In this document: piece by piece, positions 1 through 64,000 of the stretch
Position numbering within the stretch: position 1 is the stretch's first letter
Layout: the number at the start of each line of letters is the position of its first letter
NCBI RefSeq assembly: GCF_036785885.1
Contig: NC_092323.1
Span: 5,310,501-5,374,500 of the forward strand
DNA from: Coffea arabica
Taxonomy: Eukaryota; Streptophyta; Magnoliopsida; Gentianales; Rubiaceae
Direction: 5' to 3'
DNA length: 64,000 nucleotides
The notes under the pieces: generated by a model
Database searches by the model: none
Told to the model about the DNA's origin: nothing
Seen by the model: only the letters and a program-made list of their open reading frames with translations
Program-made: the position numbers and the translations under genes

Positions 1-412
1 AATTGACTTTGCCCAGCAGAAAATATGCAGCACAAAAACTCAGAGAACGGGCATTTTATCCTCATACTATTACTATCCTCCTGTGTGAGCAATATAGTCA
101 CTTAGTTAGTAATTGAAGTTTCCAAAAAAAAAAATTTTTTTAAAAAAAAAAAGGAAAAAGAAAAAGAACAAAGGAAAGGCCCAAAGTGAGAAATGCTCCT
201 GAGACATAAATATTTCCAGAAATAACCAAAATAAAGTTATCCTGAAACAAAGTAACCAAGGCCAGTTCGGTTATTTAAGGCAAAAAAGAAGAAAGATGCT
301 TCCGAATTTGCACCCAGCAAAAAGAGTATCAATAAGGTGGTTGCTCAAATTTTAGCACCAAGGCCATAGAAAACACCGATTTCGGCTTCAAAGACGAAAT
401 TCGGAAGCTAAC
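1..412 (-). other. start of intron 1 of the SnRK2 gene
   Basis: Minus-strand intron sequence following the donor at 412-411. It holds A/T homopolymers (about 124-175) and no second kinase exon that I can recognise, so exon 2 lies outside the window. Confidence 0.7.
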
Positions 413-589
413 CTTGTCGCCCCGTTCGATATACTTAACTGCGACCAGCTCTTTGGTCTGCTTGTCTCTCATAAGTCTGGCGATGCCAAAATTACCGGAA
501 CCGATATCCCTGACCAAATCGTACCGGTCACTGTCGTGCATGATCGGCATATCCATAGCCGGACCCACTGTTACCGCTGCCCGATCCAT
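413..589 (-). CDS. SnRK2 protein kinase, subclass III (OST1/SnRK2.2/2.3 type), first coding exon only
   Basis: Serine/threonine kinase of the abscisic acid pathway; family members are held off by PP2C phosphatases and, once released, phosphorylate ABF factors and ion channels. The 59 codons here start at the ATG at 589-587 and read MDRAAV..., then [20 protein letters not shown] (the glycine-rich ATP loop), then [11 protein letters not shown] with the ATP-binding lysine. A splice donor (GT on the minus strand at 412-411) follows GDK, the same place where Arabidopsis OST1/SnRK2 exon 1 ends. An in-frame ATG nine bases upstream (598-596) would add MRK, but the family normally starts at MDR. The rest of the kinase domain and the ABA box lie left of the window. 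The family assignment is firm; which of the three paralogues it matches is not decided by this exon. Confidence 0.93.
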
Positions 590-3500
590 TTTACGCATCA
601 ATAATTCTTTACATTAGACAACATCAGTCGCAGAGAAGCGTCGACGTTTTCCACTCCGGGCGGTAGGCTAGGGAAGGGAAGGCTGAATACCAGCTGCAGT
701 AGTAGCCAGTGTTGACTCTCAAATTTCTGAAATCCAATCGCTGGCTTTGCTTTGGGGAGGAGATGGGTGAGGGGCGTGCGAAATGTCAGTTTCAGGCTTC
801 AGGCGCAGCGGATAAGGGGCGTCGCAGGGGAGGTCAGTTTCGTAAATTGCTCTTAAAAAATACTCTATGAACCATCAAGTGGTGGAAGGAAAGAAGGAAG
901 ATATTTGTTTTTGTCTTCAATAAAATAAACAAATATCTAAAAATGGTGTGTAGGTGCATGATGGTGACAAGGCAACATTAGCAGTGGGGCGCGAGGGCGA
1001 GGATATACCTGGAGGATGTGGGAACGACAAAAGCAGACGGTGACGTTTTGGTGCTTTTCGGTCGCTCCCACCCTGAGACGACGGCGTTTTATGGCTTCTT
1101 TTGTCGTTATTGATCTCCATCGTCCTTTTCTTTTTTTTCAAGAATATGCCCGCTTCGTCCTCGCAACTCAGTAGTGGTCCCTTCTGTTAGTTTTCGTTTT
1201 TCGTTGAAATTTGCGCCTCTCTCTGTGCGTGCGTGCGTGTGTGTGTGTGTGTGTGTGTTTTTTTTTTAACAAAAAACAGTAAATGGATAGGGTATCAATG
1301 AAATGACGAATGTATCCCCCCGTTATGGATAAATTTCAGAGCCAGTTGTGTGCCATACTTGCAAAAATGAAATGACCCTCTATTTTTTTGGTTTCTGTTA
1401 AATCAAGTGTCAACTCCTATTGCTACTCCTTTTCTAACTTGACCAATCTTAGAGGAAGGCTAAGGTGGATTATAGGGGGAGATTCCCACTTCCAGGTCAA
1501 AAGAATGCATTACTGTATGATATACTTTTTGAATTTTCACTGCAAATGTAATGCAGAGATTTAAATTTCTGACTTACAATCGAACACGTACATGAACATC
1601 ATTTGATGACCAACCAACTTTAAGCAAAATGAAATGACTTTATCCACCATATCGGGAATAGGACCAGTGATCTGGCAAGTTAATTGTAAGGATTAACAAT
1701 GCCAAAGAGTGATAGTGGAGTACAAAAATATAGTAAAAGTGTTCATAAAATGTCTTTGATCGCGTACATTTTCTTCATTTAATGATATGTGTAAACATTC
1801 TCATGCCTTTCAACATAAAAGATAGTCGTACAAAGTAAGCACAACAGATGTTGTTTCTTCATACCACGAAACCCTTATAAAACTGTGGAACCAATGTAAT
1901 ATACTAGGGGACCGATCTCCAAAGTTGCTTTCCTCGTCTTGCTTTTCGTTTTTTCCTTTTTGTTAATTTTTCCCATCGGCCTTGGGTTGAAGTTCACAAA
2001 GAACTTCAATAGGATGGTCACGCAATTCTGTATAAAGATATCCCATATTAAGTCTCATAGATTTTTCATTACAAGGATAGAGTATTTTTTTTTACGCGTG
2101 TCTAATTAATGTTATAATTTATAAACATACAAAAGAGAAGTGATGCTTCACCTCAAATATATCGAAACGTTCCAAACGACGAAACTTGTCTCATGACAAA
2201 GTTTAGCGGGCTATTTTTACTAAAAGAAATGTATTTTCAGTTTTATTTGTCAAGAAAATGGAGTGCTCCTCTGAGCAGAAATAAGTATGGAAGATAAGAT
2301 TTGAACCAATTACGTTTTACACCAAAAAATTAACACACACTGCCAAGTTATGTGGAGTTTTATATTATTTGGGATACTCTTTTGAAAAAAAAAATATTAT
2401 AACACTTTTTTATATGATATATGTGAAATAAAAAATTAATTAAAAAATATGTTAATGGTGTGAGCAAATAATCTACAATTCAATAATAATAATAATAGTA
2501 AGACAAAGCATGGTGGCATCATCCGGTGTCTGGTCCATATGCACAAAGAAGGGGACCTTATTATTAAAAAAAAAAAAAAAAAAATGCGGGGGTAGGGGGG
2601 GTGGCGGGGGACGTATAATTTGCTGTATTTCGCCGAATAAAATAATGACTGAAACGGAAATATATTCCCATCCAGAACAGTGGATTCCAATTCACGTTAA
2701 ATGACCTTTTACTTCAAGGAATATTCTTGCTTTGCCTTCTCATACCTCATAGTAATTTATTTCTTGGAGGTCCTTACCCGTAAACTTGGTTGCAGGTTGA
2801 CGGAATAAGAGAAACTCCCAAGAACCAAACAGCACAAAAGGAAGGATTATAAAATTACGCTCCTCTTTGCTTCTTGCAATCGATAGTTAGCTATTAAGAA
2901 CCTCGGCCGATGATCAGTCAAGCCCTTTAATCTTCTCCCCTTGTGTATAGCGGGTGTCTTAAACTATAGGCATCGAGGACAGCGACACGGTTTATCCAGG
3001 CTCTGGATTTCGGCCTTGTGAATTTTTTGAATGGCTGAACTTTTTGACCTTCGGTTGGTCATTTTTTATACTATGTTAATTTTAGCTTTACAATGGCGAG
3101 CCTTTGTATCATTCCGTCCTAAACTTAGGAGTTCTTGGTTAAAAGATAAAAGATAGAAGCTGCACCATTTGTCTGAGAAGGAAACCTATCAGTCGAAAGA
3201 AGCCTCCTTCCCGAAGGAAAAGAACAACTAAAGCGAAATTTTTATTTAAAAAAAAAAAAAAGCAAAAATATCTGTCTATAAGGAAAACAAAATGCCAACC
3301 CTTGACATCTTTTATTTGTCATTTTAGTGGTTAGTTCAAGTTCTCTCGTTAATATATGAGTGGATTACCACTAGCCCCATATTCAAAATCATCAGTTCGC
3401 CGAGTTCGAGTACGATAAAATTAAGTCAAAACTCGACTCGATTAAATTAAAGATTGATTCAATTCGATTCGTTTGCAACCCTAACACCGTATACACCATT

Positions 3501-4350
3501 TAGCCCATATCGACGATCACATTTGGGTCTATAGGCGCTAAGCATTTTAGAAATAGGTCTGTGATTCAACTAACTAGTAACTACACGGCCACACATACCT
3601 AACCCATAGAGTCAATTAGAAGTAATTATGAAATAAACTAACACGGTGGCTTTGTTTGAATTATAATTTTTTTGCAGAAAATTTTTTATATTTTTTATGA
3701 TAAAATTTTTTTATTCTTTTATTATATATATATATATATATATATCACAATAGTACCTTTTTTTAAACCAAAAACTTCTGAAAATAGCAATCCGAACGAG
3801 CTAACCATGCTACGCAGGAGTGTAAACCAGCCACGGCCGTCCACGAGTATCAAAACAAACTACCAAAATTTGCATAGTTGAGCACGAACAGATGCCCCAT
3901 AAAGCGTATACCAACCCATAAAGTCGTTTTCAAGCACATGAAAGCGTAACGCTTCAGCGAGCAAATCTTTAAACGGCAACACGAGACTCATCCCTGCCGT
4001 GACGTGTAATTCGTGATTACTGGGGAAATGCAAGGGTAAATATGTCAAATTGACGCTAACACCTCAAAAGGCACGCGGAATTGCTAAACGAGAAACTTTG
4101 CTAAACGGGGACGGGGCCTCGAGGGGGCATTCCTTTTACCGTTTCGTGGGACTTACATACCGTAAAGGGCAACATCCGAATTGCCAAGCTTGCCCTTTGC
4201 TCCGTCCGAATTTTCACCTGGAGTTGTCATCCACGGGAAACCCTAAACAGTCATTTCGAGTAACAATTTAGTAGTACATCGCAGACTCCGACTTAAGTCA
4301 TAACATAAAAAAAAAAAACCGATATTTTTCAACGACGAAAGTAAGCGGAA
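590..4350. other. divergent intergenic region between SnRK2 and SWIB genes
   Basis: No coding region supported. It must hold the SnRK2 5'UTR and promoter (from 590 rightwards) and the SWIB promoter and leader (ending at 4350). It contains a TG-rich microsatellite near 1222-1258, an A/G homopolymer near 2566-2610, an AT dinucleotide run at about 3724-3745, and a short stretch rich in TTCGAG/CGACTCG words at about 3395-3475. That last stretch resembles the larger TCGAG-rich repeat at about 52875-53370. Confidence 0.6.
1222..1258. repeat. TG microsatellite
   Basis: Run of GTGCG and TG units followed by ten T residues, upstream of the SnRK2 gene on the minus strand. Simple sequence repeat seen directly. 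Confidence 0.85.
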
Positions 4351-7300
4351 ATGGTAACGGAGACGGAACTAGTGGACCGACTGAGGGAGTTTCTTAGCAC
4401 GTCGGACCTAAACACGACGACGACCGCAATTGTTCGCCGGAAACTCGAAGAAGATTTCGGAATCGATTTGTCGGATAGAAAAGCCTTTATTAGAGAACAA
4501 GTTGATATTTACCTTCAAACTCAGTTTCAAGAACAAGCTGAGGAATATAAAGAGGAGAATGGAGATGCCCAGGCCCAGGTTCCCGCCGAGATGGACGCTG
4601 AAGAAGAAGAAGAAGAAGAAGAAGCGGTGGAAGACGAGGAGGAGGAATCAGAGGAACCCAGTAATGGAAAGCCAACTTCTAAGAAAGGGTAAGTTTTATT
4701 TTGTTGGCAGAAATAGAAATGCAGTAGCTGGTATTATTTCAGGTGGGAAAATGATTTGGGATTTTTAATCTTGTATGAGCATGCATAGCTGCATATATAG
4801 TGTTTGGCTCTATTTATGTTTTTGAAGTTCGATGCTTTCTTCTTTCGTGTTTTAGGAAAATTTTGTGCTTTTTAAAGAAGCTGCTTTTATGATTTTTTTC
4901 CCCTTCTTGTCGTGTAGTAATTTTTTATGGGAAATTTTTGGTAAATTTGATTTGGAGAAAGAGAATAGGTTGTGTAGCTGAGGAGTTTGAGTGGAACCTG
5001 GCAACCAGGGATTTTATAGTCGTTTCTTGTACAATGTGTTGAATCAGGGTTAAGCGTATGGATGGATGCTGCCCAGAAATGGTTCTACTGCTTAGGAGGT
5101 TTTTCTTTTAACAGCTTATCTTGTCCTCGTTGAATAATTATTTTGGTCATTTTCGTAGTTCTGTCACCGTATTAACCACAAAGTATGAATTACTGGCAAA
5201 CAAGGCTAGTCCCCTTGCGCGATACCAATTCTCGTTTTAATTTTGCTTGCAAGCGTGAATAAGGCCAATGTGGTTTGCAAAATTGCAATGGCACTCACTA
5301 AATAGTTGATGGTGTTAGCCATATCTTTGGCAGAAAAACTGTTCAAATGCAGAATGCAAATCCTGTTGTTGCTTTCCTTTCTCTTCTTAACGATGGTCTG
5401 GAAGGACTATGGGAGAGGCTTTTGTACGTTCTTTTCACATCAAGCTCCTTTGTCGTGGATTGCTGATTTAGGCAAAGGGATATGCTGAGGCATTTCCCTT
5501 TCTTGTTTTAAGTTGATAGGATGGCTTCTCCATTTTAGCTGTCATTGGTTAATGAGTAGCAGATATGTTGTTCCACATTAGGCTTAGTTTATGAAGTGTT
5601 AGTTGTGCTCCTTCCATTCATGTGGCATGTTCAGAGTGCATTATTTGAGATTTTAGTGAAATTGCTCTTCTTTTTTTTTTTTTTTTGATAATGTTGTTAA
5701 AATGGCGGTGCTGAATGTAACTAAGAATTTTACTGCTTCGAAAGATAGAGTGGGTTTTTTACCACCTTTCTTTTCTCCTTAATTCCCTTTCCCCCAATCT
5801 GACATCTGCTGGACCTGGAAACAGACTGAGATACTTTAAAGAATGTGAAAAATACTAGTGATTCTAGTCCACATATTCAATGCTACTTGAAGATGAGTAA
5901 TTATGTCAGTAAAGGTTTTAGTTTGTTTATTACTAAAACATGTAGATGCTATGTATTTGGATAGGTCAAAAAAGAAGAATAAAGAGGTTAAGAGAAGAGG
6001 TGGTGGATTTACCAAGCTCTGTAGCCTTTCTCCTCAACTTCAAAAGTTCACTGGCGTACCTGAATTAGCTAGAACTGAGGTATAATGTATTTTGCAGATA
6101 TTCCTCTTCATTATACATTAGTTTACTTTTAATGTGACTGACAATTCGAATTAATGATCTTTTTCCAAATTGTGAGAGTTTAGGTTGTGAAGAAACTTTG
6201 GAGCTATATTCGGGAAAATAATTTACAAGACCCAAGCAATAGGCGGAACATATTATGTGATGATACCCTGAGGGAACTTTTTGGTGTGGATAGTATAAAC
6301 ATGTTCCAAATGAACAAGGCCTTAGCACAGCATATCTGGCCTTTAGAAACCAATGGTAATTTTTCCTATTACCTCTTCTTATGTCAGATATATTTGTTTG
6401 TTTCTCTGTGTATTCAAACTGATATAACTTCAGAGTTTTAGTTAGGAAAGACTGGAGTTTGCTTGATACTGGACAATATCGATATCACTGCTTGAATAGA
6501 GGATAAAGATAACATTTTTTTTCCTTTTAATTTGTTTTGCTCTGTCTCAATTGATGGTTGCTGAAATACATCAAAGCAGGGAAAATGCTGTAACTTGAAT
6601 AAGGATATTGTATATTTCTGATAGGAATAACATTTCATTAAGATTTTATGTATATGTCTTGTTGTCTGCTAAGAGCAGCTTTCAAATGTGATGAACTATT
6701 AGAGCTGTGTACTATTGCAGTTTTGGTTATCAGATTGTATAGCTCCTTCCTGGTATCTGGCTCAGGGTACAAGTTCTGGAAGACCTTGACCTCTGAGAGG
6801 GATAATAAGTTATCGTGTTAAGGGAGTTCCTATGAACAGGAATAGCTTTGTTCATTTTATTAACTGCATTACCCAAAGTCTATTCATGCTGTTCTGGTAG
6901 TCCTTTTTTCTTTAATGCAGCTTGCGCACATCCATGGGCCCTTTGGCTGTGTTGATGAAAATTTCATTGAAGAACAGTATACAGCTTTATGAGGAGGTCA
7001 AGCGTATGATTATTGAAAATATCATAACTAATTTTCGGGATGAGTCATCTGGAAGCTTTTATATTTTGTGATCTCAAGAGCATTTACAGTTTACTGTGTG
7101 CAGATATACAATTGATTGTGAAGAGGAAACTCTCTTATCATCTGACAATATGATTAGTTGATTTAGGGTTGAAGTATTGTCTGGGGTAGTTCAAATTCAA
7201 GCAATTAAAGTTCATAAGTTATAGAAGAACATCAAAGAATTCGACAAGCCTTTTCTAAGTGAGCGGACTTGCCTTAATTATCTTGTCATTGATTTTACAT

Positions 7301-8441
7301 CTGCCTTGGTTTATATTTGGCCTAGTCTATGCAGTGAAGCTTTGGATTTCATACTTGGGACATAAAGTTCCTTTCTTAAGTTACCTCTATTTCATCCATA
7401 TAGCAGGTCTTTGTTTTTTGGGACCTAACTTTTTATGCGCTATAGGTCTTCAATTATCTCATGAGCATTTCTTCAGTGTTTGAGGAATTATCGAAGCTGA
7501 TGTTAGTAATGTTAAATTTCTGGTGCGTTGCTACCTATTTTAAGTTTTCAGCTAGGTGGTTAATTGGCATGAGATTATGTTTTAGTGTTGTCTAATGATT
7601 TCTCTATCACTAGTTGGCTTTTCATGTTATTGTCATTGTCTTGATTACTTGACAGTTTTTCTGCAATTAAACAGCTTCAGTCTCATCTACGCCAAAAGAG
7701 AAGCAGCGGAAACAAGAGAGAGCAGAAGGTAGTTCTGTTTATTGATCTATCAGATTGTATTATGTCCTCATGGCTGCAAAAATGTTTAAAGGATTCTGTT
7801 ACGCATTTTTTTTTCACCAGTTTTATTTCAAGGTGGATTTTCCGATTTTTGAAGTCATGTGCAGTTGGGATCTAAAAGATTGCCTCCTCGCTGCCTGTTT
7901 ATCTGTTGTCCAAATAAATTATATCAGATATCTGTTGAAGCAGCGAAAATCTAACGAAATTCTTCATGGGCTTCTTTTGTTCCTCTTGTTTCATATCAAA
8001 GAAATGGATGAGCCAAAGAGAAAGGAAAAGAGGCAGAAGGGTGGGACTTCAGGTTTTCTTGCTCCCCTTCCTCTTTCTGATGCTCTCGTCAAGTTTCTTG
8101 GGACGGGAGAAAGTGCCTTAGCACGATCTGATGTTGTGAAAAGAATCTGGGATTACATTAAGCAAAATAACCTGCAGGTAATTGCTTGCAATTAATTCAG
8201 AAAATTAGATTGTAACTTGAACTTCTGTGTTACATTTTTCTCCATAATATCTCTCGAACGTTGTCAAATCCTTGTGGCTGCTCGTATGCTCATTTTACTT
8301 CTCTTGATGTTGAAGGATCCATCTGATAGGAGGAGGATACTATGCGATGAAAAGCTCAAAGAACTCTTTGATGTGGACAATTTTCAAGGATTCACAGTTC
8401 CTAAACTTCTGACTGGTCATTTCATAAAGCCGGAACAGTGA
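4351..8441 (+). CDS. DEK_C plus double SWIB/MDM2-domain nuclear protein (UAF30-like)
   Basis: Predicted chromatin or transcription factor related to yeast UAF30 and the plant SWIB (BAF60b) proteins. Exons that keep one frame with GT-AG introns: 4351-4688, 5965-6079, 6184-6355, 7675-7728, 8002-8177, 8316-8441, giving 326 residues. Residues 1-60 form a DEK_C domain (VDRLREFLSTSDLNTTTTAI, then EDFGIDLSDRKAFIREQV). A glutamate-rich acidic linker and a lysine patch follow. SWIB 1 (GGGFTKLCSLSPQLQKF ... DPSNRRNILCDDTLRELF) lies in exons 2-3. A short basic linker (exon 4) leads to SWIB 2 (SGFLAPLPLSDALVKFLGTG ... DPSDRRRILCDEKLKELF), which ends at the stop. The ATG at 4351 is the first in frame and begins the DEK_C domain. 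Arabidopsis relatives with this layout include AT4G22360 and AT3G19080. DNA binding by DEK_C and a role in RNA polymerase I or chromatin remodelling are family inference. Confidence 0.93.
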
Positions 8442-9664
8442 GTTGCCTTTCCGTTATTTCTTGGAAGCCTTCAAGTGATTTACTAACAGGGAGTAGATGC
8501 AAGTGAATGCTAACTTTTCTTTTCCCCCCGTCTTCCTTGACTAATGTAGCCTTTTGTCAGCACTCAGCTCAAGAATGAGCGCCGATTAGGAGAAAAAGCG
8601 ACCTGTTCAATGTTATTGCAAGTCGTAACAGTCACCCAACTCCCACATAGTCCTGTTTTTCACCCACCTCTTTATGTTCCCCTTGACTCCTCCTCCCTGA
8701 GTTAGCCTGCTGTTTCTGCTGGAGAATTCATTTTTGTTAGTGGAATCTGATTTTCCGAGTTGATATATTGAAAATGTGGAATGCACTGTAAATTGAAAAA
8801 TGAATCGAGACACGTAGAAACACACAGATTTGTAGTCGGTAAGCCACAAACAATAGATGAATGATCAAACGAGTTAGCATGCCTAAAGGTATGTTACAAC
8901 GAGGAACCAACTATTTATATGGTTGCAATTACTTTGTCAAAAAATAATGAGAAAAATCCCATGAAGAAATGAACAATAACAGGGACAAGTGGGTGGGGGG
9001 ATGGCAAAAGGTTGCCGTCTCCTACCCAAGAAAAGATAGATCACCTGAACCAGGTTAGAATCAAATCTCAAGCGGGCAAATTAAAAAAAAAAAAAAGAAA
9101 AGAAAAAGGGCATCCCCTACTCAATTACTGTCGATGCCATTATTGATTGCTTGGTACGAGGCGAATGGATGTCGTTGGAAAGAAAACACACAAGTAGTGG
9201 AATCCCATACCCTTCCGCTCGATTCCCCCAGTCGTTTTCAAGGAGAGATTTCACGATCGTAGCTGTGTGGTGGTGGCATTTGAATAGACAGCAATCTTGG
9301 CCTGGGTTACAAACACAAATTCGACCCAAAAAGGTCAACAAGTTAATTTGCACCGCCCATGGTTGAGCAGCTTTTGAGATCAAATGTACTACCAGCAGTA
9401 TTTTTGCCTTTAGTTAGAGAGACCAGACGAGTAACGTACCCTTCTCTACTTTTGTGCTTTATAATGTTTCATCCGCGTCTGCCTGTGCACAAATGGCAAT
9501 GGGCATATGTACTTTGCTTGTTCCGTTGGTATGCAAATATACTTTAATTTATTACGGCGATTAACTATTTTTGTCTGTCGGATAACTGTGTACTAATTTA
9601 GCACTCAAAAAGAGTAATGAGTGGAGCTTGCTTACTCCGTGGAAAAACATCCTTTTTGTTTTTT

Positions 9665-9903
9665 GAGCTCCGTTTGAATTAGCTATTTTTGGGGTGTTTT
9701 TGTAGCAAAATTTTTATATTATATTTTGAGATATTTAAGAGTAGAAGAGTTTCTAGTATATATTTTGAGATATTTTTTAAAATTTTAAAAAAATTTAAAC
9801 TAATTTTTATATTACCTTTTAGAGTACTTTTTAAAAATTTTATTGTATTTAAAAAATTAATTTTTGAAAAACACTCCCATCCTCCATTATACAAACACAA
9901 TTC
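9665..9903. mobile_element. MITE-like element with imperfect terminal inverted repeats
   Basis: The left end (CCGTTTGAATTAGC..., then GGGGTGTTTTTGTAGC) and the reverse complement of the right end (TTGTGTTTGTATAATGG..., then GGGAGTGTTTTTC) share the words GTTTG, GGG and TGTTTTT at matching spacing. The interior is AT-rich and noncoding. No clear target duplication seen. A short non-autonomous DNA transposon is the likeliest reading. Confidence 0.5.
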
Positions 9904-9984
9904 GGGTGCTTCTGTGCACCACGTGCCGCTATCATATAGCTGGCCTAAATCCTTTTTGAAGGCAGAAGAAAAAAAAAATTTTGC

Positions 9985-10115
9985 GTTGCATAGGAGATTA
10001 TTTGAAATATTATTGAAAATAATTATTGTAACACTTGTTGTTGTGATACATATGATATGATGATGTATATGAAATTTTTTTTTTTTTAAAATACAGTGAA
10101 TAAAAAGATTAAAAA
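9985..10115. mobile_element. partial MITE, inverted relative of the copy at 10931-11094
   Basis: Contains TTATTTGAAATATTATTG, then ATTATTGTAACACTTG and ATACATATGATATGATGATG. Read on the other strand these match the core of the 10931-11094 MITE (CATACATCACATCACAAA, GCTACAGTAAATATCTC). Ends are not clear, so it is called a fragment. Confidence 0.4.
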
Positions 10116-10930
10116 AAAGTTAAAAATTAACATTTGTAATGCAAGCAAAAAAATTTTGAGCAGCTGTCCAAATGGTTAAGGGAGCGATACAACTGACCAT
10201 GGCCCCGTCTTCCTTATCCAGACAGCAGCAGATATGAGAGATGCGGGCAAGCGAGCTTTCGACCATCAAATATGGTAGGCTCCACATCCAACCTAGTTTG
10301 AACAATTGATTCACAACTCAAAAGTGATGGTAGAAAAACAAATTTTCTTTCATTGTTTCCGAGTGGTGCAATTGAGCGTAGGATTAATTGAAGAAACGAC
10401 TTTTGCTTATATTATATCACACAAGCTGAGATTCTACGCCACATTCATCCGTAGAAATTTCAGAATCGTTTTTATAATCATCTAATTATCTCCATTTGCC
10501 ACATTTATCCGTAGAAATCCCAGAAGTTCTGATCCTCCTTTCTCCTCTCTGTTACAGTCATTAAGTACTTCTCATCGGTTTGTGACATCTTTTCATGTCT
10601 TCATCCATGGACCTTTTACTCACAAAACTTAGTAAAGAAACCATTTCTCGAAATGTTTGAATGGTAAATGAGACCTACCAATGACTAGCATCGATCAAAT
10701 GTCTGTCCTCTACTTCGGGATGGCATCTTGGTTGCCGATTAGAGAGGCCTAATAATGTCCAAGATAATAAACACAATCTCTCAATCCACAAACCAGAATC
10801 CTTATCCCGTTTGTGGTTGCGGATTAGGATCAGAACCCTATAAAATATCCTCTTCTACTTATTTTATTTTATTTTAGTTTTGCGCTCTCATTTTTCGGAC
10901 GTCACTTCTGCTTTTGTACATCATATGAGT

Positions 10931-11094
10931 TTGTTTGGATAGAGAGAATTTGGTTTGCAAAATTTATCCTCACAAATCCCAATCACCTTTTTATCTTCCC
11001 AATCACCTTTTTATCTCACATACATCACATCACAAAAAATGCTACAGTAAATATCTCAAATAAATCATCCAAATTCTCTCTATCCAAATTTTCC
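10931..11094. mobile_element. MITE with perfect 20-bp terminal inverted repeats
   Basis: TTTGGATAGAGAGAATTTGG at 10936-10955 is the exact reverse complement of 11069-11088. The core contains CACATACATCACATCACA and AATGCTACAGTAAATATC. Related copies lie at about 24808-24970 and 48903-49047, with a probable inverted fragment at 9985-10115. No coding capacity. I could not see a convincing target duplication. The family looks like a hAT-type MITE, but this is inference from the ends. Confidence 0.7.
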
Positions 11095-12615
11095 TTAAAT
11101 TATGTGGCACAGCCACGCCACGGATTCGAAACGGACGAAAGAGAATGAACTCTGAAGAGGAATCTAAAGAACAGCTCTCATCCAAAAAGGGAGTTGCTCA
11201 GCAAACCACGTGTCATTATGTGAGTAGATGTGCTGAGCGTTAAGGTGGTACGCGATGACTGATGAGAGATTCTTGTGTGCTGGTTTGGGAGGTCTGATCC
11301 GCAAGGACCACGCACCCCACATTACATATAATATCATATTACAAGGAGCAGGAGAATTTGGGGACAGATGGCGTGCTAATCATGTTTTACTTACTTGTAT
11401 TATTAGCATTTAGGTAGAATTTAACTGAAAAGGGTTCTGCAAATACTTAGCTTTGCCACGGGAATCTTTCTTGCTAGGATAGGAATAGGATCCCCTTAGT
11501 TGTATTCTACTACAACTACTACTATTTTCAGTATTTTGAATGAATGGAATGCTTCTTCAGGGATTATCTCCTCCCTCTTTTTCCTCCCTTTCAAGCCAAA
11601 CTGGTAAAGTAAAAATAAATGTAAACCGGGTTTTCTTTCTTTCTTTTTTTTTTTTTAAAAAAAAGGAAAATTAGAACATTTATGTTGTCGTGTATGCATC
11701 GACGCGTACTTATTTAATATACGCGCATGTTTGTAATTTTAATAAATGTACTTTAAATGTTAATTTTTTGAAAAGATAAAGGTGCGTATCTTTACATTAT
11801 TATAATTATGAGGTAGTTGGGATGATTTAGATGCGCTGACAAGTATACTATATATTTAAAAAAAAAATTCATGTTATGCAAGAGTGTGCGGATATCATTT
11901 TCCGCTTATAAATGCGATCTTCTCAATTTTAGGGCATTAAAATGGCCGAGATTTACTTACCATTGTGGAAAAGGAAAAAAAAAATTTGATTCATTGAATA
12001 TTCAACAAATCACAGAGCCGAATATGTAAATAAATCTTTTTCACCAGTCACTTTATTAATGTTTTGTTGGTCTGGCTTCATAATTTTGATTATAAAAGCA
12101 GTCACCGTCGGGTCCACGTTGTTAATGTCCCCTTCGATTCACATTTAGGGCTAAATATTTGAAGAAGTTGACCACAACTCTTGATATCTTCCTAATTTTT
12201 ATTTGTCTGTCGTTGAAGAAGAGCCACTCTGACTAGAGATTATTGAAGATTTATTTATACGCATTACTTATCTGTCCTCCACATAAATGTAAATTTATAA
12301 GCTGAACCACAATTAGCAAATAGTAATTAATGGTTATTCTACTTATATTTGCTAACCAAATGCGCTATTCAACATCAATTGGCATTTTTTGTTCAAACAT
12401 TGATGAACAACGATTTTCTTTTGGGTTTGTTCGAGTGGGAAAAATAAATGTACAAAATTTCTTTTACCAAAAAAAAAAACCTCAAAATCCTAAAGAAGCT
12501 GATTATATTCATGGATCTCGAATACAATTCCAAAATCCAACACTGCACACAGCTTGGCAGATCCCAAAAAAAAAAAAAAAAAAAAAAAAGCAAATTGCAT
12601 GGCTTGGTTACCTTT

Positions 12616-12856
12616 GACAATCAACTATGAAGTCAGCCACCCCTAATAAAAAGACTGATTTTTTTTTAGGTAAAAAGACTGAATTACCCTGGTCATCAAG
12701 AATCTTAGACAATTCTTAGATTGTAATTTGACAATCGTCCCATGACTTATCAACTACAAAGTCGGCCACCCCTAATAAAAAGACTGATTTTTAAGGTAAA
12801 AAGACTGAATTACCCTGGTAACCAAGAATCTTAGACTATGCTTAGATTGTAATTTT
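12616..12856. repeat. tandem duplication, period 129 bp, two diverged copies
   Basis: TCAACTATGAAGTCAGCC at 12621 recurs as TCAACTACAAAGTCGGCC at 12750. Both copies continue through CACCCCTAATAAAAAGACTG, ACTGAATTACCCTGG and CTTAGATTGTAATTT. About 110 bases per copy are clearly alike, separated by a short non-matching spacer. No coding potential seen. Confidence 0.85.
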
Positions 12857-13509
12857 CTAACAACAAATTTCTACACTTTCTATGAACATATTTTCTAATT
12901 ATCATTTCAGCTCATATATATTAAATTGTTATAATATATTTTTTTACAAAAATTTGAAAAAACATTAATTCATACGGGACCTAAGGAGGCAAAATTTCCT
13001 CCTTTATATAATAATCAGAAAAAGTCCTACCCCCACTCACTAAGAAATGGTAGAAAAATGTATAGAAAATCTGTACAAAGTCAACATGATTCCACCTTTT
13101 CTTTTCTTTTTCTTTTTCTTTTTTTTTTTTGAAACGTGAAATTTGACTGAGCCAAACTAATCGCGTTCAGCTGAGGGTTAAGTTTAGTTGAGTTTCACGG
13201 AGACGCTCAAAATATGCGACGCCCCGAATGTGAAAAATCAGGGAATCTTTTCTTTTTGTTCCAAAGGCACATTTTCCGACTTTATCATTCCCTTTCCATA
13301 TTTACCCTTTCTTTCCCATTTCAGCCGACCAACCGTGCTATTTAACTCAATCCCAATCCTCCTCCTTGTCACCATGCATTTTAGTTCTATATTCTATCTT
13401 GACAATGTTAGATAGAAATCACAACAGAAAACATCCGAACTCATCTAGAGATTAGAAGAAAAGAAACCCATTAGAGAATTTTTTTTTTTTCTTTTACGTG
13501 AGTGGGAAA

Positions 13510-15485
13510 ATGAAGTTCGATTCAAAGGAATTCAGGCTGCTGGATTTAAACTCAAGTGGTTTTGTTCCAAAGTCCATTTCAGATTTGCTAGCAGAAGTTT
13601 CAATGATCCCCGATATTCCCCTGAAGTTGTCCAAACTAAACGACTATGTCTGTGTTTTGGAGCAAGAAATGAAAAAGATCGATGGTTTCAGACGTGAACT
13701 CCCCCTCTGCATGCTCCTCTTGAACGATGGTATGCCCCGTTTTTTCTCAACTCCTTTTTTTCCCCTTTTTTCGGCTTGAAAAGAAAAAAGGGATATGGTG
13801 TTAACTTTACTGTATACATTTTTTCAATTTCATCTGGTCTACAGCTATTTGGAAATTGAAGGAGGAGGTGGTAAAGTTGAAGAAGAGAGAGGTGGAGACA
13901 GTTGTGATGGAAGAATTCATGCCTCTAAAAGGTAATTCAGATCGTGAAGATGAAAGACCCAAAAGAAAGTCAGCTGATTGGACTGACAAGAAGACTTGGA
14001 TGAGCTCTGCTCAGCTTTGGACCACTCCCATCCAATATGAAAACGGTTTTGATACTGTCAAAATTCAAGACGCCTTTTTTCTCCATCAAGCCGTAAGTTT
14101 TTTGTCATTTTTTTTCCCTGAACATTTTAGGTAACCTTATTGATTCTTCTTCACTTGTTTTATATTTATTTTGCTGATTCCAGAGGCATCAAGAGCGGAG
14201 TGATGGAGCAGCAAGGTGGAGCCTATCTGATCAGGCACGGAGTTTCAACAAGAAGTTGGGAGGGGCCTTTTTGCCTTTCAAGAAGCCAGGTGGTGCTGTG
14301 GTGACGAAGACAGAGGTGGAGGAGGAGGATTACCCGCTAAATGGGCTGTCTTTGTCAATGCCAGCACTGGCTGAGGTGGGCTCAGATGATCTTACGAATT
14401 CAAAAGGCAAACATGTTGGTGTTGCCAGTGATGATGGTACTGTTGTGCTATCAGAGGGTGGTAGTTCATCCCAGACGACGCAGGGCAAGAAACAGAGGCG
14501 GTGTTGGTCGCATGATTTGCATCAAAATTTTGTTAAAGCCCTCTTCGAACTTGGAGGTGCACAAGGTATCCAAAAATTTCACTGCCTTCTGGGATTTTTG
14601 TTTTTGTTCCTGCTGTCTCTTCTGGAATTAAGTTACTCCTATTCATCTTTCATTCCCACGGGAGTAAATACTATCTGAATCTTTTGTGGGTCTACGAGGG
14701 CTTGCGAATTTTTCGGTTCAGGTGTCTGAGAATCTGACATAATTTATCCTGAACGGGTGTCTGAGTAAGGACATTGGTTTTTTTTTTTTTTGGGTATCTT
14801 TTTCTTTTCCCTCGTCCTCCATCGGTTTCCAATCGACTTTTTTGAATCGAGTTTGGAATAGAATAGCAAATAAATTTGTATTCATGAACAAGGAGGCCTT
14901 GATCTAAGGATCTGCGAGCGCAAAATGCATTCTTTCTCTAAAACTTCCCTGCCCTGTTCCAATCTGCATTTGCTACATTCGGGAAATTGCTGTACCATGT
15001 CGTGAATTTAGAACCATCTACCTGATATGTTCATCCAATTCGCAGCTGCCACCCCAAAGCACATAAGAGAAATCATGCAAGTGGATGGCCTGACCAATGA
15101 TGAAGTGAAAAGCCATTTGCAGGTGAGTTTTCAATCTGCATGCAAAGCTTCCTATAACTATCTGGCTTTGTTTTGGTGAATGCCACGCAATGACGTGGAA
15201 CTTGGTCCGAATTTGCAGAAATACAGGCTTCATATCCGAAAGCTGATGCCAAGCTCCTCAACAAGTGCGTCGCCAAATTACGAGTGGCTGAGAAGGGGAG
15301 AACGCAGTTATTTACGAAAGCCAAGCGCCAAGCAGTCTGCTTCTCCTGAAGGGCCTTTGCATTTAGCAGGCGGCGGCTCAGCTAAAGGGGCGTCAGTTAC
15401 TGGCGGTGAAAGCATGGAAGAGGAAGAGGATCGGAGATCGGAAAGCTGCAGTTGGAAGGATCGTCATCAGAAGCCAACAGATTAA
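13510..15485 (+). CDS. HHO/HRS1-type G2-like Myb transcription factor (HHO5/HHO6-like)
   Basis: Nuclear transcriptional repressor of the HRS1/NIGT1 family, several members of which act in nitrate and phosphate signalling. Exons 13510-13729, 13845-14092, 14184-14565, 15046-15122 and 15219-15485 join in one frame to 397 residues, all with GT-AG introns. The N-terminal conserved block runs [20 protein letters not shown] ... [20 protein letters not shown] ... [16 protein letters not shown], and is coiled-coil-like. The GARP Myb domain is [20 protein letters not shown] ... [20 protein letters not shown], ending [12 protein letters not shown], split over exons 3-5. Position 2 of the SH(A/P)ELH-like motif is His (WSHDLH) where WSPELH is usual. 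An LDLN word near the N-terminus (residues 12-15) could be an EAR-type repression motif. The ATG at 13510 is the first in frame. The C-terminal tail is acidic and serine-rich. Best match by memory is HHO5/HHO6 rather than HRS1 itself. Confidence 0.92.
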
Positions 15486-18400
15486 TTGCGTGCCGAGGGC
15501 CCTGAATTTTGCAGATAGAAAAAAAAAAAAAAAAAAAAAGGAGAACCAAATAATTTACTGAAAATTACAGTAGTGAAGTCGCTGAGATTTTGTCTCATCT
15601 CAGAGATAGGACTTTTCGGCAATTTTTAGCATTTTTAGTTTTCATACAGAATCTTCTAAATCTTATTCTGTTACGATGACATATCAATCAATCAATGATA
15701 GCCTCCCGTAATGGAAATAAACAAGCCTTTGTTCTTCTGAATTTCTTTTTTTTTTTTTTTTAAAAAAAACGTTTACTATAGTTTCACGTATTCAGGCTGC
15801 TCCCCCTGATAATATAATTAAGGTTCTGTAATCACAGTTTTTTTTTTTTTTTCGGGAATAGGTTTCAGCTCAAAATAAAAAAAAAAAAATGAAAAGAAAC
15901 AATTGTAGAATGGGTCTGCTGATAATAGGCCCAAAAACTATAACCCACAACAAGAAGTCAGAGGATGTATAGGGTGGGTGACAACGTGGGCTACAGAGCT
16001 CAGCTGGCCTGGATTTGAGAAGATTACAACCTTTCCAGCAATAATGATAATGATTAATGAGCTCTCGTTCTAATTCCCACAAGAAAGAACACTACTACTT
16101 TCTCGTTAGGAAGGAGGTAAACTCATGGCTTGACTCCAGTCAGGAAATCCCCTATGACTTTGAAAGAGCTTCTGGGCCAAAGATACTTTAATATTCACTT
16201 CCAATTTTTAATCTCATTCACCCATCTTTTGTACTACTACGCCCACATCATTTTGAAGACAATAATAATAATGTTTTAAGTTGCAAAAAGAAAAAATTTT
16301 AAAAAATATAAAAGTGAGGTTTTTTTAAAAAAAAAAAAATCTCTCTAATAGTAAAAATATGGGGATAAGTAAGATTATCACGTGACAACTGGGGGATTGA
16401 TATTATTATTATTATGGATGGACGAGCACATTATTCTGTTTCTGTGGACAATATAAAGTTATGGTGGTTTCGTACAGGGAAGAAGCATTTGCAACCAGAA
16501 CCATCCCGTCCGAGCGGACGTTTGAAAGGTGGCTATTTTCTTCGACTCGGTAATGCTCGTGGTCCAATCAATCAAGTAGCATGAGGTATGGACACGGCTT
16601 TTTTTTTTTTTTTTTTTGATTGAGTGAATGTCAACCAACCATAACCGAAATGCTAGCAGTAATTCTTTTCTTTGAAAAGAACGAGGGAAAAAAAAAACAA
16701 GAGCAACGTACTCCTCTATATATACCTCATCGAAATGAACAGCGCTAAGATCATTGAAGTCTTTGAAATTATTACTAAATGTGTTTTTTTTTTTTTTTAC
16801 ATTTTTGTCGTCGTTTCATGCGTTTCCTTGGTGTCGCATCCTAAATGGCAAGAAACATCTGGGTGCTCAGAAAATGATGTATCAGTAGTGGTACGATCTT
16901 TGAGTTAATTCTCTGGTGTAATTCAAACAAAAAAGAGGAAAAAAATGATTGCGACGGAATGCGATCTATTACCGGATACTTTGATTTGGGCAGCAGCAAA
17001 TTGGGGCAAGAATCCAATCCACCTATCAAATTAGGACAAGAATCCAATCCAAGACCCACCTACCAGAATCTCAAATTTCAAAATGATTAACCTTATTGTT
17101 ATTCATTTAAAGAAGAGAAAAGAAAAAAAAAGAAAGAAGAGAATGTGAAAAACTTAGACGGTAGTAGAATGTGAATAATACTCTACTCTATCCAGGAGAA
17201 TAATCGGAAAGGCACTCATACAACAGCGGTAGAGTGCGTTTTGCAGCGGAAATTGAGAGATGAGGCATTATATTATCTTACTGTTTAATACGACTCTTAA
17301 CTGTCAGCCTCAGCCTCTTAACTTAATGTAGCAAAGAGTTTAAACTTAAAAAGTGCACTCAAGAAACAGCTTTCGGCACTTTGCTTGCTACACCCAAGTT
17401 TAAGAAATAGATTACTCGTCTTTCACCAATTGCCTCGTTCATTACTCCTCCGTATCCCAATACCATCAATTTTTTAAGTACCCAAGTCAACGCTAGTGTA
17501 TATATATATATGCTGATCAGAATAATACATTTTTAATAAAAGAAAAACAAAAAAAAGGGAATTCTGACTCAGGTAACAGGTTTTGATTTGGGACTCCTTA
17601 ATCACCGTGTTTAGACTTAGAGACGCAGGAAGCTGTTTTTCTGGGGGTGGGTGCTGGGCAGAGGGGGAAGTCAACTTAAAACTTCGAGGGAGGATTACTT
17701 CGTCAGACCATCACCAATGAGAGCGTGACATCGAAACTTTAATCCACTACTGGTTTCTTAGAGAAGACGAGTTCACGTGCAGACGGGCGTCGAAGTCTCC
17801 TAAGCTTCATAGGTTTCGCTATTAATGACCCTATTCCCTTCGTCATACCTTAATAATAGTAGTCTTTTTTTTTTCCTCTCCCCTGCACAATTAAAAACAT
17901 AATTAATTTTGTTAGAAAAATAAATATAACTTACTATTTTTCTAGAATATTGTTACATATTAATATTAAGAATATGACTAATTATTATACCACATGGTTT
18001 CTAGTTATACGGTCACCCAATATGTATTCCTGGTTTCATATCTTATTTAATTAATTCCACAGGACCATCAAAAGCCATTACTACGTACACAGCCTCAAAA
18101 ATTTCTGATCGAATCGACCATCCTCCATATTGAAGACGAGGAGATGATGATGTTTGTCGTAGAAACTTGTAAACATATAGAACAGATGCTTCAAAAATTC
18201 ATCAACAAACAAAGCCACCTTTGGGCAACAAGAAAAGAGGAAAATAGAAAACTCCATTTCCATCACATGAAGAAGACCAGTCTCGTCTCGACAACCTTCT
18301 CGGGATGAACAAAAAATTGCCTCAAAAAAAATTAAAGTGTTATACTACTCTACGCTACTTACTCTCTGTAAAATTCACAAGAAAGAAACTCCTACATTTT

Positions 18401-19696
18401 TTTAATATGTGCCTCCAATAATATCTTCTCGAAGCTTCCAAAAAAGTGAAATTTTACAGGAAGAACCATAACAAAAAAAAAAAAAAAAAAAAATGAAGAA
18501 GAAGAAGTTAGTTACGACTTTCGCTCTTATATGATTCTCTTCCACCCTCCACACGCATGCACTCTCTCTCTCCTTTGTGCGATTGTTTACAGCAAAAATG
18601 ACCTGTAAAAAATGACACCCAAAAAAAAAAAAAAAAAAGAGTTAGAGCTCGAAAACTTTGATGCAATTCGAGAAGAAATTGACAAATCAAATAATCAAGG
18701 AGAAAAGCAAGGGGCAAATAAATTGCTTGCTTTGAAAAAGGGAACACATCTGATTTTTTATTTATTTACTTATTTGGCCCTCCGCGAATATTTAACATGT
18801 ACTCTTAAAAGATCGATCGAGCTGCTTAAGTATATTACTATGAGTTAGGTAGAAGGTGCTTATAGTGGAAGAAAGAAGAAGTTCACTTTTATTTTTTGTT
18901 TGTTTGTTGATATTCAACGTTAGAGTGCTGCAAGCTGATCATACACAACCGTTTCAATTTTGCACGTTAGTGTAAGAAGTTCTTTCACGCAAATTCCCTG
19001 AGCTGATGATCATTAGATATGGTCAACACAAACCAAAATTAATTAATAAAAAAAAAAATTGAAAGTATGCCCACACAAGTCATGGAGATCTAAGCATCCA
19101 ATCAACTTTTGCGGTTCATTCAGATCAATTAGAGAAAACGAGGATGATACTTTCTTCAAAAAAGAAAAAATATACATATTTATTTATTTTTGTGTAAGTT
19201 AAAAAAAAAAACCAATAAAAAAAAAAAAAACTTTGGCAAGTCATGGGAGAAGTTGATTTTACCGAGAATAGAAAGAGAGAATTAATAACTCCACTGATTT
19301 AAAGTCTTGGGGGTGACTCCAAAATTAGATATCAGCCAAAGGAGAAAATGAGGAACATAAATGACAACAGACAGTAAATAACAGGCAAGGCAAGGGATAT
19401 TATTAATGAATGTGACTTCTAATCATGGCTATGAAAACGCCAATAATTCTCCAAACGAATCCCTACTGCATGCACAGTCAGTAAATTCTTCTTTCGTTTC
19501 AAGAAACTCTAGTTAGTTATGTAAGTGCAAGCAGCAGACAGCCTAATTCCTAAAGCATCGCATGATTAGATAAGAGCGAAACAAAGAGATGCTAGCAATC
19601 TAGGAAAGTAGGAGAAGGTAGTTACCTACCAGGAAGAAAATTTGGTGCAAGAACTAAGCTAGAGAAAGCATTTTGAGACTTTTGGGAACAAGCATA
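15486..19696. other. intergenic region between HHO and LBD36 (tail-to-tail)
   Basis: Probably 3'UTR sequence at both ends (HHO from 15486 rightwards, LBD36 from 19696 leftwards). The middle is AT-rich with many A/T homopolymers (for example near 15524, 16598, 18475 and 18620) and short microsatellites. No open frame here has a recognisable domain, and I see no transposon ends. Confidence 0.55.
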
Positions 19697-20674
19697 TCAA
19701 CAGGAAGGACCAACGCTCCTGCCCTCCTCACTCTTGGCTCTCTGTGGATGTTGCTGCTGGGCAGCTTGAGGCTGGTGATGAGACTGCTGCAGTGGCAGCT
19801 GCTGTTGAAGCATCAGTTGAGACTGAAGCTGAAACTGATTATGGTGGTGATGGTGGGAATGGGAATGCTCCGGAGGCAGCTGCTGCTGCTGCTGCTGCTG
19901 TTGAGAAATCTGATGATAAGGGACGGCTTCATATGAGCCCAAAGCCAAGGATGGGGACATTGCAGCACCACAACTCATGGTATTGAAGGCCGTAGCAGCT
20001 GCCGGTCCAGCCCCTTCAAACCCACTGTTAAACCTCATAAGCTCCTGCGGTGGTGGCTGCTGCTGTTGCTGCTGCTCATATGCTCTATACATCTCCTGAT
20101 CCCTGGCTGCAACTGCAGCTGCATATTGCTGTGCCTCGTACATTTGCTGTTGCTGTTGCTGCTGCTGCTGCTGCTGAGCATCGCGGATAATCAATGGACC
20201 ACCATGCGGAGCCGCCACACCTGTTGGCAACCCAATCATCGGCTGCATAGCATAAGGCATCACTGTAGATGCCGAGGGGTTATTAGGATGCTGTTGCATG
20301 AAACCCGGGTGCTGAAAAAGTGGCAACATGGCGGAGGGCCCGATATAGGTAGCTAACTCCTTCTTTGCATTGTTTAAATCATGTTGGACTTGCTTCAGCT
20401 TCTGTTGGAGGATGGAGATTAGGCCTACACAGCCATAGACGGGATCTCGGAGTCTGTACTCAGCCTCATAGGCAAGCGAATTAACTGCGTCTTCTCGCTG
20501 ACCAGTGCCAAGTTCATTGAGAAGCTTGGCAACATTGCTTGCTCCAAAGACCCTGTGGACATTGATAAATTTCTGGGGTTGGTCTGGCGGAAAATAGGGT
20601 GCAAATACACACTCTTGAGTGCATTTCCGCCGGAGGCATTTGCATGCTGCGCACGGAGAATTTGATGAGGACAT
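19697..20674 (-). CDS. LBD36: LOB-domain transcription factor, class I, LBD36/ASL1-like
   Basis: Plant-specific DNA-binding factor close to AS2, acting in lateral organ polarity and boundary formation. One uninterrupted coding exon of 325 residues from the ATG at 20674-20672 (MSSSNSPCAAC...); the frame is open further upstream, but the family start is this Met. The zinc-finger-like C-block has the CX2CX6CX3C spacing (CAACKCLRRKCTQEC). It is followed by VFAPYFPPDQPQKFINVHRV, the GAS block (FGASNVAKLLNEL, REDAVNSLAYEAEYRLRDPV) and the leucine-zipper-like LISILQQKLKQVQHDL. LISILQ plus KKELATYIGPSAML fits LBD36 better than AS2. The C-terminal half is low complexity, with several glutamine runs (CTG-rich on the plus strand at about 19881-19903, 20060-20077 and 20142-20177) and a histidine run. 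Such tracts often vary in length. Its neighbours bL25, MAPKKK5 and SnRK2 support orthology with AT5G66870. Confidence 0.95.
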   Translation of the reverse strand: MSSSNSPCAACKCLRRKCTQECVFAPYFPPDQPQKFINVHRVFGASNVAKLLNELGTGQREDAVNSLAYEAEYRLRDPVYGCVGLISILQQKLKQVQHDLNNAKKELATYIGPSAMLPLFQHPGFMQQHPNNPSASTVMPYAMQPMIGLPTGVAAPHGGPLIIRDAQQQQQQQQQQQMYEAQQYAAAVAARDQEMYRAYEQQQQQQPPPQELMRFNSGFEGAGPAAATAFNTMSCGAAMSPSLALGSYEAVPYHQISQQQQQQQQLPPEHSHSHHHHHNQFQLQSQLMLQQQLPLQQSHHQPQAAQQQHPQRAKSEEGRSVGPSC

Positions 20675-22400
20675 GTTCTTCCTCTTCTTCCTCAACAGCA
20701 AAGTGTTATTATCACTGAACATTAATTCCACTAACATCAATGACTTTTCTGAGTCATCTATGACAAAGCTAGCTAAATGAATGACTTCTTTGGATAAATT
20801 CTGGAAAAAACTAACATTTATACAACTGTAGATGTAAACAAAGCGAGAGTGTGTGTTCTTGTTATTGACTCAAATGACAATGGATTTTTAACTAACCATA
20901 TTTGCACACACTTGTACAGACTGCAGAAATATTTTATGAAAAGAATATATAGGAATCAGCAAAGTTTCAATTACCTATTAAATAGAAACAACTGGAAATT
21001 AAAAGGGCTAGCAAATCTAAGCACAGAAGTCAAAATAATGATTCTAAAATACAGATTTCTTTCTCTTTTCATAAAATCAAGGCAGTAAATTCACAAGGAA
21101 AAAGTCAGAAGGGAAAACTATTGTACCACAGTTTATATGACTTTGTTTTTAGTATCGTAAAAGTACATTCAATTACCCACAATGGCTTTCCCAGTTGCGG
21201 TGAAATTTTAAGGTAGGAGTGAAAACATTGGAGCAAAAGTTGACAAATGGAAATTTTTGCTGGACCATGGTTCCCTTGCTCTTTCATATCAACTAAATCC
21301 CCTTTTTTCCCTACTAGACACAAAAATGCAATCTTTTCTTTAAGAAAAATAATTTGAATTGGGTTCAAGTTCAAACCCAGAAGCTGAATAATAAGCATTA
21401 CTAATTTGGAAAACCTATATCAGAACCCTTGAACAAAATGCCAGAAAACAATCTGCTTTACTTTACGATGGGACTGGAAGAAACAAGGTTTTGGGCATGA
21501 GATTGTGATGATCATCATCCGAACTCGAATTAAATAAAAGCCCATCGAATGCATACAAATACAATTTATTATTATTTTTTTTTAAAAAAAAAAGAGGACG
21601 TATATATTTGGCTTTTACTTTGATTTTTCTTTTTAACCAATACTGCACATCACATTTCAGAACACAGAATGACCTCTTTTCCGTCTTAACCCCAATAAAA
21701 CAGATGGACATAATCATCAGATAAAGATAAAAGAAAAACCTTACGGGTTTTTGGAGAAGGGAAGAAAATGGAAAAGACCCAATTGATATGAAAGTTAAAG
21801 AACCGAATTGGATTAACACCCCAAAGAAAATTCTTGATTATCTTGACTCTTCTAAAAGAAGGAACAGTTTCATTCCGTTTCATCCATTCCCTCTGGACAA
21901 ACTTTCTCCATCAACTTGGAATGCAAGAAACTCAATGGTCTATCAATCATGACACTAACAAAACAAATGAATCAATAAATAATCAAGCGTAAACTTTCCT
22001 TAACAAAGAATCCAAACGTCAAGATCTTTCCTTATCTAACCAAACCTCCCCGCTCCCAACTCACCGTAGCCAGACAAAACCCACAGATTCCCCAAAAAAA
22101 TAAAATAAAGTAAAACTCACCTGCAATTTTTATCTCAAGAAAATAAAAGTTTCTCCAGATCAATATCTTCAACCCTTTCTCTCTCCTTGCAACTCATACC
22201 ATCTGACCACGTAGAAACTATTCAACACGTTGGAAGCCCAACAGAGCGAGAAGAAATGATGAAAGAAGTGACGTCGTTCGCTCAGGAAGAATGCAGAAGA
22301 AGTCGGTTGGGAATGCAGAAGAAGAAATGAATGGGACCTGGGCTCGTCGGAGAGAGTGGAGGTCGTGGTGGTTAGGGTTGTAGTGCAAAAACGCTGGATC
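20675..22400 (-). promoter_or_regulatory. LBD36 leader region with probable 5'UTR intron
   Basis: On the minus strand a strong donor, GCAG|GTGAGT, lies with its GT at 22120-22119. The sequence upstream of it (about 22121-22400) is GA/CT-rich, as in plant leaders. AS2 and LBD36 genes are known to carry an intron in the 5'UTR, so an intron from 22120 to an acceptor close to the ATG is likely. Candidate acceptors on the minus strand are GACTCAG (plus-strand 20749-20755) and TTCAG (20715-20719). I cannot choose between them. Coordinates of the leader exon's start are not visible. Confidence 0.5.
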
Positions 22401-25400
22401 CGATCTTCAAAATTTTTTTTTTTTCCAGGATCCCAATATATAAAGATAGCAAGGTATCATATAACACTCCAAAAAAAAAGAAAAAAGAAAAAAAATGAAA
22501 AAGAAGTTGGAGAGAGACAGAGTGTGAATAAATGAGACAAAAGGAATAAACGATATTCGGAATGCAAAGTTTGAAAGGTTTAATGGGTAAAGTCAGTAGC
22601 ACTTGGCATGTTTTTTTAATGCAGTCCTCACCATTATTTTTATTTTAGTTTAGATCCTCGCTTGTGTCAAACTTAACATTTTGACCTTTTGTATTTTTTC
22701 TGATTTTTCAAGCGCCTTTGCAACCAATTGAACTACGGCTTATTGTGACTTTCGTGTTGAATTCTTCTCATTTCAATTCCACCGAAACAATTAACACATT
22801 ACTCATTCCTTTTTTTTATTATTATTTTAGCAAATGTTTTCTCTTGCAAATTTGCAAATTTTGTTGTTTTGAAGAGATTGTGTAATCTCACACTTTAACA
22901 AATTCAAGTTTATAAAAAAAAAAAAAAAAAAAAAACCACGTCTCAAAAGCTTAGAGGGTTGGCTGTATTATTCTTTTTTCTTCATTGTCAAAACAAGTAC
23001 ATCAATTAGGAAGATTATTATCCAATTTTGGCTAATACCATCCATCCGTTATTGGAATATGAGAATCTTAAAGATTACAATTCATCCATGGTTGCTTATA
23101 ATACGTGTATTTTTTTTCTTGGTAATATGCAAAGTTTATGAACCCTTGTCATGAATTAATCATTTTTTAATAGAAGGTTATTTTTCAAATTCTTTCTCTC
23201 TTTTTATTTCTTTTCTTCTTTTCATTTCTATGCAAATACTATGTCTCGAATTGTTTTTAAATAAACAAATGAAGTGGCAAAAACATAATGTCAATCACTA
23301 TGCAACAAAACCACACCAAAATATAGGTTGAAGTTAGTAGTGTCTTTTGACCAAGTATATCCAGTACTGCTTCATAGGTGATGGGAAACTTGCAAATTAA
23401 CATTTTGTGTGGCAATGCCTAGTCATAATTACATTTAAACACCAATCATTAATTGATGGTGATTAATTAAATATGTTTAAAACTATGGAATGTGACTTAT
23501 AGATATAGATGAATTCAAAGACTTAGGTTACCATTCATCAATTAGTAGTACTTGTTATCTATGAAACTAATCTTAGATTTGTCAACAAAAAGGAAGAAAA
23601 AACTACACTTTTAAATTTAATTTTTTGGCTGTATTAGTTTTCCTCTTAAAGGTTTATTATTTCTTTCTATTTGCATTATATGAATATAGAGTTAAATATT
23701 GGGTCATAATACAAGGGAAATTTGAAAGAATCTTATGTAAAGTTCAAGTATAAGATTAATTATTTGATCACTACATTGTATTATGTTATCTAAGTTCCAA
23801 ATTTTTTTTATAAGTTATTGGGCGATAGGCAATCATAAAATTTGTTGAGACGATATTATTAAAAAAAAATGCAAAATATAGCTTTTTGTTTGTTGTTAAG
23901 CCTTGAAAATATATGTGAAGAATTTTAGAAAACTCAATTTTGGTTTTAATTTAGGTATATCATACTCCTAGATAGATTGAGAAAATTTACCAGATGAAGT
24001 TTAACATATTTAAAACTAAGGTATATAACAAAAAAATATTTTTAATTTTTTGTGGGGGCAAAAGTTTAAATCTAATAAAAATACTTAATATTTTAAGATG
24101 AAAAAACCTAATTTATCTAGAATTGTGCTGTGCCCTCCGTTGTTCTCTATGCTTATACTTAATTTCACTTTTTAAATGCATACTTGAAAGAATAACATGA
24201 ATGAGTTCAATTAGTTAAATACAACATGCAATCTAATCTAAACAAAATTCGTGTTTCATACAGTACTATTGTGTGTGTCAATATATATATATATATATAA
24301 GCAAGTTAGATGCTTGACATGTATACCATCTATTCAAATTTTCAAATTCTCTATTTTAATATATATGAATTTATCTTGATATTCATTTGTCTTTTCATTT
24401 TTTTGACAAGTATCCAAAATTTGTTATGTCAGATTGGTATTAGTATGACACAATAACTACATGGATTACAACAAACATGATAGCAGATTATCGTGTTATC
24501 CTTTCGGTTGGTTGGCATGCAATACCAATTCAACGCTTGAAAAGTTCTAAACTTGCTATAAATTTATTTCGGGATAGAATATTCTCCTACTGCATGCACC
24601 ATTTTGATTTTATTATTCTTATACTTGCATTGGTGATTTATCTATGATTTTCATCAACTTGTAACTATACTTTGTTTGAGTAGCAATGTCAATTTTACCC
24701 AGGATCTTAGTCTTCCATGAACGCTTTTTTTTTTTTCCCAAAAAATAAAAAAAGTTAGAAAAGAAAAGAAAAGAAAAATCTCAGAGTGCCTAGTGCTCAT
24801 GTAAACAATTTGGATTGAGTATTATTTCCCCAATTTTATTTGCTTACATCATCATTACAATTTTCAATATATCTTTTTATCTTCCCAATTACCTTTTTAT
24901 TACACATACATCACATCACAAAAAGTGCTACAATAGAAATATCCCAAATAATTTATAATCCAAACAAACCCATCAATAGGAGATTAACTCTCTATGGCTC
25001 ATTAGATTAGGTCATTTCGTAAAAAGTGAGATTCGTTGCCATGGAGGACTCAAACTCCCCGCTGTCAGATTCAATCTTGGATCTGACAGTTAGAGATAAG
25101 AAATAATGTATAGAGGGTTAAGAGGTTAAAAAAGAAAAAAATGAAATTAAAAAAAATTAGTTTAAGTGGAATGGGTTAGACGGTACAATAGAAGAGATTG
25201 TGAATGTGAGGTTTCAGATTCGAACCGCTCAATTACACTTTAAAAAATAAAAGAAAAGTGAAATTGGTTGTCTACGGGGGATCTTGTATGATTATGAAAT
25301 AAAAATGATTTGATACAAGGTCATTATTAAGCCGTCCAATTCCGCACAAGTTACTAGCCAGGGACCTTCTGGTTTGGGCCACGGTGTCACTAACCCGAAC

Positions 25401-25996
25401 CAGTTGTGCCGCCATGCATGGAAGCTCGAAGACCAAATGCGGTGGTTTTGGGGCTTTCAGGGCACCGGGGTCTAAAGACATTAATTAACCCAATTTGCTG
25501 TCAAAATGTCATCGAAGTGACAAATGTGACGTATCATAAACCATCCACTGAAAGGCTGCGCACCAAAACCCCATACCATTTATGACTTTCCACATTTTGA
25601 CCATTGGCTACAACGACTTAAATTTCACTTTTACGGAATTACGATTGCAATAGCTCATCCCTTTGCGCCATTTCACATGGCATTTTCCTCAAAATACATT
25701 CTCCAATAATAATACTAAAACTTATTTCATAGGCAAAATAGCAATGCTCTTAGTTTTCGCACATTAGTCAGTATGATCTCCCGAAGCCAATCGTTAAAGG
25801 GAGGAGCCAATACCCATAGTCAATGATGCAAGAAAAAAAAGCAAAAGAAAAATTAAATTAAAAAAAAAAAAAGAAACAGAGGGAAAGAGAAGAAGGATGA
25901 GAACTTCTACAATTGCAACTACAGTTCATGACTTTTTTTTTAACCATAATTAACGTCGTTCTATATATATATATAGTTTAAGTAGTACATAAAGGT
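22401..25996. other. AT-rich intergenic region upstream of LBD36
   Basis: LBD36 promoter at the left edge. The rest is AT-rich with no supported gene. It contains a degraded MITE (about 24808-24970), an AT dinucleotide run at about 24282-24298, A/T homopolymers and a short hairpin near 25058-25090 (CTGTCAGATT ... GGATCTGACAG). Confidence 0.55.
24808..24970. mobile_element. MITE, same family as the copy at 10931-11094
   Basis: Starts TTTGGATTGAGTATT and ends TTATAATCCAAACAAAC. The core TACACATACATCACATCACA and AAAAGTGCTACAATAG matches the 10931-11094 element. Interior diverged, no coding capacity, target duplication not clear. Confidence 0.6.
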
Positions 25997-27731
25997 GCTA
26001 TGGTTGTGTTTATATTTTGACTCCGTATGGATTAAATATTATTGAGAATGTTTTTGAAAAATTTTGTTTAGATTATATTTTTCTGAACTTTTTGTAGAAA
26101 AATTATTGTAACGATTTAATATTGGGAAAATGGTCAAATTCGTTCCTAAACTTTTTTTAAATGTTGATTTAATCCCTAATTTTTGTTTTCGGCCAATTTG
26201 ATCCCTAAACTTATATTATGATTTCAATTAAGGATTTTTACGGCGGCGCAACCAGAAAAATCGATCAAACTTCTTATTAACCAATTAAACAGGGGTATTT
26301 TAGGAACTTTAGATATCTCATCCCTCTATCATTAATATCCACCGCTTGCCACCCATCTATTCTTCTTTCATCCCACCTCTCTTTACCCTCCCTCTATCAT
26401 GTCAGTAATTATGCCTGCCATTCCTAGTGTTTGCCTGGTTCATATTCAATCCATTGTGGCATGACTTCTTCACGCTTTATTCATCACCGAACAATTAAAA
26501 GTTTTGAAATCCCATTTACCGACGTTCTCTTCGGGGGATTGGGGATTGTGGGAAGTGGGAACCATTTGCCATCAAGTTAGCTTAAGTCGTTGGTTAAGCA
26601 ACAAAATTCCATCTCGAAGGAATCCAATCGCAATAACTAGTTTTTCTCGTCTCAGAATGATCAAACAGGGAAACAAATGATGATTAAGGAAAATAATGGA
26701 TAAATGTAATCCAACAATTTGTCCATTTAGATTATAGGATTTGAAGGAAAGATCTAATGAACGAGTTAATTGGAAACACATAACTCAAATAAGAGTTCTG
26801 CCTTTTTTTTATTACTTTGGCAAAAGAAGAAATTGCCACAAAACACTTGCGTACAGTTTTGGGACAGAGTGCGCCTGCCGGAACAAACCTCCCCCCCTCC
26901 CCACAAACACAAAAAAAACAAAACAAAACTCCCAATTCCAATTACTTCTCCAAAAATATTACCAACCAAAAGAAAAAACGGGGGAAAAATGAGAGTAAAA
27001 GTAAAGTAGTAGCTGCTGCTCCACGTACCAGTAGAAAAAGGGCCTGAAAAATCAGCTAAGCATTAGATCTAGGAGAGTGATACTGGTGACTTTCTTATCG
27101 CAAGATTTTTTGAAATTAATTGCTTGGCCCGCTATTTAGCAATCGGATCCAGCCAAGAAGCTGACTTGTTTCTCTTTGTTATGATTTTTTTTTTTTGTCT
27201 TTTTCCCTCGCTAAGACCAGGCAAACACTAGGAATGGTTTTTTTCCCTCGTCTCCTCCTTCTCTCAGTCCACCTCTCTTTCCCCTCCCTCTATCATGTCA
27301 GTAATCACCAGGCTAAGAACATGCAAACATTAGAGGGAGGGAAAAGAGAAGAATGCGGGAGGGAAAAGAAATGTGGGGTGAGAGAAGAAGGAGGAGATAG
27401 GTGGCAGACGGTGGAGGTTGATAATAGAGGGAGGAGATATCTAAAATTTCTAAAATACCCATGTTTAATTGGTTAATAAGGAGTTTGATCGATTTTTCTG
27501 ATTGCGCCACGGTAAAAATCCTTAATTGAAACTATACTATAAGTTTAGGGATCAAATTGGCCGAAAACAAAAATTAAGGATTAAATCGACATTAAAAAAA
27601 AGTTTAGGGACGAATTTGACCATTTTTTCTTTAATATTTATGAGGTAAAAAAGTAATTGAAAAATATATCCATAAAAAATATAACAATTTTTTTAAAAAA
27701 AATTACAATCCAAACACACACTTAACATAGC
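25997..27731. mobile_element. older MITE split by the insertion at 26124-27629
   Basis: Left arm begins GCTATGGTTGTGTTTATATT. The reverse complement of the right end reads GCTATGTTAAGTGTGTGTTT, then GGATTGTAATTTTT. The two outer pieces (25997-26123 and 27630-27731) together look like one AT-rich MITE of about 220 bp interrupted by the inner element. Ends are imperfect and no outer target duplication is certain. Confidence 0.5.
26124..27629. mobile_element. non-autonomous long-TIR DNA transposon (Mutator-like), 1506 bp
   Basis: Arms of roughly 230-270 bp are inverted copies of each other. The left arm reads GGGAAAATGGTCAAATTCG ... TTTTCGGCCAATTTGATCCC ... TTACGGCGGCGCAACC. The right arm carries the reverse complements ending GAATTTGACCATTTTTTC. 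The element is bracketed by the 9-bp direct repeat TTTAATATT (26115-26123 and 27630-27638). Long TIRs plus a 9-bp target duplication are the hallmark of Mutator-like elements. The interior (about 26440-27210) has no transposase frame and no gene fragment that I recognise. The right arm also holds a rearranged pyrimidine-rich piece: CCTCCCTCTATCATGTCAGT occurs in direct orientation at about 26388 and 27282. Confidence 0.85.
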
Positions 27732-29233
27732 GTGTATACAAAAAATTTGTTCTCTTAACCATGTATCAATGTAGACTTGCCACTTACATGGTCGCTTCTA
27801 TGGTGGAAAGTAGGTTGACCTGCCCACCGTAGGCACAAAGAGTGCTAGAAGGACAGCTCAGCACAAGCATCTCTATCCATGTTTTTGGGGCCCAATTGAG
27901 AGAAGGTGACCGGCAAAGCCTATTATCATCTGAAGGAGCTAAGAGCAGATACTAATATAAATTGGGTTGGGTGGTTAAATAAATTAGTGAAACCATAGAT
28001 GCTATACTGGAATAACAATAATAGCAAAAGATCCTATAAGTGTAAATTTTGATTTTTACTTTATCATCAATTGCATTTTTTGCTTGCTTGTTTCAATGGA
28101 TTTGCTATCATTAGATAATCCTATCACAACAAAATCTTTTAATTCAGCACTTACTTTTAAGTGTACATTTTGATTTTTACTATGATTTGATTATCCTTAT
28201 CATTAGATCATTTTAATATTTAAAAATTCTCAAATTTTGGCACTAATTTACTGGTCAAATTTGTGATTTATAGTTTGTCATATCCAGTACAACTAGTTGC
28301 AGAGTTAGAATTTAAATTCATAACCATCTAGTTATTTTAATAGTTCAAACGTTCAATTTTTGAAATTTTGTATTATGTGATTTATGTTTATGATTATTTT
28401 ATCTACAATCTCAATTCTATTTTCTTGGTGTATTATGTTAATTATATTTATAATTACTCATCTACAAATTTGATATCGATTTGAAAGTTACCATGTTTCG
28501 TATAAGATTACTTATCTAATTTCTAAATTAAAATTAAAATCTACCAAGTCAATTATGTCACGATTCTGGTTTTTTGTAACACTATGTTAATTATGTTTCT
28601 AAGTATTCATCTACAATTTTGATTCCAATTAAAAAAATCACTATCTATGAGGACTTAGTTAGAGGGATCGCTGTTAGTATAAACTTTTTAATATCATTTT
28701 CTAAACTTTCAATTTTATCCTTAGGGAAAAACTTTTAATTTTTGCTCTAATTGCTTAATCACATTTTGCCAATATAACTACCCTAAGTATTGTAATTACC
28801 AAATTACTATAACCTTATGAACCAAAATTTTTCAATAAATTATTGTGAAAAATAAAATTTTTATAAAATTAATTCCTTTTAATTATTTATGTATATAATT
28901 ACTCATCTACGCGAACTAACAATTAAATTTAATCCTTAAGATTGGAGTACACATAAATACATTTATGGGCTTTTAACTTACCAAAATTGCCCTTTAAATA
29001 CATTTATGGCCTGGGAGCTGCTCCCCAGCTGATGCCAATTTTTGGGTGCAAACAAGTGCCCATATGTTGTCGAGGAGCTTGCTTTTTATTTCTCATTGAA
29101 ATAGAAGGGAACCACATAATCAACCACTTCTACCCACCTGGTGTCTAGTAGTTCATTTAATAGCTAGCTCTTGCCCAGCCCCGCAATGATGTCTTGGCCA
29201 AATTTCGTTTGCTCTTCCTACCATGCACAGATG
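27732..29233. other. AT-rich intergenic sequence
   Basis: No supported gene, and no repeat with clear ends. Sequence is about as AT-rich as the flanks. Confidence 0.5.
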
Positions 29234-30092
29234 CAGGGACGGAGCCAGAAATTTATTTTTGGGGGGGCCGAAGTGTATTAAAATTTTTTTTTTGTGACGA
29301 AATAAATATATTTAATAAGTAAAATTTAGAATCAATAATTATAAAAATAATAAAAACATATAATTATATGGAGAATGATTAAAAATGGTAGCTCTGCAGG
29401 GAGGATCTGGATATGTTCGAGGGGTACGATATCAGAATGTGAGAGTAGATGACGTTTCAAATCCCATTATCATTGACCAATTCTACTGTGATTCGCCGAC
29501 GCCTTGCCAGAACCAGGTATGATTCACCCTCTAGCTTCATGGTTTTCCAGAATAGCTGGTTAATTGGGAACCAGACGGACTTTGTATTTTCTGCTCTCTT
29601 TGGTGAATAAACTCTGAATGATACTAAAATTCGACAAAAAAAAAAAAAAAGTGCAGGCAATTGTTTATCTACTCATCCTTAAAATATCCTGACAACGACT
29701 TTTTATATCCAGAGTTCTGCAGTTGAAATAAGTGAAATCATGTACAAGAACATTAGCGGGACTTCCAAAAGCAAAAACGCCATGAAATTTGCATGCAGCG
29801 ACACGGTTCCTTGCAGCCACATTGTGCTGAACAACATCAACCTAGAATCTAGGGATGGTACCGTAGAGACTTATTGCAACTCTGCCATAGGGTTTGGGTA
29901 TGGATACGTGCAACCCTCTGCGGAATGTCTGACCTCATCAGACAAAGAAAAAATCATCAAGCAGGAGCCTGAGCTTGCCCTCTGCGGAATGGCTGGGCTG
30001 GCCGTCGGAATCCCCTATATATAGGGGGTTTTCCGGCGGCTTGGGGGGGGCTTAAGCCCCCACCAGCCCCCCCCCCCATAAATCCGTGGCTG
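29234..30092. mobile_element. small hAT-like element carrying polygalacturonase exons
   Basis: CACAGATG occurs at 29226-29233 and at 30093-30100. The repeat may be read as 10 bp, since TG precedes both copies. Between them the left end is CAGGGACGGAGCCAG..., and the reverse complement of the right end is CAGCCACGGATTTATGGGG; both start CAG, share ACGGA and run into long G tracts. An 8-bp duplication and CAG...CGGA termini fit hAT-superfamily ends. There is no transposase. Instead the element holds two exons and one intron of a GH28 polygalacturonase (separate entry), so it is a gene-capturing non-autonomous transposon of about 859 bp. If the duplication is truly 9-10 bp, a Mutator-like origin is the alternative. 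Confidence 0.75.
29400..30024 (+). pseudogene. captured C-terminal fragment of a polygalacturonase (GH28) gene
   Basis: Two exons (29400-29516 and 29713-30024) with an intact GT-AG intron between them. Exon A encodes GGSGYVRGVRYQNVRVDDVS ... FYCDSPTPCQNQ. Exon B encodes SSAVEISEIMYKNISGTSKS ... ESRDGTVETYCNSAIGFGYG, then VQPSAECLTSS. These match the last quarter of plant polygalacturonases (pectin-cleaving cell-wall hydrolases), just after the RIK motif. The catalytic NTD, DD and GHG motifs and the signal peptide are absent, so no enzyme can result. Both exons are free of stops. After about residue 120 the frame continues into non-polygalacturonase sequence (LCGMAGLAVGIPYI) and stops at 30022-30024. 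The intron shows the segment was copied at DNA level. CCCTCTGCGGAATG is repeated at 29914 and 29978, perhaps a repair scar of the capture. Confidence 0.88.
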
Positions 30093-31479
30093 CACAGATG
30101 AGTCAGCTTTCCACCATAGACGGAACCCCACTTACATTACACCTGTACCTCCTAGCTAGCTACGAGAAGAAGCACTGCTGTAGTTAAATTTGGGACCCAG
30201 GGTGAGGGAACAAAAAGGAACAACTGAGGTTTGGAGTAATGGTTGGAGGGCGACGGGTGAGACCCAGGCAAAATGTAGTGAAGTACTGATATCCGGACGA
30301 CTGCCCCACTGCCGTGCCTGGCCCCTGACCCGGAGGCAGAGCGCGGTAGGCCCGTGTCTGTGTCAGTGAGCAATTGCTTCTTCCTGCACGGCCTCTCACA
30401 TTTCATTGAATGTGCCAGTGTTTTAACCCTTCCGCAAATTACATTTTTCTCTTAGTCACGTGTTCAAATTACCCTTTAGTATTTCTTTTCGGTTTTTTTT
30501 TTCTCTTTAGAACTCAAAAAATAGCAAGCCATGAAAATTGCAGCATTTTTCATGCTAGCTGCTATTTCTATGTATTTTTTTATTTATTCATTTCTTAATC
30601 TTCCATCCCTCTCTACGGCATTTTCACTCCAACTGTCATCAGACACATAATTGAAATTTCGAGTCTCACAATGTAATAACTATTCTATTCATGTATGTCG
30701 TATTATATTAATTAGGAGTTTAGGCCCGCCAGCTAATAGAGCTTGAGATCGATCAAGAAACATAAACATAAGCAATGGAACTTGATTTTTATGCGTGCTC
30801 TAGAATTCTCCATTAATTACCAACTAGACAACGTGTCCGTGCTACTAGTGCATTTCATTTTGAGGCCCTCCACGGAAATAATGCAAGAAATTATGGTGAG
30901 CATCGAATTACTGAACATAAAATTCTAGATACAAGGCGAGTTTTCCTTGCCATACTATTGGATTCTGGAATTTTCATATAAAGTTGGAAGGCGGTGGCTC
31001 ATGCATGCACGGCTGACTAGTCAGCCGGAGGAATTAGTATCGGTATCACATACATGCATCTGCAACCAATGAATGAATGGAAGATATTTCCAGTACTCCC
31101 CCGTCTGGCAATATTTCGGTCAGCAAGGGGGGTTGTTTTATTAAGTATTAAGCTCGTCATTAGAATTTCCACACCACCTAATGCCATGATTCACGAACAT
31201 AATTCTCAAAATTATTTTCATACTATTTTCCTATATCACATTCTTATAAGTAATGACAAATTTAATGCCAAAAGTCAAAACAACGTGTTTAGGCATCCCA
31301 AACCTAAATATAAGGAGACTGGGAGTCGTGGTAAGTGGTGGCTTTCTCATTGGTCCATAGTGAGTAGTAGTTTTGTGCAATTTTTGTTATAATAGTAGCA
31401 TTTCCGTTTCTTTTATTTTTGAGTATTTGGAAAAAAAAAAAACAACAACAACAGCTTAGTAGTGGCATTTTTCTTGTTC

Positions 31480-31665
31480 ATATCCGTTTGGATTTTTCTT
31501 TTTTTTTTTAAAAAAAAAAAACAAGTTTTTCAAATACAATATTACAGTAACACAAATTAAAACAAGTCAAAAAAAATCTTTAAAAAAAGTTTTTTATATA
31601 CACTGGTACAGTGAAAATTTTCAGAAACACATAAAAAAAAAATAGGTCATCCAAACTTGAAAAAG
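31480..31665. mobile_element. MITE-like element ending CCGTTTGGAT ... ATCCAAACT
   Basis: Left end CCGTTTGGATTTTTC and right end GGTCATCCAAACTTG are imperfect inverted repeats. The interior is A/T-rich with TATTACAGTAACAC and GGTACAGTG words. Target duplication not seen. Confidence 0.45.
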
Positions 31666-31747
31666 TGATCATGCAGTAGTGCACATAAAAATAATTCCTG
31701 AATGAATGATGTTTTTAGTTGATGCCTCCCTTACATTGCCGTTACTT

Positions 31748-31779
31748 CCCCCCCCCCCCCCCCCCCCCCCAAAAAAAAA
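31748..31779. repeat. C23 homopolymer followed by A9
   Basis: Twenty-three consecutive C residues then nine A residues. Unusually long for plant DNA. A similar C25 tract lies at 58485-58509. Confidence 0.9.
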
Positions 31780-32410
31780 TTCAATCTGACCCTGGAGGGG
31801 ATAAAAAAGAATTAATGAAGCGGCGTTAGAAGATAAGAGATCCATTAGGACCCAATTTTAATGTTTCTCCACCCATATGTCTAATACTATTAAAACGCAA
31901 TCTTACCCATTGAATGATTGATTTAAGGTTGACTTGACCACATCCTATTCAAATCACTTTGTCAACGAATTAAACAAGGTATAATTACAATTTCATGTTC
32001 TTTAACCTTCCAAAGTTAGAGTCACAACAACGAGGGGGTTTCATATTTTCCATCTGAGAGTACCAAGTTACTCGAGTTTGATCCGACAAATACAGTTTTG
32101 CCTGCTCGTCTATGACAAAATCAATACAGTAAGCTATTACTACCAGTATACAACAAGCCTTTTATTTCAAGTCGCATAAGAATTCAAAAATTAGAATTAC
32201 TGCACTTGACGATCCAACCACCACACTTTTCCGTTGCATTTAGACGCCCAAAAGCCCCTTAATATTTACGGTCCAGTTGGTTTACCCAGCCACATTTAAG
32301 CCCATACATTTACAAGTTCAGCCCAAAGGCTTAAACCCCTTGAAGACAATCTACAACAATCAACCCTACATTCGAGTCATTACTGAATCTTTCAGCATTT
32401 CCGCAATACA

Positions 32411-35238
32411 ATGTCCACGTGGTGGCGCGCGGCTGCCGGAAGCCTCAAAAGAGCGGCGGAGACTCCCAAACTCCGATCTTACCATACCATCCAAGCCATT
32501 CCAAGAGAGGTCACAGGAAGCAGAGGCTCCGCCAGAGACAGGGCCGAAGGCCGCATCCCGGCCGTCGTATTCTCTCAGAGCTACATCCAAACGAAGCCGG
32601 GCGATCCCACGTCCGTTTCTCCTTCGTCATCCGTCTCCAGAAAACGCCTCCTCACCACCGAGAAGAAGCAGATTAAAGCTATTCTTAACTCTGTGCAGCT
32701 CCCTTTCTTTTATTCAACCACATTTCCGCTCCAAATCCGGGCCGGGTCGGGTTCTTCTACTCTGATTGACTCCGGCAGAGTGCTTCCCATCAAGGCAAGT
32801 ATGCGCTGCGTCACTCAGGAATCCCCATTTTTTTTAATTCAATTTGGCGGACAAATGATTGGTCAGGCCGCCGATCAGTGTGTTTTAAGTGGTAGTAGTA
32901 GCTTAGAGTGCAGGTGGTAGGACATGCTAATAATTGTGTTGTATTGCAAAAATGGACATTGTGCTAATTCCTTGAGTATTTGATTATAGATTCATAGAAA
33001 TGAAGAGACAGGGGAGATAATGAACTTGGTGTTTGCATGGGCCGAGGATGGAAAGGAAATAAAGGTGGATGTGCCCCTCGTCTTTAAAGGGGAAGATGTT
33101 TGTCCCGGGATTCAAAAAGGTCCATTTTTCTTTGCTACGCATTCTGTTATTTTTCTTCACATTTCTTTCTTTATATTTTTTTTTCCAATTTTCACATTTA
33201 ACATGTTGAGAATTTGCTATTTATGGGAGGATTTTAGTTAGAAACGGAAAAGAGAGGATTATTGTAGCATTTGTGAAACGATTAGTGTCAAGGTGATTTA
33301 GTTGCGCATTAGCTGATTGAGATGGCTCATGGCAGCTTCGATTGGTGACGCCCAAAAATTTGTAGTGCAAATGTAAAAACTAAACGTTAGTTTGTTGCTT
33401 TTACCTTTTATGAGCTTATCCTTTTCTTTTCCTTCTTAATGCTACACTTGGCTGAAATTTTTCTGTAATTTGAGGATGGGTGAGCTATAAATTGTGAAAT
33501 CTTTTAGGCTTAGTTCGTGAAGAAGAGAAGAGAAGAGATAACTTGAAAGCTTTCTTTAGGCTTTTGCGAGTTTTGGAAAGAAAACAAATGACTATGGACA
33601 AATTAGGTTTTGAGAGGTTGTTCTCTATCATTTGACAGAATTTAGTACCATTTTTATCTGTTTCTACCCATTTCTCTTCTTCATTGGAGGGAGTTCTTTT
33701 TCAGACTATTAAACTTTCTAATTATTCTTATTTTGCTTTTGACCTGAAACTCACAAAGAGCTTTTATGTTTAGCAGCTTGCTCTTCTTTTTCTGTCCAAC
33801 TATTTCCATCTCAATATGGCTTCTGTATTTTAATCAATTGAACTCTTTTCAAATCTGTTTATGGATTTCGAAGATGAGGACTTACAGATTGACCAGCTTT
33901 ATGATTTGATAGGAGCTTAAGGTGAACATAGAGGAGAAGTCACTTTTCTATTGGTTGGCTTATGCTAATTCTCCCAATGGGGTATGTTTGCAGGAGGAGT
34001 GTATAGAAACTGGAGGAAGTAAACAAGGGTGATTGCTGTGAAGCTAAACTAAGTTATCTTATTGAGGAATGGTTTAAACTTTTTAGTTTCTATTCTAAAT
34101 GAGATGCATGCCGTAGCTAGGACTAGGCATTACTTTATGGGCTCAAAAGATATGGTCGTCCATTATCGACTATTCTTAGGTGCCTTTCCTCTGAGGTTGT
34201 GCTATTGCATCAAACCCCGCTTAATCCTTTCAGGAAAAGTTTAAAAGGAGCATTTGGTGTAATATCATCACTCATCATTTAATTTTGTTTATGTCTGTCA
34301 GAATGCGAGTGGTAATATTTGTGTGTCTTCTAGAATCACCATGTATGACCAGGGTCCATGATAAATAGGTGCTGCTAATGGTTGTACTTGGTCCTACTAT
34401 TTTACTCCTATTCTTTTGCTCCTTCTGAGATATCTTGGTGATTGTATATCTAGAATATGGTATGTTTTCTGTTGTTATGTTTTGACTTGATTTTCACTAC
34501 TATTTGTTAGATTTCTGCTTCATTATGGCAAACCCACTCGCCATTGAGATTAATGGTGTAGGTTTTTGCCGACCTGGTCGAAATCAAATGCGTTAGAATT
34601 TAGATGAAGAAATGTTTTGGTCTTTATCTTGTCATATTAAACATATAGAATTTGTCTTGTCGATGCTTTGAAAGAATGGACTTCATTGTATGTGCCTATT
34701 GTTTTGACCATTTTTCAACTTGATAAATTCCAGCATCATTACTTTGAAATATCCAGAAATGGGAAAGGCAAATATTTCTTGACCAATTTGATTAGTTGTT
34801 ACTGTCTTTCTGTTTTAGAAATTGATAAGGGGACCAAAATTTTGATGCCTGTGGAATTAGGCACCTATCTCTTTCATCTGGTTTTGAATGTTGAAAATTT
34901 GTAGTTCTACTCTTTCTTGCAAATGGTTGTTAAACTTTCTTGCACGTCATTAACTCCTGTGAGATAATCGTGACACTTATGTGAATTTCTGCTCTTTTCT
35001 TTTCTCTGTAAAAGCAGGAGGTTATCTACATATTGTGAGGAGGAGTCTAAGATATTTATGTCCAGCTGAGCACATCCCTCCAAAGATCGAGGTGGATGTA
35101 AGTAAACTAGATATTGAAGATAAAGTACTGATGCATGAGATTGATGTTCATCCAACCTTGAAGCTTCTGAGTAAGAATGAGGCGATGCCTGTATGTAAGA
35201 TTTTGGCTTCAAAGATGCAAGACTCGGAGAGTGCATAG
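32411..35238 (+). CDS. bL25-family ribosomal protein, mitochondrial (L25/TL5/CTC)
   Basis: Component of the organellar large ribosomal subunit that binds 5S rRNA. Exons 32411-32794, 32990-33119 and 35018-35238 give 244 residues. The N-terminus (MSTWWRAAAGSLKRAAETPK) is rich in Ala, Arg and Ser with no acidic residue in the first 16, as in mitochondrial presequences. The L25 core follows: EVTGSRGSARDRAEGRIPAV, then RVLPIK | IHRNEETGEIMNL, FAWAEDGKEIKVDVPLVFKG, then the C-terminal TL5 part (EHIPPKIEVDVSKLDIEDKV, MHEIDVHPTLKLL). Intron 1 begins with GC rather than GT (AAG|GCAAGT at 32795); the nearby GT at 32799 would put a stop straight after the junction. Intron 2 is 1.9 kb with a weak donor, AG|GTCCAT. 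Arabidopsis homologues AT5G66860 and AT4G23620 have the same domain layout, and AT5G66860 sits beside MAPKKK5 and LBD36 as here. Confidence 0.92.
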
Positions 35239-35643
35239 TAGGCAAAGCATGAAATCCCCAGGCTTGCTGTGTTGACTTTCGCTTAGAATGCTCAATGAAC
35301 ACACACACACACACACACAGAGACGAGTCAGAATGCTCAATTTTATTCTGGATGTATGCATTGGTGGGTTCCTACTTGGATGTTCAGTGTTGGTGAATTG
35401 CTCGTGTAATATTTCAGCTGGATAGCAATTGCAGAGGCTTTTAGTTCATCTACGAAGAATGGTTGTTGAGACAGTTGGAAGAAAATTGAAAAAACGACTG
35501 ATATGTTCTAGTTGTATGGTGTTAATCCCCTGATTAGCACCCCGACAACCAATGAAAATTTTTGCATCTCTACATACAACATTTGTCTTTCCTAGTGCAT
35601 TTGGAGGCATGTCAAGTTTGGCTAATGTGTCAAGCATAGGAAT

Positions 35644-35777
35644 GAAACTTTCTAGAATGGAGTGCCTGATGATGTACTAGATTATTGGGCTTCTATGTTG
35701 ATAAGATGGACACTTTCTAGATTGGAGTGCTTGATAATATGCTTGGTTAGTGGGCTTCTTCTATGTTGATAAGGTGG
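35644..35777. repeat. imperfect tandem duplication, about 67 bp unit, two copies
   Basis: ACTTTCTAGAATGGAGTGCC ... GTTGATAAGATGGA is followed directly by ACTTTCTAGATTGGAGTGCT ... GTTGATAAGGTGGA. Lies just downstream of the bL25m stop, probably in or near its 3'UTR. Confidence 0.8.
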
Positions 35778-36379
35778 ACTGTGTCCATGAGACCCAGTCT
35801 GTTGGCGGCAGTTTTGATTGGCGGACTGCTTTTGTGCGACTTGGAAGAATGCGTACTTAATCGCCACACGGGCGCATTAAAACTCAGAATCCATCAATTA
35901 ATCCATCAATTAATAAATGTTGCTTGTAGGTCTTCTAACGACACAAGTACATGAGGTCATAACTTGGTCTCTGACTAATAGGACCCAAGGTTGCGTAGCT
36001 GTCCATATATCAAATAAAATTCTCGATTGTACTTGAAATTTGAAATGGTAAGAAGCCTTGACCTCAATTCTCAATTCAAGACTGAATTTCCTTTTGTCAA
36101 CTTCTAGATCAAACAGTTGTAAATTTTGAATATTTCATGTGTAGCAGATTAAGGTTGAATATTCCTTTTTATGTAGTAACATGTTCGTGTTTGGATAAGA
36201 TTTTTGGACAGATAAAGAATGATCACTAGTGACTACTCTTAAGGTCAAATTTTCAAATTTTGACAATTGATTTTAATTTTGTAAAATTGATTTTGTAGAA
36301 TTGATTTTTAAAAATTAGATTAGTCAGAGTAACTCATGCGTTCTTATTTATAATTAAAAAGGCTAATTTAATAGTTTAT

Positions 36380-37600
36380 TGGTGTTCTTAAAAAAAGTTG
36401 AAAAGCTAATTTTGAAATTCATATTAATAAATTTAGTCTCTGCCTAGATTTCCGACTAGTTTTCTGTTGGAATTCACTACGTGTCTTGCACGTAATTATT
36501 TTTTGAGGGCAAAATTGTTAAATTAAATTTTACATAATCCAATTCATGGTTCCTCACATTTCACAAAATGAAATTTTTTATCCCTCACATTTTACAAAAT
36601 AAATTTTTTCATCATTCACATTTTCAAAATAGATTTTTTCATCCCTCATTGATCATGTGTGCGAATAATTTTTTTTAAAATCCATGCATATATCTATTTG
36701 ATTTCAGGTGAAATCAAATAGAGATGTATTACATGTTATCCGTACTACTCAAGTGAAATCAAATAGATATATACATGAATTTAAAATTTTTTTTAGTTAT
36801 TCACTTATATTTATTTTATTTTACTCGATAATTAAAAACAAATAAGACATTTAATCCTAAATATTATCGAATGTTTATATCAAAATAAATTTGGATAGAA
36901 AAAATAAACAAAGAAAAATATGATAAAAAGAATAAGTGATTGGCACTTTCAAATTAAAGACAATCACAAGGCAAATAATTCAACTCTTGGTCTTAAAAGT
37001 GACGAGTAGAAATTTTAGATTCAAATTGCAATTTGTTAGCATAACTATAGAATTCGAATTAGATGGTATTATTATACAACTCAATAAATAAATTATTACC
37101 AAAAGAGATAGTCACAAATATTGAATAGGTTCACATTGTGAAATCATATAGATATTTACATAAGTTTAAAACAAAATTATTAGTTTTAAATTCCTGTATA
37201 TATCTATTGAATAGCATATATATAACTACGATTAGCCTATTTAGGTGAAATCAAGTAGAGATATATTATACGTTATTCGTACTATTTAACTGAAATCAAA
37301 TAGATATATACATGGGTTTTAAAAAAAAAAGAGATTATTGGTGCACATGATCAATAAGGGATGCAAAATTTATTTTTAAAAATATGAGGGATGAAAAAAT
37401 TCATTTTGTAAAATCTGAGAGATGAAACAATTTATTTCGTAAAATGTTAGGGATGAAAAAATTCATTTTGTGAAATGTGAGGGACCATGAATCGGATTAT
37501 GTAAAATTTGATTTGACAATTTTGTTCTTAAAAACTGATTACGCGTAAGGCACGTGGTGGATTCGAACATAAAATTAGTCGAAAATTTAGGTAGGGACCA
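36380..37600. mobile_element. non-autonomous DNA transposon with very long inverted repeats
   Basis: Two arms of about 350 bp are inverted copies. The left arm (about 36400-36780) holds CCGACTAGTTTTCTGTTGG, CACTACGTGTCTTGCACG and GTGAAATCAAATAGAGATG. The right arm (about 37210-37600) holds their counterparts in reverse (CACGTGGTGGATTCGAACAT, AGGTGAAATCAAGTAGAGAT). Within the arms a word like GAGGGATGAAAAAATTCATT recurs about three times in a row (37385-37480). The left outer end is more diverged and no target duplication was identified, so borders are approximate; the right end could extend to about 37710. Mutator-like or related long-TIR MITE. No transposase seen. Confidence 0.7.
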
Positions 37601-39671
37601 AATTTGATCAACGTCAATTTGTAAGGGACGCAAAATTACACTTTTAAAAATGAAGAACAAAAAAAAGTCATTTTGTAAAATATAAAAAATATTTTGAACG
37701 ATTTTTCCTTAAAATTAATTGAGAATATGTACTAAATCCACTTATTTTATCTTTTGCATAAGTAACATGACAGAAAAATGGATTTAAACCAATTTGCAGT
37801 CAAGTTCAACAATCCAATTGGAACCTCATTTACCATATTCACATGCATCATCCCTTCTTTTTTTTTTTTATACAGTACATATTTTTTGGCTTGCAAATGA
37901 AGAGAGTCAAATGCAAAGTATAGTGAGCGTGGAAAATTTTCTCGGTCTTCCGGAGGCAGGCTCCGTAGACTTTCTTCATTGATTTCTTCTCTGAGGCTCC
38001 GCCAGGCTTACTGGGTTCGAGGTTGTACGGCGAACTGTTTGGCATTCCGTGCCAGCCCCTATGCGACAGGCGACTGGGTCATCAGTCAACACTATATTCC
38101 GATAACTGTAATATATAAAATTGGAAAATGCTACTCTATTAAAATAAAGTGAAAGATAACTCAGCTGCGCGATGGTAATATAAAGTCGAAAAATGTTACT
38201 CTATAATTTTTTTTTTACTTTATAAATTTTTATATTTATATTTATCGCTTAAACTTGTAATTTTTAATTGCTTCTTGCAGGTAAATTTTTGGTGTTTCAT
38301 CTTTAGAACGAGTTTCACTGATAGAGAGTTTTTCTACACAATTTTCTCTTATGTCCAGATATGCCCAACGGTGGACGGAGTAACAACTAACAACTAGGAG
38401 TATTTTTATTTTTATTTATATTTAAAAAAAAGAACAACTAAAATTATTAGTAAATCAAAAGTGCCAATTTTTTATACATTATTTGTAGTTTAAATTCTAA
38501 TATATATATTTTTATCGATTTTGCTTAGTTTTCACTTTACACCCCTAGTTTCTTGCATGCATCACTTTGTCCCCTTAACCTTATAATCTTTTTCTTTTTG
38601 AGTAACAAAATTTATTTTATTTTATTTATAAACACTCAAAGTTAAACTCGATTATCTAGTGTGTTGTATGTGCTCTTTCCTAGTTACCAAAGCATAGAAA
38701 ATAGCACTTGATTATGAGTGTAACTTACAAGAAAGGTTGCTTAAATTATTTTTTCTATTTTCAAACTAATCATAACTAATCGTACATTTCTAACAAGAAA
38801 GAGTAAATTTTTTGATATAATAAGAAGGTAAAAAGTTACTTACTTTACAAGATAAAAAAGAAAAATCCAAGTGGACTTTGGGCTTGTTCATAAATGGGTA
38901 TAAGGACTTGGTTTTAACCTTTGATTATAAAACAAATTAAGTAAACCTTTTATACACTCACGGTGCATACATCATCATGATTGGAATTATTATGTATTTA
39001 ACGGTGAAAGTGTATACACAATCAGTGTGTAAAAGATTAATTCAAAAAGAAATTTGATTTATTTAAAGACACAATAAACTAAAAACTAATATTTTTTTGG
39101 GGGGGTTCACTTCTAACTGTAATTTTGAGAACTAAAAGTAATTTGGAACACGCTTTTTGTGAAGTCGTTTGAGGTTGGTAGTTGGTACTTAAAAATCCAA
39201 ATAGACAGAGTGAATTGAACAACTTTTCTCAATCCCGTTCCACTCTATACGAGGATGATAAGGGAGAAATTTGTGAAAAATAGGGGTGAACAAATTGCAA
39301 AAAGGGAAAATGAGGAAAACAGAAACAGAAAAGAGAAAAAGTCTAACTGTCGACCTTAGCTAATTTTAAAAAGTGGCAGGACATATTGACCTTTGGAGGG
39401 AGACAGCCTCCTTCTCTCTCCGCGGTCTTCCCCACTCCTCCATTTTTTTTTTTTTTTTGGGTTGTCTGGTGGAGCTACGTTCTTCTCGTAACCGCGTTTC
39501 TTCAGATTTTTGCTTCATCTTCTTCCTCCTTGATTAGATTTGCATTTTGTTTAGTGAATTTTAGTTTGTTTTCTTGATTCAATTAAGCTCCATCTTCCTA
39601 CGGTTGGTTGGTTCTCATAGCTCGAATAAAATTTTAAATTTTGCGAATTGAAATCCATAATTTCCTTGCCC

Positions 39672-39734
39672 ATGAACACCGGAGCGACCATATCACCGTA
39701 CAATGCATGCCCACCACATTGTCCTCTCCACTAA
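39672..39734 (+). promoter_or_regulatory. upstream ORF (20 codons) in the MAPKKK5 leader
   Basis: ATG at 39672 opens a 20-residue frame (MNTGATISPYNACPPHCPLH) that stops at 39732-39734, two bases before the chosen MAPKKK5 start at 39737. A second out-of-frame ATG at 39703 opens a frame that overlaps the main coding start and ends near 39816. If the transcript begins upstream of 39672, both would tend to lower translation from 39737. Transcription start not visible, so this is conditional. Confidence 0.45.
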
Positions 39735-39736
39735 CA

Positions 39737-42700
39737 ATGAAAAAGCCAACAGCCAGTTGGTTGCAAAACGCATTTTCATTCTCCTCGTCTTCCTCCACCA
39801 AATCAACTTCCGATGATAGCATAATCAGCGGCCGCTACGCTGCAAAACCGTCTCTGTTCTCCAGCCGCGGTGGTCGGAGCGGCCGTCTGCTCACGCGAGC
39901 CAAAAAGCTCCGGCATTTGACCGATTGCGACGTCGAATTCTCGCGCAGCACTCGGGCTTCTTTCGACGATTCGCCTGCTAGATTATCTATGGGCGCTTTT
40001 TCCCCAGCTGCTGCGGCTGCCGCTCCGCCGTCTCCTCAACCCCTTCCCTTGCCGGAATTGCAGATGTTGCTCCGTCGTGATTCTAAATCTGCTTCCGACA
40101 GGACAATGTCAAAAAATGTCCCTCTGCCGTCGCCGGGGGAGGCGCATCAAAGGGAGTCTGGCGCAGAGGAGAAAGAAAAAGAGAAGAGCGATTGTCTCAA
40201 TGGAGTTATGACTAATGATGCAGCCACGTCGAGCAATGCGGCTGGGAGGTAAATAGGAAAATAAATTGATACTTCTGGCTCACATTCCAAGTAATGAACG
40301 TTAATGATTCGTTTTATTTTATATACCTACAATTAATCATAATTGCACTTAAAAGCTTGGTTTTTTCTTGCCCTTCACAAGCTCAGAAATCTTCAGCATT
40401 TTATTTGGCTTATTGGAGGCTGGTTAGACTATAAATATCCTCCATTCTTCACGGGTGAATTTTTTAAAAATGCAATGCTTCGTTTCAAGCTTTAAATGAG
40501 ATTCTGAAGATGGTCGGTTGTGTACATTTTCAGCTCGGTTGGAATGAATAACTATTAAGAATTGGTTGTTTAGGTACCAGATTATGGCAGACATATTTTT
40601 TCGTTGCACTGATTATACTCGTGCTGCTTTTTGGTTAGAGAGAGGATTAGCATGGTTAGTATTTTTGGAAATATACTCAATTGACAAGTGGCAAAGCTTC
40701 AAGATTAGAGTTTTAACGAGAAATTTTAATTTATTAGGAAGGTGCTACAGAGATTGCAACGGAGAGATATAACACTAGTCAAAGGCAGCAGAATATGTCA
40801 ACAACCTGTAAATGTGGGTTAATGCAGTTGAAAATCCAGATTTGGATGCTCAATCTATTCTTATCCAATCATTTATTTTTTCATACTTTAAGCTTATCAA
40901 TCTAGAATTTATTTGCCTGAAACATGACCTGTTCTACATGTGGATTTTCAATCGTTTGAAATTTTTATTCTCAAACTCTTTGGAGCAAAAACCAATACTA
41001 GGAGCAGAGATCCTGAAGCCCATCTGTTGGTTGAGTTGGATGAAAAAGTTATAAAGTTAAATATCTAGAATTATACACTTTTACTCCATAGGGATCTTTA
41101 ACAATTATGTTTTTAAGATAATTGCAACATTTGATTTTTCATTGCACCATTTGCTGTGTCTTTCGTCATACAACTAAACCACTCCATTGGATTTGCATTC
41201 CTGATGCCCTCTGAATCTGGAAAAGCTTGACCTTTATCGATGTTGTTTTCAAATCATGCTTATGCAGGTTAATAAGCCAAGATGCTCAGAAAAATGTAGA
41301 AAATACTGACAATTGGTCATCTAGGAAGTCACCTCCAAAGGTGAATGGTTCAGAGAGAAATCCCGATAACTATAGAATGAGTACTCCCCTTAGTGCTCCT
41401 GCTAGTCCTTATGCAAGTCCTGCACTTAGCCCACACAGAAATGCTGGGGATGTTTTGAAACCTCAGTACATGACTCCACCGAGTCTTTTTCAAGTTTGGT
41501 CTGCACCAGAGATGCCTTCTCTGGATTCAACACTAGTTCCTGGATTCTCCTATCAAAGCTCCTCTGAGATAGCTGCTTTTCCTGTAGATAATTCTTCACT
41601 GCCTAGTCCAAAAATTAACCTCTCCAAAAGTCCTAATGGGCCTGCATCACCATTGTGTAACAAGCTATCAAGTGAGACCTCAGTGCCACGACATGATTGC
41701 AATGCTCAAGCCAGTGTCAGTGTCCATCCCTTACCTCTCCCTCCAGGATTTGCCATGGCTTCACAGCCTACCCTTATTCCCCAGCTAACTCCTAAACTGG
41801 ATATAGCTCCCATCAAAAGTCAGTGGCAAAAGGGAAAGCTCATTGGGCGTGGGACTTTTGGAAGTGTTTACGTGGCCTCCAACAAGTATGGAAATTCTGA
41901 ACATTTTTCCAATTCTTTTCTATTTTCTATACATTTGCTAGATTGTTCTTTTTGACAGAAAAACTGGAGCTTTATGTGCAATGAAAGAGGTTGAAATGTT
42001 GCCAGATGACCCAAAATCTGCTGAGTGCATAAGGCAGTTAGAGCAGGTAAGTTTCGAGTATGCATTCTGTTGTGCTGTGTTTTACTTTGTTGGTCTTCTG
42101 CTTGATTCTTTAGCTTGGTAATTCATATTTGAAAAATACAGAGTGTGCTGCTAAATCCGACTTTTTCTGGCTGCTTCTATTAGCTGATAATGACCATCCT
42201 ATTGGCCAACACAACATTTCAAGTTGGCAACTTTGAGAATATTTGTGTTCTATCTGACAAAACTTTTAGGAAAAGCATGAAAACTGCATCCCATCCATCA
42301 TGTCCACAGTGATATTGGCAAGTAAACGACAAGAAAATTATTTGTAGTAGAAAAAAAAGTGTATCAGTTACAGCTATTATTGTAATTAAAGCAGTCACAG
42401 CTCCTTGTTTCTTTTCTGGTTAGCCATGCTTCATGAGAATATGCTAATAATTCAATCAGTTGAATGTACAACTTGTTTGTGCACTTTTTTAAGGGCAAAT
42501 TGTGTTCATCTCTTTTCAAGGCATTTGATTAAACACACTTAACAGATCACTCTTGATTAGGTTTCAAACAATATTTTAGTGTTATATGTGTTCTGATGAC
42601 ATTTGTGGGGAATACTACATTTCCATGTACTTGCATGCCTATTTTCTGAAGCAAAATTAGTTTTTCCCTGCATTTTGCCTTTTGTCTTTGATGGTTTGAA

Positions 42701-45700
42701 ATTAAGTACCAAAATTTTGGCTACAGGTTCCATTTTCTACTTTTCAAGCCACAAAATTGACTGTTTCTTTAAATGTTATATCATTGTCTCAGGAAATTAA
42801 GGTTCTCAGTCATCTCAAGCATCCGAACATTGTGCAATATTATGGTAGTGAAGTAGTAAGTATTCCAGTGGGCCATTCATTATGCTCCTCAGTGACCTCT
42901 TTACAGGCCTTAAGGCAATTTCTTGATTCTGTAGGTTGGTGATCGGTTTTACATATATTTAGAGTATGTTCATCCTGGTTCAATCAATAAATTCATTCAC
43001 GACCACTGTGGAGCAATTACGGAATCTGTTGTACGGAACTTTACTCGCCATATTCTTTGTGGGCTAGCTTACTTGCACAGTACGAAAACAATACACAGGT
43101 AAATTCAATACTCCAAAGTCTGGTTTCAGGATTTACTAATGCGGCCAAGTGGAGTCTGGCGCGGTAGATTTCCTGCTTCTTTGATTTGCCAATAAATGGA
43201 TTGTAATAAGGGGAGCCTTTCCACGCCTTGTGCATCTGTTATTAGAGATTGTATGAAGATTTCATGTTATACTCTGCTGTAACCTTTGCCTGTTTTCTAT
43301 TTCGGGTGATCCCCTTTTGAATTTCTGTCGTAAGACCTACATCTGAGTTTAGAGATTTACTTCACATAAATTTGACCATCACCGGATTTTATAGGGATAT
43401 CAAAGGGGCAAATTTGCTTGTGGATGCTTATGGGGTTGTGAAGCTTGCTGATTTTGGGATGGCCAAACATGTAGGTGATGATTTCTGTATCTACTACAGT
43501 TTGTATCATTTTGAAATGAAAGAAGGGAAATTATTGTTTGTTAAAAAAGGCCTATATATACAAAGAATTTTCTTACTTGTTTTTTTGGAGTTTGCTGTTG
43601 ATTGAACTCTTCAGTCCTCAACACCCGCCCCTTTTCCCCCTCTCCCTCCCTCTCTCTCTCTCTCTCTCTCTCTTCCTGTTTTGCGGCCAGGCAATGTATT
43701 CAGCATTCTCCTTAACTGTTGTATGAACATTGATACTTGTTGCATCATAATATTTTGATACATCATATATTGTTGGGTTATGATTTGGTTAAGGCAACAG
43801 CAAGGGTAGCTAGCTAGGAAAGCTTTGCGGTGTTGGAGGTGAGGATTGCCTTAATTCTTTCTACAAAATCGACGTTAAGTTCAGTGTTTGGTGAGGTTGA
43901 AGCACATTATTTGATCTTGGGACATTCATAAAATATGGTTATAAATTTTTATGCTCTTTATAAAATATAGTTGAAGCACATTATATCAATTATAAAGAAT
44001 TTTTATGCTCCTAAAGTAAAAACAAAAAGCTGTTGAGGAATCAAACTTTGTGGAAAAATATCTCAGCTTGAACATATAGCAAGTTGTTATAGAGCCTTTC
44101 CTTGCCAATGAAACATCAGTACTGCACTTTTTCAAGGTTGAATTTCATAGTTCCAGGGAACTGTAAGATTAGATCTGAGGTTTTGGTGGTACCAACGGAA
44201 GAATTATTGATGTTGTGATCATGTCATCTGATGTCATCTCTTCATATATTGAAAATTCTTTTGTTGCTATTTACTTTGACTTCTTGTTGGCAGGCTATTT
44301 CTGATTTTTATCATGATCAAACTTAAAGGTTTCTCTTTCTGCAGCTCAGCGGCCATGCTGCTAATCTTTCTTTAAAAGGTAGCCCATATTGGATGGCCCC
44401 AGAGGTATAATCTTCTCCAAGATAATGTTTCTGAAAGCACATTGTCTCGCCTTCTAGATCTGATATTAGTTTATTTCATGCAGCTCTTGCAATCTGTGAT
44501 GCAACAGGATTCTAATAGCGATCTGGCATTGGCTATAGATATATGGAGTTTGGGTTGTACAATTATTGAAATGTTGAATGGAAAACCTCCATGGAGTGAG
44601 TATGAAGGGGTAAGCTCCGATGTTCATTTTTATCGTTGAATTTACTTGATATTAGCTGATTAATAAGCTTGCTTTCTGGTGGTAGCTCCCTCAGAATGTT
44701 GGAAAATTCGCACATTTTGTTTGCTTTTCTTGATTCACTTCAAGTGCAGAATAACATTTTTGAATATGATCTCTTTGATAAATTTTTTTGGTTGATTAGC
44801 TGGAACCATTTCCTTCCACTTCTTCCTTTGTTCTCTTTCATGATTGAATTAAGCACAACTCATTAAATAGAGTTTGTCTTAATTTCTCATGAGATTGTGT
44901 CGGTACCTTACACTAGAACCTATAGGATTTTATGCCATAGTACAAGGCACCTTATGCATGGTACTAACTAGCATAGACAAAAAGAGTTGACTTACTATCA
45001 TGTATCAGTGTCAGCATGATCTTGTTGTTGCAATATGTTAAATAAAACTACTAAAATCAAGATTCCAAGGAATTCTGTCCCCATTTACATTTATATTTTT
45101 CTTTTTCTCTAGAGGGATGGAGGGAGGGAAGAAGAAGAAGGATACGATTAATACAACACGTGTACTTATGTTCCATTTGCATCAGAAAATTTTGATTCAA
45201 TTTTTAGTCTTTCATTTGAGCTTGTAATCTGCAGGCTGCAGCCATGTTTAGGGTACTCAAAGAGACCCCTCCAATACCTGAAAATCTGTCAGCAGAAGGG
45301 AAGGATTTTTTGCGTTGTTGCTTTCGTAGGAATCCTGCAGAAAGGGCTTCAGCTAGCACATTACTGGAACACCGTTTTGTTACAACCTCTCATCCACCAG
45401 ATATTTTATCCTGCAGTCTGTCTCTTAGTGGGATGAAATTGAGGGTAAACTACTTCAGCACATTGTCCTAATGGATGGCTTCTCCATGTTTATGGTTTAT
45501 TATTGTTTATGCTATTATGTGTTGACAGGATGATGCAAATTCCCAAAGAGAGCGCTCAAACAGTAAGCTTGATCAAGTCCCTGCATACTCAGATATGCAT
45601 ATTGCCAAAGGAAAACTGACTGACAAGTAAGAGTTACTCTATGCTTTAAAATGTTCATTAATATTTTATACACCATCTTTGCAAGTTTTTACTTTTACAA

Positions 45701-45897
45701 GCAGGTCTATATTAATGCCAAATCATCTCTAAAATCTTGTCATTTCACCACATTCATGTGAACCATCTATTGTAAGCGCTGACTACTGAGTCGGCAGTTG
45801 AATTAGTGTTAACTTTGAAATGTCCTTGTGCTTCAGCTACATTCATGGTTCTCTTGCTCCAGTGAGATTGGCCAACGATGTCGCTACAAAACTTTAA
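39737..45897 (+). CDS. MAPKKK5: MAPKKK5-type MAP kinase kinase kinase (YODA/MEKK group)
   Basis: Cytosolic MAP3K; in Arabidopsis MAPKKK5 is phosphorylated by PBL27 and activates the MKK4/5-MPK3/6 cascade in chitin immunity. Coding exons: 39737-40248, 41268-41885, 41959-42046, 42793-42855, 42935-43098, 43395-43470, 44345-44404, 44484-44609, 45235-45444, 45529-45626, 45837-45897 (691 residues, all GT-AG). The N-terminal 340 residues are Ser/Pro-rich ([38 protein letters not shown]). The kinase domain follows: GRGTFGSV loop, [11 protein letters not shown] lysine, [10 protein letters not shown] catalytic loop, [29 protein letters not shown], and [12 protein letters not shown] near its end. Start chosen at [10 protein letters not shown]; an in-frame ATG at 39707 would add ten residues. 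Exon 10 could instead end at an in-frame TAA (45628) if its last donor is unused. The tail is shorter than in relatives (see findings). Confidence 0.92.
43642..43673 (+). repeat. CT microsatellite in a MAPKKK5 intron
   Basis: CCCTCCCT units followed by about ten TC repeats inside intron 6. Directly visible. Confidence 0.85.
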
Positions 45898-47809
45898 CAC
45901 TACAGGTGGTAGCCCTGTCATTCACCTCATTCAACATTGGAGGTCCTTCCTAGTCCATCTCCACACCTGGATTCAATTATGTGAAGTTATTCATGAAGAG
46001 AGGCTAACAGTGAACCATTACAGAAATGGAAGGCGATCTAACACTTATTTTAACGTGGTTTTCCATAAAGACCTCAGTTTACAGATGCATTGGAACTTAT
46101 TGTGCTCTTGTAGGTAGCTTGCAGCCATAGGAATTGCTGTCAGTAGGCTCTTTGCCTCTTTGTTTCTGTTCATACTTTGAGAGATAGAAGCACAATAGTC
46201 ATAAGAGTTTGCAGGACCTGGGTTTTCAGAAGTAGGAGCTTGTGTCTATTCACAAGGTGTAGGGCTTGAACAATATAGCAGCAACCAAAGCCCAATTATG
46301 ATTCTTCAGTCAGAGAATTCAACAACGCGTTTCTTCTCTGATGTGGAACGTTTATAAGCATGCCGGGCCAGAGTTGAAAGAATTGTAAATATCATTTTGA
46401 ATATTTGATCAAGTCACTGTGCTCCTGCTCTTCAGGATTTTTTCTAGCAAGACAAAATTTACTTGTCAACTAATCCACAGATTGAAATGTCGCCAGCATG
46501 TTTGAAAGAGGTTGCTGTGTGTGTCCCACTTCCCATCTGTGGCCCTCTCCGTGCGCCTCTGTTGTCGGAAGATACTCTTTGGGAGGAAGAAGATCTACCA
46601 TTATAAGATCTGTGGAGAATAGTAAGCCTTCTCCTTCTTCTTCTTGGACAGATAATATCACAAATTTGAGCTGTTGCAGCAACAAGACTTGTGCCATTTT
46701 TCGTTCCTAATATTTTTGTGACTGAGGTGGAGGATGCTGCAACTTTTTTTTGTCTTTTTTTTTTTATTTTGGGGGTAATTAACTCTTTTTAGTGGTATAG
46801 TGAAAACGTACACACTAGTGAGGGGGATCCCTACAGCTAACACACAAGTATATCAAACATGCAAACCTGCAATAAAAGCCTATAACTGCCGGCAGACTAA
46901 CACACCGAGAATCAACAAACGCAAAAAGAACTAGAAACAGGAAATGTGCAGCTTTTTACAAAAGGCATCTTGATATGCCTTGAACCTTCCAGCCAGACCC
47001 CAATTCTTCAAACATCCTTCACAACCTGCTCAATCACAACAATCATAGAACATACAGTAATAGCTTTTGACTTGGCCCATTTGAATTGTTGTTATCTTTA
47101 GGAACTTCTATGGAAAAAATTTGATGGAGGTAAGATAAAAAGGTAAATAGAACATACATATGTTTAGAGAAAACTTAAAAATTTTCGTGTGTAAACTCAC
47201 ATTCCAAACAAGGGTGCAACAAGGTGTGGAGCCACTACCGAGTGGAGGAGGGTGCAACCGGAGAAGCCTGTGAAGATTTTTCACAGAGCTTATGTATTGT
47301 ATGCGCCCAGTAGGATAGTGGGAGCTAATGTTTTGATGACTGATGCACAAACCACGAAGTCAGCAATCCATCTAAGCATCTGTTTCGTCGAACGATTAAT
47401 ATTTGTTTGTCCATGAAACTAAAGAGGAAATAGCGCGCGAAGCGAACGCGAGGGACCTTCCAGGGCAATCCGAGAAACGACATCGTTCCGTGCATGGCGT
47501 TTCGTTATCGTGAATTGTGTAAGATTAGGTCAAAGTAAAGTCCCAGGTCAAAGTAAAGTCCCCTCCGTCAAAACTACTAGTTAACAATGGTAAGAATAAA
47601 GAATTAATTCTAATTGAATCATCCGGAAAGGTAAGCGGGAAAGCCATTGATTAGGAATTTAGGAATCGGATATATATCCACTCAATCTAAAAAGTTAAAA
47701 AAGTCCTCCCCACAACACAACAACGGTAGTCACTACTGCTACTGGCCCATCATCCATATCCATCCACGCTTCTACGTCTTCACGGACAAAAAAGAGTGCA
47801 AGTTTTGAG
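45898..47809. other. MAPKKK5 3' region and intergenic sequence
   Basis: Starts with the former tail-coding sequence and 3'UTR of MAPKKK5. Short open frames near 46500-46700 and 47108-47350 have no recognisable domain. AGGTCAAAGTAAAGTCCC is present twice in tandem at about 47527-47562, upstream of the small cysteine-rich gene. Confidence 0.5.
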
Positions 47810-48116
47810 ATGGAACCTCCCCAGGTCCAAGCAATAGACGGCAACTACCCTCCACAGGAAGATGCGCAGGACAAAGTTATCAATGAATGGTACTTTTACT
47901 TCTCCATTCTTGTTAATCCTTTCTAGTTTCTTCTTGAAATTCCCATCAATCCTTTCGAGTAAAATTACAAGATTTAATACTGCTAGTTAGCTGTTGCCAT
48001 TTTTTTTAATAAATTTTTTGGTTCTTTTAATGGGTTTTGTTTGATGCAGTTGTTCTTGCTTCTATGACTGCTCGGATAGCCGTCTCGAGTACTTTTGCTG
48101 CTACGACCTCTGTTAG
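47810..48116 (+). CDS. small cysteine-rich protein, 48 residues (CYSTM-like)
   Basis: Two exons (47810-47889 and 48050-48116) join across a clean GT-AG intron to a 48-residue frame. It starts MEPPQVQAIDGNYPPQEDAQ and ends in a cysteine-rich segment with CCSCFYDC and EYFCCYDLC (8 Cys in 22 residues). The shape, a polar Pro/Gln/Tyr-rich N-terminus followed by a terminal Cys cluster, is like plant CYSTM or PCC1 stress proteins, whose Cys module associates with the plasma membrane. The spacing and the charged residues inside the cluster differ from the CYSTM consensus, so this is only a resemblance. No signal peptide. The start is the first ATG after an AT/GA-rich leader (TTTTGAGATGG). Function unknown. 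Confidence 0.62.
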
Positions 48117-48902
48117 TTTCTAGGATGCCACGGGAGTACGTTTACAGTTTATCGACTTCTTTTGCTTTAGTTATAAGAGCTGTCATTTTTCTTGGTGTTC
48201 AACGGAAGGAACAAGTTTATGGTCTTTGTTCTTCGTTCTTCAGATCTGTTTAACTTTTTATTTCTCTTTCGTTTTTTATTTGTGGCTGATATGATATGAT
48301 CATTTGCGTTGTGGATATTGATTGCTCGAATCATGGGATTTTTTATTTTTTTTTTCTTTGTCTTGATTGGGCCTTGTTCTGAAACAAAATTGCATGGAAT
48401 TCGGCCGACCCATTAGGAGCTTGTCGGGAAAAATTCACTCCGACTTGTGATTGAATGCTGCTGGGGATGGAAAGAAATAAAAGGGAGGAATCATGCAAAA
48501 ATAAAATAAGAAAAGGATAGATAAGAAATCAAGATTTATATGCTACTACTTCATTCCTTTTTAAATGCTTGGTCGACTGTGTATCGCATTGGTAGGGTAC
48601 TAAGATCAATGGTTTTGATGTAAACTTAATTCAATGTTAGTACCACAAGTTGTAAGGTATTACCATTGAACTTCCATGCATATATCTTTAGATTTTTATA
48701 GATATAAAAAAGTGAAAGATTGACAGCTTCCGAAGGCATCAAGGGATTTTGTTCCTTTTTTTTTTTTTTTTTTTTTTTCTCCTTTTGTAAGGGGATTTTA
48801 TTCGCTTTCTAGCCAATGTTCCCGAATCCATTGTCATTTGCGCCTCTTAAATGTGTATAATTCATGCCTCAATTCATGGCCGGATATTAGGTATATCAAT
48901 CT

Positions 48903-49047
48903 ATTTGGATAGCTCAAATTTGCCAAATAACTCATTTTTCAATCCACTTTTTTTATATTTTTAATCACATTTTTATCTCATCTCATGAACATTATATCAC
49001 AAAAAGTGTTATAATAATTATTTTAAATAATACTTTATTCAAATGGC
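48903..49047. mobile_element. MITE, diverged copy of the 10931-11094 family
   Basis: Begins ATTTGGATAGCTCAAATTTG and ends TTTATTCAAATGGCTG. The core AATCACATTTTTATCTCATC, then ATATCACAAAAAGTG, matches the family core. More diverged than the copy at 10931. Confidence 0.55.
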
Positions 49048-49425
49048 TGACGAGTAACTACTTAAAACAATGATTTTTATCATTTGTAGAATAGAAAATA
49101 GGAATGTGACCCACGTTATAATTTTAAACTATAAACCACTTTCGGCTGGGAATTTCTTCGCAAATTTATGATTAACTTATCTTTCGCGAATATTTAAAAT
49201 CTTGAGGTATGCTACTGGAATCCTGTTACACACACACGTACGTTTTTTTCTTGGTAAAAACTAAATTTAATTCCATTTTCTTCCCTTAAGAGGTACAAGT
49301 GCAAGCCCGTCATTTGTGCTATACTGTTGGAGCAGCAATTTTAGCCCAAACTTCCTATTGGGCCCCTTTTTTACCAGTCCGCTGGAGCTACTCCAGCCAG
49401 CTAAATTCTAATTTGCAAACTGAAG

Positions 49426-49786
49426 CTAAGGGTTCATATGGGAGTTGACGATTTGAACAGAAAAGAAAGGAAAAAAGAGAAAGTTTGATTTTCTTTTGTT
49501 TGTGAGTTTTTAGCAAGGGAGAAAAGAAAGGAAATGGAATGATGAATAGTAGGCAAAATTTTTCCTCCCAAATTGGAGAGAAAGTTAGAGGAAGCTTGTG
49601 AAAATTTTTTAAAATTCTTATTTTATCCTTAAAAATATTTTGAACAAATATTTCATGACTTTCATGTCCAAAATCATTTCACTAATTCTCAAAACTTCTA
49701 AATAACATAACAATCTCTTCTCTTCTCTCATAACTTAAGTTTTCCCTTCTTCTCTTTTCTGACCTAAACTCCCAAACCAAGCCTAA
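49426..49786. mobile_element. MITE-like element, about 360 bp
   Basis: Left end GCTAAGGGTTCATATGGGAG ... GAACAGAAAAGAAAGG. The reverse complement of the right end reads TTAGGCTTGGTTTGGGAGTT ... GGTCAGAAAAGAGAAG. Imperfect inverted ends with GA-rich subterminal sequence and no coding frame. Confidence 0.55.
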
Positions 49787-50978
49787 AATTTCGATCTATA
49801 TCTTTGTTCGTCAAACTAAATAATAACCCTAATCCGAAATAATGCTCAACCACTGAAAATCACGTGCTTAATGAATCAAGAGCGGATGTTGAGGCTATTT
49901 TGAATATAGCACAACTGACTTTTCAAAAACCACTCTTGAAATTAGTGGCCATGCAAGCAAAACTTGACAAGAGACATGTAACATGACTCGAGATATAAGA
50001 GTGCAGCGTAAACTACTACTTTTTTCTGTGTCTCATTTGGAACAAAACACAATACCAACAAATTATCAACATTTTTCGTGGCCACTATACATATCCCGGC
50101 CGTCATGGTCACTTTTTAATTAATCAAGTGGTCACAGTAGCAAGAAACTGAACCACATCCAATGTCCCTCGATGCGATGGTGCGTCTGCATTAATAAAAA
50201 TCTCCCAGTTGACCTGAATATTTGCACGATTCCAACATAGGCGCATATGATTATTGGCCTGTTCTCTTTGCACATCAGCGAGATCTTTCATCTCATTCGC
50301 TGATCGTTTTGGTTTTGAGCAGAAGATATATTGATGCAACTAGATTCTTAACAGGTAAGTTGCAAATTGCAGCGCTTCTAGACTCTTAACAGATAAGTCA
50401 CGACCATAGTAGTAACAAATGTGGAGGGAAATGATTCGGTCCAGAAAAAGCAGCATTTCAGCACTGCACAGGCCACAGGTTGACGAGCTGCTATTACCTG
50501 CGTAGATTAAGTCTTCGTCGTCTCATCATCCAGTCTACTTAGCTAGTTAAAAAAAAAAAGTAGTCCTTTTAATGATGAAAAGAGCTCGGTCGGTACAGTT
50601 CTCTCAGCACAATAATTGGGGAGACAAATGCAGAGCACCAGCATCCCAGTTTTTCTCCGTAGAAAAACTTTTTTATGTCCGACTGAATCTTGAGGTTTGA
50701 TTTATGTAGGTAGATAGTCTATTATTGATGACTCGGTGTATTGTGGAGAAATATATGCCTCATCCCAGCACTCAGGATTTGTATACTTAAAACACCTTGA
50801 GGTGGTGCACTGCTGACTGTTATCTTCACTCCCATGAGAGAAGTTGTGGTGTTCCGCCCAACTGGGTTGAAAAACTGGAACTTGAAAGTGACATCTTACT
50901 TCTTAGTGACCTTGCCACTATCCGCTCTCAATTCTTTGCGAGGGAGCATGCATATTAGAACGAGCTGCTCCCTTCCGT

Positions 50979-50985
50979 TATAAAT
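50979..50985 (+). promoter_or_regulatory. probable TATA box of the peroxidase gene
   Basis: TATAAAT about 80 bases upstream of the chosen ATG (51063), leaving room for a leader of roughly 45-50 bases. Position and sequence fit a plant TATA box; not proven. Confidence 0.45.
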
Positions 50986-51062
50986 TGGACAGATTTTCCT
51001 TTTCATCTGCACAGCCAATTAACTTTCGAATCCGAGTTTTATTGCACTTGTGCCACCGAAAT

Positions 51063-52664
<1,602 letters not shown>

Positions 52665-55120
52665 AAAAATGTCGTTCAATTCCTGTAAATCATCAATGGT
52701 TGTCAATTATGTTTTCATGGTGCTTTTTGTTTTTTGGAATTAATGCGTCTTTTGTTATAAATCCCCCAAAGTTGCATTTTCCAGATGCATTAGTAAATTA
52801 TTCATTTTCCATAGAACACATGTTCTATTTACGCTTCACGCTTCAGTTGAGTTGGAGATTGAAGCCATACCAGAGATGTAATCGATTCGAATCGAATTCG
52901 AGTATCGCTATATTCGAACTATACTCGAGTTTGACTCGATATGCAAGAAAGATGTTCGAGCGAGTAGTATTATTGAAACTCGAGTTCGAGTTTCGAGTTC
53001 GATGATTGCTTTCAGAACTGGAACTCGACTCGCATTGGCTCGAGTCAATGCGAGCCTTATTGAGTTTGAGTCAGAAATTTTTATTTTTTTAATAATTTTT
53101 TAGTTAAAAGACATTATTGTTCTTTAAAAATTTTCATCCGATCCGAAACATTTCGTAAATACAATCACTCTTTTGGATATAAGAATAATTTCATAATAAT
53201 AATATATTAAAAAATTAAATTTAAAAAGCTCGATAAGACTGAACGAATCTTATTGTATTGTATTTGGATATTCAAACTTGACTTACTTGATTTATCTAAC
53301 AATTTGAACTCGGATAACCCGAATTCGAATCAAGTTTTTGATTGAACAGTTCAGTTGGATTACAATCCTAAACCATAGTACATGGGATGGGATAAAAACG
53401 CAAGTAGTATTTGTTGGACCAATAGTTGTTCGCTCTCGCCGTGTTCTTATTTTGCACAAAAAGTAGTTGTAGTTGTACTAGTACTACCATTCATTTAAGG
53501 CCCGAAACCATAGGCCTTGCTTGTATCCGTATCAATGTCCCAGCAGGAATAGTAGTCCACGCGCCATAGCCATAGGCAGTGCTATAAAAGCAGTAGTCCT
53601 ACTTTTGCCAGTAGTCAAATGACAAGTCCGCTGCAGGAGACAGACAAAAGCCCGCTGTATGGTTGGAGGTCTCCCGTACGGTGTCCGGGCTTAAGGCTGA
53701 AATCCTGTAAGCTCAATTCTTATCCTATTCCTACCAGTCTATTGCCAGTTCCACGCCACCACCAGGACCCGGCTTGGTTGGTTTTTCTCGAGATAGCGGT
53801 CGTGATAATTTATGCACGAGCCAATTATGGCGAGGAAGTGATAAAGAAAAGAAATGCACTCTGACAAGGAATTTTCTTCTTCTTCACACGACCTAGTTAG
53901 TTATGGTAATACAAGTTATGCATTTTGATAGCCGATGGCTTTTGTATGCATAATAGTAAAAAAACAAAATGAGATTTTTTTTTCTAATCGGTGTCCACTT
54001 CATTGCATTTTATTTTTTTAGTAGGAGTTTGTTTTTTATCAGCGTCCACTGAAAATTTATTAATACACCTAATTATAATTAATTTACGATATGAGCACAC
54101 ACATCCCATTTATTGCATCTCGTGTATTCACACACTGGTTATATCAAAATTAATACCTGAAAGTTGAAATTTATTGAACAGCTGTTGTTAGCCGAATCCA
54201 AATGATTAACTGATATCTTGTGTTCCCTATTTTTAAAGACATAATTGAATTTAAATAACTACATTGTGCTTCACTGGGTTTTGCCTTGAACTTTCATCAA
54301 TATATTTAGTTGGCTAACAAATTAAAGAATTGGGGCTTAGAACGATTAGTTGCATTAGCTGTTTTTTTTTTTGTTTTGAAAGAATATTTAGTTAACTATG
54401 TCCATAATCGTTTTGACACAATCTAAAGGTGAATGTTGGATGATTTGGAAGAAAAAGAAATTCTTCTGCTCAAATTAAAATTATATATATTGATTGACAG
54501 TGTATAAATTATCGTTATTAAATATATGATAATTTATTTGAATTTAAATTTAAAATATAAATTTTATTCATATGTTACGTATCTAACTGTGTAATGGTAA
54601 TATACACACTAATCATCAATATGTACATAAGATTCACTTCTGGAATTAACCATAATTGATGTGATACAATGTAAAATCAATCCAATCTGAACACAGGATT
54701 TGTCGGAGGCAATAGACTAGTCGTTGCAGCACCATATATTCCCATGGGCCAGTAGCAGACCAGGCCCCAGAGCAAGATCAGTCGTCGATTTGGTGGTGTC
54801 CTTCGCGTCCCTAATCCCGCCCATTGCTGGTCCACATAACATATAACCTGGTAAAGACGAATGTTGCCTACTGGAAAATTTAAACGGTTTCTTCGCTGCA
54901 CGACTCGTACACTCCTCAAAAGTGGCCCCACCAAATCCCAGCTCCGCGACAAAAAAAAAAAAAAGGGGAAAAACAAAAAGACAGTTCTACTTCTGCAGAT
55001 GCTCTACCGCTTCTCCTAGTACACTACTACCACCACCACCGCCACTAGGTAGCAGCAGAGCAGAGAAGCAAAAGAAAAGCTAAAGGCGTGGCGAACAAGC
55101 TTTTTCCCGGTTAGAGAGAG
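52665..55120. other. intergenic region between peroxidase and CYP40
   Basis: Peroxidase 3'UTR on the left, a TCGAG-rich repeat element at about 52875-53370, then AT-rich sequence and the CYP40 promoter and leader on the right. Open frames at 53619-53864 (+) and 54677-54976 (-) show no known domain. Confidence 0.5.
52875..53370. mobile_element. TCGAG-rich non-autonomous repeat element
   Basis: Dense with TTCGAG, CTCGAG and GACTCG words in both orientations, such as GAAACTCGAGTTCGAG and GGCTCGAGTCAATGCGAG, plus GATTCGAATCGAATTCGAG near its left end. Left TGTAATCGATTCGAATC and the reverse complement of the right end, TGTAATCCAACTGAAC, share the word TGTAATC. These self-complementary repeats are typical of certain plant MITE/DNA-transposon ends. 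A short stretch at 3395-3475 has the same word usage. Borders approximate. Confidence 0.5.
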
Positions 55121-58100
55121 ATGGGGAATCCGAGATGTTACTTGGACATGAGCATTGGGGGAGAGTTGGAAGGAAGGATAGTGGTGGAGCTTTACAGTGA
55201 CGTTGTCCCTAAAACTGCCGAGAATTTTAGGGCTCTGTGCACTGGCGAGAAAGGCATCGGTCCTCATACCGGCGCTCCCCTCCATTTCAAGGTTTCTCTT
55301 TTCCTTGTCCTAGTGATTATCTCAACTCTAATGCTACAGTTTTCTTTTCAACATATTCATTACATATGCCAACTTTCTGCAATGTTTTTTGTATAGGTTT
55401 TTGTGTTGTATCAGAATTTGCTTTTCATTTTTTTCCCCTTTGTGAAACACTAAAATTATTTTTATATTTATTATGACATAATTTCTCGAGTTTCGACTTA
55501 CTTGCTTCCGTTTTAATACCGAAGTAGAAATTTCAATTTCGTTACGAGCTTTTTTACAAGTTCGGTGGTGTCATATGAAGTTACAAGCTTGCATTTTTTT
55601 GTTTTTAGAACCTGTGCAGTTCGCGTGTTTGTGATGTAAATGTTGTTTCGAGTGGACGGCTTTGCATTCTACTGTTTCACATTGTGATTATCTGCATATT
55701 TTATTAACCAAAAAGTTAGTACAGAAAGATAGCATCGCCGAAAATATAAAAATCGGTAAATCAAGTCTAAAAGGCTTAAGTTATAGTGAGGAACTCCCAC
55801 CTTTAGGCTCCGTCTGAGTAGCAGAGAATGTCTGCAAACAGGTAAGTAATTCTCTGACAAAGTGAAGTCACTGGGCAAAAAAAATTAAAATTATGTCGTT
55901 TCTGAATGTTTGTCTAACTGGAAAAAATTATTTAAAAGAAAGGTGTGGTTTCATGGATGCAGGGCTCTTGTTTCCATCGTGTTATTAGGGGTTTCATGGT
56001 ACAAGGTGGTGACATTTCTGCCGGAAATGGAACTGGTGGTGAATCCATCTACGGCTTGAAATTTGAAGATGAAAATTTTAAACTCAAGCACGAAAGGAAA
56101 GGGATGCTATCCATGGCTAATTCTGGTCCCGATACTAATGGTTCTCAATTTTTCATCACTACAACTCAAACCTCTCATCTGGATGGAAAGCATGTTGTGT
56201 TCGGGAGAGTAATCAAGGGATTGGGCGTGATTCGTTCAATTGAGCATGTCACCACGACGGAGGCTTATTATCCGACTCTTGATGTCATGATAGCTGATTG
56301 TGGCGAAATTCCTGAAGGTGCAGATGATGGGACATCTAATTTCTTCAAAGATGGTGACTGTTATCCTGATTGGCCAGCTGATCTAAGCATGAAACCAGAT
56401 GACATTTCTTGGTGGATGACCGCTGTAGACTCTGTAAAAGCTTTTGGAAATGAAAGATTTAAGGTACACGTCTAGTTAAGAGCCTATTCATCATATAATA
56501 GCCGTGTAAATTTAAGCATGCTGGTCTTTCAGTATTTGCTTAGGTGTTAGCTTTGTGAAACGAGAAAGTACAATAACATTCCCATTTACTTGACAGCTTT
56601 TTGTGTAATTTCTCCAAATAGGCCACATTATCCTTCACCTATGCCACCAAATTAGATCATCGGCCTGTATTTTATATTTGTTTAAGCCTTCTTTATTTTG
56701 CATATTACTGGATGGCCTAACTACTCTGATACAGAAGCAAGACTTCAAAATGGCTCACAGAAAGTACTGTAAGGCTCTTCGCTATTTGAATACATGCTGG
56801 GAAATGGATGATGTTGATGAAGGTTAGTTACTTCATTCTCTGCCCAATGACAGTTAAAACTTTTGACAAGCAGAAACTAGGAATCACCAGATGACAAGTC
56901 CTTCTAACTTTTGTAACTGTGTGATTGGACAGAGAAAAGTGATTCCCTGAAGAAGACCAAGTCTCAGATATTTACTAATTGTTCTGTAAGTTATTTTACC
57001 GTGATGTCTGAATTGTAATTGCTCCAAGTTAACTGACAATGTATCAAATTTTCAAGACGATTGTACACCTTGAAGATCTTCATACAATATTATTCAAAAT
57101 TACTATCCACATATTCAAATTTGGCTGGTAGCATCTTTTGAATTGTTCAACCATAACGTACATTTGTACTGGGCTAGTACTTTGAAAATTGGGATACTTT
57201 GCTTTGCTTTCTAACGAAAATACAGAATTCTGACTAAATTTTTGTCTTTACTGCAACCTTAGTTCAGTTCTCTACATGCGATTTAAATGCTCTCTTTTGT
57301 TGTCCTGGTTGAACGATTAATTTATGCTATCCAAGTTCCATCAACTATTCAAAACATCTCACCAGTGCTGAGCTATTTTGCTTCCTTTCTTCTTTTTCCT
57401 TTTGTGCAGCAGTTTTTTACTGATTTCAACATTGCAACATTTGTATCACAAGCAACATGGTTGATTAAGATTTTCTTATGGTGTACCATCTGTCAGCATA
57501 ATTTGATACTGAAAGTATCTCATGTGTTGAGAATGTCTCCAACATCTTTTTTTCCAACTAGTTTGTGCAACAGCACATTCTTATTCAAATGCTGAACTTC
57601 TAACCAAGGAGCATCCTCTACTTTACTTGTGTATAAAACTCCACTATTCTCATATATTTGTTCAATGGCTGTCTTTTCAGAATTTGATCTAAACCTAAAA
57701 ATACAAATAGCAGAATTCTTGTTAAATAAACAATAGAAATTTTCAACTGCTGCTATGTGGTTTTAAACTTTTATACGTCAGACTCTAATTGCTGTATACA
57801 TACACATACACACAGAGGAACACACACACGTGTGTGCGTGCGTGTACTTTGTCCACACTTTTTATTTTCCTAAATATTTATTGTATCCTAGTTGAATATG
57901 AACACTGCCACTTGCATTAGTTGCATATAAATTAAATGCATGTGAAGCATTTACCCACTCCGTTTTTTGTATTGGAAAGTATCTTGAGAAATAACAAAGT
58001 CAGTGTTCTATTTTGTTCTGCCAATGTCTTTACTTTTCCTCTCCAGGCCTGCAAGTTGAAGTTAGGAGATCTTAAAGGAGCATTGCTAGATGCAGACTTT

Positions 58101-59454
58101 GCCATTCGTGATGCAGATGACAATGTAAAAGCTTTCTATCGCCAAGGTCAGGTCAGTGGTTTCAGTAGCTTTAATTAAAATAGGCTAAAACTAACCATTT
58201 TGTCTTTTTAACTTTCTCAACTTTTACTCTCATCCATTTAATTGCAATGTTTTGCCGCTTATTTGCAGTATTTGCTTGCTGTGCTTTCACCATTTAGGTT
58301 GCTTGCCATACTATAAAGAACTTGGCATTCTTTCTTGCTGGTGATTATAATGTAGTTTAAGCAATATTTTCTCTTTTGTAAAGATTAGACAGATTTGAAC
58401 AGGATAAGTATTTACCTGTTGTTGAGACTTGAGATAAACCAGTATTCAATTAAAATAATGAAAATTTCCTCTCCCCCTCCCCCTCCCCCCCCCCCCCCCC
58501 CCCCCCCCCTCCAAAAAAAAAACACAGGAATGTATGAGAGAACTTTTAAGAAGGAGTGGTCAAATTTTATTCATAACTATTTGCTGCTTGTGTGCATTCT
58601 CACTTGTGTTTTATATGTATATCCTTATCTGCGTCATCTATATGCCATGTTTTAGCATGTATGGCTTGCACTATTTCTTTTGTAGATTGATCTACTTCAG
58701 CTGGGTAGACATTTGCACTTGATCAACTGTTTTGAAGGCCTTTAATCTGTCCTCACTAAATTCTCAGGCATACATGGCACTCAACGACATCGATGCAGCA
58801 GTTGAAAGTTTCAAGAAGGCACTGGATTTGGAGCCAAATGATGGTAAATAGCATACACTATAGATGTTCATGAAATGGAAGACCAAATTTTGGATAACTG
58901 TATTGAGTTTTGACGCACTAATTGAAATATTTCAGTCCTGCGTAGATTTATTCCAGACATATGACTAGATGGATAGTTAGACATTAAACTTCTTTTTTTT
59001 TTTTCAACTTGCAAATCTCCACTGTTGGAAAATAGTTGATATTATCTGGCTTTAGCAGAAAAAAATTTGTTTAGAATGTAATAATATCCATAGATTTTGT
59101 GAAGGTTTGTATTTCGGGTCAACAGCAATTAGATGACTAATCTGAAAGAGCAGGGTTAAATTTATGCTTAGAGGTAGTACGTTAAAATATCTACCGTCTC
59201 CTATAAATGATCAATAATTGCATTACACATACTGTTTTCAGGTGGAATAAAGAAGGAGCTTGCAGCAGCAAGGAAAAAGGCCAGTGAATTTGAATCTTGA
59301 TATCAACAGCTTCATGCTAGACATTGTCTTTCTTGTCAAAATATCCAAATACAAAAATGTAATCCGACTCCCAAAAGGGCTTCTCAAATTGCAGGTTGCT
59401 GATAGACGTGACAGGGAGAAAAAGACTTACTCAAGAATGTTCCAGATGAGCTAA
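55121..59454 (+). CDS. CYP40: cyclophilin 40 peptidyl-prolyl isomerase (CYP40/SQUINT)
   Basis: HSP90 co-chaperone with prolyl isomerase activity; in Arabidopsis SQUINT promotes AGO1 function and controls juvenile-to-adult timing. Exons 55121-55291, 55963-56463, 56735-56822, 56933-56985, 58047-58151, 58768-58843, 59242-59279 and 59395-59454 give 363 residues, close to the 361 of the Arabidopsis protein. Residues 1-175 are the cyclophilin domain ([53 protein letters not shown]). The TPR region follows ([60 protein letters not shown]), with the basic end [19 protein letters not shown]. The last intron would start with GC (AAG|GCCAGT, 59280). If it is retained, the frame ends at a TGA at 59298-59300 after KKASEFES, a protein lacking the conserved tail. 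Length and tail conservation favour splicing. Confidence 0.92.
58485..58509 (+). repeat. C25 homopolymer in a CYP40 intron
   Basis: Twenty-five consecutive C residues, preceded by CCCCCTCCCCCT and followed by TCC and nine A residues, in intron 5 of CYP40. Confidence 0.9.
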
Positions 59455-59949
59455 ATGCAGATGAATGGTAATTTGAATTGATTTCTTGGATACTCTTCTT
59501 GACATGGATAGATGGAGATTTTGAATTACAAATTCATTTGCAGGCAGTATTCAACAGTTGTCAGGTCTTCTGTACATGCTAGGATACATTGATTAACAAC
59601 TGAAATCAGGTACTTTCACCTGTAGTTACTTTTGTCAACGTGAAGATCGTTATTTGTTTCTTTCAGAAGATGACTTTTTGTGCTCTGGCCTCTACTTTTC
59701 TCCCTCTGACATTGCTGCTGGACATACTGAATTGCACAAGATATGAAATTTAGTACATTTGTTTCTGCTCTCAATAGTAACATGGCAAATCATTTTCTTT
59801 CTTCCATACAGGCAGTCTTTTTGTGGAGTTCGAGTTATTTTGAACACAAACATGAAATTTCAAACACCAAATAGGGATAATTATACAGACTTGAACTCAA
59901 AGCGATGTTATGTGTCAAGTAGATCGCAAGTACATGTATGCATCTGACA
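59455..59949. other. shared 3' region between CYP40 and the WEB gene
   Basis: The two genes point at each other with 495 bases between stop codons. It must hold both 3'UTRs. No further coding sequence seen. Confidence 0.6.
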
Positions 59950-60966
59950 TCATCTGAAGTATGTTTTGATCTTGACTACCAAAGCTCTTATTCCGCAAAA
60001 TGTGGATAATTTCTTTTTCTTGGACAGATAGCTGTTTTTACTTCTTGATATTTTAAAGCTCTGTTGTGGTTGCCTCTGGCTAGATTTGGCCTGTAAGTTG
60101 ACCTGAACTTTTGGGAGACTGTTTTGTCCATTTCTGGAGTGGAATCTTGCCTTGAGATTTTGCTCTTGTTCTTCCCCTTCTGCTGCAGTATGTTGATTAA
60201 TGACCCCATGAGCAGGATGTTTCCTTTTGCTTGATCCATTCTTTGAACACAAGTTCTGCAATCTTCTGGCAGCTGTCTCTTGACTTTCCTCGGCTGCCTG
60301 TTTTTGTTCCATAGAGACTGCAATTCGCCATTCTGCCAGCGAAGTTTCGTCTCTAACTCGTTTTGTTAACGCATGGTACTCTTCTTGAGTAAGCTTGACC
60401 ACAGTGTCATCTGTCTGGAAAAGGCTGATGTAGCGTTGTGCTTCATGAGCTGATGCAGCATAAGCTTCTGATTCAAATCGTATTGCTCTAAGGGTGAGTT
60501 GCAAAGTGCGAAGAGTCTGCCTCCTTAGACGTAGAACTTGTTTCAGTTTCAATCTTGTTCTGTGTTTTTCGTCTCTTTCCATCTTGAGCTCCTCCATCTC
60601 TTCCTGCGTCTGTTGCAAGACCTGATTTATCCTGTTGATCATTGTTCGGATCTTCAGTTCTTCCTCCTTCTTAGCCCTGATAGAGATACTCAACCTTTCA
60701 AGCTGAGACTCGAGCTCTGAAATAGCAACGTTGGATGGGGATGTTCGGCTCTTTGCATCTGCAAGTTCTGACTGTAGCTTTTCAAGCTCATCAATCACAG
60801 GTCTGGAATCTAACCAGGATTGTACCGCCTCATCCTTAGCCTTCGTGAGTTTCTCCTTCAGTTTTTGTAGTTCTGCCATCTTGGCACCCATTAAGGTCCC
60901 AATAGTTTCTCCTGGTTTTCCTTCCTTCACTTCAGACTGATCCTCCATTTCGCCATAGGAGTCCAT
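59950..60966 (-). CDS. WEB-family coiled-coil protein (At3g51220-like)
   Basis: Single-exon gene of 338 residues. The sequence is almost wholly charged helix. Heptad-rich stretches run from about residue 27 (GAKMAELQKLKEKLTKAKDE) through VIDELEKLQSELADAKS and ISELESQLERLSISIRAKKE to KHRTRLKLKQVLRLRRQTLR. The block RTLQLTLRAIRFESEAYAAS is strongly conserved in this small plant family (formerly DUF827). WEB1/PMI2 relatives help anchor chloroplast photorelocation movement. For this short subgroup the function is unknown, and chloroplast movement should not be assumed. The C-terminal 100 residues are basic, Gln/Ser-rich and unlikely to be folded. The start is the first ATG in the frame (60966). 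It runs convergent to CYP40. Confidence 0.85.
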   Translation of the reverse strand: MDSYGEMEDQSEVKEGKPGETIGTLMGAKMAELQKLKEKLTKAKDEAVQSWLDSRPVIDELEKLQSELADAKSRTSPSNVAISELESQLERLSISIRAKKEEELKIRTMINRINQVLQQTQEEMEELKMERDEKHRTRLKLKQVLRLRRQTLRTLQLTLRAIRFESEAYAASAHEAQRYISLFQTDDTVVKLTQEEYHALTKRVRDETSLAEWRIAVSMEQKQAAEESQETAARRLQNLCSKNGSSKRKHPAHGVINQHTAAEGEEQEQNLKARFHSRNGQNSLPKVQVNLQAKSSQRQPQQSFKISRSKNSYLSKKKKLSTFCGIRALVVKIKTYFR

Positions 60967-62544
60967 TTAGCTTTTGCGCTTATGAAGAAAGGTACTCATG
61001 TTGAATTGAGCTGAGTTCGTTTCCAATGCGTGGACGTAGAGCAACCTTGTTTATTGGTTTTTCCTTTCTGTTTGGTTCCCTGCGAGATTGGACTACGATG
61101 AATTGACAGGTTCCATAAATATTCGATGAACAATACTCGACATGAGCTTCTGAGGATCTTAGGATTTGTTTTCCTTAAGCGGGTTTGGAGCTTTGGGGAT
61201 ATCGCCTTGTTTTGTAGGTTTTGGGATCGGACGCTAGCCGTTAGAATTTTGGTTCAACATTTACGTAGGACAAGATGCCAGTCAGTCGGCCGGGGCAGCA
61301 TCATCTGTCTTATGCTTTCTTTAATTTCCCCGAATCAGCTATTACCTAATGAATTGGTTTGGCTAGCTCGAACCCCCTTTTAGCCATTCGTCTAAAGACG
61401 TTGGTTACTGATACTAAGCAGATTAAACAATTGACAACAATAAGCGTCTTGCGATTTTATTTGCTTTTTAAGGGCAGAAACAACAAATGTTTTCTGGCTG
61501 GGGACTGGAGATGTGGTGCGGTGGGGTTTAGGGGGACGGGGAACATGCAGCCTGGCGCTGATGTCGCCAAGGCCTGTTTGATAAGTTAATTTAACATTTA
61601 AATTTAATAAATTTAGATTTTAATATATTTAAATTGTTCGATAATTAAAAATTGAGTATCTGAATTAATTAATTGGCATTGAATTTTTTAGGTAAAACTT
61701 GCTCTCAAAATTAAGTGTTAAATTATTCACTTTTCACTGAATGTGATATGTATTCAATTATGTTAAATTTAATACTTAACAATTCAATAATTTAATAAAT
61801 TTAAATTTTATATTTTATATTTTAATTTTATCAAACGCACCTTTACTATGCATTTACCTTTGCGTGTCTTTTGAAAATGAGATTGGCCTGCGACAGAGAT
61901 GTGCCACTAGGCCCACCACTCACCCTGGGCCTGGGAGTGGGTTGACACTGTACAAAATCTGTTTGGTAACTCAACTCGATTTTTCCATAGCGTTCCTCAC
62001 AAAATCAAAAGTTTTATAGGGTAAGAACGCCAGCCCAGCCAAGTAACATTTGATCGAGTACTTACTCTTGATCTGACTCAAACTCTCCACCATCTTTTTC
62101 CTGCTAAACTTTTTTGTTTTATTCCATTAATCGGTAAGTTTTATATTACATGGCATTAGTTACTAGATATTTCCAAAACATATTCACGTATCTTAGCTCA
62201 TAATTTTTTTTGGTAATGATGTTTTGTTCTAAGCCCGATGCTAGCGAACTCTCCTACTTTTGAGCAAATTGATATTGATACCTGCGTCAATTATGAGTTT
62301 GGTTTTTTTTTTTTTTTTGGTTGGTAATACACTGAAACTCATTGTGGGAAAATTCAGTGAAAAATAAATTTTGACATGCGTAAGAATCGAGCAATTAATG
62401 ATCTCTCAACCATCTGAGAGAGAAATGAATGCTTGGAATTTTTTAGCCCGGCGAGAAAAGGATATTAATCCTTTGGATGCTAGTAAAATGCCTACAAAAC
62501 AAAACCAAAAAAAATGCTAATAAAACATTCTAAGACGAGAATCG
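60967..62544. other. intergenic region between WEB and patatin-like genes
   Basis: WEB promoter at the left and patatin-like 3'UTR at the right. A MITE lies at about 61571-61843. Remaining sequence has no supported gene. Frames at 61126-61589 contain no recognised domain. Confidence 0.5.
61571..61843. mobile_element. MITE with GTTTGATAA ends
   Basis: Left end GGCCTGTTTGATAAGTTAA and right end TTTTATCAAACGCACC, whose reverse complement is GGTGCGTTTGATAAAA. The interior is over 75% AT by eye and noncoding. Target duplication not seen. Confidence 0.65.
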
Positions 62545-64000
62545 TCAGTTGGCTAGTCGGAGCTTCCTTTCATCCGAAAGCAGCTTGGCAAATTGTGTAA
62601 GAGCTTCTTCGTTGGTGCCCTCTCCTTGAACAGCCTCAGATCTTCCGGTCTCCAAATTCACCCTCGACACTGGCTTCTTCAGCAGGCTGTTGCCAATCTG
62701 GACTAGAGTCTCCATATTTTCCGTGGTTGCGACATCAACTGATGATGCATCCCCAGTCAATCCCTCTTCCTGTTATTCAAAGACCAAGTGGCCTCAATTA
62801 GCATGCACTCGTGTTGTGGTTTGATGCTAACATTCATTAAAATATGGTCACGGGTATATGGAAACTTATTATTATTAATTAGCACGGCACTTGTTATTTT
62901 GGCTTTGTGTTTGTTTGGTTACCTGGATGCGAAGGTAATTTTTCTCACTGCCAAGTGATTGGAAGAGGGTTGAAACGTGTATATCAACCATATCAGATGT
63001 TGCAGCACCAAAAACATCCAGCAGCGGCGTGGCACCATTGCTGTATACCCATCCCAGCAACCCCCACTGGTTAGCCGCTGCGGCAGTGTATTTTTCCTCG
63101 TTTTTGGCCATTCCTGTGCCTAGCGACAACACCAGCATTCTATTGCTCTCCATGGGCTTCAAATCCGTCAATTGAAATTGGCCCGTCAAAATTTGTTTGG
63201 AAATATGGGTTATGGCCATCAGAGTCTATGGAGAATTATATTATTTCAAAGGAAAAAAAATATAAATAAATCAGCTCCTTTTAGACAGCTTTATAAGTAC
63301 CAGAAAGCAAGTCTCTTCTATAAGCAGCTAAATTAAGGAGAGGGAAGATGTGCAACACATGGTGATAGAGATACTGACTGGATTATTAGCAGCAACTCCT
63401 CCATCAATGAGATCAAAGCTGCGTGTGTTCCCTTGTGCGTCCTTGGTCTCGAAGTAGTACGGTGGAAGATAGGTGGGTGCTGCGGAAGTGCTGATGCAGA
63501 CATCTGATAGCAGAGCATTCTTAGAAGCATTTGCTTTGGCCTGCTTAAAAGTATATTCAGGCACGTTAGTGTGATCTAGCATCCATCAGTAAAGTCTTTT
63601 ATAGCACTACTAGTTTACAGGGACCATACGTCAATTGTGGAGAAGATAATCGGTTGAAGGCGCTTGATATCGAAAGTGGGTATGACCACGTCTGTTAACG
63701 TGTTTTCCATGGTGAGATTGCCCAATAGTCTCTTTATCAACGAGTGCAAGTACTTGCCATCGTACTTTGGTCCTCCCAACAAATTTGTAAGCGATTTTAC
63801 CACGTCCTTGCGGCTTGATTGATTACACAAACGTTCAACAATAAAATAGAGGCAGAAATTTTTTTTTTTTCTTTTGAAAGGAATCTGAATTTCGAGGAAC
63901 TAAAAAGTTTTGGTCTTACTAAGTTTTTGGTTATCTTGTATACCTGCTCTCGGGAAAGATCTGGGGGGAGTTTTGCAAGTAGAAGCTGGTTATGTCTTTG
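62545..64000 (-). CDS. patatin-like phospholipase (PLP2-type), 3' part
   Basis: Lipid acyl hydrolase acting on membrane galactolipids and phospholipids, often induced by pathogens. The gene enters from the right edge. Exons in coding order: 64000-63944 ([18 protein letters not shown]), 63813-63630 ([20 protein letters not shown] ... [20 protein letters not shown]), 63540-63379 ([20 protein letters not shown] ... [13 protein letters not shown]), 63225-62923 ([13 protein letters not shown] ... [20 protein letters not shown]) and 62769-62545 ([11 protein letters not shown] ... [19 protein letters not shown]). All junctions are GT-AG and in frame. DGG in exon 3 of this set is the catalytic aspartate motif. 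The oxyanion-hole DGGGxRG and nucleophile GxSxG would lie in the missing 5' exon. Residues match the PLP2/AT2G26560 group. Confidence 0.92.

Follow-up and report, generated by a model that had tools for sequence, protein, structure and literature searches.

A short piece of a polygalacturonase (glycoside hydrolase family 28, GH28) gene lies in a 64-kb stretch of Coffea arabica DNA, here called the window, between sequences that resemble the ends of a hAT transposon. Was this piece captured by a mobile element, as an initial annotation proposed, or is it the remnant of a gene that decayed in place? The setting is that of a plant nuclear genome: of ten frames tested against Pfam, nine match families at E up to 0.001 and the tenth matches none (the window holds 271 stop-to-stop frames of at least 60 codons; those listed have at least 75). 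The families above the Pfam cut-off are LOB, DEK_C, SWIB, peroxidase, cyclophilin (Pro_isomerase), WEMBL and patatin, and two protein kinase pieces are matched below it. Our reading, to which we assign a probability of about 0.88, is that the locus is a non-autonomous hAT element, probably of a Tip100-like lineage, carrying a genomic copy of the C-terminal piece of a plant polygalacturonase gene (Pack-TYPE capture, or transduplication).

The polygalacturonase cargo

The interior of the locus is made up as follows.

29388..29516, + strand: captured GH28 exon (PF00295 221–262), aligning with the W/Y-Q-GGSG segment of 8ikx_A and 7b8b_A
29517..29712, + strand: retained GT-AG intron, 196 bp, phase 0, 65% A+T
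29713..29940, + strand: homology-supported part of the captured GH28 C-terminal exon (PF00295 262–316)
29941..30024, + strand: continuation of the spliced open frame to the stop TAG at 30022–30024, beyond the supported homology

Once spliced, the interior matches the Pfam family Glyco_hydro_28 (PF00295) with an E-value of 1.4e-22 over profile positions 226–316 of 324. Without splicing, two frames match separately, over positions 221–262 (E 5.1e-07) and 262–316 (E 9.5e-09), and their GH28 spans meet at position 262 when the intron is removed. The GT-AG intron and this joining of the profile support the initial annotation in its view that two GH28 exons were captured with their intron at the DNA level. 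Because the intron is retained between the two exons, it was DNA that was copied and not a spliced message. The best relatives of solved structure are 8ikx_A, 7b7a_A (‘Pectin lyase-like superfamily protein’) and 7b8b_A (polygalacturonase ADPG2, which we take to be the Arabidopsis enzyme), with E-values of 1.2e-23 to 1.3e-22; a fourth, rhamnogalacturonase A, follows at 5.8e-10.

The outer limits of the cargo are less sharp than its intron. Homology in the upstream exon begins at about 29388–29397 and is secure from the GGSG at 29400; the CAG at 29397–29399 may be either the glutamine codon of the W/Y-Q-GGSG segment or an intron acceptor. On the other side, the Pfam match stops at about 29880 and the alignment to 8ikx_A at query residue 120, at about 29940. 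The first part of the continuation that follows (29941–30024) is probably still polygalacturonase and the last part transposon end.

The spliced frame runs for 147 codons, from an ATG at 29385 to the TAG ending at 30024, and both captured exons are open, without stops. The initial annotation had called the capture recent on account of these open exons. Their openness is confirmed; the capture may be recent, to judge from the open frames and the exact duplication described below.

The GH28 catalytic domain is incomplete, whether judged from the spliced match or from the two frames, which together extend over 221–316. In this family, the catalytic motifs are located before the GGSG segment. Since no more than roughly the final third of the domain is present and the catalytic motifs precede the captured segment, the cargo would not be expected to produce a working enzyme. 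It is extremely unlikely that the 147-codon frame, whose stop lies within the right transposon end, is transcribed to give a small chimeric protein with a GH28 tail, or an RNA that regulates the parent polygalacturonase gene; in that event, a Tip100-like element would have brought about exon shuffling.

Element ends and target site duplication

The following features frame the cargo.

29234..30092, + strand: whole putative non-autonomous hAT-type element, 859 bp, delimited by inverted ends and an 8-bp duplication
29226..29233, unstranded: left target site duplication CACAGATG
30093..30100, unstranded: right target site duplication CACAGATG, an exact 8-bp match to the left copy
29234..29244, + strand: left terminal inverted repeat CAGGGACGGAG, matching the Tip100 terminal repeat CAGGGGCGGAG at 10/11 positions (PMC12511174, in its account of that repeat)
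30082..30092, − strand: right terminal inverted repeat CAGCCACGGAT, 8/10 to the left end, with 4 mismatches in 11 to Tip100
29245..29387, + strand: left subterminal region, A+T-rich with a G7 tract at 29261, presumably transposon-derived
30001..30078, unstranded: right subterminal hairpins, a palindrome at 30001–30040 and a G8/C-tract hairpin at 30043–30074

The direct repeat around the element had been given as 8 bp and up to 10 bp. The 8-bp repeat is exact and has the length expected of a hAT insertion, and CACAGATG occurs three times on the two strands of the window against 1.44 expected. The 10-bp version, TGCACAGATG, is owed solely to the element ending in CTG and the left flank ending in ATG. 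The element starts with CAGGGACGGAGCC, and its 3′ end read on the other strand is CAGCCACGGATTT. Over 10 bp, the short inverted ends (CAGGGACGGA on the left and, reverse-complemented, CAGCCACGGA on the right) agree at 8/10 positions and differ at bases 4–5. The pattern CAGSSACGGA has exactly one further occurrence in the window, at 14232.

Taken by itself, this structure is not significant. An unanchored scan for 8-bp repeats with inverted ends agreeing at 8/10 or better, 300–5000 bp apart, returned nine pairs in the window, where 40 order-1 simulations gave 5.9 on average and never more than 11, so the duplication and inverted ends without the Tip100 resemblance fall inside the simulated range. 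The structure becomes significant because its left end fits the published terminal repeat of Tip100, a hAT element. On both strands of the window, CAGGGACGGAG is the sole site within one mismatch of CAGGGGCGGAG (12 more sites have two mismatches), and it coincides exactly with the left edge of the element, beside the duplication. None of the 40 simulations contained a pair with an end matching at least 7/10 bases of the Tip100 end. Among the 8,999 left-end positions whose 10-mer has at least six G/C, the element's own was the only one with a matching right end and duplication 100–5000 bp away.

Several other observations count against our reading: the right end departs from the left at bases 4–5 and agrees with Tip100 at only 7/11 positions, similarity between the ends is weak past the first 10 bp, and the ends have no further copy in the 64-kb window. 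We dropped longer inverted ends as a feature, as they are within reach of chance (random end pairs scored as well in 422 of 20,000 cases at 36 nt and in 8,194 of 20,000 at 60 nt). On balance, the exact 8-bp duplication, the 8/10 inverted ends and the Tip100-like left end support the hAT-type frame originally proposed. Six-frame Pfam scans with E up to 0.1 found no family besides GH28 in the element, and no transposase either within it or in about 5 kb on each side. A degenerate left-end pattern had no matches in public bacterial and archaeal contigs or in viral contigs, as expected for a plant element. When the terminal-repeat strings were sought in the literature, only PMC12511174, among the 20 papers listed of 67 that contain at least one such string, and judged by title, concerned a transposon; in the part of PMC3823963 that deals with Coffea transposons, Tip100 is mentioned without end sequences.

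The G-rich subterminal tracts are also present, with the G7 on the left and G8 (30043), C5 (30057) and C11 (30067) on the right. Compared with the rest of the window, the left subterminal region gave, besides itself, only matches of 12–18 nt among those listed. With DNA folding parameters, two hairpins form in the right subterminal stretch (z −2.86; one of 200 shuffled sequences is equally good). From 29996 to 30078, a palindrome with a TATATA centre is followed by the G8/C-tract hairpin, an arrangement that could possibly serve as a signature for other members of the family.

Origin of the chimera

If the fragment were what is left of a polygalacturonase gene that decayed in place, its transposon-like ends being due to chance, other parts of that gene might be expected nearby. 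The initial annotation had suggested looking for 5′ exons just outside the direct repeats, and none were found within about 5 kb on either side: with every stop set to X, six-frame Pfam scans of 24252–29233 and 30093–35074 (E up to 0.1) gave no GH28 match and returned a single row, Ribosomal_L25p, below its cut-off. The same method applied to the element as a positive control detects GH28 in two of the six frames, although very short exons might escape it. Across the 64-kb window, tblastn and blastn detected the fragment only once; the other hits were the 18-bp repeat within it and short matches of low significance (E 0.37 and above). The lack of GH28 in about 5 kb on each side and of another copy in the window makes a decayed local gene unlikely. 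The nine end-and-duplication structures, against a mean of 5.9 in simulation, leave some room for ends by chance, whereas the Tip100 match, which abuts the duplication exactly, has no equal elsewhere in the window, and the open exons and intact intron bear no mark of decay. We thus consider local decay very unlikely. The arrangement resembles that of a Pack-TYPE element, with host coding DNA, the GH28 fragment and its intron, lying between terminal repeats.

How a hAT element may have acquired this DNA can be outlined. When a break within such an element, left by excision or arising at a fragile site, was repaired, the polymerase may have switched template to a polygalacturonase gene, copied exon, intron and exon, and then rejoined the other transposon end; a transposase acting in trans would have moved the chimera to its present site, unless capture followed insertion here. 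For animals, the account of capture in PMC8277862 gives two routes: in one, gaps are filled with template switching within a transposon already in place; in the other, transposition follows the template switch. For maize, PMC3260210, where it touches on mechanism, cites a suggested origin in replication errors made while excision breaks are repaired.

Whether capture came before or after insertion, the exact target duplication is equally accounted for. A plain hAT element may thus have inserted first and received the polygalacturonase piece later by gap filling, the chimera never having transposed. This is a version of the capture reading, differing in the order of events alone, and the odds of the two overlap; we regard it as quite possible, if short of probable. 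In the parts of PMC8277862 that deal with animal Pack-TIRs, a transposition-independent route is given for most single-copy cases, and short shared sequence is present at one or both breakpoints in 67.6% of the Pack-TIRs; the 18-bp repeat at the right junction, described below, could be repair filler. Nothing favours later capture over capture before insertion, however, and the donors in the same account are biased to cis, whereas the 64-kb window contains no donor, although one farther away on the same chromosome is possible. A different construction, in which two hAT ends from separate insertions came to lie around a polygalacturonase piece duplicated in another way, would account for ends that differ (8/10) and for unlike subterminal sequences. 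However, hAT elements usually have unlike subterminal regions, and a single insertion event is indicated by the exact 8-bp duplication that immediately adjoins the two ends. Such a nested product is, if anything, slightly less likely still than local decay.

The initial annotation had also singled out a 14-bp repeat as a possible mark of the capture junction. Its two copies extend over 18 bp.

29914..29931, + strand: first copy of the 18-bp repeat, matching the second at 17/18 positions
29978..29995, + strand: second copy, in another reading frame and adjoining the right end of the transposon; possible junction filler

The repeat, CCCTCTGCGGAATG(T/G)CTG, is real. Counting this one, the window has six sites with close 18-bp repeats (15 rows collapsing to six), and it is therefore weak evidence; as proof of a capture junction we reduced it to suggestive. 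The second copy adjoins the right end of the transposon in a different frame from the first, and so could have arisen as filler during repair.

Related systems and neighbouring features

Under the capture reading, the element is one more case of gene capture by hAT transposons, set apart by the gene concerned and by a left end that resembles Tip100. The closest parallel is maize Ds2-22 of the Ac/Ds group, as portrayed in the relevant part of PMC3260210: also a non-autonomous hAT element with an 8-bp duplication and with two exons and an intron copied at the DNA level, its ends being of 11 bp and its cargo exons 5 and 6 of a host gene. Unlike the present element, it carries ILR1-like3 and belongs to an Ac-type lineage, and its donor and chromosome are known. 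The same account reports gene fragments in two Ds2 and nine Ds-l4 elements, Ds2-22 among them, and calls such capture rare for hAT. In grapevine, the Hatvine-6 family, as introduced in PMC2528002, has variable interiors that frequently correspond to host-gene introns and exons; its members share transposase-coding sequence, whereas the present element has no Pfam transposase match. The Pack-hATs of maize, in the description given in PMC8903248, are likewise non-autonomous hAT elements with captured coding DNA; in contrast to the Tip100-like left end seen here, they were sought by the core ends of Bg (maize) and Ac (rice) and are described for maize. Tip100 of Ipomoea purpurea, in the lines devoted to it in PMC12511174, has a terminal repeat that the left end matches at 10/11 positions and makes 8-bp duplications, but is autonomous and 3.8 kb long, and the present right end departs from it at four of 11 positions. 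Pack-MULEs and gene-carrying CACTA elements, as they figure in PMC8903248 and PMC2528002, are also DNA transposons that capture and mobilise gene pieces; they belong to other superfamilies with other ends, and MULEs make 9-bp duplications (PMC2528002).

Gene capture by hAT elements is less of a novelty than the initial annotation had implied, since Ds2-22 and Hatvine-6 are already in print. Capture of this kind is not surprising, given the precedents in maize and grapevine. A limited literature search found no published capture of a polygalacturonase by a hAT element, its one hit being an unrelated review on microbes of fruits and vegetables. The locus offers a small, well-bounded example of gene-piece capture in which both ends and an intact intron can be read in one sequence.

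Several other repeats were observed in the window. To the left of the hAT element, at a distance of 1.6 kb, is a Mutator-like (TIR-MULE) element about 1.5 kb long (26124–27629). It has inverted arms of 243 nt that are 89% complementary, ends GGGAAAATGG and GAAAAAATGG that agree at 18 of 20 bases, and an exact 9-bp duplication, TTTAATATT, at 26115–26123 and 27630–27638; its six frames gave no Pfam match at E up to 0.1. Another pair of inverted arms, 36429–36639 and 37395–37605, is 211 nt long and 83% complementary, and a 31-bp tandem repeat (37367–37515) overlaps the right arm; no convincing target duplication was found for this pair. A dispersed 71-bp direct repeat at 10987–11057 and 24873–24943, 89% identical, is perhaps a small interspersed element. 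Finally, a local duplication occupies 12620–12855, with a spacing of 126–129 bp and 93% identity.
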